From Phycisphaeraceae bacterium (GTDB taxonomy: Bacteria; Planctomycetota; Phycisphaerae; Phycisphaerales; UBA1924), in assembly GCA_019636655.1 (NCBI GenBank), contig JAHBXB010000005.1, positions 62,001-126,000 on the forward strand: a DNA stretch of 64,000 bases, in the 5' to 3' direction. The notes beneath the pieces are model-generated. The model was not told the DNA's origin, made no database searches, and was given only the letters and a program-made list of their open reading frames with translations. This document shows, one piece after another, positions 1 to 64,000 of this stretch (position 1 is the stretch's first letter; the number at the start of each line of letters is the position of its first letter). Made by a program: the position numbers and the translations under genes.

Positions 1-1
1 A

Positions 2-2827
2 CGGCAGAGGGCGTGGCTGCGGTCCAGGCGCGGCGTGGCGAGCGTGCTGGCGATGATGTTCGTCGTGCTCTTCGGCTCGCTGGCGGTGGCGATGGCGATC
101 GTGAGCAAGGGGAACCTGCGCACGGCGCAGACGCACCTGCACGTGATCCGCGCGATGGGCGCGGCGGAGACGGGGCTGGAACTCGCGAAGAAGCGGCTGT
201 CGGATGCGGCGGCGCGGTTCGTGATCGAGAAGGGCGCGATCGACCAGGACTACGGCACGCGGCTGTGGGCCGGGACGCTGGGGAGCGGGGACGGTCAGGT
301 CGTGGTGCTCGGTCCGCAGGACGGGCACAGCGAGGGGGCGACGCCGCGGGGCATCGCCGATGCGCTGGTAAGCGTCCACGGGGCCGACGGGAACGTGGTG
401 ACGATCCCTGGGGTGGTGAGCACTCCGGTGGTGACGACGGCGCCGTCGGGGACGGACACCACGGTGTACTCGGGGAGCAACTGGGTGGTGACGCCGGCGA
501 TCGCGGTGGACGGCTCGGCGACGGACGAGGGGTCCGGGCCGGCGGCGTTCCAGATCACGTATGCGCCGCTCGCGACGGGGACCGGGGTGCGGGTGATCGT
601 GACGGGGTACTCGAGCGTGACGGACCTGGGCTCGTCGTACACGGGGTCGTACGACCGGCTGAACAACCGGTACCGGCCGCTGTCGCGCGTGCTGGAGCAG
701 GACTTCCGGATCGAGAAGCGGCACCGGCACGCGATGCTGAGCCCCAGCCGCATCATGATCGGGAAGAACGTGCTGGTGAACGGAAAGTTGGGGGCGCGGT
801 ACACCGACGTGACGCAGAACAACGGGCATCCGATCGAGATGAGGTCGGACTTCAAGGGGATGTCGCCGGTCCTGGACACGAAGCTGCAGCGGCTGCTCGA
901 CAAGCTGGCGGACTACGACGTTGACGGGGACAACCGGCTGCGGGTGGGGCATCCGATCGAGGGGCAGGGGATGCCCGAGCCGGAGGACTTCGACGGTGAC
1001 GGTGCGCCCGACAACGCGTTCGCGGACGTGACCGGGGATGGGTACGTCGATGAGTTCGACGTGTTCATCAGTCACTACGACACGAACGGGGACGGGCGGG
1101 TGGTGCTGTCGTCTCGCCTGACGACGGGGACGCCGGCGGAGGGCTCGAGCCCGGAGTTCACGGCGGACGACGACCTGGCGCTGCTGCTGGACTCGGCCAT
1201 GCCGGACCGGAACCGCAACGGCGTGTTCGGCTTCGAGGACGACAACCGCAACGGGCGGTGGGACGCGGGGGAGCGGCTGCTGGACTTTGATGCGCGCAAC
1301 GGGGTTTACCCGGATCGCGTGCTGGGGTGGCGGGACGGGGTGATCGACAAGAAGGATGCGTACGCAAAGGTGAAGGGCCGGCTGGTGTTCACGGCGACGC
1401 AGAGCGCGTGGCAGACGGCGCAGGGGGACGTGCACCAGCACCTGCGCGGGCCGATCGTGCCGACCGACGGGCAGTCGGCGACGCGGTATGACGCTCCTGA
1501 CCGGGAGGCGCCGGCGCTGTCGGCGGCGAGTTTCACGAACTCGCAGACGCCGCTGCGGGCGGCCGCGGACGGGGCGTCGTTCGCGGACCAGGTGGCGGCG
1601 CAGCTGGGCGTGGGCGCGGCGGACCTGCCGGGGTATACCGAGGCGAGCACGGACCCGACGGCGCCGCGGTACTTCCGGAGCGACCTGGACGATGCGGCGG
1701 TGTACGCGCAGACGGGGCGGCACCTGTACGAGCACGTGCCGTTCAACGCGCCCGCGTACTCGGACTACTACTACCGGGCGCGGTACGAGAACATGCACTT
1801 CAAGAACGTGCAGATCCCTGCGGGCAACAACGGGCTGTTCATCAACTGCACGTTCGCCGGGGCGACGTACGTCAGGACGGCGACGCAGAACACGCACCCG
1901 AACTGGTCGCTGTATGGCAAGATGGACTGGAACGAGACCGCGGGGCGCCCGGTGGCGAACACGCAGCCGCTGGACAAGAGCGACTTCCTGCGGTACACGA
2001 CCGGGCAGATCGGCGACGGGCCGAGCAACTACGACCAGTTCCCCAATCCGCCGGTGATCAACGGGAACACGGTGACGGGGGCGGCGCGGAACACGAAGCT
2101 GTATTCGAACAACATCCGGTTCCACAACTGCCTCTTCGTGGGCTCGCTGGTGAGCGACACGCCGGAGGCGTACACGCACGTTCGGAACAAGATGCAGTTC
2201 ACCGGGTCCACGCGGTTCACGGACGAGCACCCGGACGAGCCGGCGAACCCGGACCTGAACCCGAACTCGGACGACCTGGGCGAGATCAAGAAGAGTTCGA
2301 TGATGCTGCCGAACTACTCGGTGGACATCGGGCAGTTCAACAGCCCGACGGACACGTTCGTGGGCGGGCCGACGGGGCAGGACGTCCGGCTGACGGGGAC
2401 GATCGTGGCCGGGGTGCTGGACATCCGCGGCACGGCGTCGGTGGATGGGACGCTGCTGCTGACCTTCGCGCCCGTGGCGGGGCAGGGACCGCTGCAGGAT
2501 CCGCTGGGGAACCCGGTGGGCAACACCGCGGGGTTCAATGCGACGATCGGGTACTTCGGTCAGGCGGACGGTGACGGCGAGAGCATCGATCCGTCGCTGC
2601 TGCCGGTGGTCGGCGGGGTGCGGATCGCGGGGTGGGACACGGATGGGGACGGGGTGATCGACGTCCCGGGCGACCAGGCCCAGCCGCCGGGGTCGACCGC
2701 GGTGCCGTTCTACGGGTATGGCCGGGTGACGCTGAACTGGAATCCGAACCTTCCGATGCCCGATGGGATCATGCTGCCGGTGTCGGCGGTGCCCGTGTCG
2801 AACAGTTACCGGGAGGGGCGCCGATGA
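2..2827 (+). CDS. PilX-like pilus/secretion-associated protein with EF-hand-type loops (5' partial)
   Basis: The frame is open to the first base of the window. The only usable start inside is a GTG at 35, but the residues before it are Arg-rich and directly precede a hydrophobic segment (VLAMMFVVLFGSLAVAMAIV), as in PilX-type N-termini, so the true start is probably upstream. After the single N-terminal membrane helix comes a long exported region of about 900 residues. It holds several Asp-rich calcium-binding-like loops (DVDGDNRL, DFDGDGAPD, DTNGDGR, DRNRNGVFG, DTDGDGVID). The gene overlaps the next one, a prepilin, by 4 nt (ATGA), so the two are translationally coupled. The role is inferred: a minor pilin or pseudopilus component, or a cell-surface protein delivered by that machinery. 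No catalytic domain was recognised. Confidence 0.75.
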   Translation, partial: RQRAWLRSRRGVASVLAMMFVVLFGSLAVAMAIVSKGNLRTAQTHLHVIRAMGAAETGLELAKKRLSDAAARFVIEKGAIDQDYGTRLWAGTLGSGDGQVVVLGPQDGHSEGATPRGIADALVSVHGADGNVVTIPGVVSTPVVTTAPSGTDTTVYSGSNWVVTPAIAVDGSATDEGSGPAAFQITYAPLATGTGVRVIVTGYSSVTDLGSSYTGSYDRLNNRYRPLSRVLEQDFRIEKRHRHAMLSPSRIMIGKNVLVNGKLGARYTDVTQNNGHPIEMRSDFKGMSPVLDTKLQRLLDKLADYDVDGDNRLRVGHPIEGQGMPEPEDFDGDGAPDNAFADVTGDGYVDEFDVFISHYDTNGDGRVVLSSRLTTGTPAEGSSPEFTADDDLALLLDSAMPDRNRNGVFGFEDDNRNGRWDAGERLLDFDARNGVYPDRVLGWRDGVIDKKDAYAKVKGRLVFTATQSAWQTAQGDVHQHLRGPIVPTDGQSATRYDAPDREAPALSAASFTNSQTPLRAAADGASFADQVAAQLGVGAADLPGYTEASTDPTAPRYFRSDLDDAAVYAQTGRHLYEHVPFNAPAYSDYYYRARYENMHFKNVQIPAGNNGLFINCTFAGATYVRTATQNTHPNWSLYGKMDWNETAGRPVANTQPLDKSDFLRYTTGQIGDGPSNYDQFPNPPVINGNTVTGAARNTKLYSNNIRFHNCLFVGSLVSDTPEAYTHVRNKMQFTGSTRFTDEHPDEPANPDLNPNSDDLGEIKKSSMMLPNYSVDIGQFNSPTDTFVGGPTGQDVRLTGTIVAGVLDIRGTASVDGTLLLTFAPVAGQGPLQDPLGNPVGNTAGFNATIGYFGQADGDGESIDPSLLPVVGGVRIAGWDTDGDGVIDVPGDQAQPPGSTAVPFYGYGRVTLNWNPNLPMPDGIMLPVSAVPVSNSYREGRR

Positions 2828-3459
2828 GCACGAACCTGAAGGGAGCGACGGGGCGTCGAGGGCGCGCGGGGTTCAGCATCGTGGAGTTGCTGATCGCGCT
2901 GTCGATCAGTGCGCTGCTGCTGACGGCGACGCTTGGGGCGCTGGACGCGGCGTGGAAGTCGTACAAGCACACGACGGAGTCGGCGTCGACGCACGTGGTG
3001 TCGCGGATCGTGATCCACCGGATGCTGTCGCTGATCCGGACGGGGAGCGAGTTCGGGCCGTACCCGGCGGATTTCTTTGATTCGGCGCAGAATCCCGTGA
3101 CGTCGAACTTCATCGAGTTTGTGTCGGAGGAGGACCGGCTGGCGGGGGTGGATCGGATTACGCGCATCGAGCGCCGGGATGTGGCGGGGCGGCCTGGGGA
3201 GTACGAACTGTGGTACGTGCGGCTGAACTCAGAGACGCTCCCGGCGGCCGTGGAATCGGAGCGGCCGCTGCTCAGGGGTGTGCGGGAGGCGCTGTTCCTG
3301 CTGGAGTACGAGCCGGGCCCGCGGCTGGTGAAGGCGACGCTCGACCTGACGATCGAACCAAACGACGATGAGTCGATCGCAACGGGCGGGCAGTTGGACA
3401 CGCCGACGATCCGCCTGGTGGCCTCGGCGACGCCGCGGCAACTGGAAGTGCAGGAGTAA
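2824..3459 (+). CDS. Prepilin-type N-terminal cleavage/methylation domain protein (minor pseudopilin-like)
   Basis: This 211-residue protein has a class III signal. A basic leader ends in Gly16, followed by FSIVELLIALSISALLLTA with the diagnostic Glu at +5 of the mature protein. Prepilin peptidase would cut after Gly16 and the helix would pack into a pilus or type II secretion pseudopilus. The rest is a globular domain of the minor pseudopilin J/PulJ size class; the exact subfamily is not resolved. It overlaps the upstream PilX-like gene by 4 nt. It runs convergent to the NAD(P)HX dehydratase gene with about 28 nt between the stops and no obvious terminator. Confidence 0.85.
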   Translation: MSTNLKGATGRRGRAGFSIVELLIALSISALLLTATLGALDAAWKSYKHTTESASTHVVSRIVIHRMLSLIRTGSEFGPYPADFFDSAQNPVTSNFIEFVSEEDRLAGVDRITRIERRDVAGRPGEYELWYVRLNSETLPAAVESERPLLRGVREALFLLEYEPGPRLVKATLDLTIEPNDDESIATGGQLDTPTIRLVASATPRQLEVQE

Positions 3460-3487
3460 GGCGGCTCGCTGGGCCTTTCGAATCTGG

Positions 3488-4444
3488 CTACGAACGCTGC
3501 CGCTGCACCGCCGCGGGGAGGTGGGTGAGCAGGTCGGTGGCGAGCATGCCGCCGGAGGCGTTGCTGTCGGTGCGCCAGAGGTCGGCGGCGTCGCCGTGGA
3601 TGTGGACGGCGAGGGCGGCGGCCTGGAAGAGGTCGAGGGGGCGGTCAGGCGGGCGAGGGGTGGGGACGCGGGTCGGTAGGGATGCCGGCGCGGGGACAAA
3701 CTGGGCGATCATCGCGGCGAGCAGGCCTGTCAGGACATCGCCCGAGCCGCCGGTGGCGAGGGCTGGGTTGCCGGTGGAGTTGATCCAGGTACGGGCGCCG
3801 TCGGAAACGACGGTGTGGTGGCCCTTGAGGACGACGACGCAGGCGAGGCGTTGGGCCATCTGTTCCGCCGCGCGTTCGCGGGAGGTATCGAGGCCCATGG
3901 CGTCGTTCATGCCCATGCCCTTGGCGAGGCGGCGGAACTCGCCCGGGTGAGGGGTGATGACGGTGGGGGCGGTGAGATCGCGGGTGAGTTGGGGGATCTC
4001 GGAGAGGGCGTTGAGCGCATCGGCATCGACGACGACGGGAACGCGGTCCTGCTGGACAGCGCGGAGGGCCGCAGCGCGGGGGCCGTCGCCGCGGCCCATG
4101 CCGGGGCCGACGGCGAGGCAGGTGCACTCGGAGGCGGCGCGGTCGATGGCGGCGGCGGCCTCGTGTGGGAGGATCATGCCGCGGGGATCAACGGGGATAG
4201 GGATGCCGGTGGCCACCGGGGCGATCTGAAGGGTGGCGTCGAGGATGGGAGCGGGGGCGACGATCTTGGCGAGACCCGACCCGGCGCGGAGCGCCGCGAG
4301 AGCGGCGAGCGCTGGGGCGCCGATCATGCGGAGGTCGGCCCCGGCGCAGCCGCCGACGACGGCGACAGTGCCGAAGGTGCCCTTGTGGGCGTCGGGGGCG
4401 CGTTGTGGGAGGCGAGGAATGAGGATCGCTTCGGGCTGGGGCAT
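3488..4444 (-). CDS. nnrD: ADP-dependent NAD(P)H-hydrate dehydratase
   Basis: The enzyme repairs hydrated NADH and NADPH (NADHX/NADPHX) to the normal cofactors at the cost of ADP, in the cytoplasm. The 318-residue product is a ribokinase-like YjeF C-terminal domain. It shows an N-terminal KGTFGTVAVVGG nucleotide-fold start, TPHPGEFRRLA in the middle, KGHHTVV, and GNPALATGGSGDVLTG near residues 222-237 with the catalytic Asp of GGSGD. The YjeF N-terminal epimerase domain is absent, so the epimerase must be encoded elsewhere. It lies 16 nt downstream of the transglutaminase-like gene on the same strand and is probably cotranscribed with it. A Pro/Arg-rich insertion follows the GGSGD block. Confidence 0.9.
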   Translation of the reverse strand: MPQPEAILIPRLPQRAPDAHKGTFGTVAVVGGCAGADLRMIGAPALAALAALRAGSGLAKIVAPAPILDATLQIAPVATGIPIPVDPRGMILPHEAAAAIDRAASECTCLAVGPGMGRGDGPRAAALRAVQQDRVPVVVDADALNALSEIPQLTRDLTAPTVITPHPGEFRRLAKGMGMNDAMGLDTSRERAAEQMAQRLACVVVLKGHHTVVSDGARTWINSTGNPALATGGSGDVLTGLLAAMIAQFVPAPASLPTRVPTPRPPDRPLDLFQAAALAVHIHGDAADLWRTDSNASGGMLATDLLTHLPAAVQRQRS

Positions 4445-4460
4445 GAGAGGGGCCTGCGGG

Positions 4461-5945
4461 TTACGGGTTTGCCTGCTCGACCTTGACCTCGAGCCGGCCC
4501 AGCAGCGGGGCGAGTGCGACGAGGGGGTTCATGCCGCCGGTGTCGGCGAGCGGTGAGACGGAGAGGGTGATGTGGGTGGCGTCGAAGTGGAACGAGGGAG
4601 GGAGCGTGGCGTCGAGATCGACCCAGGTGGGTTTGCCGTCGACCTCGATGAGGGCCTGCGCCCACATGTGGTAGCCGAAGATCGCCTTGGAGCCGGCGAA
4701 CGCGTCTGCGTAGATCAGGCCGGAAGCCACGCGTGCGGGGATGCCGTCGGCGCGGAGCATCGCGGCGAGGAGGCAGCCGTGCTCGGAGCAATCGCCCTGC
4801 TTGGAGCGGGCGACTTCGGAGGCGCTGGCGAATCCGACGCCCAGATCCTTCTTGGAGATATAGGTGTGCACAAAGTCGCGGAGCGTTGTGGCACGGGCGA
4901 GGGCATCGCCGGGTGCGGCCTTGGCGAGGGCCTCGTCCTTGAGGCGGATCACCTCGGGATCGTTGCTGTCCAGGGCGCTGCTGGCGGTGGTGTAGGCGGC
5001 GTTGGCGGAATCGACGGGGTCGGCGGGCGTGCCCGGGCCGGAGGTGGAGACACTCACGCGGGCGGAGCGGGCGTCGATGGGCTCGACCTTCTGCGCGCCG
5101 GTGTCCGGGAGGGCCGGGAACTCGCCTTCGGGGATCGAAAGGACGAAGCGGGCGTTGCGGATGGAGCGGGGCTTCTCGATCGGTCGGTCCGGCTTGACGA
5201 ACGTGCGCTGCATCAGTTCCGGGGGATCGAGCTTGGCGAGGGCAAGGTCCTTGTCGGCGGCGAGGATGGTCATGGTGATGCCGCCGATGTCGGTGGTGGA
5301 GCGAACAGCGACGCCCCGCTCGTCGACGAAGGCGGTGGTGGCGATGTTGGGGACGGTGCTGATGGTCTGGGAGAGTTTGATCGCGGGGACGGTCTTCCCG
5401 AGGGCCTCAACGGTGGTGCGCTCGAGGACCTTGGCGGTGAGGATGAAGGGTTCGGGGCCGGTGGAGGGGTCGATGGTGCGGAGTTCGATCGTCTCGGCGC
5501 CGGCCTCGAGGCGCTTGGCGGTGAACTCCGCCGCGGCGGCGGGGGTAAGCCAGATGCCATCGGGGAGAGGGACGGTCGTCGTGGTGGGCTTGCCGCCGGG
5601 GATGGTGGTGACGACGGTGAGGTCGTCGGCGTTGTAGGTCCACGTGGTGGTGGTCGGCTTGGTGCCGAAGGCCTGGACGGACTTCATGGAGACGGGCTTG
5701 CCATCGATGGTCTCGACGAACTCGGTGGAAAAGCGCAGGGACATGACGGTGGCGCCGCGCTTGATCTTGAAGCGGGTGTCTGTGGTCGAGGTGATGCGGT
5801 CGCCGTCAGTTTTCTGGACGGTGTGCATGTAGCCGCTGCGCTGGCCGTCCATGTCGATGACGTACCAGAGATCGCTGTCCGGCGGCGCCGCGGAGAGGAC
5901 GGAGGCCGGGAAGATCGCGAGGAGGATGGTGAGGAGGAGTCGCAT
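4461..5945 (-). CDS. Exported transglutaminase-like domain protein
   Basis: This 494-residue protein starts with a clear signal peptide (MRLLLTILLAIFPASVLSAA). The open frame runs much further upstream, through tatD on the other strand, so I placed the start at the ATG before the signal peptide. The C-terminal third is a transglutaminase/cysteine-protease fold: Cys in GDCSEHG (about residue 383), His in GYHMWAQ (about 424) and Asp in WVDLDAT (about 441), in the correct order. The N-terminal two thirds show no recognised domain. A TACTCT element ends 5 nt before the ATG, so the mRNA is probably leaderless. Likely periplasmic; substrate unknown. Confidence 0.85.
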   Translation of the reverse strand: MRLLLTILLAIFPASVLSAAPPDSDLWYVIDMDGQRSGYMHTVQKTDGDRITSTTDTRFKIKRGATVMSLRFSTEFVETIDGKPVSMKSVQAFGTKPTTTTWTYNADDLTVVTTIPGGKPTTTTVPLPDGIWLTPAAAAEFTAKRLEAGAETIELRTIDPSTGPEPFILTAKVLERTTVEALGKTVPAIKLSQTISTVPNIATTAFVDERGVAVRSTTDIGGITMTILAADKDLALAKLDPPELMQRTFVKPDRPIEKPRSIRNARFVLSIPEGEFPALPDTGAQKVEPIDARSARVSVSTSGPGTPADPVDSANAAYTTASSALDSNDPEVIRLKDEALAKAAPGDALARATTLRDFVHTYISKKDLGVGFASASEVARSKQGDCSEHGCLLAAMLRADGIPARVASGLIYADAFAGSKAIFGYHMWAQALIEVDGKPTWVDLDATLPPSFHFDATHITLSVSPLADTGGMNPLVALAPLLGRLEVKVEQANP

Positions 5946-5950
5946 CGGAA

Positions 5951-5956
5951 AGAGTA
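5951..5956 (-). promoter_or_regulatory. -10-like element of the transglutaminase gene
   Basis: TACTCT on the minus strand, five bases before the ATG at 5945. The distance places the transcription start at or next to the start codon (leaderless). No convincing -35 is seen. Confidence 0.4.
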
Positions 5957-6009
5957 GGTGGCGACTAATCGAGGGGGGGCCGGGTTGGCCGGTGGCCCGG
6001 GTGGACGGA

Positions 6010-6015
6010 TACCGT
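6010..6015 (+). promoter_or_regulatory. -10-like element of tatD
   Basis: TACCGT five bases before the GTG at 6021. It fits the TANNNT-(5-8)-start pattern seen at other genes in the window and supports the internal GTG as the real start. Confidence 0.35.
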
Positions 6016-6020
6016 CGGGC

Positions 6021-6845
6021 GTGATCGATACGCATTGCCATCTGACGTTTCCGGATTTTGAGGGGAGGGTGGAAGAAGAGTTGGAGGAGGCCTCGCGCCT
6101 TGGCGTGACGGGGATGATCACCATCTCGACGACGGTGGAGGATGCGGCGCGGGCGCTGGCGGTGGCGAGGATGCACGAGCGGGTGTGGTGCGCGGCGGGG
6201 GTGCACCCGCTGTACGCGGACCAGGCGGGGCCATCGGTGGGGCACGACTGGGACGCGATGTACGCGGTGGCGAGCGATGCGCGGTGCGTGGCGTGGGGGG
6301 AACTCGGGCTGGACAACCACTACAAGGAGCCCGAAGCGCGTGTGCAGCGGGCGGTGCTGGAGGAGCAACTGGAGTTCATCCAGAAGTGTTCGCGCGGTGA
6401 GTGGCGGAGCAGGCAGGGGGGCGTGGCGATCCGGAAGCCGGTCGTGGTGCACTGCCGCGAGGCGTTCGACGACCTGATCCCGGTGCTGCGGGGAACGTCG
6501 CTGCCGCCGGAGCGGTTTGTCTTCCACTGTTTCACGGGGACGCCGGCGGATGTGCGGAAGGTGCTGGACTTCGGGGCGAGCGTGTCGTTCACGGGGGTGG
6601 CGACGTATCGCAACGCGGCGGAGGTGAAGGAGGCGGCTCGGCTGGTCCCGGCGGACCGGGTGATGGTGGAAACCGATGCGCCATTCCTGGCGCCCGATCC
6701 GATGAGGGGGAGGCGGCCGTGCCGGCCGGCGTGGACGCGGTACGTGGCGGAGTCGCTGGCGGCGACGAGGGGGGAGGGATTCGACGCGTTCCACGAGCAG
6801 GTGAACCGGAACACACGGGCGTTCTTCGGGGTGGATGCGAGGTAG
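6021..6845 (+). CDS. tatD: TatD family metal-dependent hydrolase (DNase)
   Basis: This 274-residue protein is an amidohydrolase-fold TatD enzyme. It begins VIDTHCHLTFPDF (HxH metal ligands), continues with WGELGLDNHY (Glu ligand), PVVVHCREAF and FHCFTG (His ligands), and ends with METDAPFLAP (Asp ligand). Family members are 3'-5' exonucleases or hydrolases with two divalent metals. The frame is open from an upstream ATG at 5958, but that would add about 21 low-complexity residues before the universally N-terminal IDTHCHL motif. GTG 6021 is preferred and also sits just after a -10-like element. A short insertion around GEWRSRQGG is unusual. lgt follows directly. Confidence 0.9.
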   Translation: MIDTHCHLTFPDFEGRVEEELEEASRLGVTGMITISTTVEDAARALAVARMHERVWCAAGVHPLYADQAGPSVGHDWDAMYAVASDARCVAWGELGLDNHYKEPEARVQRAVLEEQLEFIQKCSRGEWRSRQGGVAIRKPVVVHCREAFDDLIPVLRGTSLPPERFVFHCFTGTPADVRKVLDFGASVSFTGVATYRNAAEVKEAARLVPADRVMVETDAPFLAPDPMRGRRPCRPAWTRYVAESLAATRGEGFDAFHEQVNRNTRAFFGVDAR

Positions 6846-6873
6846 GTGGGCGCGGCGGATTGGCCGCCGCTGC

Positions 6874-6879
6874 TATGCT
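6874..6879 (+). promoter_or_regulatory. -10-like element of lgt
   Basis: TATGCT, a good match to the -10 consensus, with eight bases between it and the lgt ATG at 6888. This implies a transcript with almost no 5' leader. Confidence 0.45.
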
Positions 6880-6887
6880 GCGGACCG

Positions 6888-7979
6888 ATGCTGATCACGC
6901 TCGCCGCATGGCTGCACACGCTCGACCCGTTTCTCGTGAGGTTCACGGATTCCTTCGGGATCCGGTGGTATGGCCTGGCGTACCTTGCCGGGTTCGTGGT
7001 GGCGTACCTGATCATGCGGGGGCTGGCGAAGCGGGGGTTGATCCTCATTCCCTACGAGCGAGTGGGGGATGCGTTGATGTGGCTGATCGCGGGGGTGCTG
7101 GTGGGCGGCCGGCTGGGGTATGCGCTGGTGTATCAGCGGTCGCTGTTCGTGGAGTTCTCGAGTTCGCCGCCGTGGTGGGGGCTGCTGGCGATCAACCACG
7201 GCGGGATGGCGAGCCACGGGGGGATCGTGGGGGCGATCCTTGCGTCGTGGCGGATCTCGCGCGGGTGGAAGGGAGCCGATGGGCAGGTGCACGGCCGCTG
7301 CACGATGCTGCACCTGCTGGACGTGATCGGGCTTGTCTCGCCGTTCGGGCTGCTGTTCGGGCGGTTGGCGAACTTTGTCAACGGCGAGTTGCTGGGGCGG
7401 ATCATGTCGAAGCCGGGCGTCGAGGGGCCGTGGTGGACGGTGCAGTATCCGCAGGAGTTGAGCGGGTGGGTGGCCCCGGGTCTGCCGCCGGAGGGGCACA
7501 CGCCGGTGTTGTCGGTTGAGCAGCAGGCGGAGTTGTGGGCCCTGGTGCGAAAGAGCGCGTTGCCGAACCAGACGTTCGGTCAGGCGGTGAATCACCTGAT
7601 CGAAACGGCGGGGCGGCACGCGGCGGAACTCAAGCCGCTGCTGGCCTCGCGGGTGCCGTCGCAGTTGCTGCAGGGGGCGGCGGAGGGGCTGGTGCTCGGT
7701 GCGGTGGTGTGGATGGTGTGGTACAAGCCGCGCAAGCCGGGGGTTGTCGCGGGAGTCTGGCTGGCGGCGTATGGGGTGTTGCGGGTGGTGACGGAGATTT
7801 GGCGACTGCCGGACCCGCAGTTTGTCGGGGCGGATGCTAGGCCGTACGGGCTCAGCCGCGGGCAGTGGCTCAGCGTGGTGATGGTGGTGGGGGGGCTGGG
7901 GCTGCTGTGGTACAGCCTGACGCGGGCGAACGCGGCGGTGGGCGGGTGGTGGCGCGGGAAGGAACGGGCGGCGGCCTAA
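6888..7979 (+). CDS. lgt: Prolipoprotein diacylglyceryl transferase
   Basis: Lgt transfers diacylglycerol from phosphatidylglycerol to the lipobox Cys of prolipoproteins in the inner membrane. The 363-residue product shows the family landmarks: FGIRWYGLAYLAGF in the first helix, HGGMASHGG with the essential His region, and FGRLANFVNGELLGR, matching the Lgt signature with Ala in place of the second Gly. An extra segment of about 80 residues (SGWVAPGLPPEGHTP onward to LLASRVPSQ) lies between the signature and the last helices, making the protein longer than the usual 270-300 residues. ATG 6888 is chosen over the open frame from 6846 because it gives the usual N-terminus and sits just after a TATGCT element. 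Confidence 0.92.
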   Translation: MLITLAAWLHTLDPFLVRFTDSFGIRWYGLAYLAGFVVAYLIMRGLAKRGLILIPYERVGDALMWLIAGVLVGGRLGYALVYQRSLFVEFSSSPPWWGLLAINHGGMASHGGIVGAILASWRISRGWKGADGQVHGRCTMLHLLDVIGLVSPFGLLFGRLANFVNGELLGRIMSKPGVEGPWWTVQYPQELSGWVAPGLPPEGHTPVLSVEQQAELWALVRKSALPNQTFGQAVNHLIETAGRHAAELKPLLASRVPSQLLQGAAEGLVLGAVVWMVWYKPRKPGVVAGVWLAAYGVLRVVTEIWRLPDPQFVGADARPYGLSRGQWLSVVMVVGGLGLLWYSLTRANAAVGGWWRGKERAAA

Positions 7980-8011
7980 GGTGTGCGTCACGGCCAGGAG
8001 ATGCAAGATCC

Positions 8012-9052
8012 ATGAACATTCTGGTGACCGGCGGTGCGGGGTACATCGGGTCGCACGCGGTGCAGCGGCTGGTGCGCGATGGGCACCGGGTGGTGGCGCT
8101 GGACAACCTTTTCCGCGGGCACCGCGAGGCGATCAACCTGATCGCGAGCGGGGCGGGAGGGAGGCTGACGTTCGTGCAGGGTGACGTGGGTGACCGGGGG
8201 CTGGTGGACCGGGTGCTGAGGGAGCACGGCATCGAGACGGTGATGCACTTTGCGGCGCTGGCGTACGTCGGCGAGAGCGTGAACGAGCCTCTGCGGTACT
8301 ACAGGAACAACGCGGCGGCGTCGCTGGTGCTTCTGGAGGCGTGTGCCGGCGCGGGCGTGGGACGGGTGGTGTTTTCCAGCACGTGCGCGACGTACGGCGA
8401 GCCCGCGGCGGATCGGATCCCGATCGCGGAGACGTGCCCGCAGTCGCCGATCAATCCGTACGGCTGGTCGAAACTGCACGTGGAGCACATGCTGCGGGAT
8501 GTGCACGCGCAGGCGCGGCGGCAGGGGCGTGCGTTTGCGTACGCGGCCCTGCGGTACTTCAACGTGGCCGGGAGCGACCGGACCGGGTTGATCGGGGAGC
8601 ACCACGAGCCGGAGACGCACCTGATCCCGGTGGTCCTGCAGGTGGCGCTCGGGCAGCGCGAGAAGGTGACGATCTTCGGAACGGATTATCCGACGCCCGA
8701 CGGCACGTGCATCCGGGACTATGTGCACGTGGAGGACCTGGTCGATGCGCACGTGGCGGTGATGGGATCGCTGGATCCGGCGAAGGACGAGAGCGGGCGG
8801 GTGTACAACCTGGGAATCGGGCGGGGGTACTCGGTGCGGGAGATCATCGGGGCGTGCGAGCGGGTGACAGGGAAGCGGATCGCGGTGGTGGAGGGCGACC
8901 GGCGCGCGGGGGATCCGCCGGCGCTGTACGCGGACCCGAGGAAGATCCAGAGGGACTTGTCGTGGCGGGCGTCGATCACGGATCTGGACGAGATCGTCGG
9001 CTCGGCGTGGCGGTGGTTCGAGAAGCACCCCCGCGGCTACGGGAGGGAATAG
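8012..9052 (+). CDS. galE: UDP-glucose 4-epimerase
   Basis: GalE interconverts UDP-glucose and UDP-galactose using bound NAD. The 346-residue protein is a complete extended short-chain dehydrogenase: TGGAGYIGSHAV at the N-terminus (Rossmann glycine motif), SSTCATYG (catalytic Ser/Thr), YGWSKLHVE (Tyr and Lys of YxxxK), and RYFNVAGSD and the IRDYVHVEDL motif typical of GalE. A Shine-Dalgarno-like CCAGGAG lies 11 nt before the ATG, which removes the long out-of-family extension upstream. It starts 32 nt after lgt. The next gene begins 1 nt after its stop, so these genes probably form a transcription unit. Confidence 0.93.
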   Translation: MNILVTGGAGYIGSHAVQRLVRDGHRVVALDNLFRGHREAINLIASGAGGRLTFVQGDVGDRGLVDRVLREHGIETVMHFAALAYVGESVNEPLRYYRNNAAASLVLLEACAGAGVGRVVFSSTCATYGEPAADRIPIAETCPQSPINPYGWSKLHVEHMLRDVHAQARRQGRAFAYAALRYFNVAGSDRTGLIGEHHEPETHLIPVVLQVALGQREKVTIFGTDYPTPDGTCIRDYVHVEDLVDAHVAVMGSLDPAKDESGRVYNLGIGRGYSVREIIGACERVTGKRIAVVEGDRRAGDPPALYADPRKIQRDLSWRASITDLDEIVGSAWRWFEKHPRGYGRE

Positions 9053-9053
9053 G

Positions 9054-10136
9054 GTGGTGAAGAGGGACGGGGGCGTGGCCCGCCACTATCGTTGTGGCGG
9101 GAGCAGACCCATCGAGCACAACGGCCTCACCATCGCGATCAGTCCCTACCACCTCACGACGCGTGAGGAGCCGGCGATGGCCGCGCTGCTGCTGGCGGAT
9201 CGGGCGGTCACACTGCTGCCGGTTCCGGAGGGGTTTGTGGGCGGGATGGAGGGTCCGGGCCGTGGGCAGATCCGGGAGGCGGTGGAGCACTCGCCGCGGT
9301 TCCTGCGGCTGATGGAGTCGTGGCGCTGGACGATGCCGCTGTGGCGGGCGGGCGTGCTTGCGTCGACGGTTGGGGTAGAGGACACCGCGGATGAGCCGCG
9401 GGAGGTGTGGGACGAGTTGTCGGGGGACGAGCGGTGGGGGCCGGTGAGGGCGCTCATCCGGCCGACGCTGTTCGAGAACCCTGAGTTGCACCTGGACATG
9501 CTGTGCGGGGATCTGCTCAAGGGCGGGCCGGACCCGGGGATCGGGCTGCTGCTGACGGCGGGGCTGGACCGGTTTGCCGCAAGGCACGGAGCGATCGTTG
9601 CGCGGGCGGGCTTCGAGACCGGGTGCGGGTCGGTAACGCAGCGGGCCGAGGCGCTGATGGCCAGGCGAAGGGCGGCGGTGGCCGTTCCGGTGTTGCTCAG
9701 AGCAAGTGGTGCGATGGTGCTCCGGGCAAGGCGGGTGCTGGCGGGGGAACTGGCCGCGTTGCGGGGGGCGATTGCGGCGGGAGTGGCGGGGGATCCCGGC
9801 GCTGTCGCGGGGCTGGCGGACGCCGCGGCGGAGTACGCGCGTGCTTTTGAGCGGGTGAGGGCGCAGTTCATTGGTGACGATGATGACGGCGAGCGGGTGC
9901 TTGATGGGTTCGTAAGCCTGTCGCTCGTGCACCTTCCATTGGAGGCGGCGGTGCGGTCGTGCCTGACCGCGGCGAGAGCCCTGGCGGGGCGTCAGCGGGG
10001 GGCGGCGCTTGAGGCTGGCCCGACAGGCGAGGAGCGGGGAGAGGGGTTTCTCGCGATGGTGGTGCGGAAGATGAACATCCGGCCTGAGCCGCCGCACGGC
10101 GGGGGCGCCGCGGCCGGGAGGGGAGCGGTGCGATGA
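9054..10136 (+). CDS. Conserved-looking protein of unknown function
   Basis: I do not recognise this 360-residue protein. It is predicted soluble, without signal peptide or membrane helix, rich in Ala, Arg and Gly, and mostly helical in its second half ([20 protein letters not shown], then [15 protein letters not shown]). The start is uncertain: GTG 9054 lies 1 nt after galE, but the first 30 residues are of unusual composition and a later start is possible. The stop overlaps the start of the DUF255 protein gene by 4 nt (ATGA), implying coupled translation and perhaps a shared role. Third codon positions are strongly GC, as in its neighbours, so it is a real gene. Confidence 0.7.
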
Positions 10137-12496
10137 GCGGTCGTGCCGCACAGCCACGGGAGAACCGTCTCGCGAAGGAGACGAGTCCGTACCTGCTGCA
10201 GCACGCGCGCAATCCGGTCGACTGGTACCCGTGGGGGGACGGGGCGATCGCGGCGGCGCGGGAGCGAGGGGTGCCCATTTTTCTGAGTGTCGGGTACTCC
10301 ACGTGCTACTGGTGCCACGTGATGGAGCGGGAGTCGTTCGAAGACGAAGCGACGGCGGCGGTGATGAACGAGCGGTTCGTGTGCGTAAAGGTCGACCGGG
10401 AGGAGCGGCCCGATGTCGACGACATCTACATGAACGCGGTGCAGGTGCTGACCGGGCGCGGCGGGTGGCCGATGAGCGTGTTCCTTGAGCCGGGATCGCT
10501 GCGGCCGTTCTTTGCCGGCACGTACTTCCCGCCGGAGGATCGGCACGGTCTGCCGAGTTTTCGACGGGTGCTCGTGGGGATGTCGGATGCGTGGAAGCAG
10601 AAGCGGGGAGAGGTGATCGAGCAGGCCGAGAGCGTGGCTCGGGCCGTTCGAGAGAACCTCGCGGCCGCGGCGGCGCCGCGCCAGATCGGTCGCGAACAGG
10701 TGGCGCAGGGCGTGTCGATGCTGCTGCGGATGCACGATCCGGTGAACGGCGGGTTTGGGGGAGGGGGCGACGGCGGGGGGGGGCCGAAGTTCCCGCAGCC
10801 GTCGTACCCGGAGTTTCTGCTGGCGTTCCGCGGGTTTGCGGGGGATGAGGCGACGCGGAATGCGGTGGATGCGGCGGTGCGGCTCACGCTGGACAAGATG
10901 GCGATCGGGGGGATGAACGACCAGGTGGGGGGTGGGTTCCACCGGTATAGCGTGGACGGACGCTGGATCGTGCCGCACTTCGAGAAGATGCTGTACGACA
11001 ACGGCCAGCTCGCGGAGGTGTATGCCCGCGCGGCGAGAGAGTACGGCGACGGCTTCTACCGGCGCATCGTGCGGCGAACCCTCGACTACGTGCTGCGGGA
11101 GATGACCTCGCCCGATGGAGCGTTCTGCAGCGCGCAGGACGCCGAGGTGAATCACAGGGAGGGACAGAACTACCTGTGGACCATGGAGCAGATGGCCGCG
11201 GTGCTCGGTGAAGAGGACGCGGCGTTCGCAGCACGGGTATACGGGGTGTCGCGGGGTGCGAACTTCAAGGATCCGCACCACCAGGACGAGCCGGCCTCGA
11301 GCGTGCTGTACCTGGTTGATCGTCCGGAGCGGGTCGCGGAGTCGCTGGGGATGACCGAGGCGGCGCTGCTCGAGCGGCTGGACGCCGTGAATGGACGCCT
11401 GTACGCGGCGCGGGCCCGGCGCGATCAGCCGTCGCGGGACGACAAGGTTCTGGCGGGGTGGAACGGGCTGATGATCGCGGGGATGGCGGTCGGGGGCTCG
11501 GTGCTGGAGGATCGCCGGTACATTGATGCCGGCGCCAGGGCGGCGGATGCAGTGTTGCGGCTGCTCGTGGTGGAGATGGATGGGGAGCCGACGCTGATGC
11601 GGTCCTATCGCGCGGGGACGGCCAAGATCCCGGCGTTCCTCGACGACTACGCGTACGTGATCCACGGGCTGATTGAACTGCACCGGGCGGGGCATGATGA
11701 ACGTGAGCGATACCTGCGCGAGGCGGTCGCCCTGACGAAGCGAGCGGGAGAGCTGTTTGGTGATTCGGATCGGGGCGGATACTTCGACACCCGGGCCGGG
11801 CAGGGGGACCTGTTCGTGCGGGCGAGGTCGACGTACGACGGGGCGGTTCCGAGCGGCGTCTCGGTGATGCTGCACAACCTGCTCGACCTGCACGAGATTC
11901 TGGGGGGTACGGAATACCTGGATGCCGCCGCGGGGTGCATGGCATCGGTGAGCGCGGCGGCGGCCCAGTCGTCGGTGGGGAGCGTGAACTCAACGCGGGC
12001 GCTGCTGAGGATGCTGACGGCGCCGGGGACCGCGGCCGCCCTTCAGGCGGCGCTGAACGGGGCCGAAACGGCCAAGGCGGCGGCGGGCGGCGCCCCCGAT
12101 GGCGCGGTGGAGGTGCTCGCGGCGGTCGAGCGTCTCGCGGTTGGTGAGGGTCACGAGGGAGCGGCGGGGACTGTCCTCAAGCTGCGGGTTGCGGAGGGGT
12201 ACCACGTGACTGCGGCGGATCCCGGGCCTGGTGGAAAGGACCTGATCCCGCTGCGTGTGTTCATGGTGGGTGGGAGCGGGTACGCGGTCTACGCCGACTA
12301 TCCGGAGGGAGCACCCTACGGGCCGAATGGGGATCTGCGGGTGTACAGGGGCGAGGTCACGCTGCCGATCGTGATCGAACGAACCGGCGAGGTGACGGGG
12401 CGGCCGTTGATCGCGGTGCGGTACCAGGCGTGCACGGAGACAGAATGCCTGGTGCCGGTAGCGGTGGAGTTGGATATCGCGATCGATCGCCAGTGA
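10133..12496 (+). CDS. Thioredoxin-domain DUF255 (YyaL/SSP411 type) protein fused to a DsbD-alpha-like domain
   Basis: The N-terminal about 170 residues are the DUF255 thioredoxin-like domain: [18 protein letters not shown], then [16 protein letters not shown] with the CxxC pair, then [13 protein letters not shown] six-hairpin-glycosidase-like region follows ([62 protein letters not shown]), as in YyaL and human SPATA20. Unusually, a further domain of about 130 residues follows from about residue 655. Its end, [20 protein letters not shown], resembles the DsbD N-terminal (alpha) domain with its Cys pair. At 787 residues it is longer than the usual 600-700. It probably acts in thiol redox or protein quality control; the precise reaction is unknown. 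Preceded by GGGAGGGGAG as ribosome binding site. Confidence 0.85.
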
Positions 12497-12502
12497 CGGC
12501 GG

Positions 12503-12709
12503 TCAGGCTTTTGCCGGGGGCGATGCCGCGGGCTGGGCCGCCTGGTCGGTGGGTGCGGTCGGGGCCGGGCCGGCGCCCTTGCCGGCGGGGACCCTGATCG
12601 TCGTGGTGCAGTTGCGGCAACGGACCGTCTTGCCGCGGGAGGAGTGGGGCACAATGAGGACGCGCCGGCACGTCAGGTTCGGGCACATGATGCGGACATT
12701 CTCGTCCAT
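12503..12709 (-). CDS. Small zinc-ribbon protein
   Basis: This 68-residue protein has four Cys in two knuckles: C9-P-N-L-T-C14 and C31-R-N-C34, separated by a basic segment (SSRGKTVRC), followed by a flexible Ala/Pro-rich tail. The pattern is that of small MJ0042-like zinc ribbons, often found in planctomycetes. The frame is open far upstream, antisense to purA, but that is a shadow. The ATG at 12709 is preceded on its own strand by GGAGGT, a good ribosome binding site. It is convergent with the DUF255 gene (6 nt apart) and divergent from purA. Function unknown. Confidence 0.7.
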   Translation of the reverse strand: MDENVRIMCPNLTCRRVLIVPHSSRGKTVRCRNCTTTIRVPAGKGAGPAPTAPTDQAAQPAASPPAKA

Positions 12710-12859
12710 GGGATGACCTCCAGTGAGGCATCGGCAGGGCGAGGGCGGGTCTTCATCGATGGGCACGATGGAGGGCGGCGGAAGGTCGGGTGGCGCAGGA
12801 CTATCGTCCGTGCGGCTGGTTATGGGGCGGGCGGGAGCGCCGGCGGCGCGGGAGCGATC

Positions 12860-14200
12860 GTGGAACATCGAACCAACACGACCGGCGAGTGCGCGGCGGT
12901 TATCGGGCTGCAATGGGGCGACGAGGGGAAGGGGAAGCTGGTCGACCTGCTCGCGCCCGACTACGCGGCCGTCGTCCGGTACAACGGCGGCGCCAACGCG
13001 GGGCACTCCGTGGTCGTGGGCGGGGAGCGGTACGCGCTGCACCTGGTTCCTTCCGGGATCCTGTACCCCGACAAGCTCGCGGTGATCGGCAACGGGGTCG
13101 TGGTGGACCCGGAGGTGCTGCTCCGGGAACTGGATGGCCTGGCTCAGCGGGGAGTCGACGTGTCGGGACTTGTGCTCTCGGACCGCGCCCACGTTGTCAT
13201 GCCCTACCACAAGGCCGAGGACGAGCTCCGGGAACGGGTTCTCTCCTCCGCGCAGTACGCGACAAAGGAACAGACGACCGGGCGGTCGATCGGGACAACC
13301 AAGCGGGGTATCGGCCCCTGCTACGCGGACAAGGCGCAGCGGGCCACCGCGATCCGTGCCGGTGACCTGCTGAGGCCGGAGGTGCTGCGCCGAAAGGTGG
13401 AACTGGCGTGCGCGATCAAGAACGCCATGCTGCGAGGCCTCGCCGCGGACGATGAGGCGCCCGAGTTCAAGCCAGCGGAACTGATCGCCTGGGCGTCGGG
13501 GCTGGGGAAACGCCTGGAGCGGAATATCAAGGACACGACCTACCTGCTGCACGACCTGCGGTCGCAGGGGAAGCGGGTGCTCTTCGAGGGGGCTAACGCG
13601 GCGATGCTGGACGTGGACCACGGGACCTATCCCTACGTGACGAGTTCCTCGTGCACGGCCGGGGGGATTCCGGCGGGGACCGGTGTGCCGGGATCCGAGA
13701 TCTCCAGTGTGCTTGGCGTGGTCAAGGCCTACTCGACGCGGGTGGGGAACGGCCCCCTCGTGACCGAGTTGTTCGACGAGACCGGCAACCGGATCCGCGA
13801 GCGCGGGCGGGAGTTCGGAACGACGACGGGGCGGCCGCGGCGCGTGGGGTGGCTGGACCTGGTGGCGGTGAAGTACTCGGCGATGCTGTCCGGGGCTTCG
13901 GGTCTGGCGGTGACGCTGCTGGATGTGCTCGCGGGGCTGCCGACGCTTCGGGTCTGCACCGAGTACCGCGTTGGCGGGCGGACGACGGACCGGTTCCTGC
14001 CGGACGGCGACCTGCTGGAGGGCGCCGAACCGGTGTACACCGATGTCGCGGGGTTCGAGGAGGACATCGGGGGCGTCCGGTCGCGTCGAGACCTGCCGCC
14101 CGCGGCGAAGGTCTACCTGGACCTGATCGAGCGGATGGTCGGAGTCCGGGTCGCCATGGTCGGGGTCGGGCCCGAGCGGTCGCAGACGATCCGGGGCTAG
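12860..14200 (+). CDS. purA: Adenylosuccinate synthetase
   Basis: PurA condenses IMP and aspartate with GTP hydrolysis, the first committed step to AMP. The 446-residue product is full length. GLQWGDEGKGKLVDLL (catalytic Asp and P-loop) stands at residues 13-28, followed by YNGGANAGHSVVV with the catalytic His, TTGRSIGTTKRGIGP, FEGANAAMLDVDHGTYPYVTSS, and TTGRPRRVGWLDLVAVKYS. The open frame extends to 12644, but everything before GTG 12860 is out-of-family. GGGAG lies about 6 nt before this GTG, which is therefore chosen. purA is divergent from the zinc-ribbon gene with 150 nt between starts; no convincing operator was seen there. Confidence 0.95.
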   Translation: MEHRTNTTGECAAVIGLQWGDEGKGKLVDLLAPDYAAVVRYNGGANAGHSVVVGGERYALHLVPSGILYPDKLAVIGNGVVVDPEVLLRELDGLAQRGVDVSGLVLSDRAHVVMPYHKAEDELRERVLSSAQYATKEQTTGRSIGTTKRGIGPCYADKAQRATAIRAGDLLRPEVLRRKVELACAIKNAMLRGLAADDEAPEFKPAELIAWASGLGKRLERNIKDTTYLLHDLRSQGKRVLFEGANAAMLDVDHGTYPYVTSSSCTAGGIPAGTGVPGSEISSVLGVVKAYSTRVGNGPLVTELFDETGNRIRERGREFGTTTGRPRRVGWLDLVAVKYSAMLSGASGLAVTLLDVLAGLPTLRVCTEYRVGGRTTDRFLPDGDLLEGAEPVYTDVAGFEEDIGGVRSRRDLPPAAKVYLDLIERMVGVRVAMVGVGPERSQTIRG

Positions 14201-14290
14201 CCGGGCCGTATGATCGCCCTCGTGGTGAACCTGGGCGTTGCCGCGGCGTAGGTGTGAAATCCGGCTCAGTCTGATTGGAAGAAAGCGAGC

Positions 14291-15160
14291 ATGAACGCCA
14301 GCGCGGTCGCAGACAGTCCACCGACCAGCCCGTTTGCGGCGGACCGTGACGCCCTGAAGATCGTGGACGCCATGCGGCGACGCGATCCGGTGGCGGATCC
14401 GCTGGCGTGTATCGGTGATGTCCACCCGGGCCGGATCCCCCGCCACATCGCGATCATCATGGATGGGAACGGCCGGTGGGCCGAGGCGAGGGGCTTCCCG
14501 CGGGTGTTCGGACACCGGAACGGGGCCGCGGCAGTTCGGACTGTGATCAACGAGTGCCGGCGACTCGGGGTGGAGGTCCTGACGCTGTATTCATTCTCGC
14601 TGGAGAACTGGAAGCGACCCGCGGACGAGATCGGCTCGCTGATGCAGTTGTATGAGATGTACCTCGACGGTGAACGGGAGGCGCTGGTCAAGGCGAACGT
14701 GAAGTTCAGGCAGATCGGGCGGCGCGAGGGGCTCCCCGCGGAGGTACTGGGAGCGGTGGACCGCCTGACCGAGGCGACCGCGGCCAACACGGGGCCGACC
14801 TTGTGCGTGGCGGTGAACTACGGCGCGAGGGCGGAGATTGCCGACGCTGCGCGAGCGATCGCGGAGAAGGTCCGGCGCGGCGAGTTGGCCGCGGAGAGCG
14901 TCGATGAATCGACCGTTTCAGGGCACCTGTACACGGCAGGGCTGCCGGATCCGGACCTCCTGATCCGGACGGCGGGCGAGATGCGGGTGAGCAACTACCT
15001 GCTGTGGCAGATCTCGTACGCCGAACTGCACGTGACCCAGACTCTCTGGCCCGACTTCGGCGTGGCGGAGCTGCACGCCGCGATCCGGGATTTTGCCTCC
15101 CGGCGTCGGCGATTCGGCGGTCTGGATCAGACGGCGGGCGGCCACACGGGCGGCGCGTGA
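14291..15160 (+). CDS. uppS: Isoprenyl transferase (undecaprenyl diphosphate synthase)
   Basis: A cis-prenyltransferase that makes the C55 lipid carrier for cell-wall polymers from FPP and IPP. The 289-residue protein carries HIAIIMDGNGRWAEARG with catalytic Asp58, FGHRNGA, TLYSFSLENWKRP, DLLIRTAGEMRVSNYLLWQ and the C-terminal ELHVTQTLWPDF. An extra 45 residues precede the core. A purine-rich GGAAGAAAGCGAG precedes the ATG. It stands 18 nt before cdsA, so two envelope-lipid genes are adjacent. Confidence in the family is high; whether the product is exactly C55 cannot be read from the sequence. Confidence 0.93.
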   Translation: MNASAVADSPPTSPFAADRDALKIVDAMRRRDPVADPLACIGDVHPGRIPRHIAIIMDGNGRWAEARGFPRVFGHRNGAAAVRTVINECRRLGVEVLTLYSFSLENWKRPADEIGSLMQLYEMYLDGEREALVKANVKFRQIGRREGLPAEVLGAVDRLTEATAANTGPTLCVAVNYGARAEIADAARAIAEKVRRGELAAESVDESTVSGHLYTAGLPDPDLLIRTAGEMRVSNYLLWQISYAELHVTQTLWPDFGVAELHAAIRDFASRRRRFGGLDQTAGGHTGGA

Positions 15161-15165
15161 TCGGC

Positions 15166-15171
15166 TACATT
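15166..15171 (+). promoter_or_regulatory. -10-like element of cdsA
   Basis: TACATT seven bases before the GTG of cdsA at 15179, located in the 18-nt gap after uppS. It could give cdsA a leaderless transcript of its own in addition to read-through from uppS. Confidence 0.35.
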
Positions 15172-15178
15172 CTGGCCC

Positions 15179-16087
15179 GTGCTTAAGCACCGACTGATGA
15201 TGGGACCGCTCCTGATCGCGCTGGCGATCATGGGGTTGTGGCTTGACGATCGCCTGACAACGCTCGCCGCGCCCGCGGCGCTGCGGCCGTTCCTGCAAGA
15301 CGGTGGGAACTGGCCCCCGGGGACGGTGGTCTTCCTTGTCATGCTGGCCGTGAGTTTTTTCTCATCGCGCGAAATGGCGAGGATCCTGCGGGACAAGGGG
15401 ATCGCGGGAAGCAAGCGGATCATCACGACCGCGGCGATCGCGGGGCTGCTGGTGTCGTGCGTGGTGCCTTCGGGCACCGACGGGATGACGGCCGTCGCGA
15501 TCGTCAGCACAACGGCGGTTGCGTTGCTGGTCCTGTCGGTTGCCTTCTACTCACGGCACAAGTCGACGCAGGGTGTCGTCGCCGCGACCGGCGGGGTGAT
15601 GCTGGCATTCGTCTACCTGGGGCTGATGTTCGGGTTTCTGCTGGCCATCCGTCGCCAGCACTCGGCCTGGGTGCTGCTGTGGGTGGTGCTGACCACCAAG
15701 TCGAGCGACATCGGGGCGTTCGCGGCGGGGATGACCGTCGGGCGGAACAAGCTGATTCCCTGGCTGAGCCCGGGGAAAACCTGGGAGGGGCTGGCCGGCG
15801 GGGTGCTGATGGCCGCCGGGATTGGGGCGCTGGGGATGTGGTTGCTGCACACGCTGGCCGGCGTTCACGTCCAGAGCGTGTGGTTCGGGGCCATTGCGGG
15901 AGCGACATTCGCGGTCGTCGGACAGGCGGGAGACCTGATCGAGAGCATGTTCAAGCGGGACGCAGGGCTGAAGGATTCTGGCGGGTCGATCCCGGGCTTC
16001 GGCGGCGTTCTGGACGTGATCGACTCGGTTTTGTTTGTCGCGCCCGTGGCTTTCTGGCTGTTGCGGGGTTCGACGATAGCCAACTGA
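15179..16087 (+). CDS. cdsA: Phosphatidate cytidylyltransferase
   Basis: CdsA makes CDP-diacylglycerol from phosphatidic acid and CTP, the branch point of phospholipid synthesis, in the inner membrane. The 302-residue protein has about eight hydrophobic segments. The C-terminal signature begins SMFKRDAGLKDSGGSIPG and continues with FGGVLDVIDS. Two positions differ from the usual consensus (PGHGGxLDRxDS): His is Phe, and Arg is Val. The metal-binding Asp residues are kept, so activity is likely. The start is GTG, supported by the -10-like TACATT just before it. It follows uppS closely on the same strand. Confidence 0.9.
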   Translation: MLKHRLMMGPLLIALAIMGLWLDDRLTTLAAPAALRPFLQDGGNWPPGTVVFLVMLAVSFFSSREMARILRDKGIAGSKRIITTAAIAGLLVSCVVPSGTDGMTAVAIVSTTAVALLVLSVAFYSRHKSTQGVVAATGGVMLAFVYLGLMFGFLLAIRRQHSAWVLLWVVLTTKSSDIGAFAAGMTVGRNKLIPWLSPGKTWEGLAGGVLMAAGIGALGMWLLHTLAGVHVQSVWFGAIAGATFAVVGQAGDLIESMFKRDAGLKDSGGSIPGFGGVLDVIDSVLFVAPVAFWLLRGSTIAN

Positions 16088-16150
16088 GTTGAGCCCGCTA
16101 GAATCGAGCGGTTACCTTGCGGGTAAGTCGGGGGCCAGCCGGAGCGGTTG

Positions 16151-16903
16151 ATGACGGTTACGTCGCAACTCCTTGAACTCTTTCGCGTCGATAAACAAGT
16201 CCGTGGTCTCCGCAGCCGCCTCGACGTTGCGGAGTCGTTCCTCACCCAGCAGACATCGCTGCTTGACGGGATGAGCACTCGCGCGGCGGCCATCGAGTCG
16301 CAGGCCAAGCACCTGCGGGCCGAGGCGGCCAACGCCGAAGGGGAGGCGAAGCGGCTCGACGCGAAGATCGCCGGCCTGCGTGAGCAGATGAACTCGGCCA
16401 AGACCGCGAAGGAGTACAACGCGTTCCTGACTGAGTTGGGAACGTTCAAGGATCAGAAGGACGTGCATGAGTCAGATGCCCTCGCCGCGATGTCGCGGAT
16501 CGAAGAGCAGGACAAGGAACTCGCGACCATCCGCACCCAGATCACGGAACGCCAGGCAATCGCGGCGCAGGCCAAGACCGACCGTGATGCGAAGGAGGCG
16601 GAGATCCGGGAGCGGCTGGCGGAACTGACGAAGCAGCGGGCAACCCTCGCGAAGGCGATCCCTGCCGAAGCGCTGGTGGCCTTTGAGCAACTGGTCAAGT
16701 CCCGCGGCGACGAGGCGATGGCCTCCGTCGAGGTGATCGATCGGCGTGCGTACGAGTACTCCTGTGCGGCCTGCTTCATGACCCTGCCGGTCGAGACAGT
16801 TTCCTCGATCGTGTCCGGGAAGCTCACCCGGTGCGTCTCGTGCCACTGCATCCTCTATACGGAAGAGGAGATCGTGCGACCGAAGTCAGCCGCGAAGGGT
16901 TGA
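16151..16903 (+). CDS. Coiled-coil protein with C-terminal C4 zinc ribbon (DUF164/CT398 type)
   Basis: The 250-residue protein is almost entirely helical. Residues 1-190 form long heptad-rich coiled coils (for example IESQAKHLRAEAANAEGEAK and AMSRIEEQDKELATIRTQIT). The end carries a zinc ribbon with CAAC near residue 205 and CVSC near 228 (pattern CxxC-x(n)-CxxC). This is the architecture of the DUF164 family (CT398, HP0958/FlgZ). Roles in the family vary, from sigma-54 or flagellar regulation to nucleic acid binding, so no specific function is assigned. An in-frame TTG lies just before the ATG; ATG 16151 is preferred. TAGAAT at 16099-16104 may be its -10. Confidence 0.85.
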   Translation: MTVTSQLLELFRVDKQVRGLRSRLDVAESFLTQQTSLLDGMSTRAAAIESQAKHLRAEAANAEGEAKRLDAKIAGLREQMNSAKTAKEYNAFLTELGTFKDQKDVHESDALAAMSRIEEQDKELATIRTQITERQAIAAQAKTDRDAKEAEIRERLAELTKQRATLAKAIPAEALVAFEQLVKSRGDEAMASVEVIDRRAYEYSCAACFMTLPVETVSSIVSGKLTRCVSCHCILYTEEEIVRPKSAAKG

Positions 16904-16940
16904 TGCGTCGGTGGCGGCAGGTTGGGCGGGTTTCACCAGA

Positions 16941-17978
16941 TCAGGCGTCTTCAAAGAGTTCCGACCGGCCCGCGTCGGGTCGGAGCGTTACGCCCAGGTG
17001 CGATGCGCCGGCGCGAGTCAGTGCGCGGCCGCGGCGGGTCCGGGCGAGGAAACCCATCTGGAGCAGGTAGGGTTCGACAACATCCTCCAGCGTGCCGGCG
17101 TCCTCGTTCATGGTGGCGGCAACGGCCTCAAGCCCGACCGGCCCACCCTCGTAGGTCGACGCAATTGTGCGGAGGTAGGCACGGTCGAGGTCGTCCAGGC
17201 CGAGGTTGTCGACCCCTTCGAGCCGCAACGAGTCCTCCACGATGAGCCCGGTGATGCGGCCGCCGCCCTTGACCTGGGCGAAGTCCCTTACGCGTCGGAG
17301 AAGGCGGTTGGTGATCCGGGGGGTGCCGCGGGAGCGCCGGGCGATGGTCTCCAGCGTCGCGTCCTGGTCCGCCGCGACGCCCAGGAGCGAGCAGGACCGC
17401 CGCAGGATGGTGAGCAACTCGCCGGGCTCGTAGAACTTCAGGTGGTGCGTAATTCCGAAGCGGGATCGCAGCGGGGCGCTGACCATGCCCGCGCGGGTGG
17501 TGGCGCCGATGAGCGTGAAAGGCTTGAGGGAGATCTGCACCGTGCGGGCGGAAAGGCCCGAGTCAACCGGGACGTCGATCCGGAAGTCCTCCATTGCGGG
17601 ATAGATGAACTCCTCGACCGCCGCGGGCATCCGGTGGATCTCATCGATGAAGAGGACATCGCCGGCCTCGAGGCGCGTTAGGGCAGAGACCAGGTCCGTG
17701 GCCTTGGAGAGGACCGGGCCACCGGTGACGTGGACGCGGGTGCCCATTTCCCGGGCGATGACATGGGCGAGCGTCGTCTTGCCCAAGCCGGGAGGGCCGT
17801 GAAGCAGAACGTGCTCCATCGCCTCGCTCCGGTCGCGTGCCGCGCGGATCGCGATCGAAAGGCGCTCGATGAGATCCGTCTGGCCAACGTACTCGGCCAT
17901 TGTGTCCGGGCGGAGGGAGCGTGCGTGGATTTCCTCCTCCGTGCGTGCGTGGGCCGAGACCAAGCGTTCCGTCGCCAT
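16941..17978 (-). CDS. ruvB: Holliday junction branch migration DNA helicase RuvB
   Basis: RuvB is the hexameric AAA+ motor that, with RuvA, drives branch migration of Holliday junctions. The 345-residue protein is full length. It has SLRPDTMAEYVGQ at the N-terminus, Walker A GPPGLGKTT (about 54-62), Walker B LFIDEIHRM, sensor IGATTRAGMVSAPLRSRFG, sensor 2 RSRGTPRITNRLLRRVRDF, and the winged-helix end (GGPVGLEAVAATMNED ... GFLARTRRGR). The open frame extends upstream but MATERL is the natural start. TAGACT lies 7 nt before this ATG, suggesting its own leaderless promoter although the M28 peptidase gene ends only 41 nt upstream. ruvA and ruvC are not in the window. Confidence 0.95.
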   Translation of the reverse strand: MATERLVSAHARTEEEIHARSLRPDTMAEYVGQTDLIERLSIAIRAARDRSEAMEHVLLHGPPGLGKTTLAHVIAREMGTRVHVTGGPVLSKATDLVSALTRLEAGDVLFIDEIHRMPAAVEEFIYPAMEDFRIDVPVDSGLSARTVQISLKPFTLIGATTRAGMVSAPLRSRFGITHHLKFYEPGELLTILRRSCSLLGVAADQDATLETIARRSRGTPRITNRLLRRVRDFAQVKGGGRITGLIVEDSLRLEGVDNLGLDDLDRAYLRTIASTYEGGPVGLEAVAATMNEDAGTLEDVVEPYLLQMGFLARTRRGRALTRAGASHLGVTLRPDAGRSELFEDA

Positions 17979-17985
17979 GGGTGGG

Positions 17986-17991
17986 AGTCTA
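17986..17991 (-). promoter_or_regulatory. -10-like element of ruvB
   Basis: TAGACT on the minus strand, seven bases before the ruvB ATG at 17978, within the short gap after the M28 peptidase gene. Confidence 0.35.
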
Positions 17992-18019
17992 TGGTGTGAT
18001 GCCGCGGCGGGAGCGCCGG

Positions 18020-19843
18020 TCAGTTGGAGGTGCCGGGAGATGCAGCGGCCGGGGGCGTCGGCGGGGCGACCTCCGCGGGCTTGGACTCGCTCGCGGCGGT
18101 GGTGGGGGGAACGGGCTTGGCCTCCTCCTTCGGAGGGTCCTTTGGTGGACGGGGCAGCAGCGTCGGGGCGCAGGCGAGGTTGTACGCCGTCACGGCGGCA
18201 CACGTCGAGGACTGACGCAGGTACTCGGGGATGGCACGGGCCATCGTGTCGTTCTGCGTGTGCCAGCCGAACCCGTAATCGGCGCGGCCGACTTCATCCC
18301 AGAAGAAGCCGGGGACGCCCGCGGCGATGAACGAGGCATGGTCGGATGATCCGCCTCCGGCGCGGGTGGACATCCTCGCGATGGTGCGGACGTTCACGGT
18401 CATCGGCTTGTCGTCCGAGCTATCGATGAACACGCCGTTGATGGGCGCGGTAGCTGCGGCGAGCATGGGGATCATCGATTCGGTGGCGGCAAGGCCGCCC
18501 TCGTAGTTCGTCCCGCCGTCATCAACGAAGACGGCGGAGATTCGCTCGAGTTCGTCCTCGTGCTTCTTGATGTAGCCCCGGGAGCCGAGGAGGCCCTGCT
18601 CCTCGCCGGTCCAGAGGATGAAGCGGATCGTGCGCTTGGGCTTGGCGCCTGCGGCCATGAGCAGGCGGGCGGCCTCGAGCGTGACGGAGGACCCGGTGCC
18701 GTTGTCGGTGGTGCCCTGGGAGCCGGGGCCGTTCCACGAATCCAGGTGAGCCGACACGATCACGACTTCGTCTGGACGCTCGGTTCCCGGGATCTCGGCG
18801 ATGGTGTTGTAGACCGGGATCGGCCCGGCGGTGAAGGTGTTCGGACAGTTGAACTCGGCGAGGATGTCCTCGCCGTCGGCGAGGCGGGAGTTCATGTAGT
18901 CGTAATCGCTCAGGCGGACGATTACCTCGACATCCGGCGGGATGTTGGCGGCATCGAGGCTCCGCCAGTTCGGCGCGGCCGAGGTCCACACACGTTCATC
19001 GCGCGATGTGGAGATGAAGCCGCTGATCCCGGCGAAGAGCACACGGTCGTCGGGCGGGAGAGTGGCGGGGTCGATCTTCTCTTCGGCGACCTTCTTACGG
19101 ACCTCGTCGCGGTGGCGGTAACGGGCGTCCATCGCCGGGCGACCGGCGCGGATGCCGCCGGCGGAGGTGATCGGGGCGGAGCGGAGGAGCAGCCATGCGC
19201 CCGGCAGGCGGTCGGCGATGGACGCGTAGTCCTCTTCGGTCTCGGGCATCCACAGCACGGGTCCGCGTGCCGGGCCGTTCGTGCCGGCGGCCCAGGCGAG
19301 CGTGGTGAACTCAAGGTCACGGAGCGTGCGGATCTCGGTGGTTTCCTCGCCGTTGCGGGTGCGTCGCGTTTCGGCGAGCAGTTTTCCGGTGGAGGGTCCG
19401 CGGTCGAAGCGGACGGCGATCTCCCCCCAGTCCTCGATCTGACAGTTGGTCAGTCCCCAGGAGGCGAACTGGTCCCTGGCCCACAGGTTGGCCTTTTCCG
19501 CGTTGGTCGATCCGGTGAGCCTCGGTCCGATCTGGGTGCACAGGTAGGTCAGGTGATCCATGACCTCGTTGCGGTTCACGCCCTCGTCGATAATCCTCGC
19601 AACGGTTGCGGGGTCGCCCATCGGGATTTCGGGGGCGGACTGGGGCTTGCCATCGACATAAGCGGTGTAGCTCTTCGCTACAGGCAGGAGCGAGAGTGCC
19701 GGGGTCGCGGTTGCCTCGGTCGCCGCCGTCGGTGCCGCCGATGAGTCGTGGCTGCGGCAGCCTGCGGGAATCGCCAGGGCGATCACCGCGGCGACGCGGA
19801 GGCCGGATGGGTGCAGGGTGTGGGTTGGACGGAAGCCGGGCAT
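18020..19843 (-). CDS. Exported M28 family zinc aminopeptidase
   Basis: The 607-residue protein begins with a hydrophobic export signal ending in PAGC (Cys29), a weak lipobox, so it may be a lipoprotein. The N-terminal part is uncharacterised. The M28 catalytic domain shows the zinc ligands in order: His in VSAHLDSWNG, bridging Asp in GTTDNGTGSS, the Glu-Glu pair in WTGEEQGLLGS, an Asp in VFVDDGGTNYEGG, and the last His in GFGWHTQNDT. The final 60 residues are a Pro/Ala/Lys-rich tail that may be unstructured. An upstream in-frame ATG (19996) would add a non-signal sequence, so 19843 is preferred. TATCCT near 19910-19915 on this strand is a possible -10. Confidence 0.85.
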   Translation of the reverse strand: MPGFRPTHTLHPSGLRVAAVIALAIPAGCRSHDSSAAPTAATEATATPALSLLPVAKSYTAYVDGKPQSAPEIPMGDPATVARIIDEGVNRNEVMDHLTYLCTQIGPRLTGSTNAEKANLWARDQFASWGLTNCQIEDWGEIAVRFDRGPSTGKLLAETRRTRNGEETTEIRTLRDLEFTTLAWAAGTNGPARGPVLWMPETEEDYASIADRLPGAWLLLRSAPITSAGGIRAGRPAMDARYRHRDEVRKKVAEEKIDPATLPPDDRVLFAGISGFISTSRDERVWTSAAPNWRSLDAANIPPDVEVIVRLSDYDYMNSRLADGEDILAEFNCPNTFTAGPIPVYNTIAEIPGTERPDEVVIVSAHLDSWNGPGSQGTTDNGTGSSVTLEAARLLMAAGAKPKRTIRFILWTGEEQGLLGSRGYIKKHEDELERISAVFVDDGGTNYEGGLAATESMIPMLAAATAPINGVFIDSSDDKPMTVNVRTIARMSTRAGGGSSDHASFIAAGVPGFFWDEVGRADYGFGWHTQNDTMARAIPEYLRQSSTCAAVTAYNLACAPTLLPRPPKDPPKEEAKPVPPTTAASESKPAEVAPPTPPAAASPGTSN

Positions 19844-19946
19844 GCGCGGAATCCTGCGGGCCGGGCCCGCCGGCCGAACAATCAGCGCGGCGGAAAGCCC
19901 AAGACAGGATACCGCATTCCGGCATGTTCTGATGCGGATCCGGCTG

Positions 19947-21482
19947 CTATCGGCCGCTGGTGTCCGTGGGGAGACCCTTGGATCGCCAGAGTTCAAAGAG
20001 CTCCTCCGGGTTGATCGGTTTGGCGATCCGGCCTTCGCCGAGGCTTGAGCGGATCATCTCACCCTGCTCGGTGTAGACCGTCTCCAGCGGCATCGCGTCA
20101 TCGCGGAACTCCGTGGTGATCGCCCACGCCCCCGCGTTCGCCGGGGACCGGGCGAGCGTGTCGCGCCTCAGGGAGATCGTCTCGGTGGCGCTTCGATAGG
20201 TGTAGAAACCGAAATCGGCCGAGGCCTTGGACCGGATCAGCAGTTGCGGAAGCGAGTAGGCCTCGAACTGACTGAGGTAGGCCTCACCCTGCAAGAAGGG
20301 CTTGACGATGCGGGCGGGCTGCCCGGACTGTTCGACAGAGACGGTCATGTCGTTGTTGTTCCGAGCCCCGATTTCGGTCCACTTGGCGAGGTCCTTGCCG
20401 TTGCGGTCCCGCTGTGTCATCTGGAGGGACCATGCCTCCTCCTTCCGGTCCGGACTCATGAAGTAGGTCGCGTAGGTGTCAATGAACCGCTCGCCGTCGA
20501 TGATCCGGATCTTGAGGCGGGCCAAGAACCCCTCCTGCTGATCCTCGCGGGAGAAACTGCCCGGGTTCTTTCGGATGTCGAGTTCGCCCCGTTTCCCGGC
20601 CCAGAAGCGCACGCCGCGGTAGCCGATTTCTTCGGCATCTCGGGGAGAGCCGCCGGCAGAGGGACGGAAGAGGCGGTACCAGCGCTCCTTGCCGTCACAG
20701 ACCGCGCGGTAGTCCTCGGGGGTCAGGCCGGCCAGGAAGGCGGCGCCGGTCTTAACCGCCGCGGAACGGGAGGCGGCGAGCTGGGCGGGGTCGGTGAACT
20801 TCGCCGTGGCAAGGCAGGTCTCGTACGCCTGCCTGGCCTTGCGGAAAGCGGGCTCGGTCGTGATGAGTTCGAAGACGACAAACTGGGTGTCCGAGGGCTT
20901 GAAGATGGTGTAGCCCTTGACGATGCGAGGGGCGTTGGTGCTCCCCGGAGGTGGGGGGGTTGCGATGTAGAACCGCTCGCACGGCCCGGCGTCGAGGGTG
21001 AGGTTCTCAGCCCGGTCGAGGATCTCGGCCTCGGTTGAGAGAACCCTGGTCTGCTGTGGATCCGTTACACCGACTGAGCCTTGAAGAAGGGCGATTGTCT
21101 GGTCGGCGGATTCCTTGATGGTCGCCTTGGGGTTGCTGGTCTTGGGTGTCTGGATATTGAGGATCCAGGTTCGGCTCTTCTCCTCGGGGAGGACTTGGAC
21201 GGACTGGCGATCACCGATGCGGTCAGATTGGACCGTGGTCCCGGCGGGCAGATACATGGTCAGCCCGACCGATTCGAGGCGGAAGGGGTCATCGGCCAAC
21301 TCGATTGGGCTTGGATCGGCGGTGGTAACCGGCTGGGGGGTTGTGCGGGTCGGTGCGGCGGCGGGCCGGTTGGGAACGGTGACCCCTTGCTGGGCACGAG
21401 CCTGGGCGCCGGCAACCCCAAGGGCGAACGCGGCAAGCAGGGCTGCGGGAACTCGACGGAGCGTATTCTGGTGGGTGTTCAT
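19947..21482 (-). CDS. Exported protein of unknown function
   Basis: I do not recognise this 511-residue protein. It begins with a signal peptide (NTHQNTLRRVPAALLAAFAL ... AQA), followed by a Pro/Thr-rich linker and a segment DPFRLESVGLTMYLPAGTTV resembling the start of export-domain proteins that score a fitted effect. There are no membrane helices after the signal and no evident catalytic motif. GGAGGG precedes the ATG at 21482, which fixes the start. It lies upstream of, and codirectional with, the M28 peptidase gene (about 100 nt apart), so the two may be linked functionally. Likely periplasmic. Confidence 0.75.
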   Translation of the reverse strand: MNTHQNTLRRVPAALLAAFALGVAGAQARAQQGVTVPNRPAAAPTRTTPQPVTTADPSPIELADDPFRLESVGLTMYLPAGTTVQSDRIGDRQSVQVLPEEKSRTWILNIQTPKTSNPKATIKESADQTIALLQGSVGVTDPQQTRVLSTEAEILDRAENLTLDAGPCERFYIATPPPPGSTNAPRIVKGYTIFKPSDTQFVVFELITTEPAFRKARQAYETCLATAKFTDPAQLAASRSAAVKTGAAFLAGLTPEDYRAVCDGKERWYRLFRPSAGGSPRDAEEIGYRGVRFWAGKRGELDIRKNPGSFSREDQQEGFLARLKIRIIDGERFIDTYATYFMSPDRKEEAWSLQMTQRDRNGKDLAKWTEIGARNNNDMTVSVEQSGQPARIVKPFLQGEAYLSQFEAYSLPQLLIRSKASADFGFYTYRSATETISLRRDTLARSPANAGAWAITTEFRDDAMPLETVYTEQGEMIRSSLGEGRIAKPINPEELFELWRSKGLPTDTSGR

Positions 21483-21657
21483 CGGTGGATCCCTCCACAG
21501 GTGTGGTGTGCTGGGGGCGTCCCTGGGAGGTCTCGGGTTGGCCCGCGCACCGTACATTGTTGGCGGCCGGGGATTCGGTCACTCGACACTGCTTCCATCG
21601 ACCAACACCCCGTCGGCCCTTCTCACGGGAGTGCGCAAGATGGCGTGCGGGAGGGAG

Positions 21658-21685
21658 TTGACTCGGCGAGGGAGGGCTGTACCCT
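21658..21685 (+). promoter_or_regulatory. Possible promoter of the rpsJ ribosomal cluster
   Basis: TTGACT (21658-21663), a 16-nt spacer, then TACCCT (21680-21685). The -35 matches five of six consensus bases, the -10 three of six. It is the best promoter-like pair upstream of rpsJ. Confidence 0.4.
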
Positions 21686-21893
21686 TACCGGCTTGTTCCC
21701 GCTCGGCCGTTTCGGGCCTGAGGAGAGCGAGCATCCGCACGGAAGGTTCCTGAAGATTCGCATCGCGGATCGAACGGATCGCCCGGCGGAGCCTGAGGAG
21801 TCAGGCGATTGTTGAGGGCGAACGATTCGCCCGTCCGGCGTGCGTGCCCGGCCAAAGAAGCCCGGGAAAGTGTGCCGGTTGTGGTGTCGTCGG

Positions 21894-21906
21894 GTTCTTT
21901 GAGAAC
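21894..21906 (+). promoter_or_regulatory. boxA-like antitermination site
   Basis: GTTCTTTGAGAAC, closely resembling bacterial boxA elements (TGCTCTTTAACA in E. coli rrn; TTGTTTGAGAAC in actinobacterial rrn leaders). It stands 47 nt before the rpsJ start, in the presumed leader RNA. boxA RNA is bound by NusB with NusE, which is ribosomal protein S10, encoded directly downstream. The same bases also form a 5-bp inverted repeat (GTTCT/AGAAC), so a protein operator or small hairpin is an alternative. Confidence 0.5.
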
Positions 21907-21953
21907 AGCACATCGGGCCCCCGCGGGGGGAGCGTCGAGCAAGGACGGGCGTT

Positions 21954-22262
<309 letters not shown>

Positions 22263-22270
22263 TTCGAGTT

Positions 22271-22304
22271 CCGGCTGCCCCAACGGGCGGCCGGTTGTGT
22301 TTTA
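22271..22304 (+). terminator. Terminator-like hairpin between rpsJ and rplC
   Basis: Ten-base-pair stem CCGGCTGCCC / GGGCGGCCGG (one G-T wobble) with loop CAAC, followed by TTGTGTTTTA. It begins 8 nt after the rpsJ stop. It looks like a rho-independent terminator or attenuator inside the ribosomal cluster, so downstream expression would need partial read-through, antitermination, or another promoter. Confidence 0.65.
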
Positions 22305-22434
22305 CGGAGTTGAGTTCACACAAGACTTCCTCTGCCGGCGGCCCGGAATGGCCCGCACGAACGGCACGAAGCGTCCCCAGCCCTCGGCCGCGGCGGTCCA
22401 AGGGTGAACGGGAATGTCGGATGGCGGTTACGCG

Positions 22435-23127
22435 ATGGGCATTTCACTGCTTGGCACCAAGGTTGGCATGACGCGGGTCTTTGACGAGGCCGGCAACTCG
22501 GTCCCCGTGACGGTGATCCAGGCCGGGCCGTGCGTGGTGACGCAGATCCGCACCGCCGATGCCGACGGTTATTCCGCGGTGCAGATCGGATTCGGCGAGA
22601 TCAAGGCACGGAACTCGACGATCCCGGAGATCGGGCACGACGCCAAGGCGGGCACGGATCCCAAGCGGACGCACCAGGAGTTCCGGGTGCCTGCCGAGGA
22701 GGCCTCCAAGTACACGCTCGGCCAGACGCTGACGGTCAAGGAGTTCGAGGGCCTGCCGTACGTCGACGTCATCGGGACCAGCAAGGGCAAGGGGTTCCAG
22801 GGGACGATGAAGCGGCACAACTTCAAGGGCATGTTTGCCAGCCACGGCACCGAGCGAAAGCACCGGGCGCCGGGCTCGATCGGCAGCCACGCCTCGAACC
22901 GCGGCTTCGGCGGCGGTCTGAAGAAGGGCAAGCGCATGTCCGGCCACATGGGGGCCGAGCGGGTGACCACCCGATCCCTCGATGTGGTGAGGGTGGATGC
23001 GGAAAACGGATTGATTTTGGTGAAGGGGCCGATTCCGGGTCCCAACCGGGGTATTGTTACGGTCCGCACGGCGGTCCGCCTGAATCGCAGCAAGGCGAAG
23101 AAGGTGGCCGACGCGGCGAAGAAGTGA
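22435..23127 (+). CDS. rplC: 50S ribosomal protein L3
   Basis: uL3, 230 residues from ATG 22435. It starts [16 protein letters not shown], the normal family N-terminus, and contains [15 protein letters not shown] and the [11 protein letters not shown] segment around the Gln-methylated loop region of the family. An in-frame ATG at 22414 would add seven residues and has a weak AGGG upstream; the family N-terminus favours 22435. Binds 23S rRNA near the peptidyl transferase centre. Followed by an unusually long spacer before rplD. Confidence 0.94.
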
Positions 23128-23433
23128 TCCTGAGTCTGGGGGGTGGGGAGGCCGGGCCCGCGTGTGAGTGGGAACGGTCAGCGGAGTTTCCGCCACTCGG
23201 CAGCGTGCCGGGTTGGCGGGTCCGGAAGGTCAACGCGGAGCCGCGGGGCGACGCGATCGAAACCGCCGGACGCAGACATGCAGCGTGCACCATCACCGGC
23301 TGACCGCCGGGATGGACAGGACTGCCGAGTCGATTCCTTCCTCCCGCATGTGTGACGCGGGTGCGGCGGATAGGCGAGGACCCGGGTGGCGCGTGCCACG
23401 CGGTGATCGAAGGCGTCGGGCGAGGTAAGACAG
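23128..23433. other. Long spacer between rplC and rplD
   Basis: 306 bases without a convincing ORF in a cluster where most gaps are under 80 bases. An imperfect hairpin is possible (AGTGGGAA near 23168 with TTTCCGCCACT near 23189-23199). No T-run follows it. No clear promoter was seen. Confidence 0.5.
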
Positions 23434-24162
23434 ATGATTGTCCCCGTCATCAACATGAAGGGCTCGGAGGTCGGGAAGCTGACCATCAACGAGCAGGATC
23501 TGGGCGGCCAGATCAACGCATCGCTGATCAAGCAGGCGTACGTGCGCTACCACGCGAACACGCGCCAGGGCTCGTCTAAGACCAAGAACCGTCACGAAGT
23601 CGAGGGCTCTACCCGGAAGCTGTACAAGCAGAAGGGGACCGGCAGCGCCCGGCACGGCGACCGCAAGGCCAATATCTTCCGCGGCGGCGGCCACGGGCAC
23701 TCCAAGAAGAAGGTCCGTGAGGACTTCCGGCTGGACATGCCCAAGAAGATGCGCCGCAAGGCCAACCGCAACGCGTTGCTGGCCAAGCTGGTGGACAACG
23801 AGGTGCGGGTCATCGATTCGATGAGCTTCGCGGAGCCGAAGACCCGCGCGTTCGTCGACTTCCTGAGCGCGATCAAGGTCGACCGCTCGGCGCTGGTCGC
23901 GATCAACGCCACGAACGACAACGCCCGCCGCTCGGCGAAGAACGTGCAGGACGTGAAGGTCTGCAACGCCGGGTCGCTCAACTGCTTCGACCTGCTCAAC
24001 CACCGTTACCTGGTTATCGCCAAGCAGGATCTGGAGGCGTGGCTTGGTGGGCCGAGCTCCCAGACGACGAAGGTGGCGAAGGTCTCGCCCATGGGGCGAG
24101 AGGCCGCTCCGGCGGCCCCCGCGGCCAATCGCCGTGATCCACGCAGGAAGGAGAAGGCCTGA
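23434..24162 (+). CDS. rplD: 50S ribosomal protein L4
   Basis: uL4, 242 residues, longer than the typical 200-210. The core carries QGSSKTKNRHEVEGSTRKLYKQKGTGSARHG in pieces: the exit-tunnel loop with RHEV and KQKGTGSARHGD, then FRGGGHGHSKKKVREDF. The extra length is a C-terminal Ala/Arg/Lys tail (REAAPAAPAANRRDPRRKE). GAGG in GGCGAGGTAAGACAG precedes the ATG. The stop overlaps the rplW start by one base. In E. coli L4 also represses its own operon; that cannot be inferred here. Confidence 0.94.
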   Translation: MIVPVINMKGSEVGKLTINEQDLGGQINASLIKQAYVRYHANTRQGSSKTKNRHEVEGSTRKLYKQKGTGSARHGDRKANIFRGGGHGHSKKKVREDFRLDMPKKMRRKANRNALLAKLVDNEVRVIDSMSFAEPKTRAFVDFLSAIKVDRSALVAINATNDNARRSAKNVQDVKVCNAGSLNCFDLLNHRYLVIAKQDLEAWLGGPSSQTTKVAKVSPMGREAAPAAPAANRRDPRRKEKA

Positions 24163-24440
24163 TGAACGCGACGTACGTCGTCAAGCGTCCGCTGGTCACC
24201 GAGAAGAGCACGTTCGAGATGAACGAGCTCAAGCGGTTCGCCTTCGAGGTTGACCGGCGCGCGACCAAGACCGAGATCAAGCAGGCCGTCGAGTCGCTGT
24301 ACAAGGTCCGGGTCGTCGGCGTGAACACGCAGGTCCGCAAGGGCAAGCAGCGCCGGCTCCGCTACGGGCTGGTGCACGAGTCCGACACGAAGAAGGCGAT
24401 TGTCCGGCTTCACCCAGAGGACACCATCGAGTTGTTCTGA
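24162..24440 (+). CDS. rplW: 50S ribosomal protein L23
   Basis: uL23, 92 residues, at the polypeptide exit site (dock for trigger factor and SRP). Family features: VVKRPLVTEKST near the start, FEVDRRATKTEIKQAVESLY, then VRVVGVNTQVRKGKQRR. The TGATG overlap with rplD shows coupled translation. Length is typical. Confidence 0.95.
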   Translation: MNATYVVKRPLVTEKSTFEMNELKRFAFEVDRRATKTEIKQAVESLYKVRVVGVNTQVRKGKQRRLRYGLVHESDTKKAIVRLHPEDTIELF

Positions 24441-24476
24441 TCCGGCCCCTACGGCCATTAGCACACGAGACACGCG

Positions 24477-25334
24477 ATGCCGATCAAGACCTACAAACCA
24501 ACGAGCGCCGGACGCCGATTCGCATCGGTGAACGCGCACGCCGAGGTCACGAAGAAGACCCCCGAGAAGTCGCTGCTGCGCCCCAAGACCAAGTCGGGCG
24601 GCCGCAACCACTCGGGCAAGATCACCGTTCGGGGACGCGGCGGCGGCGCGAAGCGGAACTACCGCATGATCGACTTCCGCCGGCACGACCGGGACGGGAT
24701 CGTGGGCACGGTGGTCGGCGTCGAGTACGACCCCAACCGGTCGTGCCACATTGCCCTGATCCGGTACGCCGACGGCGTGAAGCGGTACATCCCCTCCCCG
24801 ATGGGCATCAAGGACGGCGACACGATCGTCTCCTCGGGCACCGGTCCGGTGGAGCCAAAGGTCGGCAACAACATGCGGCTGCGTGATGTCCCGACGGGTC
24901 TCGACGTGCACTGTGTCGAGCTGGCCCCCGGGCGCGGCGCCCAGATGTGCCGGTCGGCGGGCATGTACGCCAGGCTGACCAACCGCGAGGGCGGGTACGC
25001 GACGCTGGTTCTGCCGTCGGGCGAACAGCGGATGGTCCCGGTGGATTGCCGGGCGACCATCGGGCAGGTCGGCAACGCGGACCACCAGAACCGGAGGCTC
25101 GGCAAGGCCGGCCTGATGCGGCACCTGGGCTTCCGGCCGATCACCCGCGGCGTGGCGAAGAGCCACAACGCCCACCCGCTGGGCGGCGGCTCGGGCCGCA
25201 GCAAGGGCAACCGTCCGCCGTGCGGCCCGTCGGGCGTGCACGCCAAGGGCGGCGGCACCAGGAACCGCAAGAAGCACAGCAGCGACCTGATCATCCGTCG
25301 TCGGGTGAGCAAGCGTTACGGGCAGTTGAAGTAA
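24477..25334 (+). CDS. rplB: 50S ribosomal protein L2
   Basis: uL2, 285 residues, essential for 23S domain organisation, tRNA binding and peptidyl transfer. The fold is complete, from YKPTSAGRR through SGGRNHSGKIT, RGRGGGAKRNYR, GPVEPKVGNNMRL and LPSGEQRMV to IIRRRVSKRYGQLK. The conserved loop near the peptidyl transferase centre deviates. Most bacteria have NPVDHPHGGGEG; here it reads SHNAHPLGGGSG, residues 229-240. The key His (E. coli His229, here H233) is kept, but the neighbours equivalent to Asp228 and His231 are Ala232 and Leu235. Confidence 0.95.
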   Translation: MPIKTYKPTSAGRRFASVNAHAEVTKKTPEKSLLRPKTKSGGRNHSGKITVRGRGGGAKRNYRMIDFRRHDRDGIVGTVVGVEYDPNRSCHIALIRYADGVKRYIPSPMGIKDGDTIVSSGTGPVEPKVGNNMRLRDVPTGLDVHCVELAPGRGAQMCRSAGMYARLTNREGGYATLVLPSGEQRMVPVDCRATIGQVGNADHQNRRLGKAGLMRHLGFRPITRGVAKSHNAHPLGGGSGRSKGNRPPCGPSGVHAKGGGTRNRKKHSSDLIIRRRVSKRYGQLK

Positions 25335-25391
25335 GAACGAGTCCAGGGTCGCCGACAGGCGAATCAACCCCCGACCGGAGAAGGAACACCG

Positions 25392-25688
25392 ATGGGCCGC
25401 AGTCTGAAGAAAGGTCCGTACGTCGACGAGAAGCTCTATCGGAAGATCGAGAAGCTGTCTCAGCAGGGCAAGCGCGAGCCCATCAAGACGTGGGCTCGCC
25501 GCTGCACGATCGTCCCCGAGTTTGTCGGGCACACCTTCAAGGTGCACAACGGCCGGATGTTCCTGGACGTGTACATCACGGAGGACATGGTCGGGCACAA
25601 GCTCGGCGAGTTCAGTGCGACGCGGACCTTCCGCGGCCACACGAACAAGAAGGAAGGCATCGTCGAGGGCCAGAAGTCCGCAGGGTGA
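25392..25688 (+). CDS. rpsS: 30S ribosomal protein S19
   Basis: uS19, 98 residues. [14 protein letters not shown] at the start, [20 protein letters not shown] in the middle and [10 protein letters not shown] at the end match the family. It sits in the 30S head beside S13. GGAGAAGGAA precedes the ATG. Ordinary length and position between rplB and rplV. Confidence 0.95.
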
Positions 25689-25749
25689 TCCGTTCAGGCA
25701 GGGCCCGGTTGAGCCGGGCGCAGGTACGCATTAGACAGGGGCACAGCCC

Positions 25750-26295
25750 GTGAAGATCCGAGGCGAAAAAGTCAGAGAGTTGATTGAGCAGAAGCAGGTC
25801 ACGACCGAGCAGCTCGCCGCCGCGCTGGCGCGCAAAGGCCTGAGCCAGGGCCGGGCGCTCTCGGCGCTCAACAACTGGATCAAGGGCTGCGACCACCCGC
25901 GCTGCAAGATGGAGGATGCCTCCGTCCTCGCCCGCGAACTTGGCGCGACGGTCCCGTCGATCGTCCGCTTCACGAGCGTGTACAAGTACCACCGCGGCAG
26001 CCCGCGGAAGGTGAAGCTGCTCACGGACCTGATCCGCGGCAAGAAGATCGATGAGGCCATCAACAACCTGACGTTCACCACCAAGCGGGCGGCGATCGAC
26101 GTCAAGAAGGCGCTGCTGGCGGCCCAGGCCGATGCCGAGCGTGCCGAGGCGGATGTGACGTCGCTGATCGTCGTTGACAGCCGCGTGGACAGCGGACCCG
26201 TGATGAAGCGGTTCCAGCCCAAGGACCGCGGCCGGGCCCACAACATTCTCAAGCGGATGAGCCACATCACGATCGGTGTGGAGGAGCGGAACTGA
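25750..26295 (+). CDS. rplV: 50S ribosomal protein L22 with N-terminal helix-turn-helix-like extension
   Basis: The last about 110 residues are a normal uL22: YKYHRGSPRKVKLLTDLIRGK from about residue 78, then AAIDVKKALLAAQADAE, and the tunnel hairpin RVDSGPVMKRFQPKDRGRA. The first about 70 residues are extra. They read as an XRE-like helix-turn-helix: GEKVRELIEQKQVTTEQLAA, then RALSALNNWIKGCDHP and DASVLARELGATVPSIV. Total length is 181 against the usual 110-120. The frame is continuous and the GTG start leaves no room for a separate gene. Its stop overlaps the rpsC start (TGATG). The extension could bind nucleic acid and regulate the operon, but this is inference. Confidence 0.93.
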   Translation: MKIRGEKVRELIEQKQVTTEQLAAALARKGLSQGRALSALNNWIKGCDHPRCKMEDASVLARELGATVPSIVRFTSVYKYHRGSPRKVKLLTDLIRGKKIDEAINNLTFTTKRAAIDVKKALLAAQADAERAEADVTSLIVVDSRVDSGPVMKRFQPKDRGRAHNILKRMSHITIGVEERN

Positions 26296-26999
26296 TGGGA
26301 CAGAAGACGCATCCATTCGGGTTTCGGGTCGGCATCACCGAGGCTCACAAGAGCCGCTGGTACGCCCCCAAGGCCCTCTACGGCGAGCTGCTTGTCGAGG
26401 ACTACAAGATCCGCCGGTTCCTCGATCAGCGGCTCAACCGCCAGCCGCCCCACGCGGGCCTGTCGGACATCCACATCGAGCGCACCCGCGAGGAACTGAA
26501 GGTGATCGTCAAGACCGCCCGCCCCGGGCTGGTCATCGGCCCCAAGGGCGCCGAGGTCGAGCGGATCACCGAGGAACTGCAGTACATGACGGGGCGCAAG
26601 GTCGCGATCTCGATCCTCGAGATCAAGAACCCCGACCTGGACGCCCAGCTGGTCTCGGAGGGCGTCGCCGAGCAGATCCGCAAGCGGGCGAGTTTCCGCC
26701 GCGTGATCAAGATGAAGGCCGAGGCCGCGATGCAGGCCGGCGCGAAGGGCGTGAAGATCCAGATCTCGGGCCGCCTGGGCGGCGCCGAGATGAGCCGGTC
26801 GGTCGACGTCCGCCTGGGCTCGCTCCCGCTGAGCACGCTGCAGGCCAACATTGACTACGGGTTCGGCGAGGCCTTCACCACCTACGGCGCGATCGGCTGC
26901 AAGGTGTGGATCTACAAGGGTCTCTACGACGCGAAGGTTGAGGACGAGGCGGCCTCGAACGCCGCGGGTGGACGGGCGCGGGCCCGCGGCCGCCGGTAA
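26295..26999 (+). CDS. rpsC: 30S ribosomal protein S3
   Basis: uS3, 234 residues, at the mRNA entry channel. KTHPFGFRVGITEAHKSRW at the start, the KH domain with PGLVIGPKGAEVERITEEL, and the C-terminal domain ISGRLGGAEMSRS with IDYGFGEAFTTYGAIGCKVW are all present. The Arg/Ala-rich tail (GGRARARGRR) is short. Translation is coupled to rplV by the overlapping TGATG. Confidence 0.95.
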   Translation: MGQKTHPFGFRVGITEAHKSRWYAPKALYGELLVEDYKIRRFLDQRLNRQPPHAGLSDIHIERTREELKVIVKTARPGLVIGPKGAEVERITEELQYMTGRKVAISILEIKNPDLDAQLVSEGVAEQIRKRASFRRVIKMKAEAAMQAGAKGVKIQISGRLGGAEMSRSVDVRLGSLPLSTLQANIDYGFGEAFTTYGAIGCKVWIYKGLYDAKVEDEAASNAAGGRARARGRR

Positions 27000-27053
27000 T
27001 GGCAGAGTGGACGAACCAGAACACGGACTAGGTAAGCGAGTTGGAGCCGACGC

Positions 27054-27473
27054 ATGGCTTTGATGCCCAAAAGAGTGAAGTTCCGCAAGGAGTTCCGGCG
27101 AGTCCGGGACCGCAAGGCGACCAAGGGCAACTACGTCGCCTACGGCGACTACGGGCTGCAGGCCCTCGAGGGCACGTGGGTGCCCGGTCGGGTGCTGGAG
27201 GCCGGTCGCGTTGCGGCGCAGCACCTGCTCAAGCGCGAGGGCAAGCTGTTCACGCGGGTCTTCCCGGACAAGCCCATCTCCAAGAAGCCCTTGGAGACGC
27301 GAATGGGTACGGGCAAGGCCGAGGTAGATTACTGGGCGGCGCGGGTGCGGGCCGGGACGATCCTGTTCGAGATCGCCGGCGTGACCGAGGCGACCGCGCG
27401 GCAGGCGCTCGTCCGTGTGGCGGCGAAGATGCCGGTGCGGTGCCGGTTCGTGAAGCGGCGCGTCACCGTCTGA
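27054..27473 (+). CDS. rplP: 50S ribosomal protein L16
   Basis: uL16, 139 residues, near the A site. [12 protein letters not shown] at the start, [22 protein letters not shown] with the conserved Arg region, and [18 protein letters not shown] 27054 gives the conserved LMPKRVK N-terminus; an upstream out-of-frame ORF is not relevant. Confidence 0.95.
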
Positions 27474-27532
27474 CGCTGGCTGGCAAGGGAGGCTGCGAGC
27501 GAATCGGAGCCGGATGGATCGGAGCAGGACTC

Positions 27533-27745
27533 ATGGCCAAGATCAAGACCGACATTCACGCGATGAAGGACGAGGAGATCGGCATCGCCGTCGAGCAGGC
27601 GAGGGCCCAGCTGGTGAAGCTGCGGACCCAGGCCGTGACGGAGAAGGTCGAGGACAACTCCCAGCTCGCGAAGAACCGGAAGGAAGTCGCCCGCCTGCTC
27701 ACCGAGCGGCGCGCCCGTCAGATCAAAAAGAGCACCCGGGCCTGA
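27533..27745 (+). CDS. rpmC: 50S ribosomal protein L29
   Basis: uL29, 70 residues, at the exit tunnel. It reads MAKIKTDIHAMKDEEIGIAV at the start, with the helical hairpin and the family motif QLAKNRKEVARLLTERRAR near the end. GGAGCAGGAC precedes the ATG. Usual place between rplP and rpsQ. Confidence 0.93.
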   Translation: MAKIKTDIHAMKDEEIGIAVEQARAQLVKLRTQAVTEKVEDNSQLAKNRKEVARLLTERRARQIKKSTRA

Positions 27746-27772
27746 TCCGGGCGAAAGACAGAGAAAGCAGAC

Positions 27773-28099
27773 ATGCCCAGCAGCACGACCAGCAAAGCCG
27801 CCAAGAGCCCCGACGCCGTTCCGGCCCACACGCAGACCGGCGTGGTGGAATCGGACAAGTGCGACAAGACCCGGACGGTCGTCGTTCGATGGATGCTCAA
27901 GCATCCGAAGTACGGCAAGTACGTCCGCAGGAAGACGGTGCTGTACGTGCACGACGAGGCCAACGAGTCGAAGCTCGGCGACACGGTCGAGGTGACGCCC
28001 TGCCGGCCGCGGAGCGCGACGAAGCGGTACTCGCTGGTGCGGGTTCTCAAGCGTGGCACGGGCGCCCTGCTGCACAACGAAGACCAGCAGGGACGGTAG
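27773..28099 (+). CDS. rpsQ: 30S ribosomal protein S17
   Basis: uS17, 108 residues. The OB-fold core contains GVVESDKCDKTRTVVVRW, HPKYGKYVRRK and a long C-terminal helix region. The first 20 residues are a Ser/Lys/Ala-rich extension absent from most bacteria. Located between rpmC and rplN as usual. Confidence 0.94.
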   Translation: MPSSTTSKAAKSPDAVPAHTQTGVVESDKCDKTRTVVVRWMLKHPKYGKYVRRKTVLYVHDEANESKLGDTVEVTPCRPRSATKRYSLVRVLKRGTGALLHNEDQQGR

Positions 28100-28142
28100 T
28101 GGAGTCGGGTCGGTAGTCGGACGGTACGAGCCGGAGTGAACG

Positions 28143-28529
28143 ATGCTTCAGCAGGAAACACGGTGCGAGGTCGCGGACAACTCGGGCGCGAAGATCGCGT
28201 ACATCATCCGCGTGTACGGCGGTTCGACCGCGACGGGTCGCTTCACGCGCCGCACAGCCGGGATCGGCGACCGCGTGCTGGTCTCGATCAAGAAAGCGCT
28301 CCCGGGCGCGGAGATCAAGGCGGGCGACAAGTCGAAGGCCGTCGTAGTACGCACGACCAAGGCCACGAGACGGGCGGACGGCTCGTACGTCAAGTTCGAT
28401 GCGAACGCCGTGGTGCTGATCCAGGACGACGGGAACCCGAAGGGCACCCGCATCTTCGGCCCGGTGGCCCGCGAGCTGCGTGAGAAGAACTACATGAAGA
28501 TTGTGTCGCTCGCGCCGGAGGTGATCTGA
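28143..28529 (+). CDS. rplN: 50S ribosomal protein L14
   Basis: uL14, 128 residues. [16 protein letters not shown] at the start, [31 protein letters not shown] and the end [20 protein letters not shown] match the family. It forms intersubunit bridges with 16S rRNA. Two bases separate its stop from the rplX start. Confidence 0.95.
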
Positions 28530-28531
28530 TC

Positions 28532-28867
28532 ATGGCAAGGCATGTGCGCAAGGGTGACCGAGTCATCGTCACCAGCGGGTTCTACAAGGGACAGCAGGGC
28601 GAGGTGCTCCGCGTCATCCCCGACGACGATCAGGTTGTCGTCAAGGGAATCAACGTCAAGACCAAGCACGTCAAGCCGACGCGAGTGGCGCCCCAAGGCG
28701 GCATCGTGACGCGCGAGGCGCCGATCCATATCTCGAAGGTCAGCCCCGTCGTCGACGGGAAGCCGACCCGGGTGCGGTTTGTCACCAAGCCGGACGGGAG
28801 CAAGGTGCGTGTCGCGGCCCGCGGCGGGCGTGAACTGGGTGTGGTGCGCGGGCCCAAGGGCAGCTGA
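28532..28867 (+). CDS. rplX: 50S ribosomal protein L24
   Basis: uL24, 111 residues. The KOW motif is at the start (HVRKGDRVIVTSGFYKGQQG), then GINVKTKHVKPT and GGIVTREAPIHISKV. An assembly initiator of the 50S subunit. Normal length and place. Confidence 0.94.
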   Translation: MARHVRKGDRVIVTSGFYKGQQGEVLRVIPDDDQVVVKGINVKTKHVKPTRVAPQGGIVTREAPIHISKVSPVVDGKPTRVRFVTKPDGSKVRVAARGGRELGVVRGPKGS

Positions 28868-28884
28868 CCGGGAGTCTGACAGTC

Positions 28885-29529
28885 ATGGCGAAGGAAAAGT
28901 CCAAGAGCAAGAAGGATCAGGCCGCAGAGGCCGAGCAGAGCGCCCCGAAGGGCCCGCTGCCCAAGCCGCGCCTGCAGGGTCTCTTCGAGCAGACCGTTGC
29001 CCCTTCGATGGGCGAGAAGTTCGGGCTCAAGAACCCGATGGCGCGTCCCCGCCTGGATGCGATCGTGATCAACGTCAACATGGGCCGCCACATCGAGGGG
29101 ACCAAGATCCCGCCGAATGTGAAGCAGACCGTGCTCGACACGATCACGACGATCAGCGGTCAGCGGCCGGTGGTCATCAAGGCCAAGAAGAGCGTGTCGA
29201 ACTTCAAGGTCCGCGCCGGGGTCGAGACCGCCGCGATGGTGACGCTCCGCCGCCACCAGATGTGGCACTTCCTCGACCGGTTCATCAACCTCGCGACGCC
29301 CCGTATCAAGGACTTCCGCGGGCTGAAGAACGACGCGTTCGATCGCCAGGGCAACTACGCCGTCGGCCTCTCCGAGCAGGGCGTGTTCCCGGAAATCGAC
29401 ATGGCCCAGGTGACCTTCACCCACGGCATGAACATCAACTTCAAGTTCCGTGGCTCCAAGCCGGAATGGAGCCGGTACATCCTCGAGGGGCTCGGCATGC
29501 CCTTCGCCAAGAAGGAGGGGGCGGCCTGA
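28885..29529 (+). CDS. rplE: 50S ribosomal protein L5
   Basis: uL5, 214 residues, in the central protuberance contacting 5S rRNA. The core has PRLDAIVINVNMGRH, ISGQRPVVIKAKKSVSNFKV, FLDRFINLATPRIKDFRG and FTHGMNINF. A Lys/Glu/Ala-rich N-terminal extension of about 30 residues precedes the core, which is otherwise ordinary. Confidence 0.95.
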   Translation: MAKEKSKSKKDQAAEAEQSAPKGPLPKPRLQGLFEQTVAPSMGEKFGLKNPMARPRLDAIVINVNMGRHIEGTKIPPNVKQTVLDTITTISGQRPVVIKAKKSVSNFKVRAGVETAAMVTLRRHQMWHFLDRFINLATPRIKDFRGLKNDAFDRQGNYAVGLSEQGVFPEIDMAQVTFTHGMNINFKFRGSKPEWSRYILEGLGMPFAKKEGAA

Positions 29530-29594
29530 GGCCGTCTTCGCCAACCACAGTTTCCGACCCCGTCCCGATCCGACCCGTCGAACCGGAGTGACCG

Positions 29595-29780
29595 ATGACG
29601 ACCAAGGCGCAGATGGCCAAGAGCATGAAGCCCCCGAAGTTCTCGACCCGCCTCGTGCGGCGGTGCCAGCTCACCGGGCGGGCTCGCGGCGTGTACCGCA
29701 AGTTCCGAGTGAGCCGCATCATGCTCCGCAAGCTCGCGCTCGAAGGGAAGATCCCCGGGATGCGCAAGGCGTCATGGTGA
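29595..29780 (+). CDS. rpsN: 30S ribosomal protein S14 (short form, zinc ligands lost)
   Basis: uS14, 61 residues, the short bacterial form ending [11 protein letters not shown] with the middle [19 protein letters not shown]. The short form normally binds zinc through CxxC ... CxxC. Here only Cys24 of the four remains ([11 protein letters not shown], then VSRIML), so this is a zinc-independent short S14. Length and all other conserved positions are normal, so it is probably functional. Confidence 0.93.
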
Positions 29781-29835
29781 TCTGCCGGCCGTCGAAGTGA
29801 CCCGTTACCTGCTTACCGACCTCTAGGACCTCACG

Positions 29836-30234
29836 ATGTCAGTCAACGACCCCATCGCCGACATGCTGACCCGGATCCGCAACGCGGCCCGGAACAAGTC
29901 CAAGACCGTGTTGTGCCTCAACAACAAGGTCTGCCGCGGCATCGCCTCGGTTCTCAAGGACGAGGGCTTCATCGACGCCTTCGACACCCTGGAGGACGGC
30001 CGCCAGGGCAAGATCCGCATCAAGCTCAAGTACGGCCCTCGCGGGGAGGTGATCCTGCACGAGCTCAAGCGGGAGTCCAAGCCCGGGCGCCGGGTGTACA
30101 GCAAGGTCGAGGAGCTGCCCCGCCCGCTGCAGGGCCTGGGCATCGCGGTGGTCTCGACGTCGCGGGGCGTGATGTCCGACCGCAAGTGCCGGGTCGACAA
30201 GATCGGCGGCGAGCTGCTGTGCACCGTGACCTGA
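29836..30234 (+). CDS. rpsH: 30S ribosomal protein S8
   Basis: uS8, 132 residues. VNDPIADMLTRIRNA at the start, PGRRVYSKVEELPRPLQGLG in the C-terminal domain, and the closing VSTSRGVMSDRKCR are diagnostic. Binds helix 21 of 16S rRNA. Ordinary position between rpsN and rplF. Confidence 0.95.
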   Translation: MSVNDPIADMLTRIRNAARNKSKTVLCLNNKVCRGIASVLKDEGFIDAFDTLEDGRQGKIRIKLKYGPRGEVILHELKRESKPGRRVYSKVEELPRPLQGLGIAVVSTSRGVMSDRKCRVDKIGGELLCTVT

Positions 30235-30298
30235 TTCGGAACCGAACTACCAACGCTTCCTTCTGGAACGAAGAACGCGACCCGTGTTGAGGTGAGCC

Positions 30299-30850
30299 AT
30301 GTCGAGGATCGGAAGGCAGAAAATCGAAGTCCCGGCCAACGTGAAGGTCCTGATCAAGGACTGCAGCGTGAGCATCCAGGGTCCCCTCGGGACGCTGTCG
30401 CTGACCCACCGCCAGGATGTGAAGGTGAAGTGGGACGAGGGCGAGAAGGCCATCACGGTTTCGATCGACGACAAGGACGCGGAGAACCGCGTGGTCAACG
30501 CCTGCTGGGGAACGACCCGCGCCCTGCTGCGGAACATGATCGAGGGCGTCACCAAGGGGTACGAGAAGTCGATGGAAGTCGTCGGCGTCGGCTGGACCGC
30601 GGCGGTGCAGGGCAACAAGCTCAAGCTCGTCGTGGGGTACGCCAACCCGCTGATGATGGACATCCCCCAGGGGCTCAAGGTCACCGTCGAGAAGGCGATC
30701 GTGAAGATCAGCGGCTTCGATAAGCGACTGGTCGGGCAGTTCGCCTCCAGCATGCGGGCCCTCCGTAAGCCCGAGCCGTACAACGGCAAGGGCATCAAGT
30801 ACACCACCGAGGTCATCAAGAAGAAGGCCGGCAAGTCGTTCGGCGCCTGA
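30299..30850 (+). CDS. rplF: 50S ribosomal protein L6
   Basis: uL6, 183 residues, two repeated domains. [17 protein letters not shown] at the start, [30 protein letters not shown] and [18 protein letters not shown] at the C-terminal end. Sits near the factor-binding region. The ATG overlaps no neighbour; 64 nt separate it from rpsH. Confidence 0.95.
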
Positions 30851-30903
30851 CGCCCGGACGCCCCGATTTGCCGGAAGCCACACGCAGAGCAAAGGTTCAC
30901 ACG

Positions 30904-31269
30904 ATGGACAAGAACAAGCACAAGGCGATGCGGCGAGAGCGCCGGCACCACGGCATCCGCAAGCGCGTCCAGGGCGCGCCGGACCGTCCCCGTCTGGCGG
31001 TGTACCGCTCGCTCAAGCACATCTACGCCCAGATCATCGACGACCTCGCCGGTCGCACGCTCGCCAGCGCCTCCTCGCAGGAGGCCGCGGCCCTCGCCGG
31101 GGCTCGCACCAGCAACCGCAGCGGCGCCGCCGCTGTTGGGCGGCTGGTCGCCGAGCGAGCGATCAAGGCCGGTGTTGCCACGGTCGCGTTTGATCGCGGC
31201 GGCTTCCGGTTCCACGGCCGCGTCAAGGCCCTGGCCGATGCGGCGCGCGAGGCCGGCCTGAAGTTCTGA
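30904..31269 (+). CDS. rplR: 50S ribosomal protein L18
   Basis: uL18, 121 residues, binds 5S r[23 protein letters not shown], then [15 protein letters not shown], and the end [20 protein letters not shown] are diagnostic. The open frame begins at 30868 but ATG 30904 gives the family N-terminus. Confidence 0.95.
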
Positions 31270-31331
31270 CCCAACCACCACGACCGATCCAATCGATCCT
31301 CCTGTCCGCCGACCGATCACGAGACCACGCC

Positions 31332-32066
31332 ATGCCTGAGATCCTTGACGAATCAACACAACTCGAGTCCCACACCGTGGGCGTGTACCGCACGGCCTCG
31401 ACCGTTGCGGGCGGCCGCCGGTTCTCCTTCGGTGCGCTCGTGGTGGTCGGCAACCGCAACGGCCAGGTCGGCATGGGGTACGCCAAGGCCAACGAGGTTC
31501 CCCAGGCCATCGAGAAGGCGCAGAAGTACGCCCGCCGGAAGCTCGTGAGCGTCACCCGCATCGGCACCACGCTCAACCACGAGGTCGAGGGCCGGTTCTC
31601 CGCATCGAAGGTCCGGCTCATCCCGGCTTCGCCCGGTACCGGGGTTGTCGCCGGTGGCACCGTCCGCCACATCCTCGAGATGGCCGGCATCTCCGACTGC
31701 CTCACCAAGTGCTACGGCTCGACCAACGCACGGAACGTTGTCAAGGCCGTCTTCGCCGGGCTTGAGCAGCTCCGCACGCCCGAGCAGGTCATGGCCCTCC
31801 GCGGCGTGACGCTCGACAAGACCACGGTCGCCGAGAAGATCGAGCGCGGCAAGGCCGCCATGCCCGCCGCTCGTACGGGCGAGAAGGCCCGCGGACCCGT
31901 GAACACCATCGGCCAGGACCGCAAGGGCCGCGGCGGCCGCGGTGGCGGTGGCGGCCGTCGTCGTCGCGACAGCGGCGGTGGTGGTGGGGGCGGAACCGGT
32001 CCGGATTCCCCGGGCTCCGGCCCCGCGACCGCCGGTCCCGATCCCGCTTCCCAGACGACCGCCTGA
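31332..32066 (+). CDS. rpsE: 30S ribosomal protein S5 with Gly/Arg-rich tail
   Basis: uS5, 244 residues. The double-stranded RNA-binding-like N-domain (VGVYRTASTVAGGRRFSFGA, then VVVGNRNGQVGMGYAKANEV) and the C-domain (PASPGTGVVAGGTVRHILEM) are intact. About 75 residues of C-terminal extension follow, including RGGRGGGGGRRRRD and a Gly run, a low-complexity tail likely to be disordered and RNA-binding. rpmD (L30), the usual next gene, is absent. Confidence 0.94.
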   Translation: MPEILDESTQLESHTVGVYRTASTVAGGRRFSFGALVVVGNRNGQVGMGYAKANEVPQAIEKAQKYARRKLVSVTRIGTTLNHEVEGRFSASKVRLIPASPGTGVVAGGTVRHILEMAGISDCLTKCYGSTNARNVVKAVFAGLEQLRTPEQVMALRGVTLDKTTVAEKIERGKAAMPAARTGEKARGPVNTIGQDRKGRGGRGGGGGRRRRDSGGGGGGGTGPDSPGSGPATAGPDPASQTTA

Positions 32067-32099
32067 TCTCTGTTCTCGTTCCCTCTTGAACCAATCGGT

Positions 32100-32133
32100 G
32101 AGAGACGCGGCGTCCCACCCGGGCGTCCCTCTC
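32100..32133 (+). promoter_or_regulatory. Hairpin in the rpsE-rplO spacer
   Basis: GAGAGACGC (32100-32108) can pair with GCGT-CC-CTCTC (32123-32133), with a two-base bulge. It lies where rpmD usually sits between rpsE and rplO. No T-run follows. Possibly a processing or regulatory element. Confidence 0.3.
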
Positions 32134-32164
32134 TACGAAGCACAGCACACGGGAGTATCCCGCC

Positions 32165-32752
32165 ATGATGATCCACGACATCACCGCCAAGGCCGGCAAG
32201 TACAAGGCGAAGAAGCGAGTCGGCCGCGGACTCGGTTCCGGCAGCGGCAAGACCTCCGCCCGTGGCGCCAAGGGCGCCAAGGCCCGGTCGGGCTACGCCC
32301 GCAAGCCCGCCTTCGAGGGCGGTCAGATGCCTTACTTCCGCCGCATCCGGAAGGTGGGCTTCTCCAACTTCCAGTTCGCTTCGCGATTCTGGATCGTCAA
32401 CCTCCGCGACATCATGGATCACCCCAGCTTCAAGTCTGGCGGCGAGGTGAACGCCCAGACCCTGATCGCCGCGGGCCTCATCCGCGATACCAGCCGCGAC
32501 CTGAAGATCCTCGGCGACGTCGGCGACCGCAAGATCACGACCAAGCTGGTGATCACCGCGGCCCGGGTCTCGGACAAGGTCCGCCAGCTGGTCACCGCCG
32601 CCGGCGGCAGCGTCACCGAGTCTGGTACACGCCGTGATCACCACCGCGGCGTGGATCGCAATGCCGACGACCGTACCCCCAAGAACCTCACCAAGAAGCT
32701 GACCCGCTCCCGCGCATCGGGGTCCAAGCCCGTCATCACCGACGAGGCCTGA
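32165..32752 (+). CDS. rplO: 50S ribosomal protein L15
   Basis: uL15, 195 residues, longer than the usual 145. The N-terminal Gly/Lys-rich arm (KKRVGRGLGSGSGKTSARGA, then FEGGQMPYFRRIRKVGF) and the core (VNLRDIMDH, VNAQTLIAAGL, KLVITAARVSDKVRQLV) are present. The last 45 residues are an added basic tail. A 97-nt spacer with a possible hairpin precedes it. Confidence 0.93.
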   Translation: MMIHDITAKAGKYKAKKRVGRGLGSGSGKTSARGAKGAKARSGYARKPAFEGGQMPYFRRIRKVGFSNFQFASRFWIVNLRDIMDHPSFKSGGEVNAQTLIAAGLIRDTSRDLKILGDVGDRKITTKLVITAARVSDKVRQLVTAAGGSVTESGTRRDHHRGVDRNADDRTPKNLTKKLTRSRASGSKPVITDEA

Positions 32753-32819
32753 GGCCCGAACCTGTCCCGGGCCCGGATCGGCCCGGCCCGGTCGGGAGAC
32801 CGGACACACGGACGAACGA

Positions 32820-34223
<1,404 letters not shown>

Positions 34224-34272
34224 GTCTACCCTCAACAGCCCCAGGTGGGGCCGAAGGAACAACCGTACCCGA

Positions 34273-34491
34273 ATGGCCAAGCAGGACGACAAGCTGACGC
34301 TCGAAGCCGAAGTGGTCGAGGCGCTCCCGAACGCGATGTTCATGGTGAAGCTGCCCAACGAACACAAGGTGCTGGCTTATGTCTCGGGCAAGATGCGGAT
34401 GAACTACATCCGCATCCTCCCGGGTGACCGTGTCACGGTCGAACTCAGCCCGTACGACCTGACCAAGGCGAGGATTACATTCCGTCACTGA
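34273..34491 (+). CDS. infA: Translation initiation factor IF-1
   Basis: 72 residues, a single OB fold. [19 protein letters not shown] at the start, [18 protein letters not shown] and the end [19 protein letters not shown] are diagnostic. Binds the 30S A site during initiation. The open frame reaches 34210, but MAKQDDK from ATG 34273 is the family start. Confidence 0.95.
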
Positions 34492-34556
34492 CCGAACCGG
34501 CGTATCGGCCCCGCCGGGCGGGTCGTTCCGAGACGGACGGACGGAAAAAACAGGTC

Positions 34557-34562
34557 TAGAAT
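34557..34562 (+). promoter_or_regulatory. Possible internal -10 before rpmJ
   Basis: TAGAAT (five of six consensus bases) in the 127-nt infA-rpmJ spacer. No good -35 at 17 nt. Candidate internal promoter of the alpha operon part. Confidence 0.3.
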
Positions 34563-34618
34563 CTCCGCCCCTATCCGGCGACCTTGAGTCCGGGCGGCGG
34601 CGCGAAAGGAAGTGGATC

Positions 34619-34735
34619 GTGAAGGTCAAGAGCAGCGTGAAGAAGATGTGCGGCCACTGCCAGGTCGTGCGCCGCAAGGGCAAAGTTCGGGTCATCTGCA
34701 AGGCCGACCCCAAGCACAAACAGGTCCAGGGCTGA
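34619..34735 (+). CDS. rpmJ: 50S ribosomal protein L36
   Basis: bL36, 38 residues, starting at a [20 protein letters not shown], then [20 protein letters not shown]. The four zinc ligands Cys11, Cys14, Cys27 and His33 are intact, so this is the zinc-binding form. It lies between infA and rpsM as in most bacteria. TAGAAT at 34557-34562, about 55 nt upstream, could be the -10 of an internal promoter. Confidence 0.93.
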
Positions 34736-34793
34736 ACCAGCCCTTCGGAGCGGCGGCATCGGCCGTCGCAACCCGATCCTCAGGAGCGTTCCA

Positions 34794-35174
34794 GTGCCAC
34801 GTATCGCCGGTATCGACGTCCCCGACAAGAAGAAGATCTACTTCGCGCTGCAGTACATCCACGGCATCGGCCCGAAGTTCGCGAAGGCGATCCTCGAGGA
34901 AGCCGCAGTCAATCCTGAACTGCGGTCCAACGAGGTGAACGAGCAGCAGCTCGCCCAGATCAACTCGATCATCGACAGCAACTACATCGTCGAGGGTGCC
35001 CTGCGCCGCCAGGTCAGCCAGAACATCCAGCGTCTGAAGGACATCCGGTCCTACCGCGGCGACCGGCACCGCAAGGGCCTGCCGACCCGCGGCCAGCGCA
35101 CCCGTTCCAACGCCCGCACCCGCAAGGGCAAGAAGAAGACGGTCGCCGGCAAGAAGGGCGTCAAGGCCAAGTAA
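34794..35174 (+). CDS. rpsM: 30S ribosomal protein S13
   Basis: uS13, 126 residues, GTG start. PRIAGIDVPDKKKIYFALQYIHG at the start in pieces (helix-two-turn-helix), RDIRSYRGDRHRKGLPTRGQ and the tail RTRSNARTRKGKKKTVAGKK are diagnostic. Located at the 30S head with intersubunit bridges. Ordinary. Confidence 0.95.
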   Translation: MPRIAGIDVPDKKKIYFALQYIHGIGPKFAKAILEEAAVNPELRSNEVNEQQLAQINSIIDSNYIVEGALRRQVSQNIQRLKDIRSYRGDRHRKGLPTRGQRTRSNARTRKGKKKTVAGKKGVKAK

Positions 35175-35270
35175 CGATCAAACGTCCGCACCGATCCGGG
35201 TCGCGCGGCCCGGAAACACCGCTCACCGCGGGTATGACCCGATGGGTCAGACGATCCGCAGCGAGGAATC

Positions 35271-35648
35271 ATGGCGAAGAAGGCAAAGAAGCAGCGAAAG
35301 AACGTCGTCCGCGGTATCGCCCACGTCAAGGCGACGCAGAACAACACGATCGTCACTATCACCGATATGGACGGCGAGACGATCTGCTGGGACTCCGCCG
35401 GCACCATCGGCTTCAAGGGCGCCCGCAAGAGCACCCCGTTCGCGGCGACCCGGGCGGGCGAGTCCGCTGGCCAGAAGGCCCGCAAGATCGGGATGTCGGA
35501 GATCGAGGTTCACGTCAAGGGCGTCGGCTCTGGGCGCGAATCGGCCGTGAACGGCCTGGTCTCCACCGGCCTGCGGGTGACCGCGGTCGAGGACCACACC
35601 CCCGTCCCCCACAACGGCTGCCGCCCCTCCAAGCGCCGCCGCGTCTGA
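35271..35648 (+). CDS. rpsK: 30S ribosomal protein S11
   Basis: uS11, 125 residues. [35 protein letters not shown] and the end [20 protein letters not shown] match the family. rpsD (S4), which commonly follows rpsK, is missing; rpoA comes next after a 177-nt spacer. Confidence 0.95.
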
Positions 35649-35825
35649 TTTCGCGCCAGCCCGCGGCGTTGCCGGCTCCACCACCGGGTGGGAGCGACGA
35701 TGCCCGCCGGTATACGACTGTTCCACGCCCCGGAGAGAAGGACGTCACGCCTCGCGGCGGGCGAGACGATCCGATGACCGGCCGGCGTGTTCCTTCAAGG
35801 AATGCCGCACACATGAGGTAGAGCC

Positions 35826-36836
35826 ATGCGAATCCGCTGGCGAGGTCTTGAACTCCCGTCCCGGGTCCTCTCTGATTCGAAGTTCCGCAGCGACACGTTC
35901 GGCCGGTTCACGGTCGAGCCGTTCGAGCGCGGCTTCGGCACCACCGTCGGCAACTCCATCCGGCGCGTCCTGCTCTCGTTCCTCGAGGGTGCGGCCGTCA
36001 CGGCCGTGAAGATCAAGGGTGCGTCGCACGAGTTCACGTCCCTCCCGGGCGTGACCGAGGACGTCACCGACATCGTGCTCAACATCAAGAGCCTGATCGT
36101 CAAGATGGAGACCGACGAGCCCCGCGTGATGCACCTGCGGGCCAAGGGCCCCGGCGCCGTCACGGCCGAACTCATCGAGGCCGACACCGCCATCAACATC
36201 CTGAACAAGAACCTCGTCATCTGCACGCTCACCGACAAGGTTGACTTCGAGATGGAGCTGCGCGTCGGCAAGGGCCGCGGCTACGTCCCCGCTTCCGAGC
36301 AGTACAACGACGCCGAGGAGCAGGAGATCGGCCTGATCCCGATCGACGCCATCTACTCCCCCGTCCAGCGCGTCCGCTACAAGGTCGAGGAGACCCGCGT
36401 CGGCCAGAAGACCAACTACGACAAGCTCGTCATGGACGTCTGGACCAACGGCACGGTGACCCCGGAGATGGCGCTCGTCGAGGCCGGCAAGATCCTCCGC
36501 AAGCACCTCAACCCGTTCGTGCAGTACTTCGACATGGGCCAGGAACGAGTCTCGGACGAGGCCGCCGCCGCTGCGAGCGTCGACGAAGACCTGATCCGCA
36601 AGCTCAATATGCCCATCGCGTCGCTGGACCTCTCGGTCCGGGCGAGCAACTGTCTCGAGTCCGCCCGCATCGCGACGGTCGCCGATTTGGTGACCCGGAC
36701 CGAGTCCGACCTGCTCAAGCTCCGGTCCTTCGGCCGCACCAGCCTCCGCGAGGTCAAGCGAAAGCTCGAGGACATCTCCCTCACCCTGGGGATGCAGCTC
36801 CCCGAGGGGGTCAGCGTTTCGGCGCCGGTGTCGTAA
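35826..36836 (+). CDS. rpoA: RNA polymerase alpha subunit
   Basis: 336 residues. The N-terminal domain dimerises (FGRFTVEPFERGFGTTVGNS, then RRVLLSFLEGAAVTAVKIKG) and the C-terminal domain (about 260-330: LDLSVRASNCLESARI, LLKLRSFGRTSLREVKRKL) binds UP elements and activators. All family blocks are present. It starts at an ATG preceded by GAGGTAGAGCC. It lies in the alpha operon before rplQ. Confidence 0.96.
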   Translation: MRIRWRGLELPSRVLSDSKFRSDTFGRFTVEPFERGFGTTVGNSIRRVLLSFLEGAAVTAVKIKGASHEFTSLPGVTEDVTDIVLNIKSLIVKMETDEPRVMHLRAKGPGAVTAELIEADTAINILNKNLVICTLTDKVDFEMELRVGKGRGYVPASEQYNDAEEQEIGLIPIDAIYSPVQRVRYKVEETRVGQKTNYDKLVMDVWTNGTVTPEMALVEAGKILRKHLNPFVQYFDMGQERVSDEAAAAASVDEDLIRKLNMPIASLDLSVRASNCLESARIATVADLVTRTESDLLKLRSFGRTSLREVKRKLEDISLTLGMQLPEGVSVSAPVS

Positions 36837-36854
36837 CCAAGCCACATTCCCGCG

Positions 36855-36878
36855 GCCCGGGGGCGTTGGTCCCCGGGC
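36855..36878 (+). terminator. Hairpin between rpoA and rplQ (possible attenuator)
   Basis: Perfect 8-bp stem GCCCGGGG / CCCCGGGC with an 8-nt loop, 18 nt after the rpoA stop. No T-run follows at once, so it is a processing or pausing site, or a weak attenuator, rather than a firm terminator. Confidence 0.35.
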
Positions 36879-36956
36879 ACGCGATTTGCCTAGACTTCCC
36901 GCCCATCGCCCGGCCGTTCGAACGCCCGGCAGCACGTCCTTTCGGAGTTCCCAGCC

Positions 36957-37580
36957 ATGCGTCACATGCGAGCCGGCTACCGCCTCGGCCGAACCACCGC
37001 CCACCGGGCCTCCACGCTCCGCAATATCGCGGCGGCGTTGTTCGAGCACGGCCAGATCACCACGACCATCCCCCGCGCCAAGGCCGTCCAGCCGATGGTC
37101 GAGAAGATCATCACGCTGGCCAAGCGGGGCGACCTCCACGCCCGCCGCCTTGTGATCGCCAAGCTCGGCCGCGACCGGATGGCCTTTGATTGGTCCTACA
37201 TCCCCAAGAACGCGACCGATGAGGAGAAGGCCGCGGTTGGGCGTCAGCGCGACCGTGCGTCGGCGTTCTTCCCGATCCCCGAGGCGTCAACGGTCGAGCG
37301 CAACCGCTACGGCGAACTCCGCAAGGCCCCGCGCCTCGTCAAGCACATCTTCGAGAACGTCGCCCCGCGCTTCCGGGACCGTGCCGGCGGCTACACCCGT
37401 ATTGTCAAGCTGGGCAAGGCCCGGATCGGTGACGGCGGCGAACTGTGCGTGATCCAGTTTGTCGGCGCCGAAGAGGGTCCGGAAATCGGAGGTCAGCCCA
37501 GCATCCGCCGCCGCAAGGCCGATCGCCGGACCGCCTACGCGGCCAAGATTCGCAAAGCCGAGCCCGCAAAAGCCTCGTAA
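36957..37580 (+). CDS. rplQ: 50S ribosomal protein L17 with internal insertion
   Basis: bL17, 207 residues against the usual 115-130. The N-terminal half is normal (MRAGYRLGRTTAHRASTLRN, then ITTTIPRAKAVQPMVEKII) and so is the conserved FENVAPRFRDRAGGYTRIVK near residue 130. About 45 residues are inserted between them (DEEKAAVGRQRDRASAFFPI and following), and a basic C-terminal tail is added. Last gene of the ribosomal cluster. Confidence 0.94.
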   Translation: MRHMRAGYRLGRTTAHRASTLRNIAAALFEHGQITTTIPRAKAVQPMVEKIITLAKRGDLHARRLVIAKLGRDRMAFDWSYIPKNATDEEKAAVGRQRDRASAFFPIPEASTVERNRYGELRKAPRLVKHIFENVAPRFRDRAGGYTRIVKLGKARIGDGGELCVIQFVGAEEGPEIGGQPSIRRRKADRRTAYAAKIRKAEPAKAS

Positions 37581-37714
37581 CGAGAACCGACCGCGGCCTT
37601 TCGCGGTATCAGTCACCAGTACCGGCGAGTCGCGCCGCCGGCCCCACTGACGCATCGATCCGCCGGGACCACGAGCGCGACCTGCCCCGGCGATACGTTC
37701 CAGGAGATCGACGA

Positions 37715-37918
37715 ATGAAGAAGTTTGCTGCCGGAACCCTGATCGCCGTGGCCGTGACCGCCCTTTTCGCTGGTTGCACCAACAACAAGGCTGCGGGCTC
37801 GTGCGAGGGCGACAAGGCCTGCACCGATACCTCGGCCACCTGCGAGACCCAGGCCAAGTCCTGCTGCTCCAGCAGCGCCGCGAAGGCCTGCACCAAGTCC
37901 GAGACGCCGGCCAACTAA
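37715..37918 (+). CDS. Small Cys-rich lipoprotein
   Basis: 67 residues: an N-terminal signal (KKFAAGTLIAVAVTALFAGC) ending in Cys21 of a lipobox, then a short polar chain with seven further Cys (CEGDKAC, CETQAKSCC, KAC). The Cys pattern could bind metal or form disulfides; no family is recognised. CAGGAG precedes the ATG at good spacing. It is followed directly by a strong terminator. Too short for most annotation filters, but the signal peptide, RBS and terminator together make it convincing. Confidence 0.75.
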   Translation: MKKFAAGTLIAVAVTALFAGCTNNKAAGSCEGDKACTDTSATCETQAKSCCSSSAAKACTKSETPAN

Positions 37919-37952
37919 CCCCGCGCCGTCACCATGACAGGTTTGACGAGAG

Positions 37953-37977
37953 GCCCGCCATTCGGCGGGTCTTTTTC
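37953..37977 (+). terminator. Rho-independent terminator after the Cys-rich lipoprotein
   Basis: Stem CCCGCC / GGCGGG (extended by a G-T pair) with loop ATTC, followed by CTTTTT. It ends the ribosomal cluster plus lipoprotein unit and insulates pheS. Confidence 0.8.
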
Positions 37978-38025
37978 GTTCGACGACGCGCTGATCGTTC
38001 GTGTGAAGCCCGGTGCGTCGGGGCT

Positions 38026-38031
38026 TACACT
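38026..38031 (+). promoter_or_regulatory. -10-like element of pheS
   Basis: TACACT six bases before the pheS ATG at 38038, downstream of the terminator at 37953-37977. It implies a leaderless pheS transcript. Confidence 0.4.
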
Positions 38032-38037
38032 GGGGGC

Positions 38038-39159
38038 ATGCTCGAAGAACTCCGCGCTCTGGAATCGAATGCCATCGCCGAACTCGACTCCGCCGGTGAC
38101 CCCGCTGCGCTCGAGGCGTGGCGACTGGCCTATTTGGGTCCGAAGGGCAGGCTCCGCGAAGCGCAGGGGCGATTCAAGGCCGTGCCGCCGGCGGAGAAGC
38201 CGGCGGTCGGCGCGAAGTTCAACCAGGTCAAGGCCCAGTTGGAGGAGCGGTTCGCCTCGGTCAAGGAGCGTGTCGGCGCACAGTCGCCCCGTGCCACTGG
38301 GCCGATCCTTGACCCCACCGAGCCGGGTGTGATTTCCAGCGGTGAACTCGGCCGCCGTCACATCATCTCGCGCGTTCGCGAGGAGCTGGTCGAGGTCTTC
38401 GCCCGCATGGGTTTCGAGGTCGCCCAGGGACCCGAGCTGGAGGACGACGAGCACAACTTCATCAAGCTCAACATCCCGCCGGACCATCCGGCCCGAGACC
38501 CCGCGGACAACTTCTACGTGGACGATCCGGCCCGCACCCCGCGTCCCAGGATGCTGCGGAGCCAGACGAGCACGGTGCAGATCCGCGTCATGGAGGCCGC
38601 AGTGGCCGTCGCGAGGCAGGCCGCCGCGGCGGAAGGCGAGGATGAATCGGCCGAAGCCCTTGGGCTCGGCGCTCCGGGCCGCGCAGGAAGAGTGGGGGGG
38701 CTCGGCGGTCCGATCCGGATTGTCGCTCCCGGCCGCGTGTATCGCCCGGACACCGTCGATGCGACCCACTCGTTCATGTTCCATCAGATCGAGGGGCTGG
38801 CGATCGACCGCGGCCTCACGATGTCGGACCTCAAGTCCTGTCTGCTCCAGTTCGCGAAGGCGTACTTCGGTGCCGAAGCACAGGTGCGGCTCCGTCCGTC
38901 TTACTTCCCCTTTACCGAGCCGAGCGCCGAGATCGACATGCGCATCCGCCTGCGGCCGGAGCAGCCGCTGAAGTGGATGGAGCTGGGCGGCTGCGGGATG
39001 GTCGATCCGGCCGTGCTCGAGCTGTGCGGAATCGACCCGGAGGAGTGGACCGGATTCGCGTTTGGCTTCGGGATCGAGCGACTCGCAATGGGCAAGTACG
39101 GCATCCCGGATATCCGTATGCTCTACGAGAACGACCTGCGGTTCCTCCGGCAGGTCTGA
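38038..39159 (+). CDS. pheS: Phenylalanine-tRNA ligase alpha subunit
   Basis: The class II catalytic subunit of (alpha-beta)2 PheRS, 373 residues. N-terminal coiled-coil arm, motif 1 region GRRHIISRVREELVEVFARMGFE, FMFHQIEGLAIDRGLTMSDLK, RPSYFPFTEPSAEIDMR (motif 2), WMELGGCGMVDP, and motif 3 GFAFGFGIERLAMGKYGIPD. About 35 extra residues rich in Ala/Gly lie between motif 2's upstream helix and RVYRPDTVDATHS. pheT is not adjacent; a membrane protein gene follows. The ATG is just after a -10-like element, so translation is probably leaderless. Confidence 0.95.
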   Translation: MLEELRALESNAIAELDSAGDPAALEAWRLAYLGPKGRLREAQGRFKAVPPAEKPAVGAKFNQVKAQLEERFASVKERVGAQSPRATGPILDPTEPGVISSGELGRRHIISRVREELVEVFARMGFEVAQGPELEDDEHNFIKLNIPPDHPARDPADNFYVDDPARTPRPRMLRSQTSTVQIRVMEAAVAVARQAAAAEGEDESAEALGLGAPGRAGRVGGLGGPIRIVAPGRVYRPDTVDATHSFMFHQIEGLAIDRGLTMSDLKSCLLQFAKAYFGAEAQVRLRPSYFPFTEPSAEIDMRIRLRPEQPLKWMELGGCGMVDPAVLELCGIDPEEWTGFAFGFGIERLAMGKYGIPDIRMLYENDLRFLRQV

Positions 39160-39189
39160 GGCAGACTCCCTACTCGACAGGGGCAACTC

Positions 39190-39774
39190 ATGTCTGATTC
39201 GACTCCGCCCATGGCCCCGATGGATCAGTTCCTTGATCACGAGGTGCCCACGTGGCCGAAGGTGGTTGGCATCATCAGCATCGTCTGGGCCGGAATCGGC
39301 CTGACCTGCGCCGGCTGCGGAGTGGCTGGACTCGCAGCCCAGTCCATGTTTGCCCCTCAGATGGAGGAGCAGTTGGGGCCCATGCCCGACGTGATGCGGG
39401 TCTCACCCCTCATGATGGGCCAGATGGCGATCGGCACAGCGTGGGCGTTTGTCCTCCTCGCCGCGGGAATTGCCACGGTCATGAGAAAGCCGGCGGGGCG
39501 ACCCCTGCACCTCGTGTACGCCATCGGCGGGCTCATCCTCGGTATCGCCGGTATCGCCGTGCAGGTTCAGCATCAACTCGCCATCCTCGAGTTCGCGAAC
39601 CAGAACCCGGGCAACAAGTGGATCCAGCAGTCTCCGCCCGTGTACGGATGGATCGGTGTCGTGGTGGGCATTGTTTTGGGTCTCTCATGGCCTGTGTTCT
39701 GCCTGATCTGGTTCGGCCTCATCAAGAAGCGGGCCGCCGATATTGCGGCCGGCATCCCCCAGCAGGTCGCCTGA
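39190..39774 (+). CDS. Four-helix membrane protein of unknown function
   Basis: The 194-residue protein has hydrophobic segments near 25-50, 78-98, 107-130 and 152-178 (VVGIISIVWAGIGLTCAGCG, IGTAWAFVLLAAGIATVM, LVYAIGGLILGIAGIAV, WIGVVVGIVLGLSWPVFCLI). No family is recognised. It follows pheS by about 30 nt and could be read through from it. GACAGGGGCAACTC precedes the ATG. It is followed by the lectin-like gene cluster, for which it has no evident role. Confidence 0.75.
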   Translation: MSDSTPPMAPMDQFLDHEVPTWPKVVGIISIVWAGIGLTCAGCGVAGLAAQSMFAPQMEEQLGPMPDVMRVSPLMMGQMAIGTAWAFVLLAAGIATVMRKPAGRPLHLVYAIGGLILGIAGIAVQVQHQLAILEFANQNPGNKWIQQSPPVYGWIGVVVGIVLGLSWPVFCLIWFGLIKKRAADIAAGIPQQVA

Positions 39775-39903
39775 ACAGACCGTCTTCAGTTAGCGGGCGT
39801 TGGCGCCGGATGCGCGACGTCTCTTTCGTCGTTATCCCCTGCTCCGAACTCGCATTTGCGTGGCCACGGTGTAGCTTCAAGCTGCAGCGGGAGAAGCCAC
39901 ATC

Positions 39904-40506
39904 ATGCGATATCGGACATCGAAGCAACAACGTCGACTGGTCACACTCGCGGCGGGCCTTGGCTCATTCGCGGCTGTCTCGGGCGCCTCCGCGCAGGTGC
40001 TCAACCCGAACAACGGTCACTACTACCAGGCGATCACGGTTCCCGAGGGCATCTCGTGGGAATCCGCCCGTGTTCTCGCCGAGACGCTCACCTACTCCGG
40101 GATGAACGGCTACCTCGTAACGTTCACGACCGAGCAGGAGATGAACTGGTTCGCCTCGTACGAGAACCGTCCCTTCCTCGGCGACGCGATGAACGACCAC
40201 TACTGGATCGGCGGTTACAAGGCGACGCCCGGTCCCGACCCTGCGCAGGGCTGGGCGTGGGTGACCGGAGAGCCGTTTACCTACACAAACTGGTCCGCGA
40301 ACGAGCCGAACAACATGGGCGGCCACGAAGACTCCTTGGTCTTCTGGACCTGGGATGGAACGCTCGGTCGTTGGAACGATGACCCGGGCGAAGCGCCTGC
40401 GATGGGATTCGTCGTCGAGTATTCGAGCGGCAACCTCGTCCCGTCGCCTGGTCCCGTGGCGCTCATGCTTCTCGGCGGTGGAATCGCGATGCGCCGGCGC
40501 CGGTAG
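39904..40506 (+). CDS. Secreted C-type-lectin-like protein with PEP-CTERM-type tail (1 of 3)
   Basis: 200 residues. A signal peptide (RLVTLAAGLGSFAAVSGASA) precedes one C-type lectin-like domain: NGHYYQAITVPEGISWESAR, DHYWIGG, the loop NWSANEPNN with an EPN-like motif, and GRWNDDPGEA with the WND of the family. The tail is SGNLVPSPGPVALMLL followed by GGGIAMRRRR, which looks like a PEP-CTERM sorting signal: Pro-containing motif, hydrophobic helix, four Arg. It would be sorted to the cell surface by an exosortase. It is the first of three tandem paralogues. GGGAGAAG lies before the ATG. Confidence 0.85.
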   Translation: MRYRTSKQQRRLVTLAAGLGSFAAVSGASAQVLNPNNGHYYQAITVPEGISWESARVLAETLTYSGMNGYLVTFTTEQEMNWFASYENRPFLGDAMNDHYWIGGYKATPGPDPAQGWAWVTGEPFTYTNWSANEPNNMGGHEDSLVFWTWDGTLGRWNDDPGEAPAMGFVVEYSSGNLVPSPGPVALMLLGGGIAMRRRR

Positions 40507-40542
40507 GCGGTAGCGGGTTATTGAGCAGTTTTCTTGATCGCC

Positions 40543-40570
40543 TTGACCCGCCAGATGCGGGTGTTATGCT
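40543..40570 (+). promoter_or_regulatory. Promoter of the second lectin-like gene
   Basis: TTGACC (40543-40548), a 16-nt spacer, and TATGCT (40565-40570), followed 20 nt later by the ribosome binding site GGAGAGAGAG. The best-formed sigma-70-type promoter in the window. Confidence 0.65.
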
Positions 40571-40600
40571 GACTCTCGACACCCAGTTGTGGAGAGAGAG

Positions 40601-41194
40601 ATGCCCAATAACTTGCGGCTCCGGCGGTCGGTTTTTGTACTTTCCCCGATCCTCTTGGCGACCGCGTCAGCAACGGCTGGCGGCGGCGGGTATGTCTTCA
40701 ACCCACAGAACGGCAGCTACTACCTCGCGGTGCCGACCGCGACCACCATCAACTGGACCGATGCGTTTGCCGCGGCTGGTTCGATGTTCTACCAGGGCCG
40801 GACGGGTCATTTGGCGACCATCACATCCCAAAACGAAATGGACTTTTTCCTCTCGCATCTCCCGGAACTGGGAGACGCGATGAACGAGGACTACTGGATC
40901 GGCGGTCGCCGACTCGGCAGCGATCCGGACCCGAATGTCGGTTGGACCTGGATCACCGGCGAGGCCTGGTCGTACACGAACTGGGACGAGGGCGAGCCGA
41001 ACGGGCTCGCTGGCGGCACCGAGGACTACCTCAAGTTCTGGACCGGGCACGGCATTCTCGGCAAATGGAATGACGACATCAACGATGCGCCAACCCCGGG
41101 CTACGTCGTTGAGTTTTCGATTCCGTCCCCGTCGACCGGCGTCGCGTTCGCGGCGGTAGCCGCAGTGGCGACTTCGCGCCGCCGCCGACGCTGA
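40601..41194 (+). CDS. Secreted C-type-lectin-like protein with Arg-rich tail (2 of 3)
   Basis: 197 residues. Signal peptide, then the same fold as its neighbour: NPQNGSYYLAVPTATTINW, QGRTGHLATITSQNEMDFFL, EDYWIGGRR, NWDEGEPNG with the EPN-type motif, and GKWNDDIND. The tail (PSPSTGVAFAAVAAVATS, then RRRRR) again resembles a PEP-CTERM signal. It has its own promoter and a strong RBS directly before the ATG, so it is not simply part of an operon with the first copy. Confidence 0.85.
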   Translation: MPNNLRLRRSVFVLSPILLATASATAGGGGYVFNPQNGSYYLAVPTATTINWTDAFAAAGSMFYQGRTGHLATITSQNEMDFFLSHLPELGDAMNEDYWIGGRRLGSDPDPNVGWTWITGEAWSYTNWDEGEPNGLAGGTEDYLKFWTGHGILGKWNDDINDAPTPGYVVEFSIPSPSTGVAFAAVAAVATSRRRRR

Positions 41195-41378
41195 TCGTTC
41201 GCCCTCGGGCAAGGCATCAAGGAGCCGAGCGGAATCCGGGCCCATCACCGGCCGGATATGACGCCGTCACGCGCGGCATACGTCGCAGGGAACGCCGGCC
41301 GTCGGCTCGCGTCCTGCTTGTCAATCCGTGCGCGGATTGCACCTTTCATCTGAATGCTGGAGGCGATGGGATGAACAC

Positions 41379-42089
41379 ATGCGACGTCAGCGGCGCGTCT
41401 GGGTGTCGGCGGTTCTTGTGTGCACCGTGGTCCCGCTGGCGGGGAGATCGGTCCAGGCCCAAATCCACAACCCCCTGAATGGGCACGACTACCTCGCGAT
41501 CCCGGCTAAGGGAGGGATTGCCTGGAACGAAGCAAGAGCGGCCGCGGAGTCGATGACCTATCAGGGCCGGCGCGGTCATCTGGCGACGATCACCTCGGCA
41601 GAGGAACTGCAGTTCTTCCTCGACAACCTGCCCGATCTGGGCGATGCGATGAACGAGAACTACTGGCTCGGCGGCTACCGCGCCCGCGATGGCGTGAGCC
41701 CGGCGGACGGCTGGAGATGGATCACCGGCGAGCCATGGGAGTTCACTAACTGGGACGTCGGTGAGCCGAACGACCTCCGTGGCAACGAAGACTACCTGCA
41801 GTTCTGGACCGACGGCGGGGTTCTCGGGCGGTGGAACGACACACCCATCTCTTCCATCGAGCCGGGGTTTGTCGTGGAGTTCAGCGCCCGCGGCGTGAAC
41901 TGCGGTTCGGATTGGGACGGTGACGGAGTGGTTGAGCCAAGGGACATCGCCGCGTTCGTGCAGGACTGGGTGCGATCGATGGCCGAGGGGCACCTCGTCG
42001 CTGACGTGGACCACGACCTCGTGATCACACCGGCGGACCTGACGGAGTACGTCAACATGTGGCTCGATGACATCAACGATGGGTGCTGA
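41379..42089 (+). CDS. Secreted C-type-lectin-like protein with dockerin-like repeat tail (3 of 3)
   Basis: 236 residues. Signal peptide, then the lectin-like domain (HNPLNGHDYLAIP, QGRRGHLATITSAEELQFFL, ENYWLGGYRA, NWDVGEPNDLRGNEDYLQFW, GRWNDTP). In place of the Arg-rich tail there are two EF-hand/dockerin-like repeats: DWDGDGVVEPRDIAAFVQDW and DVDHDLVITPADLTEYVNMW, ending in a terminal Gly-Cys, the other tail type of this organism. GGAGG lies 15 nt before the ATG, a little far. The 183 bases before the gene hold nothing else. Confidence 0.85.
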   Translation: MRRQRRVWVSAVLVCTVVPLAGRSVQAQIHNPLNGHDYLAIPAKGGIAWNEARAAAESMTYQGRRGHLATITSAEELQFFLDNLPDLGDAMNENYWLGGYRARDGVSPADGWRWITGEPWEFTNWDVGEPNDLRGNEDYLQFWTDGGVLGRWNDTPISSIEPGFVVEFSARGVNCGSDWDGDGVVEPRDIAAFVQDWVRSMAEGHLVADVDHDLVITPADLTEYVNMWLDDINDGC

Positions 42090-42198
42090 AGTCGCCTATT
42101 CGAGCGAATAGACCGAGGTCTCTTCGATCAGCAGTTGAGTCGGGTTACGCTCACACTCGTGATCGTGGCTCTCACGCGGAGAGACGTGGCCGGTTCGC

Positions 42199-44268
42199 TC
42201 AGCCGATTGTCGCCGCGCGCAGGTCGCTGTGTCGCTGCGAGATTTCCTCGGTCACGGCGCCGACGAAGGCTTCGAGCGGCATTCCCGGCAGGTCCTTCTG
42301 GACTCCCCTGACGCGGGGAGAGACGGTTCCGTGCTCCTCATCGCGAGGCCCGACGACGAGCAGGTAGGGAATCTTCTCGTCCGCGGCGACCTTGATCTTC
42401 CCCTGGATCCGGTCGCTGGAGGTGTCGAGGGTGGCGCGAACGCCGGCCGTCTTGAGGGCGCCGAGCACCCGCTCGCCGTACCCCAGCGATTTGTCGCTGA
42501 TTGGCAGCACCCGGACCTGCTCCGGGCTGAGCCACGTCGGGAACGCTCCGGCGAAGTGCTCGATCAGCACGCCGACGAACCGTTCCATCGAGCCGAACGG
42601 GGCACGGTGGATCATCACGGGACGGTGCGGCTGGTTGTCCGGCCCGATGTACGACAGGTCGAATCGCTCGGGGAGGTTGTAGTCCACCTGCACCGTGCCG
42701 AGCTGCCACTCTCGTCCGATCACGTCCTTGACGACAAAGTCGATCTTCGGTCCGTAGAACGCAGCCTCGCCCGGCTCTTCGGTGAATGGAACGCCGAGCG
42801 ACTTCGCCGCGTCGCGGCAGGCGCGCTCGGCCCGGTCCCAGTTGTCGGGATTGCCGATGTACTTCTTGTTGTCCGGGTCGCGAAGCCCGACGCGGACGCG
42901 GTAGTCCGACATCCCGAGGGTCTTGAAGATGATCTTGACCAGCGAGAGGCAGCCGATGAGTTCCGCCGGCACCTGCTCGGGCGTGCAGAACAGGTGGGCG
43001 TCATCCTGCGTGAATCCGCGGACCCTGGTCATGCCGTTGAGCTCGCCCGACTGCTCCCACCGGTAGACGGTGCCGAACTCGGCAAGGCGCACGGGCATAT
43101 CGCGGTAGCTGTGCGGCTGGCTCGCGAAGATGCGGATGTGGTGAGGGCAGTTCATCGGCTTGAGCAGGTAACCGTCGACCTCTCCCTTGTCGAGCCTCGC
43201 GGCCAGGTCGGCGCAGGAGCATCCCTCCTTCGCGAGCATCTCGAGGGACTCTTGCTCCATGAGCGGCGGGTACTGGCTGTCCTTGTAATACGGGAAGTGC
43301 CCGCTGGTGCGGTACAGGTCGAGCTTGCCGATGTTGGGCGTGTAGACCTGGAAGTACCCTTGCTTGCGCAGTTCGCTGGAGATGAAGTTCTGCAGCTCGT
43401 TGCGGATGATTGAGCCCTTGGGCGTCCAGAGGATCAGCCCCTGGCCGACCATGTCGTCGATGTGGAACAGGCGGAGCTGCTTTCCGATTACGCGGTGGTC
43501 GCGCTTCTTCGCTTCGTCGAGCTGGTTGAGGTGCGCATCGAGTTCCGCCTGCGTTGCGAAGGCCGTGCCGTAGACGCGCGTAAGCCGGTCCGAGTTCTCA
43601 TCGCCGTGCCAGTACGAGGAGGCGAGGCTCGTGACCTTGACCGCCCCGATGCGGCCCGTGCTCGGCACGTGCGGTCCGCGGCAGAGGTCCTCCCAGTCCT
43701 TCCCGGGGACTCCAGTGGCGTAGAACGACAGCGACGCGTTCGCGTCTTCCTTCAGAGCCCGCTCAGCGTTGTCGAGCTTGTACTTGCTGCCTTCCTTCTT
43801 GAGTTTGGCCATCCCCTCCGCGGAGTTGCACTCGTAGCGGGTAAACGGCCGGTCCTCGGCGACGATCTTCTTCATCTCGGCCTCGATGGCCGCGAAGTCG
43901 CTTGAGGAGAGCGGCCGCTCGGGCGGCACCGCCATGTCGTAGTAGAAGCCGGTCGGCAGCGGGGGGCCGTAGACCAGCCGCACCCCCGGCACGATCCGCT
44001 GGATCGCCTCGGCCATCACGTGCGCGGCCGAGTGGCGGATCAGCATGAGCGCATCAGGGTCCGCCGTCTTGTCCCGGTTCTGCGGCGTCACGATCTGCAG
44101 CGAGCAGTCGGAGGTGATGAGTGTGCTCAGGTCCGAAAGCCTGCCATCGATCTTGCAGCCCAGCGCGGCCATCGCCAGGCGCGGTCCGATGCTCTCCGCC
44201 ACCTGGCGAGCCGTCACCGGCTGTTCGAATGACTTCACGGATCCATCCGGGAGCTTGATGTTCGGCAT
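42199..44268 (-). CDS. thrS: Threonine-tRNA ligase
   Basis: Class II aminoacyl-tRNA synthetase, 689 residues. TGS domain first (about 1-60: LPDGSVKSFEQPVTARQVAE), then the editing domain with HSAAHV (about 79) and the catalytic core: GLILWTPKGSIIRNEL (motif 1), MNCPHHIRIF, and YRWEQSGELNGMTRVRGFTQDD (motif 2 with zinc ligands), HRAPFGSMERFVGVLIEHFAG (motif 3). The anticodon-binding domain ends the protein. Complete and ordinary. Its 5' leader carries a Thr-rich leader peptide and a terminator (see those entries), so expression is probably controlled by threonyl-tRNA supply. Confidence 0.96.
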   Translation of the reverse strand: MPNIKLPDGSVKSFEQPVTARQVAESIGPRLAMAALGCKIDGRLSDLSTLITSDCSLQIVTPQNRDKTADPDALMLIRHSAAHVMAEAIQRIVPGVRLVYGPPLPTGFYYDMAVPPERPLSSSDFAAIEAEMKKIVAEDRPFTRYECNSAEGMAKLKKEGSKYKLDNAERALKEDANASLSFYATGVPGKDWEDLCRGPHVPSTGRIGAVKVTSLASSYWHGDENSDRLTRVYGTAFATQAELDAHLNQLDEAKKRDHRVIGKQLRLFHIDDMVGQGLILWTPKGSIIRNELQNFISSELRKQGYFQVYTPNIGKLDLYRTSGHFPYYKDSQYPPLMEQESLEMLAKEGCSCADLAARLDKGEVDGYLLKPMNCPHHIRIFASQPHSYRDMPVRLAEFGTVYRWEQSGELNGMTRVRGFTQDDAHLFCTPEQVPAELIGCLSLVKIIFKTLGMSDYRVRVGLRDPDNKKYIGNPDNWDRAERACRDAAKSLGVPFTEEPGEAAFYGPKIDFVVKDVIGREWQLGTVQVDYNLPERFDLSYIGPDNQPHRPVMIHRAPFGSMERFVGVLIEHFAGAFPTWLSPEQVRVLPISDKSLGYGERVLGALKTAGVRATLDTSSDRIQGKIKVAADEKIPYLLVVGPRDEEHGTVSPRVRGVQKDLPGMPLEAFVGAVTEEISQRHSDLRAATIG

Positions 44269-44317
44269 CGATCACCTCGTCAACGGGGCGCACGCCCCGG
44301 GGTCAGTAGCATCCATC

Positions 44318-44349
44318 AACAAAACCGCCCGGCTCGTTGCGGGCCGGGC
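44318..44349 (-). terminator. Leader terminator (attenuator) of thrS
   Basis: On the minus strand: GCCCGGC, loop CCGCAACGA, GCCGGGC, then GGTTTTGTTG. Seven-base-pair perfect stem followed by a T-run, 50 nt before the thrS start and inside its presumed leader. Its 5' arm overlaps a six-base segment (44342-44347) that can pair with an upstream segment (44378-44383), giving an alternative antiterminator. Confidence 0.75.
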
Positions 44350-44371
44350 TTGGTCACATCTTCCGGAGAAT

Positions 44372-44393
44372 CGCGGGCCGGCCGCTACCCGCG
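44372..44393 (-). promoter_or_regulatory. thrS leader pause hairpin and antiterminator segment
   Basis: The minus strand reads CGCGGG (44393-44388, the last two sense codons of the leader ORF) and CCCGCG (44377-44372), a perfect 6-bp stem around TAGCGGCCGG. The loop contains GGCCGG (44383-44378), able to pair with CCGGCC (44347-44342) in the arm of the terminator. The segments therefore form the classical 1:2, 2:3 and 3:4 alternatives. Confidence 0.6.
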
Positions 44394-44444
44394 TCCAGAG
44401 TCGGTCGTCGCAGTCGTCCTCGGGGTGGCACGCCGGTTGAACAT
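44385..44444 (-). CDS. thrL-like: Threonine-rich leader peptide of thrS (attenuator peptide)
   Basis: A 19-codon ORF: MFNRRATPRTTATTDSGRG, then TAG. Five of eight residues from 7 to 14 are Thr, using ACC, ACG, ACT, ACG and ACC. It lies upstream of the leader terminator of thrS, and its last two codons form arm 1 of the pause hairpin. The start ATG lies 8 nt after a TACGCT element. It is not in standard gene calls because of its length. Ribosome stalling at the Thr codons would cover arm 1 and let the antiterminator form. The peptide itself probably has no function. Confidence 0.65.
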   Translation of the reverse strand: MFNRRATPRTTATTDSGRG

Positions 44445-44452
44445 ATCGGCCA

Positions 44453-44482
44453 AGCGTAGCGCGGGGGCCCGCTACCGGGCAA
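44453..44482 (-). promoter_or_regulatory. Putative promoter of the thrS leader
   Basis: On the minus strand TTGCCC (44482-44477), an 18-nt spacer, TACGCT (44458-44453). Eight bases separate it from the leader-peptide ATG. The divergent protease gene begins about 55 nt away. Confidence 0.45.
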
Positions 44483-44537
44483 CCGGGGCTGCCAATACGG
44501 CAGCGGGACGTCATGCCAGGGCATACGGGAAGGCTGA

Positions 44538-45587
44538 ATGAAACGCTCAATAGATCGGCTTCTCAGGCTCCTCTCGGACGAGACGACCAACCAACCCAAT
44601 CCGGCTGACCGGTCACCCAGGCCGGCTCCACCGCCGGCGGATATTGATCTGCTTGATGCCTATTCCCGTGCCGTCATCGGGGTCGTCGAGTCGATCGGCC
44701 CGGCCGTCATCGGCCTGTCGGGTCCTCGCTCAGCCGAAGCCGAACCTGACGGCTCGAGAATGCGGGCGGGTTCCGGTTCCGGGATCCTGATCAGTCCGGA
44801 CGGCTTTGCGCTGACCAACAGCCATGTCGCGGCGGGACGGGCCCGCCTGACCGCCACGACCGCGGACGGGGACCGACTCGATGCCACGCTGATCGGGGAT
44901 GATTCCGCCACGGACCTGGCGCTCGTTCGGCTGCCAGCTTCGGGCCTGCCCTATGCCCGGCTGGGCGATTCCGGCGGGCTCCGAGTCGGCCAGTTGGTGA
45001 TCGCGGTCGGCAATCCGTTCGGCCTTGAGTCGACTGTTTCGACCGGCGTCGTATCCGCAACGGGGCGATCGCTCCGCGGGCCGCAGGGTCGGCTGATCGA
45101 GGGTGTCATCCAGCACTCGGCCCCGCTGAACCCGGGCAACTCGGGCGGCCCTCTTGTCGACTCCCGCGGCTATGCCATGGGTATCAACACCGCAGTCGTC
45201 GCCTCGGGTCAGGGGCTGGGATTCGCCGTGCCAGCGAGTACTGCGAAATGGGTTGTTTCCGAGTTGCTCACCCAGGGACGGGTGCGGAGGGCGTACCTCG
45301 GCATCGCCGCCGGCCCCTGCCGCTTGCCGCGGGCGCTGGTGCGAGACCTGGACCTCCTGAGCGAGTTTGCCGTCGAGGTTGCCGTGCTGCAGCCCGGCAG
45401 CCCGGCCGCGCGGGCGGGTCTTCGCGAGGGCGATGTCATCGCGTCGCTTGCGGGGAGGTTGGTCGATTCGGTTGATGCGCTGCACCGGTCCCTGTCGCGG
45501 CTCGAGATCGGGTCCGCGGTGAGCCTGGCGGTGGTCCGGGAGGGCCGGTTGATGGAGGTTCGCGTGGTGCCGACGGCCGCTCCGTAG
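44538..45587 (+). CDS. HtrA/DegP-like serine protease with PDZ domain, no signal peptide
   Basis: 349 residues. The chymotrypsin-fold domain has the triad in order: His96 in LTNSHVAAGR, Asp126 in ATDLALVRL, Ser202 in NPGNSGGPLV. One PDZ domain follows (about 260-345: VAVLQPGSPAARAGLREGDV). The N-terminus is a polar, Pro-rich 35-residue stretch with no export signal, unlike periplasmic DegP, so a cytoplasmic location is likely. GGGAAGGCTGA precedes the ATG. Divergent from the thrS leader. nrdR follows with its own promoter. Confidence 0.85.
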   Translation: MKRSIDRLLRLLSDETTNQPNPADRSPRPAPPPADIDLLDAYSRAVIGVVESIGPAVIGLSGPRSAEAEPDGSRMRAGSGSGILISPDGFALTNSHVAAGRARLTATTADGDRLDATLIGDDSATDLALVRLPASGLPYARLGDSGGLRVGQLVIAVGNPFGLESTVSTGVVSATGRSLRGPQGRLIEGVIQHSAPLNPGNSGGPLVDSRGYAMGINTAVVASGQGLGFAVPASTAKWVVSELLTQGRVRRAYLGIAAGPCRLPRALVRDLDLLSEFAVEVAVLQPGSPAARAGLREGDVIASLAGRLVDSVDALHRSLSRLEIGSAVSLAVVREGRLMEVRVVPTAAP

Positions 45588-45616
45588 CCGACCTGGAACG
45601 CCTGCGGACCGGCTTT

Positions 45617-45645
45617 GACGCCGATCCCGCGGCGTGTCATGATGT
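45617..45645 (+). promoter_or_regulatory. Promoter of nrdR
   Basis: TTGACG (45617-45622), a 17-nt spacer, CATGAT (45640-45645). Both boxes match most of the sigma-70 consensus. The predicted leader to the nrdR GTG is about 55 nt. Confidence 0.5.
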
Positions 45646-45705
45646 GTCCTGTCCCCGCTGCCGGTTCGAGTTCAAGCCGGCCGGGCGAGCGGCCCGGAGC
45701 ACGGC

Positions 45706-46194
45706 GTGATCTGTCCCTACTGCGGCAAGAACGACGACAAGGTGATCGACAGCCGGGCGTCAGACGCCGGGAAGGTGATCCGCCGCCGTCGGGAGTGCGT
45801 GGCCTGCCGCAAGCGATTCACGACCTACGAGCGTGTCGAGGAGACTGCCCGGCTGATCGTCATCAAGCAGGACGGGACCCACGTTCCCTTCAACCGCGAC
45901 AACATTCTCCGCGGCATCGTTGCCGCGTGCGGAAAGCGACCGGTCGCCGAGGAGCGCAAGGCCGCCCTCGTGGACGAGATCGAGGAAGAACTGCACCGCG
46001 AGTACGAGCGGGAGGTGCCGTCACGGGCGATCGGCGAGAAGGTGGTGCAGAAGCTCAAGGCGACCGATGAGATCGCCTACGTGCGATTCGCGAGCGAGTA
46101 CTACCAGTTTGAGAAGGGCGAGATGATCAAGGAGTTGCAGCAACTCGACCTGCAGCCCAAGGATGTAAAGGATCAGGCGAAGTTGTTCGAGTAA
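45706..46194 (+). CDS. nrdR: Transcriptional repressor NrdR
   Basis: NrdR senses nucleotide state and represses ribonucleotide reductase genes. The 162-residue protein has the zinc ribbon with Cys3, Cys6, Cys31 and Cys34 (ICPYCGKND, ECVACRKRF) followed by an ATP-cone domain (IKQDGTHVPFNRDNILRGI, RAIGEKVVQKLKATDEIAYV). The start is GTG. A 3' tail rich in charged residues ends QAKLFE. No ribonucleotide reductase genes or NrdR boxes were identified in the window. Confidence 0.95.
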   Translation: MICPYCGKNDDKVIDSRASDAGKVIRRRRECVACRKRFTTYERVEETARLIVIKQDGTHVPFNRDNILRGIVAACGKRPVAEERKAALVDEIEEELHREYEREVPSRAIGEKVVQKLKATDEIAYVRFASEYYQFEKGEMIKELQQLDLQPKDVKDQAKLFE

Positions 46195-46217
46195 GGGGCG
46201 GGGCAGCAGGAGGCGTG

Positions 46218-46658
46218 ATGACCGGTGTGTGGATGAGTTGGACGATCGCTGGAGCGATCGGGGCTGGAGCGTTGTCGGGCTGCGTCAACCGGCATCAGGC
46301 AGCGCCACAACCCGCTGCACAGGCTGCGCCGCCGACCGCACCATCCGGGCCGACGTGGACTCCCGCCGCGGCCGAGCCCCCGGCGCCCGTTGCCCCCGCG
46401 GTTCAATCGGTGTGGGACCAGCGACCCTCCTGGTGGATCGATCAGCCGGTGGCGGGCGAGGGCACCCTCTCGGTCGCCGCGATGGCCGACGATTCCAGCC
46501 TTTCCGCCGCGCTGCGGGCGGCCGTCGATTCCGCGGCGGTCCAACTCAAGGACCGGCTCGGGAGCGACCCCGATTCGGTCAGCACGAAATCGGACACACT
46601 GCGGCTGCCGGACGGTCGCTACCGGGCGTTCGTGCGGTCGACGGCCGCTGTCAAGTGA
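46218..46658 (+). CDS. Lipoprotein of unknown function
   Basis: 146 residues. Signal sequence with lipobox LSGC (Cys22), then a 45-residue Ala/Pro-rich linker, then a small domain PSWWIDQPVAGEGTLSVAAM and following, vaguely like the LPP20-type lipoproteins with a helix that faces Ala. AGGAGG ends 4 nt before ATG 46218, so this start is preferred over the GTG at 46215. It lies 23 nt after nrdR; a shared transcript is possible. Function not recognised. Confidence 0.75.
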   Translation: MTGVWMSWTIAGAIGAGALSGCVNRHQAAPQPAAQAAPPTAPSGPTWTPAAAEPPAPVAPAVQSVWDQRPSWWIDQPVAGEGTLSVAAMADDSSLSAALRAAVDSAAVQLKDRLGSDPDSVSTKSDTLRLPDGRYRAFVRSTAAVK

Positions 46659-46742
46659 TCCCGGTTCAGCATTTCCCGCCTGCTCAGCCGTTAGAATGAC
46701 CAGGCTCTGATCTGTTGGGCCCCTGGACCCTGGAGTCTCGCT

Positions 46743-47513
46743 ATGCCGAACAAGGTGTTTGCCAACGCCGCCGACGCTCTGGCCGACCTCAAGTCCAAGG
46801 GCGTGCTGCGCGACGGCATGACGGTGATGGTGGGGGGATTCGGTCTGTGCGGCATCCCCGAGCACCTGATCGCCGCGCTCCGGGATTCGGGCGTCCGCGA
46901 TCTCACGTGCATCTCCAACAATGCCGGCGTCGACGATTTCGGGCTCGGGCTGTTGCTGCAGACCCGCCAGATCCGCAAGATGATCTCGTCGTACGTCGGC
47001 GAGAACGCCACCTTCGAGAGCCAGTTTCTCAAGGGCGAACTGGAGGTCGAGTTCAACCCGCAAGGGACGCTCGCCGAGCGGATCCGCGCGGGCGGCGCGG
47101 GCATCCCGGCGTTCTTCACCGCCACGGGCGTCGGCACGCCGGTCGCCGAAGGGAAGGAGACGCGTCCTTTCCTCCGCCCGTCCGACGACACGAAGAACCA
47201 CAACCGCGTCAAGGGGGCGAACGCGGCTCGCCAGCGGGACTACGTGATGGAAACCGGCCTCTTCGCTGATCTCTCCCTCGTCAAGGCGCACACCGCCGAC
47301 CCGTTCGGCAATCTCGTCTATCACAAGACCGCGAGAAACTTCAATCCGATGATGGCCACGGCCGCTGCATTCGTGATCGCCGAGGTGGAGCGCATCGTTC
47401 CGCTTGGCGAGATTGATGCCGACTGCGTGCACACCCCCGGTTCCTACATCGATCGCGTGGTGCAGACCCAGCCGCTGAAGCGGATCGAGCAGCGAACGAC
47501 GCGAAAGGCCTAG
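46743..47513 (+). CDS. scoA: 3-oxoacid CoA-transferase subunit A
   Basis: 256 residues. The family motif GMTVMVGGFGLCGIPEHLI (CoA-binding Gly-rich loop) is near the start, then SNNAGVDDFGLGLLL and GAGIPAFFTATGVGTP. With subunit B it transfers CoA between succinyl-CoA and 3-oxoacids such as acetoacetate. TAGAAT at 46692-46697 is a possible -10, and CTGGAG lies before the ATG. Unlike most bacteria, where the subunits are adjacent, subunit B is 2 kb away across a secreted-protein gene. Confidence 0.92.
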   Translation: MPNKVFANAADALADLKSKGVLRDGMTVMVGGFGLCGIPEHLIAALRDSGVRDLTCISNNAGVDDFGLGLLLQTRQIRKMISSYVGENATFESQFLKGELEVEFNPQGTLAERIRAGGAGIPAFFTATGVGTPVAEGKETRPFLRPSDDTKNHNRVKGANAARQRDYVMETGLFADLSLVKAHTADPFGNLVYHKTARNFNPMMATAAAFVIAEVERIVPLGEIDADCVHTPGSYIDRVVQTQPLKRIEQRTTRKA

Positions 47514-47663
47514 GTTCTGCGCTAAGACCGCGAACCTCGGGGATTCGCCCTTGCGGAATCCGTTCGGCTGGGGTAGTGTGGGTGAGCCCATTCAGGGCGT
47601 CAATTCTCTGCACCCCGCTCGGTGCGTGCGAGATTCCACGAAACCCCCAGACGAGGAGGCCTT

Positions 47664-49445
47664 ATGAAGCTCCACGTGCCCGCTGCGATCACATTAGTTC
47701 TCGCCTGTGTTGGCTCGGCGATGGCCCAGTCCGATGCCTGCGGCGGCGCTACCGCTGCGGTGCCGGGACAGACCTACACCGGGACCACGGTCGGCGCCAC
47801 GCGAGATGGGGCCGCGCAGTGCTCGGGCTCGTCGAGCAGCCCGGATGTGTGGTACTCATTTACGAATACCCAGTCCGAACCGCGTCTGCTCGTCGTCTCG
47901 CTGTGCGGGAGTTCGTACGACACCTACCTCTCCATCCACACCGGCTGCCCGGGGACCGTGGAGAATCAGATCGCGTGCAACGACGATTCATGCGGGACCA
48001 GATCGGTGACCCAGGCCACGGTCGATCCGGGCATCACGGTGGTGATCCGCGTCGGCGGATACACCACCAGCGTCGGCGCCTTTTCGATGACGCTGGACCT
48101 GCAGGACCCGCCCCCGCCCCCGTCGACCGGCCCCGACGTGATCGTCGGTGACCTGATCGATGTGGCGAACTACGGGGCCGTCGGCGGGTTTACGGCCTAT
48201 GCGGTCGGCACCACTTCCTGCAACGCCGGCGATGTGCCGGTTGAGTGGATCTCCGGCACGAACCGTCACCCGCTGATCGCACAGAACATGTACCGCCTGA
48301 TGAACGGCCGCTTCGAGCAGATCGGCCAGTCCTGGCTCAAGCACGCGTTCCTGTCCGTGAATGGCAGCCTCTGCGGATCGTGCATCAGCCCGCCCAACGG
48401 CGGCTCGCAGCTCGGGATCAACTGCTCCGACCCGTACGGCTCGGGGCTTAACGGCTCGCAGTCGAACCTCGGCCCGCGTTCCCACGTCAATGCCACCACC
48501 GGGCAGTACCCTTACCCGTTCACCAGCCCGGGTCCGGGCTACATCACGCCGCCCGCCGCGCAGGGAACCATCGGCCGCCGCATCCAGGTTCCCACGACAG
48601 ATGTGACACCGGCGATGAATCCCGGCGCGGTGTACTTCGTCGAGGGCCACTATGTCACCTCCGACGATGCCATGGCGAACAACGGCCGCAACAACGCCTC
48701 CTACCGGAAGATCTCCGTCGCCAGCGCCACGGCGAACCCGGCGTTTATCGGCGCCACGTTCCGGCAACTGCCGGCGATCGTTGCCTGGCAGGCCGAAGAT
48801 CCGTCTGTCACACTCGTCCCTGTTGACTACCTGGAGGGTACGGTCCTTGCCCGAATCTGGGTCGGAGCCAAGTCCACAAGCAACGGCGACGGCACGTGGA
48901 CCTATGAGTACGCCTTCCAGAACCTCAACTCGCACCGCAGTGTCGGTTCGTTCAGCGTCGGCATGCCCGTCAGTGCGAGCGTGACCGGCATCGGCTTCCA
49001 CGCACCGACGTCCCACTCGGGCGAGCCGTACTCCAACGCGGCGTGGACGTCCTCTCGCGTTGGCGCCACGTTTTCCATGGGGTGCACCCCGTTCGCGACC
49101 GACGAGAACGCCAACGCCGCCCGCTGGGGTACGCTCTACAACGTCCGGTTCACCTCGTCGGTCGCCCCGGTCATGGGGTCCGCGACGCTCGGTCTGTTCC
49201 GCCCCGGAACGCCGGACTCGGTCACGGTCCCGGGCATTCCCGTCCCGACCGCCGCGTGCGCAGCGGACTGGAACCAGAGCGGCGTCGTCGACGTGGCGGA
49301 CATCGCCCTGTTCGTGAACTCATGGGTCGCCAGCATCGCCGCGCCGGACCTCGTCGCCGACTTTGACCATAACGGCGCCGTCGAGCCGGTCGACGTCGCT
49401 GCGTTTGTCCAGGCCTGGGTCGCCGCCGTGGCCAACGGCTGCTGA
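47664..49445 (+). CDS. Large secreted protein with dockerin-like C-terminal repeats
   Basis: 593 residues. Signal peptide ([16 protein letters not shown]), then a Cys-containing jelly-roll-like domain ([20 protein letters not shown], then [15 protein letters not shown]), similar to pre-peptidase C-terminal-type domains in secreted proteins. A central about 350-residue region has no recognised family. The end has two EF-hand/dockerin-like repeats: [20 protein letters not shown] and [20 protein letters not shown], then a final Gly-Cys. GAGGAGG precedes the ATG. It sits between scoA and scoB with no evident functional link. Surface or extracellular. Confidence 0.85.
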
Positions 49446-49460
49446 GTTCGCATACGAACC

Positions 49461-49485
49461 CGCGGGCGTCGCCCCGGCGCCCGCG
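49461..49485 (+). terminator. Hairpin after the secreted protein gene, at the scoB promoter
   Basis: Stem CGCGGGCG / CGCCCGCG, perfect 8 bp with a 9-nt loop, 15 nt after the stop. No T-run follows. It could be a weak terminator, or a palindrome overlapping the -35 region of scoB and so an operator. Confidence 0.4.
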
Positions 49486-49486
49486 G

Positions 49487-49492
49487 TATCCT
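49487..49492 (+). promoter_or_regulatory. -10-like element of scoB
   Basis: TATCCT, six bases before the scoB ATG at 49499. It suggests separate, leaderless transcription of subunit B. Confidence 0.45.
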
Positions 49493-49498
49493 TCCGTC

Positions 49499-50158
49499 AT
49501 GCCCCTGACCCGAGATCAGATTACCGTCCGTGCCAGCAAGGAACTCCGCGACGGCTTCGTCGTCAACCTCGGCATCGGGATGCCGACACTCGTCGCGAAT
49601 CACATCCCGCAGGGGATGGACGTTTGGCTGCAATCCGAGAACGGCCTCCTCGGCATCGGTCCGTTTCCGACCGATGCGGAGGTCGATCCCGACTTGATCA
49701 ACGCGGGCAAGCAGACCATCACCGCTCGGAAGGGAGCGTCCTACTTCTCATCCAGCGACTCCTTCGCGATGATCCGCGGCGGCGGGGTCGACATGTGCAT
49801 CCTGGGCGCCATGCAGGTCTCACAGGGCGGCGACATCGCCAACTGGATGATCCCAGGCAAGATGGTCAAGGGAATGGGGGGCGCGATGGACCTGGTTGCC
49901 GGCGTCAAGCGGGTGGTCGTAGCGATGGAGCACAACGCGAAGGACGGCGGCATGAAGTTCGTCAAGGAGTGCTCGCTCCCGCTGACCGGCCAACGCTGCG
50001 TTCACATGCTGATCACCGATCTGGCGGTCTTCACTTTTGACGACAAGGCCAGCCGCTTTCGCCTTATCGAGATCGCCCCCGGTGTCACGGTCGAGGAGGT
50101 CAAGGCCAAGACGGAGGCCGAGTTTCTCGTGGCCGAGAGCGTGGCCGTGATCCAGTAG
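49499..50158 (+). CDS. scoB: 3-oxoacid CoA-transferase subunit B
   Basis: 219 residues. [20 protein letters not shown] near the start, then the active-site motif [13 protein letters not shown] with the catalytic Glu that forms the glutamyl-CoA thioester, followed by [15 protein letters not shown] and GGAMDLVAG. Full length. Partner of scoA, 2 kb upstream on the same strand. Its ATG stands 6 nt after a TATCCT element, so it is probably transcribed independently and without a leader. Confidence 0.93.
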
Positions 50159-50229
50159 CGACCGGGCTGGGGCCGAGTTTTCCGGTCCAGTTTCGCGAAC
50201 CCAATCCCCTCTGGGCCGACCTGCACCGT

Positions 50230-50802
50230 GTGAACACCGACCCGTCACGGGTTCTGGTCGAATTGCTCGTCCTGCGAGCCCAGGCCGGCGATCGTTCTGC
50301 CCTCGACACGCTCGTGTCGATCCACCAGTCCGCGTTCCGACGCTGCGCCGATGCGCTGGCGGCCCGCGGCCACGCGGCCGACGCCCTCCAGGAATCGTGG
50401 CTCGCGATCGTTCGATCGCTCCCGCGGCTTGACGACCCGGCGAGGTTCCGTGCCTGGGCCTACCGGATTCTGACCAACAAGTGCGCCGACACGATCCGGA
50501 CCCGGTCCGGTACGCCACACGGCCGGCGCTCCGTACTGGCGCCGGCTGACAAAGGCGCCGCCGATCAGCATTCACATCTGGATCACGAGGATGCCGACGC
50601 TGTGCGCCGGGCCGTTTCCGGGCTTCCCTCGCACCTTCGCCAGATCGTTTCGCTCTTCTATGCCGGCGGCCTGGACGTTTCCGAGATCTCGCGGGCACTC
50701 GCGATCCCAGCCGGCACGGTCAAGTCTCGCCTCCACACCGCCCGCGAGGAACTTCGGACGATTCTCGAACCAACGGGCTCCCGGCCCGACCCACATGAGT
50801 GA
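50230..50802 (+). CDS. ECF-type RNA polymerase sigma factor (1 of 2)
   Basis: 190 residues, GTG start. Region 2 is recognisable (LVSIHQSAFRRCADALAARG, then ADALQESWLAIVRSLPRLD and FRAWAYRILTNKCAD), and region 4 (LPSHLRQIVSLFYAGGLDVS, then EISRALAIPAGTVKSRLHTA) is clear. No cognate anti-sigma is next to it; the next gene is a small membrane protein, 55 nt downstream, which could serve that role. Targets unknown. Confidence 0.88.
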   Translation: MNTDPSRVLVELLVLRAQAGDRSALDTLVSIHQSAFRRCADALAARGHAADALQESWLAIVRSLPRLDDPARFRAWAYRILTNKCADTIRTRSGTPHGRRSVLAPADKGAADQHSHLDHEDADAVRRAVSGLPSHLRQIVSLFYAGGLDVSEISRALAIPAGTVKSRLHTAREELRTILEPTGSRPDPHE

Positions 50803-50857
50803 GGGCCTTGATCCGCGGCGCACCCGCCCACCGCAACCCACCACGAAGGAGCAACCC

Positions 50858-51217
50858 ATGACCACCTCGATCGACGAACGCATCCGCAAGGCACTGGAAT
50901 CCGACGCCATGGTCGAGCCGGACCTGCGCGACATGATCGGTGACGTGATCGGCCGACGAACGCACTGGCTCAACATCTTGAGCATGCTCTGGACCGTGGT
51001 CTTCCTGGTCCTGGGTGTCTACTGCGCCGTGCGGTTCTTCGGCACGGACGACCTGGTGCTCGTGGTTCGCTGGGGGGTAGGCGTGCTTCTGTGCACCGGC
51101 GCCGTCAGCCTGCTCAAGATGTGGTTCCTGATGATCATCAACCGCAACACCATCCTTCGAGAGGTCAAGCGACTCGAGTTGCGGCTTGCCGCGTCGGATC
51201 GTGGGGCCTCCGCGTAG
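50858..51217 (+). CDS. Small two-helix membrane protein next to an ECF sigma factor
   Basis: 119 residues. A cytoplasmic helical N-terminus (IDERIRKALESDAMVEPDLR), two membrane segments (ILSMLWTVVFLVLGVYCAV and WGVGVLLCTGAVSLLKMWF) and a C-terminal helix rich in Arg/Glu. This resembles a planctomycete family of small membrane proteins often encoded next to ECF sigma factors (DUF6768-like; the name is from memory). AAGGAG lies before the ATG. An anti-sigma role is possible but inferred only from position. Confidence 0.75.
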   Translation: MTTSIDERIRKALESDAMVEPDLRDMIGDVIGRRTHWLNILSMLWTVVFLVLGVYCAVRFFGTDDLVLVVRWGVGVLLCTGAVSLLKMWFLMIINRNTILREVKRLELRLAASDRGASA

Positions 51218-51307
51218 CCGCAGGCGGAACAGGAGAGCGCACGCCGGCCCGGCGGAAGCCCTACCCTCGCGAAGACCATTCCTTCACCTCTTTCGGAGTA
51301 GAGCCAC

Positions 51308-53230
51308 ATGACCCGCTCGCTGATCCTGAGCCTGTGCGCCGGCCTGAGCATCTCCATGTCGAACCTGGCGATCGCGCAGGACGCCCCGTCATCGACGCCA
51401 CCCTCACAGCCCGCTGGCGGGAAACTCCCGGTTGCCTCCTCAGACGATCTTCCTCGCCACGTTTATCAGATCGAAGGGACGCCCTCCTCCCTCGTGGCCA
51501 ACGGCGGAGAGGCATTCGATCAGTTCCTCGCCAAGGTTCGCGCCGATGCGGAGTCGGACCTGGCGGCGTACGACATCAAGGACCCGACCACGCTCCAGGG
51601 CTACTACCAACTGCTCCAGCAGATCGCGATGCTGCAGCACCGGACGGAAGACGCCCTGGCGTTCACCAACCAGATCCGGGCCCTGGAGCAGAAGGAGTCC
51701 AAGAAGCTGATGACCGGTCTGCTCCTGTCGGCGATTGTCGCCGCGGAGAAGGCCTCTGGCGACAACCACGCCGCATTCGACGGCAACTTCCGGGCTGCCC
51801 TGAACAAGAGGCTCGGGGCGCTGCCGTGGGACGTTGTTCGCGAGGAGATCCTCTCTGCCAAGGGCCGCGCCGAGATCATCTCCGAATCACTGGTGCTTGG
51901 GAGCATTAAGGGCCAACTCGATCCGGTGGTGGCCAACGCCGGCGGTGAACTCAGCAACGATCTGGCCAAGAACCTCGTCAGCGCCCGGATGACCCTCGCC
52001 GTCATTCTGCCCGTGCTCCCCGCGGCGGCCGACGTCTATTCACAGATCATCGACAGCCACAAGACCGCCGTCGTCGACATCTGGGGCGACCGTAATGTCG
52101 CCCTGGCCGAGTCCGACAAGGCCACTCCGGTGGTGGTCGCCGTTTGGGACTCGGGAGTCGATGTCGACCTGTTCCCCAAGCAGACCTGGACCAACTCCGC
52201 GGAGACCGTCAACGGTAAGGACGACGACGGCAACGGCTATGTCGACGACGTCCACGGCATCGCGTACGACCTCGATGCCAAGCCGGTCGTCGAACTCCTC
52301 CGTCCGCTCGACGAGCTGCGCTCGGAGAAGTCGCTCGTCACCACCAATACCAAGGGACTCGGCGACATCCGAGCGAATATTGACAGCCCGGAGGCTTCGG
52401 CGCTCAAGAAGTACCTCCGATCCCTGAAGCCCGAGGAGGTTAACGCCTTCCTCGAGGACCTCAATCTCTTCGGTGGGTACAGCCACGGCACGCACGTTGC
52501 CGGCATTGCGTCCGACGGGAATCCGTTTGTCCGCATCCTTCCGGCCCGGATTACCTTCGATTTCCGCTCCATCCCCACGCACACGCCGACCATCGAGCGG
52601 GCCAAGGCCGAAGCAAAGGCCGCCCGTGATACGGTGGCCTATTTCAAGAAGGCCGGCGTTCGCGTCGTCAACATGTCGTGGGGCGGCTCCCGCGGCGACG
52701 TTGAGGCGGAACTCGAGAAGAAGGGCTGGGGCAAGGACTCCGCCGAGCGTGCCGAGCTCGCCCGCACGCTCTTTGCGATCCAGCGCGATGCGCTCGCCGA
52801 GGCGTTCAAGTCAGCCCCTGAGATTCTCTTCATCGCAGCCGCCGGCAACGCGGACAGCAACAACCAGTTCGAGGAGTTCATCCCCTCCGGCCTCAACCTC
52901 CCCAACCTCATCACCGTCGGCGCGGTGGACCAGTCGGGCAAGCCGACCGGGTTCACGTCGTTCGGCGAGAATGTTCACCTCTATGCCAACGGCTTCGAGG
53001 TTGATTCCTATATCCCGGGCGGGCAGCGGCTCAAGTTCAGCGGTACGTCGATGGCGGCGCCCCAGGTGGCCAACCTTGCCGGCAAGATGCTTGCGGTGAA
53101 CCCCTCGCTCACCACTGTGCAGCTCATCGAGATCATGACCAAGAGCGGCGACCCGATGGACGGCAACCCCGACCGTCTCCTGATCAACCCCAAGAAGGCC
53201 CTGGAACTGGCCCGCAAGTCCGCCAGTTGA
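51308..53230 (+). CDS. Exported S8 (subtilisin) family serine peptidase
   Basis: 640 residues. Signal peptide (MTRSLILSLCAGLSISMSNL ... AIAQ), then about 250 residues of helical pro-region or N-terminal domain, then a subtilase domain with the triad Asp281 (VVAVWDSGVDVD), His393 (YSHGTHVAG), Ser581 (FSGTSMAAPQ) and the oxyanion Asn in AAAGNADSNN. The Asp-His gap, 112 residues, is about three times that of subtilisin and contains a DDDGNGYVDDVHGIAYD segment seen in other large secreted subtilases. GGAG precedes the ATG. Followed by a strong terminator. Likely periplasmic or secreted. Confidence 0.9.
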   Translation: MTRSLILSLCAGLSISMSNLAIAQDAPSSTPPSQPAGGKLPVASSDDLPRHVYQIEGTPSSLVANGGEAFDQFLAKVRADAESDLAAYDIKDPTTLQGYYQLLQQIAMLQHRTEDALAFTNQIRALEQKESKKLMTGLLLSAIVAAEKASGDNHAAFDGNFRAALNKRLGALPWDVVREEILSAKGRAEIISESLVLGSIKGQLDPVVANAGGELSNDLAKNLVSARMTLAVILPVLPAAADVYSQIIDSHKTAVVDIWGDRNVALAESDKATPVVVAVWDSGVDVDLFPKQTWTNSAETVNGKDDDGNGYVDDVHGIAYDLDAKPVVELLRPLDELRSEKSLVTTNTKGLGDIRANIDSPEASALKKYLRSLKPEEVNAFLEDLNLFGGYSHGTHVAGIASDGNPFVRILPARITFDFRSIPTHTPTIERAKAEAKAARDTVAYFKKAGVRVVNMSWGGSRGDVEAELEKKGWGKDSAERAELARTLFAIQRDALAEAFKSAPEILFIAAAGNADSNNQFEEFIPSGLNLPNLITVGAVDQSGKPTGFTSFGENVHLYANGFEVDSYIPGGQRLKFSGTSMAAPQVANLAGKMLAVNPSLTTVQLIEIMTKSGDPMDGNPDRLLINPKKALELARKSAS

Positions 53231-53276
53231 TCGAGCGGCGACAGCCGGCAGCGACCACAAACCGATCGCCCGAAAC

Positions 53277-53302
53277 GCCCGGCCAACGAGCCGGGCTTTT
53301 TC
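53277..53302 (+). terminator. Rho-independent terminator after the S8 peptidase gene
   Basis: Stem GCCCGGC / GCCGGGC, loop CAACGA, then TTTTTC. Almost the same stem as the thrS leader terminator. Confidence 0.85.
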
Positions 53303-53304
53303 GT

Positions 53305-53310
53305 TACGCT
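53305..53310 (+). promoter_or_regulatory. -10-like element of the M19 dipeptidase gene
   Basis: TACGCT directly after the terminator T-run, six bases before the ATG at 53317. Confidence 0.4.
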
Positions 53311-53316
53311 ACCGCG

Positions 53317-54426
53317 ATGACGTCGCTGGTTCCCTGGTTCGACGCCCACCTGGACCTGGCCTGCCTGGCGGTGCACGCGCGTGACCTGCTCGCGCCGCTC
53401 GATCCCGCTCAGGGGCCGTGGCCGCCCGGCGCGATCACGCTGCCGTCGCTTGCCGAGGCGCCGGTGCGGTTCGCGCTCGCCACGATCTTCACCGAGCCCG
53501 TCGATTCCGAATCCCAGCAGACCGAGCCCCAGATGTACCCCGCGGGGAACTCCGAGCGGGCCTTCCTTGTCGGACGGGCGCAGCTCGAGGTGTACCTCAC
53601 GTGGCGAGACCAGAGCGCTGTTTCCCTTGACCTTGTCGAGCTGCTCCGGCCCGAGCCCGGGGTGGGCGAGATCCGCGGCGGGATGGGCGTCGCCGAGACC
53701 CACGCGCTCTCGCTCGACCGGCGCCTTGCCCGGCTCCCGCACCACTCGCCGCTCCGCCTTGCCATCCTGATGGAGAACGCGGACCCGATCCGATCACCCG
53801 GCGACCTGCAGTGGTGGGTCGAGCACGGCGTGCGGGTCGTGGGGATGGCCTGGGCCAAGCCGTCCCGCTACGCCGGCGGCAACTCGACGGACCTGCCGAT
53901 TTCCCCTATGGGCCGCGAACTCGTCAAGGAGATCGACCGCCTACGAGTCATCCACGACGCCTCGCACCTGAGCGACCGGTCCCTTGCCGAGTTATTCGAG
54001 TTGACCGACCGCGCCCTCATCGCGTCGCACTCCAACTGCCGCGCCCTGGTCGGTGGCGGCGGCTTCGGCGAGAATCAACGGCACCTCTCCGATGAGTCCA
54101 TCCGCGAGATCACTCGCCGTGGAGGGGTGATCGGCCTCAACCTGTTCAGCACATTCCTCGCGCCGGGGTCACCGCCGCGAGCCCGCATCGCCGACTGCGT
54201 GCGGCATATCGAACACATCTGCGCCATTGCCGGTCACACCCGCGCCGTTGGCCTGGGTTCCGACATGGACGGCGGGTTCGGCGCCGATCGTCTGCCACAG
54301 GGCGTAGATTCGCCAAAGGACCTGCCGCGGCTTCTTGAGGCGCTCGCTGCCCGCGGCTGGGCGGACGGCGACCTCGCCCGGTTCGCATGGCGAAACTGGG
54401 CCGAGTTCTTCGCCTCAACCGCGTGA
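53317..54426 (+). CDS. Membrane dipeptidase (family M19)
   Basis: 369 residues, an amidohydrolase-fold dipeptidase. WFDAHLDLA near the start gives the HxD zinc ligands, NADPIRSPGDLQWWVEHGVR contains the bridging Glu region, IHDASHLSDRS and IASHSNCRAL carry His ligands, and GLGSDMDGGFG the last Asp. No signal peptide, so unlike the mammalian enzyme it is probably cytoplasmic. The gene starts immediately after the terminator of the S8 gene with a -10-like element. It is convergent with the M48 gene, one base between the two stops. Confidence 0.88.
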   Translation: MTSLVPWFDAHLDLACLAVHARDLLAPLDPAQGPWPPGAITLPSLAEAPVRFALATIFTEPVDSESQQTEPQMYPAGNSERAFLVGRAQLEVYLTWRDQSAVSLDLVELLRPEPGVGEIRGGMGVAETHALSLDRRLARLPHHSPLRLAILMENADPIRSPGDLQWWVEHGVRVVGMAWAKPSRYAGGNSTDLPISPMGRELVKEIDRLRVIHDASHLSDRSLAELFELTDRALIASHSNCRALVGGGGFGENQRHLSDESIREITRRGGVIGLNLFSTFLAPGSPPRARIADCVRHIEHICAIAGHTRAVGLGSDMDGGFGADRLPQGVDSPKDLPRLLEALAARGWADGDLARFAWRNWAEFFASTA

Positions 54427-54427
54427 T

Positions 54428-55387
54428 CTACCTCGTCTCGCCGGCCGCGGCTGCCCGCGCGGCACACACGCCGCACCACGTCGTCGGGTCCTCGAGCACC
54501 ACCCGCGCGAGCAGGCGTGATGACCCGGCCTCGCTCGCGGCGGACTTTGGAAGTCCCCGCCGGCTCAGGTAGCGATCCTGGAACCGCACCTCGTAGAACT
54601 GGTACTGCGAGTTTCCTTCGGTGTACGCGTAGTCCTTCTGCAGGCTCGCCTTGATTCGGTCGATCCGGGTCTGCGGTAGCGGGTGAGTGGCGAGCCACTC
54701 GATCGCGCTCCCGCCCTTGCTCTCCCGATCGAGGATCTGCATCACCTGCAGCTGCCCCTCCGGGTTGTACCCCGCCTTCGTCATGTACCGCATGCCCAGG
54801 CTGTCGGCCTCGCTCTCCTGATCACGGCTGAACTTGAGCACGATCAGCGAGCCGCCCGCGGCGCCGATCGCCGGCGCCGCCGCGCCCACCGTCGGATCCT
54901 TCACCACCGCGCCGACCACCGCGCCCGCCGCGGCCAGGCCGGTGCCGAACAGCGTGGATTGTGCGATCCGCTCGCTCGTGTGCCGCGCCATGACGTGCCC
55001 CACCTCGTGCCCGAGCACCCCGGCCAGCTGCGCCTCATTGGTCATCTGATCGGCCAGCCCGCGCGACATGAACACCTTCTCCCCCGGCAGCGCGAAAGCG
55101 TTGATCACGTCCGAGTCCAGCAGCGTGAACTCCCACTGCCGTTGCGGGCCGTCCACTTCAGTGTGCACGACGATCTTCTGCCCCACCTCGGTGATGTACG
55201 CGCGCAGTTCAGGGTCCTGCACGGCGCCCCCGTACTCCTTGGTGAGTTCCGGCGCCGCCTCGTTCCCAATCTGACGCTCCTGCTCGGGCGTCAGGGTGCT
55301 GAACTGCGTCCGGCCTGTCGTCACATTCTTCGAGCACGCCGCAACACCCGCACACACCACGATGGCCAGCACAAGCCGTGAGTTCAT
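54428..55387 (-). CDS. M48 family metalloprotease lipoprotein
   Basis: 319 residues. The signal ends in lipobox VAAC (Cys18), so this is a lipoprotein. The catalytic HEVGH (His127-Glu128-xx-His131) is followed by the Glu of SRDQESEADSLG as third zinc ligand, and by the family's NAFALPGEKVFMSRGL before it. This is the BepA/LoiP-like group involved in outer-membrane quality control. The last about 40 residues are low in conservation. ATG 55387 is chosen over the upstream open frame because it starts the signal peptide. GGAGATG precedes it. Confidence 0.88.
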   Translation of the reverse strand: MNSRLVLAIVVCAGVAACSKNVTTGRTQFSTLTPEQERQIGNEAAPELTKEYGGAVQDPELRAYITEVGQKIVVHTEVDGPQRQWEFTLLDSDVINAFALPGEKVFMSRGLADQMTNEAQLAGVLGHEVGHVMARHTSERIAQSTLFGTGLAAAGAVVGAVVKDPTVGAAAPAIGAAGGSLIVLKFSRDQESEADSLGMRYMTKAGYNPEGQLQVMQILDRESKGGSAIEWLATHPLPQTRIDRIKASLQKDYAYTEGNSQYQFYEVRFQDRYLSRRGLPKSAASEAGSSRLLARVVLEDPTTWCGVCAARAAAAGETR

Positions 55388-55469
55388 CTGCACATCTCCG
55401 AAGTACGCCGCCCCTCTCGAATGCTCCCGCTTACCCGCGGGCGATTCCACTGCGGTACCAACGTCAGAC

Positions 55470-55475
55470 TAGCAT
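55470..55475 (+). promoter_or_regulatory. -10-like element of menG/ubiE
   Basis: TAGCAT six bases before the ATG at 55482, in the divergent region between the M48 gene and menG. Confidence 0.35.
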
Positions 55476-55481
55476 CCGGAT

Positions 55482-56267
55482 ATGCCCTCGACCCCGTCGA
55501 CAACCCCAGAGCCCGCTGCCCCGGCGTGGACGCAGGCCGAGTTGGCCAATCCGCACTCCAACGAACTCAAACCCGACAAAGTGCGGTCGATGTTTGGATC
55601 TATCTCCAGATACTACGACCTGAACAACCGGCTGCACTCATTCTGGCTTGATCAGCACTGGCGCCGCACCGCGGTTCGGGACGCCGGGGTCCAGCCGGCA
55701 GATATGGTCCTTGACATCGCTTGCGGCACCGGCGACCTCACGCAGGCCTTCGCCAAGGCGGGCGCGGCCCAGGTTACTGGCCTTGATTTCACCCGCGAGA
55801 TGCTCGACATCGCGGTTGCCAAGCAGAACCGCCTCAACCCTGAGACCGCGGCAAGAGTCTCCTACGAGTGGGCCGATGCGCAAGACTTACCGAAAGCCGA
55901 CGCGTCCGCGGACATTGTCTCGATCGCATTCGGCCTCCGAAATGTCGCTGACCCTGCGCAAGCCTTGCGCGAGTTTCATCGAGTCCTCCGGCCCGGCGGC
56001 CGGCTGATCATTCTCGAGTTTGCCGATCCCCCGAACCCAGTCGTCCGCTGGGGCAACACCATTTACTGCAAGCACGTCATGCCCCTGACGGCAACCCTGA
56101 TCTCCGGGGATCGATCCGGGGCCTATCGCTACCTCCCCGCCTCGGTCTCGACGTTCCTGTCGCCAGACAAGGTGTGCGACCAGGTCCGCGCCACAGGGTT
56201 CACCGACGTCAGGATCCGCCGCCTCACGTTCGGCGTGTGCGTGTGTTATCGGGCTCTCCGTCCCTAG
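55482..56267 (+). CDS. menG: Demethylmenaquinone / ubiquinone methyltransferase
   Basis: 261 residues, a class I SAM-dependent methyltransferase of the UbiE/MenG family, last step of menaquinone synthesis. VRSMFGSISRYYDLNNRLHS near the start (YDxxN motif), MVLDIACGTGDLTQAFA (SAM motif I), LPKADASADIVSIAFGLRNV and REFHRVLRPGGRLIILEF are diagnostic; the end SFLSPDKVCDQVRATGF is typical too. Planctomycetes make menaquinone, so MenG is the likely role. The ATG lies 6 nt after a TAGCAT element. Confidence 0.93.
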   Translation: MPSTPSTTPEPAAPAWTQAELANPHSNELKPDKVRSMFGSISRYYDLNNRLHSFWLDQHWRRTAVRDAGVQPADMVLDIACGTGDLTQAFAKAGAAQVTGLDFTREMLDIAVAKQNRLNPETAARVSYEWADAQDLPKADASADIVSIAFGLRNVADPAQALREFHRVLRPGGRLIILEFADPPNPVVRWGNTIYCKHVMPLTATLISGDRSGAYRYLPASVSTFLSPDKVCDQVRATGFTDVRIRRLTFGVCVCYRALRP

Positions 56268-56278
56268 GACGGTTCATT

Positions 56279-56299
56279 GCGTCCGTAGTTTCCGGACGT
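56279..56299 (+). terminator. Hairpin after menG (weak terminator)
   Basis: Stem GCGTCCG / CGGACGT around TAGTTTC, about 12 nt after the menG stop. No T-run follows, so only a possible terminator. Confidence 0.3.
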
Positions 56300-56508
56300 A
56301 CTCGCACGATCCGCGCCTTATCAGACGCGATTCTGCGCCGATCACGCAAACCCCCAATCTTCACGACTCCCCCGTCCGGCCCTCGATACACCGAAAGCCG
56401 CAGTCGCGGCAGCCGGCCCTGCGGGACGCGAGCCGGTGAGCACTATGAGGGTCCTCGATCCCCGCGGCGGAGCAGCGGCATCGAGCGTGCATACCGGAGT
56501 CAATCATC

Positions 56509-57213
56509 ATGAATCGCGAGGTCCTCCAGGAACGTTTCTTCGAAACTCTGATTACCGGCAGCCGCCCCGCGGCTCGCGAGGTCATCAGCAGCGCCGTCTC
56601 CGACGGGCTCACACCCACCGACCTGATCTCCGACCTGTTCTGGCCCACCTACCAGACTGTGGATCGCCTGCACCGTGCCGACCAGCTCCCCACGCTGAGC
56701 CACCACCTGGCGTCCCGCCTTCTGCGGGTTCTGGTCGACCAGAACGCCGCCCGCCTGGTCCAGCAGCCCCGCCGCGGCCGGTCGGTCTTCTGCGCGTGCG
56801 GCCCCAGCGACGCCGATGAGCTCGGGGCCCAGATGGCTGTCGATCTGATCGAATCCAATGGATTTGACATCATGTTCTCGGGCGGTGGCATCGCCAACGA
56901 CGAACTCCTGGGCCGCATCAACGAGGACCGCCCGGATGTGCTGCTGATGTTCTCCTCGGCGGCCCAGGACCTGCCGAACATCCGCACCCTGATCGACACG
57001 CTGCACGAGATCGGGGCCTGCCCGAACATGCAGATCGCCGTTGGCGGCGGCGTGTTCAACCGGGCTGACGGGCTCGCGGAGGAGATCGGGGCGGACCTCT
57101 GGGCCTCCGACCCGATCTCGATGGTGGAGGTGCTTGCCAGCGCTCCGGCCCGCCGCGCCTCGGTCTCGCAGCGCACCGTCGGTCGGAACCGCCGCGTCCG
57201 GAACGTCGCCTAG
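56509..57213 (+). CDS. B12-binding-fold protein without the cobalamin-ligand His
   Basis: 234 residues. An N-terminal helical cap (about 1-85) resembles the B12-binding-2 domain of MerR/CarH-type photoreceptors and corrinoid proteins (VSDGLTPTDLISDLFWPTYQ). A Rossmann-like domain follows: RSVFCACGPSDADELGAQMA, DLIESNGFDIMFSGGGIAND, and AVGGGVFNRADGLAEEIGAD. In cobalamin proteins the loop reads DxHxxG; here it is Asp101-Ala-Asp103-Glu-Leu-Gly106, with Asp in place of the coenzyme-ligating His. It may bind a different ligand, or cobalamin base-on. No DNA-binding or catalytic domain is attached. Followed by a terminator. Confidence 0.8.
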   Translation: MNREVLQERFFETLITGSRPAAREVISSAVSDGLTPTDLISDLFWPTYQTVDRLHRADQLPTLSHHLASRLLRVLVDQNAARLVQQPRRGRSVFCACGPSDADELGAQMAVDLIESNGFDIMFSGGGIANDELLGRINEDRPDVLLMFSSAAQDLPNIRTLIDTLHEIGACPNMQIAVGGGVFNRADGLAEEIGADLWASDPISMVEVLASAPARRASVSQRTVGRNRRVRNVA

Positions 57214-57246
57214 TCCGCTGTTTCCCAAACAAGTCCCTCCCTCGCG

Positions 57247-57279
57247 CGGGCCGCGTCCACACCGGATGCGGCCCGTTTT
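57247..57279 (+). terminator. Rho-independent terminator after the B12-fold gene
   Basis: Stem CGGGCCGC / GCGGCCCG, 8 bp, 13-nt loop, then TTTTC. Separates the B12-fold gene from the ECF sigma module. Confidence 0.7.
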
Positions 57280-57307
57280 CGCTGCATCTGGAGGCCGTGG
57301 CGGCCTG

Positions 57308-57313
57308 TATACT
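57308..57313 (+). promoter_or_regulatory. -10-like element of the second ECF sigma gene
   Basis: TATACT, a five-of-six match to the -10 consensus, six bases before the ATG at 57320. Confidence 0.5.
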
Positions 57314-57319
57314 TCACCA

Positions 57320-57904
57320 ATGACGCGCGCCGAGGAACGAGACCTGATTGAGCGTGCGATAGCGGGGGACCGTTCCGCCGCCGAGTCGTGCGTCCGGGCC
57401 CATCAGGCCTCGCTCTTTGCCTACATGCTCAGGATCTCGGGCCGTCCCGATGTTGCCGAGGACATCGTGCAGGACGCGTTTGTCAGGGCTCTGACCAACC
57501 TCGATCGCTTTGACTTCCGGTTCCGGTTCTCCACCTGGCTGTTCACGATCGCCAAGCGGCTGTACGTCAACGCCTGCCAGAAGCACCGCCCCTGCTACGA
57601 CTCCGATGCGGTCGAGGTCTTCCAGGGCGCTGGCCGCAGGCCCGAAGCCAACACGATCGACGACGAGGTGAGCGACAACGTCTCCGCCGCTGTGCGGCAC
57701 GCGCTCGCCGCCCTCCCCGAGGAGCAGCGGGAGGTTGTCGTCCTCTTCTACCAACTCGAGTGGCCCATTAGCCAGATCGCCGAGTACCTCGGCATGCCCG
57801 AGGGCACGGTTAAGAGTCACCTGCACCGAAGCCGCCGTCGCATGCGCGATGCGCTCGCACTTCACCACGATCACGCCGCCCACGTCGAGGAGGCCTGGTT
57901 GTGA
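57320..57904 (+). CDS. ECF-type RNA polymerase sigma factor (2 of 2)
   Basis: 194 residues. Region 2: CVRAHQASLFAYMLRISGRP, then DVAEDIVQDAFVRALTNLDRF and FRFSTWLFTIAKRLYVNAC. Region 4: LPEEQREVVVLFYQLEWPIS, then QIAEYLGMPEGTVKSHLHRS. The start is leaderless after TATACT. The last codons overlap the next gene (GTGA), which looks like an anti-sigma factor, so the two are translationally coupled. Target genes unknown. Confidence 0.92.
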   Translation: MTRAEERDLIERAIAGDRSAAESCVRAHQASLFAYMLRISGRPDVAEDIVQDAFVRALTNLDRFDFRFRFSTWLFTIAKRLYVNACQKHRPCYDSDAVEVFQGAGRRPEANTIDDEVSDNVSAAVRHALAALPEEQREVVVLFYQLEWPISQIAEYLGMPEGTVKSHLHRSRRRMRDALALHHDHAAHVEEAWL

Positions 57905-58614
57905 TCCCCCCGCGTTCCGGCCATCGTGATTCAGACGGTAGTCCATTGGGGCCGGGCGACCAGTTTCGTGACCCGTACTCCCGGTTCGAGCTCCGGCGCG
58001 ACCGCCTCTCGGATATCAGCGATGTGGTCCGTTCTCTGCAGGCCGATGCCGCCACGGCCCCGGACCTGACCGATTCGATCCTCAGCCGCGTGAACCAGCA
58101 GAAGCCGTTCCTCGATCCGGCGACGCGGCAGTTTGTGGTCGCCGGTCGCGCGGCGATGGCCCTGGCCGTGCTTGTCGTGGCGACGTCGATCGCTCTGATC
58201 TTCCGCTTTGCCCCCGAGTACACCTCGCTCGCCGCGGCCCCCAAGCCGCTCTCGGACCTGGTTGAGGTGACGCAGGACGCCACGGCGACGCAGTTTGAGA
58301 CGATCCGTGCCAGAATCCAGACCGTCGCCGAAGTCGGACCGGCGGTTCAGCGCTGCCTGACCTGTCCCGAAGCTCCTGCCGAGGTGGCCGTGGCGTCGGC
58401 CCCGCCGGGTATCCGCGTCGTCCCGGTGAATCGACTCGGCGACTCGATGTCGGTCTCCTCCGCGATAGCCGTACGCCCGACCTCTACCCGCCCTGTGACG
58501 TACATGAGCGGGCGTGCCTCGTACCCGGTTCTTTACCTCGCCGATGACCGCGATGACGACCACGACGCTTCGGCGGTGATCGGCTACGGCTCGCCCGCCG
58601 CGGTTCCCCGATGA
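57901..58614 (+). CDS. Putative anti-sigma factor (single membrane helix)
   Basis: 237 residues, GTG start overlapping the sigma gene by 4 nt. A soluble N-terminal region of about 80 residues, one membrane helix (MALAVLVVATSIALIFRFA) and an outer domain of about 130 residues rich in Ala, Val and Arg. This topology and position fit an anti-sigma factor. No ZAS zinc motif (HxxxCxxC) is seen. It overlaps the next gene by 4 nt (ATGA). Role inferred from context. Confidence 0.75.
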   Translation: MIPPRSGHRDSDGSPLGPGDQFRDPYSRFELRRDRLSDISDVVRSLQADAATAPDLTDSILSRVNQQKPFLDPATRQFVVAGRAAMALAVLVVATSIALIFRFAPEYTSLAAAPKPLSDLVEVTQDATATQFETIRARIQTVAEVGPAVQRCLTCPEAPAEVAVASAPPGIRVVPVNRLGDSMSVSSAIAVRPTSTRPVTYMSGRASYPVLYLADDRDDDHDASAVIGYGSPAAVPR

Positions 58615-60260
58615 TCACGCTTCGTGCCCGTAGCCCGGCGTTCCCGCCGGCGAAGATCGCGATCCTCGCCGTGGCGGCGGTCTTTCACTGGATCGCTTCG
58701 GCCTCGCTGCTCGCAGGCCCTCCGCGCCCCGCGCCGGTCGAGGCTGCTGGGGCTATGCCGTCCAGCCTCGATGGCGTGCTGGTCATCGACAACGCCGCCG
58801 CGATGCGCAAGAGCGCCGCGTTTCAGGCGCTGCGAGATACCATCAACGACGCCGCGCCGCTTCAGGGCGCTTCCGGCGATCCCGAGAAGGCATGGTCCAG
58901 TCTCGCCGACCGCCTGGGGTGGAACCGGGACGACGCGTTTGACCGCTTGCTCGGCACGCGGGTTATCTTCGTGTGGCGGGCCAGGCCGCCTGCGCCGCCG
59001 GCCGTGTTTCCTGTGAGCGGGGTGCAGTGGGCCATCGTTTCCGAAGTCTCTGAATCGTGCGACCGCCGCATCCGCGAGAAACTCCGCGTGGCTCCCCGCG
59101 GCGTGGTCGAGGGGCACCAGATCCTCTCGGTCGAGAACGGCCCGTACGAACTCACCACCCACCGATTCCCGGCGAGCGACGACCGCGAGCCCGGCCGCGT
59201 CGCCCTCATTCTCGGTCCGTCGGGGGATTCGGATCTCTTTGACGAGATGGTGCGGGTCGCCACCGCGGCCGCCGTCCAGCCGATTGCTCAGACCCGGGCC
59301 TTCGCCGCCGCGTTGGGGCTTCCCGGCGACGTCCTGCTCATGGTCCGCCTGCCGCAGAATGATGGGCCGCCCGATCCGCAGTGGGGGGACTATCTCGTGA
59401 CCGCCGCCCGCAGGGCCGCGGACGGGTGGACCGCGGACCTCCGGATCCGTGTCGCCTCTGCCACGCCGGAACTCCGGCGCATCCCCGCCACGTCCGCCAC
59501 CGGGTTCAAGTCGCTCAAGTCCGATTGCCTGATCGCCATCGTCGAGACGCGGGCGCCCGCGGCGGAAACCGGCGAGCCGAACCCCATCTTCTCGGTGCTC
59601 ACCGGGATCGGGATTCCGGATGACCTGCAGGCGCTGCTGGGCTCGCACCAGGCGCTCGTCGTCAGGTCGGCGCCATGCCCGCCGGGCATCGCCGTGTCGC
59701 TTAGCGTGGACACGACGGATGTCGTCCGGATGATCAAGCGGGCGGATGAAGTCATGGCCCGCACGATCTCTTCGGTCGAGACGCAGTTCGGTCGCGCCCA
59801 GCAGCCGGCCCCGGATTTCCACGCCCTCGCCCCGTGCGCGATCCGCTCGATGGCGATCGACCTTCCCGCGGTCTCTCCGCTGATGGGCACGGCGTTCCCG
59901 ATTGTCGCCTGGGGTACGGTTTCCACCTCGGAGGCGTCGCAGGCCGATGCCAAGGCCGTGCCGGGCTGGTGGACGGTTGCTGTTGCACCGGCCGAGCGCT
60001 CAACGGATCAGGCGGCTCCGACCGCGGTGGCATGCGTCACCGATGCCCTCGCCCGCGGCCAGCACGACGGTCCGGCGATGCCATGGATTTCTCTCGGCAT
60101 TGTTCGCCCGGGCGAGATTGCGGAGTCGACCGGCCCGACGATCCCGAACCTGGGTTCGTGGCGAGAGATCTGCCGCCGGTTCCAGTCCTGCGAGTGGGCC
60201 TTCTGGGCAACACCCGAGGGGACCATCGCGGGCACGCTGGAACTGAAGGTGAGCCCGTAG
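58611..60260 (+). CDS. Exported protein of unknown function in the ECF sigma operon
   Basis: 549 residues, overlapping the anti-sigma-like gene by 4 nt. An N-terminal signal or membrane anchor (KIAILAVAAVFHWIASASLL) is followed by a large chain without recognised domain; segments such as VLVIDNAAAMRKSAAFQALR and LGWNRDDAFDRLLGTRVIFV look like DUF-type planctomycete proteins that model a score per item. The three genes form one operon: sigma, anti-sigma, and this exported protein, which might be the sensor of the envelope signal. Its stop is only 4 nt from the convergent PEP-CTERM gene. Confidence 0.75.
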   Translation: MITLRARSPAFPPAKIAILAVAAVFHWIASASLLAGPPRPAPVEAAGAMPSSLDGVLVIDNAAAMRKSAAFQALRDTINDAAPLQGASGDPEKAWSSLADRLGWNRDDAFDRLLGTRVIFVWRARPPAPPAVFPVSGVQWAIVSEVSESCDRRIREKLRVAPRGVVEGHQILSVENGPYELTTHRFPASDDREPGRVALILGPSGDSDLFDEMVRVATAAAVQPIAQTRAFAAALGLPGDVLLMVRLPQNDGPPDPQWGDYLVTAARRAADGWTADLRIRVASATPELRRIPATSATGFKSLKSDCLIAIVETRAPAAETGEPNPIFSVLTGIGIPDDLQALLGSHQALVVRSAPCPPGIAVSLSVDTTDVVRMIKRADEVMARTISSVETQFGRAQQPAPDFHALAPCAIRSMAIDLPAVSPLMGTAFPIVAWGTVSTSEASQADAKAVPGWWTVAVAPAERSTDQAAPTAVACVTDALARGQHDGPAMPWISLGIVRPGEIAESTGPTIPNLGSWREICRRFQSCEWAFWATPEGTIAGTLELKVSP

Positions 60261-60264
60261 CGGG

Positions 60265-60963
60265 TTACCGCCGCCGGCGCCATACGCCGGCATACGCCGC
60301 GAGGGCGACCAGCGAGGCCGAAGCCGGTCCCGGGATTGATGGGATCGGTGCGAACCCAACATTGACATTGTCAATGCCCCAGGACTCATCGGACATGCCT
60401 TGGGAGTTGCTCTGGTACCACGAGAATCGGGTCGTTCCGGCGGGGGCGGTGAACGGGATCTCGATCCGGTAGATCGAGTCGGTGTACCTGGAATCGAATC
60501 CCAACGGCTGCCGAAGGACCTTGGCGGGACCCGTATAAGACTGCGTGGAGTGCTGGTTTGCGAACGTCTCGCTGAAGACCGGCACGCCGTTGACCAGGAC
60601 GTGGAACGTGTCCGGGCCATAGATCGTTCCGTATCCGTCCCACGAATCGATGCAGTAGAAGTCGAAGGTCACCATGTAGGTGAAGCTTGTGCCCACTCCA
60701 GCTCCGGCCTCACCGCTCGTCGGGGGCGGCAGTTCCGGCAGATTCCAGGTCAGCGAAGGTGTGTGGGTATCGAACCTGCCGAGGAAGCGGGTGAAGTTGG
60801 TCTCGGTGGTAAAGATCTGGTTATTCGACCACTCAGGCATGTAGCCGGGGGTCTCAAAGTCCCGGTAGTACACGCTCTGCGTGATGTGCTGGGCCGACGC
60901 TGTCGTCACTATCGTGCCGATCAGCCCCAAAGCCGCCGTGATCATCAGCATGGGTGAACGCAT
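60265..60963 (-). CDS. PEP-CTERM-type secreted protein
   Basis: 232 residues. Signal peptide (MLMITAALGLIGTIVTTASA), then a beta-rich domain (YYRDFETPGYMPEWSNNQIF, FDFYCIDSWDGYGTIYGPD, and SWGIDNVNVGF, which resembles concanavalin-like carbohydrate-binding domains), then a tail PGPASASLVALAAYAGVW followed by RRRR. This is a PEP-CTERM sorting signal. The start at 60963 has GGAG at good spacing on its own strand. A surface protein of unknown role, convergent with the sigma operon. Confidence 0.85.
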   Translation of the reverse strand: MRSPMLMITAALGLIGTIVTTASAQHITQSVYYRDFETPGYMPEWSNNQIFTTETNFTRFLGRFDTHTPSLTWNLPELPPPTSGEAGAGVGTSFTYMVTFDFYCIDSWDGYGTIYGPDTFHVLVNGVPVFSETFANQHSTQSYTGPAKVLRQPLGFDSRYTDSIYRIEIPFTAPAGTTRFSWYQSNSQGMSDESWGIDNVNVGFAPIPSIPGPASASLVALAAYAGVWRRRR

Positions 60964-61386
60964 GGCATCGCTCCGATCTTGACGCCGGCAGCCGCGTCGT
61001 TTGGCCGTTTCGGCGCCTCCCATAAACACGGCGGGCGCCCGATGTCCGGTCGTCCTGAGCCGAACGGCCGACACCGCCGTCGGCACTCAACATGCAAAGG
61101 CCGCTGCGGCAGTGCCATGTCACGACGGACGATCCGCGTCCACTCGATCCGCCTATGCCGCCGCGGCAAGGAGCATGGGCTGTAGGGGGTGCCACGGGCA
61201 CCGATAACCCGGCAGGCCCAAGAAAACCATCCTCTCGCAGCCCTATCGTTCGCGGAAGCCCGACCTGCCCCGGCCGCCGCCGCGTCCACCCCCGTCCCCG
61301 GTTGCCGATCCCGCCGGTCCATACACCCGACACGAAACCCCGCGCCGCAGACCCCCGCGCCTGCCTCGTTTCCGAGACCACCGCAC
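60964..61386. other. Intergenic region before typA
   Basis: 423 bases between the divergent PEP-CTERM gene and typA. The frame upstream of typA is open for about 65 codons but has neither a family-like start nor conserved content. No promoter or repeat is convincing; CCTATCGT near 61240 is a possible -10. Confidence 0.45.
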
Positions 61387-63282
61387 ATGCCCCCGACCGA
61401 CACCAAGACCGCCTCCACCATCCGCAACGTCGCCATCATCGCTCACGTGGACCACGGCAAGACCACCCTGGTCGACCAGCTGCTTAAGCAGTCGGGCATG
61501 TTCCGCGCCGGCGAACTCGAGAAACTCATGGGGGGCCAGCACGACCTCATCATGGATTCCAACCCGCTCGAGCGAGAGCGGGGGATCACTATCCTCTCCA
61601 AGAACTGCGCCGTCACCTACCACCGCCCCGGCCCCGACGGCGGCGAAGAGACCTACCACGTCAACATCATCGACACCCCCGGTCACGCCGATTTCGGCGG
61701 CGAGGTGGAACGAGTCCTCCGCATGGCCGACGGGTGCCTGCTGGTGGTCGACGCCTTTGACGGCCCGATGCCCCAGACCCGATTCGTTCTCTCCAAGGCC
61801 ATCGAGAACGGCCTGAAGCCCATCGTCGTCATCAACAAGTGCGACCGCCCCGAGGCCCGGCCCCACGAGGTCGTCAGCGAGGTCTTCGACCTGCTGGTGG
61901 AACTCGGCGCTGACGACACAGCCCTCGACTTCCCGATCATCTACGCCTCCGGCCGCGACGGCTGGGCCTCCTCCGACCTCGGCGTGAAGACCGCCGACAT
62001 GCGCGTGCTCTACGACGCCATCGTCGACTTCGTCCCCGCTCCGAAGGACGACGCCGAAGCGTCCCTGCAGCTGCTCATCACCACGCTGGACTACAACGAC
62101 TACGTCGGCCGCATCGGCATCGGCCGCGTCTACAACGGCCGGATCTCCCCGGGCCGCCCCGTCGCGGTCATCAAGCGGGACGGGACGTTCCAGCAGGACA
62201 AGCCCGCCAAGATCCTCCGCTTCGAGGGTCTCGGGCGTGCCGAGACCGACGAAGTCGTCGCCGGTGACATCTGCGCCCTCGTCGGCCTGCAGAGTGTCGA
62301 TATCGGCGACACCATCGCCGACATCGAGAACCCGGTTGCCCTCCCCCCCGTCACCGTCGACGAGCCCACGCTCACGATGGTCTTCCGCATCAACGACTCC
62401 CCGTTCGCAGGCCAGGACGGCGACTACGTCACCAGCCGGCAAATCCGGACCCGGCTCGAGAAGGAACTGCAGCACAACGTCGCCCTCCGCGTCGAGCCAG
62501 GGGCGACCACCGACGAGTTCATCGTCTCCGGCCGCGGCCTGCTGCACCTGGGCATCCTGCTCGAGACGATGCGCCGGGAGGGCTACGAACTCTCGGTCGG
62601 CAAGCCCGAGGTCGTCATCAAGGAGGTCGACGGCGTCGAGCACGAACCGATCGAGTGGCTGGTCGTCGATGCTCCCAACGACGCCGTAGGGCCGGTCATG
62701 GAACTCGTCGGCGCTCGCAAGGGCGAGGTGAAGTCCATGGAGCCCCGCGGCGACGCCATCACGCACATGGAGTTCGAGATCCCCGCCCGTGGCCTCATCG
62801 GCCTCCGCTCCCGCCTGCTCACGGCGACCCAAGGCGAGGCGATCATGCACCACACCTTCGAACGTTTCGCCCCCGTCTCCGGCCCGCCCCCGACCCGTCA
62901 GCAGGGCGTTCTCGTCTCCATCGAGGCTGGCGCGGTCACGACCTACGCCTGCGAACTCCTTGCCGAGCGCGGGGTCCTGTTCGTCTCGCCGGGCGACAAG
63001 GTCTATGCCGGGCAGGTGGTCGGCGAGCACACCCGCGACAACGACCTGGTGATCAACATCACCCGCCTCAAGCACCTCGACAACATGCGCGCCGCCAGCA
63101 AGGACAAGACCGTCGTCCTCAAGGCCCCCCGCAAGGTCACCCTCGAGTACGCCCTGGAGTACATCGAGGACGACGAACTGGTCGAGATCACCCCGGCTTC
63201 GATCCGGGTCCGCAAGCGGATCCTCGATGAGTCGATGCGCAAACGCTCCGAACGGGCCCAGCGCGATCGCGACGAGGCCTGA
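61387..63282 (+). CDS. typA: Translational GTPase TypA/BipA
   Basis: 631 residues. G domain: [20 protein letters not shown] (G1), [17 protein letters not shown] (switch I), [18 protein letters not shown] (G3), [16 protein letters not shown] (G4). Then domains II, III ([18 protein letters not shown]), V and the BipA-specific C-terminal domain ([28 protein letters not shown]). It binds the ribosome in an EF-G-like way and helps 50S assembly under stress. The frame is open from 61189, but ATG 61387 gives the family N-terminus. Confidence 0.95.
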
Positions 63283-63434
63283 TCGACCAGGCACGGCCCC
63301 GCCTCGCCCCCCGGTCCCCATCCGCCTACCATCCCGCCCCCGCAGCGAACCGGGCTCCAAGCCGGGCGGCCGGCCTCACGCGAGGCCACGGCACGCCCCC
63401 CCGGCAAGTGCGGCTGTACCAAGGGTTTGCACCC

Positions 63435-63767
63435 ATGTCGTCCACCTACGCAGTCATCGAGGCCTCCGGCGGCCAGCTCAAGGTCACCCAGGACCTTGAG
63501 ATCCTCATCGATCTGGTCGAGTCCGGCGCGGTCGAGCAGGGCAAGTCGATCACCTTCGACAAGGTTCTCCTGGTCGGCGGCAACGGCGCCACGAAGATCG
63601 GCGCCCCCTACGTCGCGGGAGCCACGGTCACCGCTCAGGTCCTTGAGCCCGAGTTCAAGGGCGAGAAGATCTACATCCACAAGCACCGCCCCAAGAAGAC
63701 CTACAAGCGCAAGACCGGTCACCGCCAGCGCTACACCCGCGTCAAGATCACCGGGATCAACGGGTAA
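63435..63767 (+). CDS. rplU: 50S ribosomal protein L21
   Basis: bL21, 110 residues. TYAVIEASGGQLKVTQD at the start, VLLVGGNGATKIGAPYVAGA and HKHRPKKTYKRKTGHRQRYT at the end are diagnostic. ATG 63435 is preferred over the open frame from 63408. rpmA (L27), the usual partner, is not downstream within the window; a terminator and a gene on the opposite strand follow. Confidence 0.95.
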   Translation: MSSTYAVIEASGGQLKVTQDLEILIDLVESGAVEQGKSITFDKVLLVGGNGATKIGAPYVAGATVTAQVLEPEFKGEKIYIHKHRPKKTYKRKTGHRQRYTRVKITGING

Positions 63768-63807
63768 CGATCGGTTCCGCGACAGTCATTCGACCTACTC
63801 CAGCCAG

Positions 63808-63837
63808 ACGGCGACCCTCACCCGGGTCGCCGTTTTT
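63808..63837 (+). terminator. Rho-independent terminator after rplU
   Basis: Perfect 10-bp stem ACGGCGACCC / GGGTCGCCGT with loop TCACCC, followed by TTTTT. The stem abuts the stop codon of the convergent gene. Confidence 0.9.
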
Positions 63838-64000
63838 CATTGGCTCCCGCCGGCCGATCCATGACCGCCCGCCACGAACGTCCCCCTGTCCCGATCCTTC
63901 ACCACCCCGGGGAACCGCAGCGCCCGCCCGTGTGCCGCTACGTACACCCCCGGCTCCATCACCCCCGCCCCGAACAGCGCCTCGGTCAGGTTCTGCAGCG
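63837..64000 (-). CDS. 3' end of an unidentified gene (partial)
   Basis: On the minus strand, from the window edge to a TGA at 63839-63837, an open frame of 53 codons reads LQNLTEALFGAGVMEPGVYV, then AAHGRALRFPGVVKDRDRG, then TFVAGGHGSAGGSQ. Third positions are nearly all G or C, as in the other genes, which supports a true coding end. The gene continues beyond base 64000. No family is recognisable from this part. Confidence 0.55.
   Translation of the reverse strand, partial: LQNLTEALFGAGVMEPGVYVAAHGRALRFPGVVKDRDRGTFVAGGHGSAGGSQ

Follow-up and report, generated by a model that had tools for sequence, protein, structure and literature searches.

Is the planctomycete gene for threonyl-tRNA synthetase, thrS, governed by a transcription attenuator that senses threonine? 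The question is raised by a locus in a 64,000-nucleotide stretch of DNA from a Phycisphaeraceae bacterium, referred to here as the window. On its minus strand, a sequence-only reading had described a promoter-like pair, a 19-codon ORF with five Thr codons and a 7-bp terminator with its tail, all upstream of thrS, and had proposed that these parts work by the logic of the trp and thr operons. The ORF, the terminator, the tail and the gene held on inspection, all coordinates being exact (Table 1).

Table 1. Features of the thrS leader in the window, followed by the loci of a second leader design; numbers are window positions
Feature	Position	Strand	Basis or remark
thrS, threonyl-tRNA synthetase, 689 aa	42199..44268	-	ATG 44268; ORF read
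T-rich tail GGTTTTGTT	44318..44326	-	read directly
Terminator hairpin GCCCGGC / 9-nt loop / GCCGGGC, 7 bp	44327..44349	-	read and scans
Predicted antiterminator region just 3' of the stop: GGCCGG (44383-44378) and CCCGCG (44377-44372)	44372..44383	-	pairing test, 56 leaders
Leader ORF MFNRRATPRTTATTDSGRG with stop, 19 codons	44385..44444	-	ATG 44444; read directly
CGCGGG, last two leader codons	44388..44393	-	read directly; folding allows pairing to 44377-44372 or to the terminator region
Putative sensing codons: Thr at 7, 10, 11, 13, 14	44403..44426	-	read directly
-10-like TACGCT, 8 nt before leader ATG	44453..44458	-	read directly
-35-like hexamer TTGCCC, 18 nt before the -10	44477..44482	-	read directly
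Second-design loci	L430-L457 (f15), L309 (f17), upstream of thrS		terminator 5' arm straddles leader start codon

The encoded protein matches the TGS, tRNA_SAD, class II core and anticodon domains, and a profile search of the whole genome returned one match above the thrS cut-off. The leader stop lies 35 nt before the hairpin, which our terminator scan calls as a 5-pair stem (0.3 expected in shuffles). Both hexamers of the proposed promoter are present, but a stricter sigma-70 scan reports no promoter at this leader. The position of TACGCT would leave some 0-2 nt of 5' UTR and hence a leaderless mRNA, an inference made without a map of start sites. Rfam gave no match at gathering score in the window, and the two sub-threshold matches in the region are unrelated. 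When both strands of the window were scanned for the whole arrangement (TAnnnT 4-12 nt before the start, an ORF of 8-35 codons in which one residue takes up at least 4 of 8 codons, and a terminator 18-55 nt past the stop), it occurred once, at the thrS leader. The divergent neighbour of the leader (44538-45587, plus strand) encodes a trypsin-like protease with a PDZ domain, which we take to be DegP/HtrA-like.

A sample of 180 genomes of the order (G000-G179) provided the relatives. The thrS gene was located via TIGR00418 (61 genomes) and with the window ThrS as query (161 genomes of the order), and 165 upstream regions were read. The remaining 15 (G007, G008, G013, G027, G073, G096, G107, G119, G123, G151, G159, G162, G164, G166 and G168) were dropped for want of a thrS match, of the N-terminus or upstream DNA, or of a usable position. 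Within 330 nt of thrS, 55 of the 165 loci have a short ORF with five or more Thr in 8 codons; under the same criterion the residues next in frequency were Arg (10), Pro (9) and Ser (4). The comparison with relatives that the sequence-only reading had proposed, covering the Thr-rich ORF, the terminator and the stems, was positive in all six sampled families (f1 26/64, f2 1/47, f3 1/1, f4 5/6, f5 3/8, f6 19/39), although in f2 at one locus only, and it was also positive in f11 and f15 of other orders. Its central claim, a Thr attenuator of thrS, is supported by the Thr-rich ORFs, terminators and matching stems of these relatives.

The 58 leaders described below lie within 400 nt of thrS and comprise these 55, two with four Thr in 8 codons, and that of G029, which has three Thr only and was added by eye. 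Six further leaders lie 419-471 nt upstream (G002, G010, G012, G033, G099 and G115), five of them with at least five Thr in 8 codons and that of G099 with four. Thr-rich leaders are thus present at no fewer than 64 of the 165 thrS loci, a lower bound, as less than 700 nt of upstream DNA was covered for many loci; the six distal ones were found among 61 loci that had at least 700 nt and no near leader. At the other 101 loci no leader was seen in the available upstream DNA, which does not prove its absence there. Examples of the leaders are MARPVLLTTTTTTTPANRPRG, MLVTTTTTTTTTTTTRPPAIG and MFRTTTTTPG, and the longest run, in G080, has 12 consecutive Thr codons. Since the leaders mix the Thr codons (ACC 226, ACG 186, ACT 48, ACA 19), the runs are not a simple repeat.

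Could the Thr runs nevertheless have arisen by chance, as ACN repeats in G+C-rich intergenic DNA? In favour of this reading, the window copy has only 5 Thr among its 19 codons, and no leader is present in the sampled relatives closest to it on the ThrS tree. Against it, no Thr-rich ORF (at least 5/8) was found in shuffled or antisense sequence upstream of thrS, and a stricter scan at the 5/8 threshold, covering 1.16 Mb on both strands at 110 thrS loci, returned 17 rows, of which 16 fall at 15 Thr-rich leaders and one is a Ser-rich ORF. The shuffles, the antisense sequence, the all-residue comparison and this background scan contradict an origin by chance or repeat for the leader set, and we regard it as all but excluded.

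Attenuators at other amino-acid genes of the order were sought and rejected: the strict scan was empty at pheS (30 loci), leuS (30), hom (23) and ilvB (19), and a relaxed scan gave stray ORFs, rich in Arg, Ala, Ser or Val, or Thr-poor, together with a single Leu-rich one described below. The leuS HMM match often started inside the gene, and not every leuS gene start was covered. One such match, in G051, has about 1.46 kb upstream of it a Leu-rich short ORF, MSHGRLPRLLLLLSKRS, with a strong terminator (L374). This match begins inside the gene and no -10 lies near the ORF; it may conceivably be a Leu attenuator, as a single case.

The leaders share a constrained anatomy. A terminator follows the leader stop in 56 of the 58, none being detected in G003 and G068, and one identical 200-nt scan before thrS found a hairpin at 54 of the 58 leader loci versus 1 of the 107 remaining loci. 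In 49 of 56 leaders the hairpin lies 24-36 nt past the stop (range 24-51), and thrS follows the leader stop at 72-252 nt in the 58. A leader together with a terminator before thrS is real and widespread in the order. A TAnnnT box lies 4-12 nt 5' of the start codon in 49 of the 58, compared with 4.6% of all upstream positions, and is missing from that place in nine. This placing suggests that the leader mRNAs are leaderless, although this is inferred and no start sites have been mapped.

The distal leaders add a variation in layout. All six precede a gene for a small cysteine-rich protein, itself ahead of thrS, and this gene, lying between leader and thrS, would therefore share the same control. 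Their terminators were found by the scan in five of six, and that of G033 was read by eye. L067 has a like layout, with its leader 870 nt before thrS and the small protein gene in between; its small protein and that of G002, the only one of the six to be tested, match DUF6487 just over the cut-off. The small cysteine-rich protein gene between leader and thrS was noted at L047, L049, L051, L060, L257, L259 and L067, with DUF6487 in the two tested, L049 and L067.

These features bear on two rival explanations. In the first, the leader acts at translation, by exposing or hiding the thrS ribosome-binding site or by re-initiation, and the hairpin is incidental. The leader of G003 without a detected terminator speaks for it, as does a study of leader genes in many phyla including Planctomycetes, concerned with spacing and not with amino-acid sensing, in which leader genes near structural genes were proposed to aid re-initiation (PMC4833913). 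Against it stand the T-tailed hairpins and their near absence from loci without a leader, the distance from leader stop to thrS, which is far for re-initiation, and the small gene that intervenes in the six distal loci; we consider it unlikely. In the second, ThrRS autoregulation acts through the hairpins as its operator, and the Thr codons are there by coincidence. ThrRS of E. coli does bind its own mRNA to autoregulate thrS. However, the hairpins end 21-140 nt before thrS and have T-rich tails after them (23 leaders), and the Thr runs belong to a reading frame that has its own start and stop, and draw on all four Thr codons; this rival appears very unlikely.

A short ORF rich in cognate codons and an intrinsic terminator before the gene satisfy two criteria of an attenuator, the translation of the ORF being itself inferred. 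A third, an antiterminator that competes with the terminator according to ribosome position, is met for the set of leaders and only weakly for the window copy alone. In the pairing test on 56 leaders, the antiterminator stretch, from the last codons to about 24 nt past the stop, paired with the 5' terminator arm of its own locus at -12.80 kcal/mol and with the arms of other loci at -11.86 kcal/mol (4 of 20000 permutations). With one leader per genus (35) the count was 51 of 20000, and for window-type leaders in a version of the test in which the best T run was chosen, again one per genus (36), it was 543 of 20000. The permutations preserve neither base composition nor kinship, and part of the advantage of the own arm may stem from either. 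The window itself ranked 42 of 56 when its antiterminator energy was set against the arms of other loci.

Sequence changes point to the same pairing at individual sites. In family f1, a terminator arm 4 reading GCTGG is accompanied by GCTGG near the stop in 3 of 3 cases, as against 1 of 23 with GCCGG arms (Fisher 0.0015); the three come from two genera, g5 and g68, and the covariation concerns one site. In genus g76, by our own reading, G077 carries a C to T change in the 5' arm of its terminator, and both the 3' arm and the antiterminator arm show a matching change. Exact repeats of terminator arm 4 close to the stop were not significant, either in all leaders (1488/20000) or with one per genus (1194/20000).

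The dependence on ribosome position was modelled by partition-function folding of the RNA before arm 4 exists, the measure being how far the terminator 5' arm is held upstream (56 leaders). With the ribosome at the stop this sequestration was 0.37; it was 0.66 with the ribosome at the last Thr and 0.78 at the middle Thr, exceeding the stop value in 51 of 56 leaders for the middle Thr and in 48 of 56 for the last. Ribosome footprints of 11 and 15 nt left the ordering unchanged, and shuffled spacers gave 0.59 (middle Thr) and 0.49 (stop). Without a ribosome, the modelled sequestration was 0.73, as high as in the stalled state. A protecting hairpin of the trp type is therefore not evident in the model, and leaders that are not translated should read through, in contrast to the trp case. 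In complete transcripts of 23 leaders, the mean terminator probability was 0.84 without a ribosome; a ribosome at the first Thr lowered it to 0.56, one at the last Thr gave 0.83 and one at the stop raised it to 0.97. Given these values, the mechanism would need to be largely kinetic.

For the window copy, the terminator 5' arm was held upstream with probability 0.58 (middle Thr), 0.83 (last Thr) and 0.62 (stop), and a shuffled spacer gave 0.75 and 0.75. The model thus predicts a weak switch for this copy taken by itself, and supports it poorly. The claims that had been made for the pairing fared accordingly. The switch between a ribosome stalled at Thr and one at the stop holds in the model across the set and is weak in the window. 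The GGCCGG:CCGGCC antiterminator held in part: the pairing exists, but the modelled pre-terminator RNA of the window uses a longer pairing that takes in the last codons of the leader. The trp/thr-operon logic is supported, the protecting hairpin being the element that is not evident in the model.

Taken together, the recurrent Thr-rich ORF, the terminator, the narrow spacing, the match of arms within a locus and the modelled switch across the set are shown. The transcription start, translation, stalling, termination and threonine response of the leader are all inferred. The best explanation is a threonine-responsive, ribosome-mediated transcription attenuator of thrS that senses the supply of threonyl-tRNA; we consider it likely, with a probability of roughly 0.84, in the absence of RNA or protein data. 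Our confidence is slightly lowered because modelled sequestration without a ribosome is as high as in the stalled state. In the proposed mechanism, RNA polymerase would start at or next to the leader ATG, as inferred from the -10 box, and a ribosome would load on the bare 5' end and trail the polymerase. With ample Thr-tRNA, the ribosome would reach the stop and cover the last codons and the nucleotides past it, so that the terminator would form and thrS would remain untranscribed. With Thr-tRNA in short supply, it would stall in the Thr run, and the leader tail with the post-stop stretch would pair with the terminator 5' arm, allowing read-through into thrS.

A further possibility would be an additional role in trans for the leader peptide or the terminated RNA, as reported for peTrpL and rnTrpL of S. 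meliloti (PMC7298713). By eye, there is little likeness between the peptides of different families outside the Thr run, and such a role seems very unlikely. The cis-acting attenuator, the preferred reading, has a closer parallel in the same system: the 5' end of S. meliloti trpL RNA coincides with the leader ATG, and codon-specific stalling attenuates transcription (PMC7298713). The proposed thrS leader would resemble it in its inferred leaderless start and in this use of stalling, and differs in that trpL has Trp codons and targets trpE(G).

How does the proposed attenuator relate to other known systems? Classical synthetase attenuators were described for pheST in gamma-proteobacteria and for leuS and trpS in Streptomyces (PMC1262725, whose main text does not contain the word thrS). 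They share cognate codons, an antiterminator and a terminator with the thrS leader but serve other amino acids. The E. coli thr operon attenuator (Rfam RF00506, Thr_leader) likewise has a Thr-codon leader peptide and attenuator hairpins, yet it controls threonine biosynthesis rather than thrS. The E. coli thr leader uses mixed Thr and Ile codons. RF00506 reached its gathering score neither in the window nor in 20 leader loci; its one sub-threshold match, at L215, had 26.2 bits versus a gathering score of 55 (one of ten loci searched), with none in the window. In Firmicutes, a thrS T-box raises thrS when Thr-tRNA is uncharged. A T-box senses the tRNA directly and has no leader ORF. The T-box covariance model likewise produced no match at its gathering score, either in the window or among 20 leader loci.

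The sequence-only reading had also stated that no such leader is described in this group. We found no description of a thrS attenuator in planctomycetes in the open-access literature searched, a partial search made at the level of titles and abstract beginnings, but a precedent for the gene exists. Streptomyces lividans TK24 carries upstream of thrS a leaderless thrL, MKRVRPFLETTPGFVPAR, with two Thr codons; one hairpin and no uridine-rich sequence were reported (PMC8079986). It is like the planctomycete leader, for which a leaderless start is inferred, in the gene it precedes and in being a leaderless ORF with Thr codons, and unlike it in having only two of them and no clear terminator, and in belonging to another phylum. 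According to a survey of premature terminators, leader peptides were known only from Proteobacteria and Actinobacteria before it added Bacillus hisS paralogues (PMC2965389). A 2010 survey by Lopatovskaya and others reportedly covers attenuation of aminoacyl-tRNA genes and may mention thrS. Beyond E. coli autoregulation, T-boxes and one weak actinobacterial leader, no control of thrS is known to us. The principle of attenuation is known, and for thrS in one actinobacterium; what is new is the phylum, the strong codon runs and a second architecture, to which the leaderless start can probably be added, no start-site map being available.

The distribution of the leader was set against a quick ThrS tree of 64 rows, of which 22 have a leader (G209, with 4 Thr, being labelled as lacking one). 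On it, leader presence requires 14 changes, at least 10 of them forced by well supported branches, compared with 18.5 on average for shuffled labels. The leader is absent in the rows nearest the window ThrS (G009, G067, G064 and nine f2 rows). The leader is thus not shared by every relative. In genus g68, G120 (L163) has no Thr ORF and a terminator hairpin identical to that of G175 and G130, possibly a vestige of recent leader loss. Among the other orders of the class (56 loci, reduced to 55 as L315 had no start), at least five Thr in 8 codons occurred at 10 of the 55, four in f11 and six in f15. The f11 leaders resemble the window type, with TAnnnT and a terminator in 5 of 5, a count that includes G209 and also G238, read from a TTG start.

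The f15 leaders follow a different design. The scan found no local terminator at six of them, nor at the leader of G190 (f17, 4 Thr). The f15 leaders have 9-12 codons, as in MNTTTTTTTTC, MFTTTTTTRC and MRQNTTTTTC. In them the segment around the ATG, from about position -20 to +2, pairs with the sequence immediately ahead of a T run; the 3' arm ends some 58-100 nt past the stop in the clear cases. In an extended sample of f15, 35 genomes were searched, 28 read and 23 assigned a leader, giving 24 leaders with G190. They were chosen partly by eye, and G282, G211, G278, G286 and G274 have only 2-3 Thr. In the arm test on 22 of them, with the best T run per locus and without G287 and G285, which have no T run, the own arm paired at -23.95 kcal/mol versus -18.80 for other loci (0/20000, and again 0/20000 with one per genus, 17), but it came first in its row at just 7 of the 22 loci. 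The leader ORF paired with its own spacer at -23.69 and with permuted ones at -20.43 (1/20000, 15 genera). As with the window-type leaders, base composition or kinship may account for some of this advantage of own arms.

An alignment of 17 f15/f17 leaders omitted G284, G217, G286 and G274, whose pairing was unclear (they were kept in the arm test), and G292, a near copy of G291. Its 16-pair helix has 78.3% standard pairs versus 68.1% when shuffled, with changes on both sides at 12 of the 16 pairs and a covariation score of 0.375, as against 0.208 shuffled (0/500) and at most 0.136 when slid. G188, G223 and G190 are visibly out of register in it and count against the helix, and RNAalifold on the 17 rows recovered the helix with 8 pairs and a small energy of -4.84 kcal/mol. 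Rfam returned only tRNAs at gathering score at 16 f15/f17 loci. Because arms, ORF and spacer pair with their own partners, the f15 leader ORF probably forms the 5' strand of a long terminator, as inferred from pairing and covariation. At L447, L449, L451, L452 and L455 (genera g150 and g195), other short leaders, such as MLTNTTTNS followed by a stop, were noted, some with a separate hairpin directly upstream of the ATG and without a clear T-run terminator.

A bolder reading, which could as readily prove wrong as right, is that the class holds two distinct Thr attenuators of thrS. The second, in f15 and one f17 genome, would be a wrap-around one: the 5' end of the mRNA, including the leader ATG, would pair with the segment that immediately precedes the U tract and the Thr codons with the spacer, making the leader ORF the 5' strand of the terminator. 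A ribosome held at the f15 Thr codons would then block termination directly, without a separate antiterminator. In a direct-occlusion model of 18 leaders, 16.5 outer pairs were expected without a ribosome; a ribosome at the first Thr reduced them to 10.3, whereas one at the middle Thr left 15.5 and one at the stop 16.0. Only early stalling therefore opens the stem at equilibrium, which weakens the direct-occlusion account. In the same reading, control of thrS by a Thr leader peptide may be ancestral in the class and may have been rewired or lost many times.

The ThrS searches also yielded observations on the synthetase itself. The ThrS of L088, L095 and L097-L099, titled Poseidoniales, Poseidoniaceae or Euryarchaeota, is 52-54% identical to that of the window, exceeding some planctomycete records in the same list, and a transfer between domains is conceivable. 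Five others (L066, L068, L071, L074 and L078) share 63-72% identity with it and are titled Myxococcales, Cyanobacteria, Singulisphaera, Proteobacteria and Deltaproteobacteria; they are likely mislabelled bins, and L068 also has a Thr leader.

To conclude, the proposed attenuator would extend control by leader peptides, here with codon runs of unusual strength, to a class of Planctomycetota. If the leaders are leaderless, ribosomes must load on bare 5' ends close behind the planctomycete RNA polymerase. Two designs would serve one signal and one gene, and presence and absence alternate among close relatives, a series suited to asking how attenuators arise, rewire and decay.
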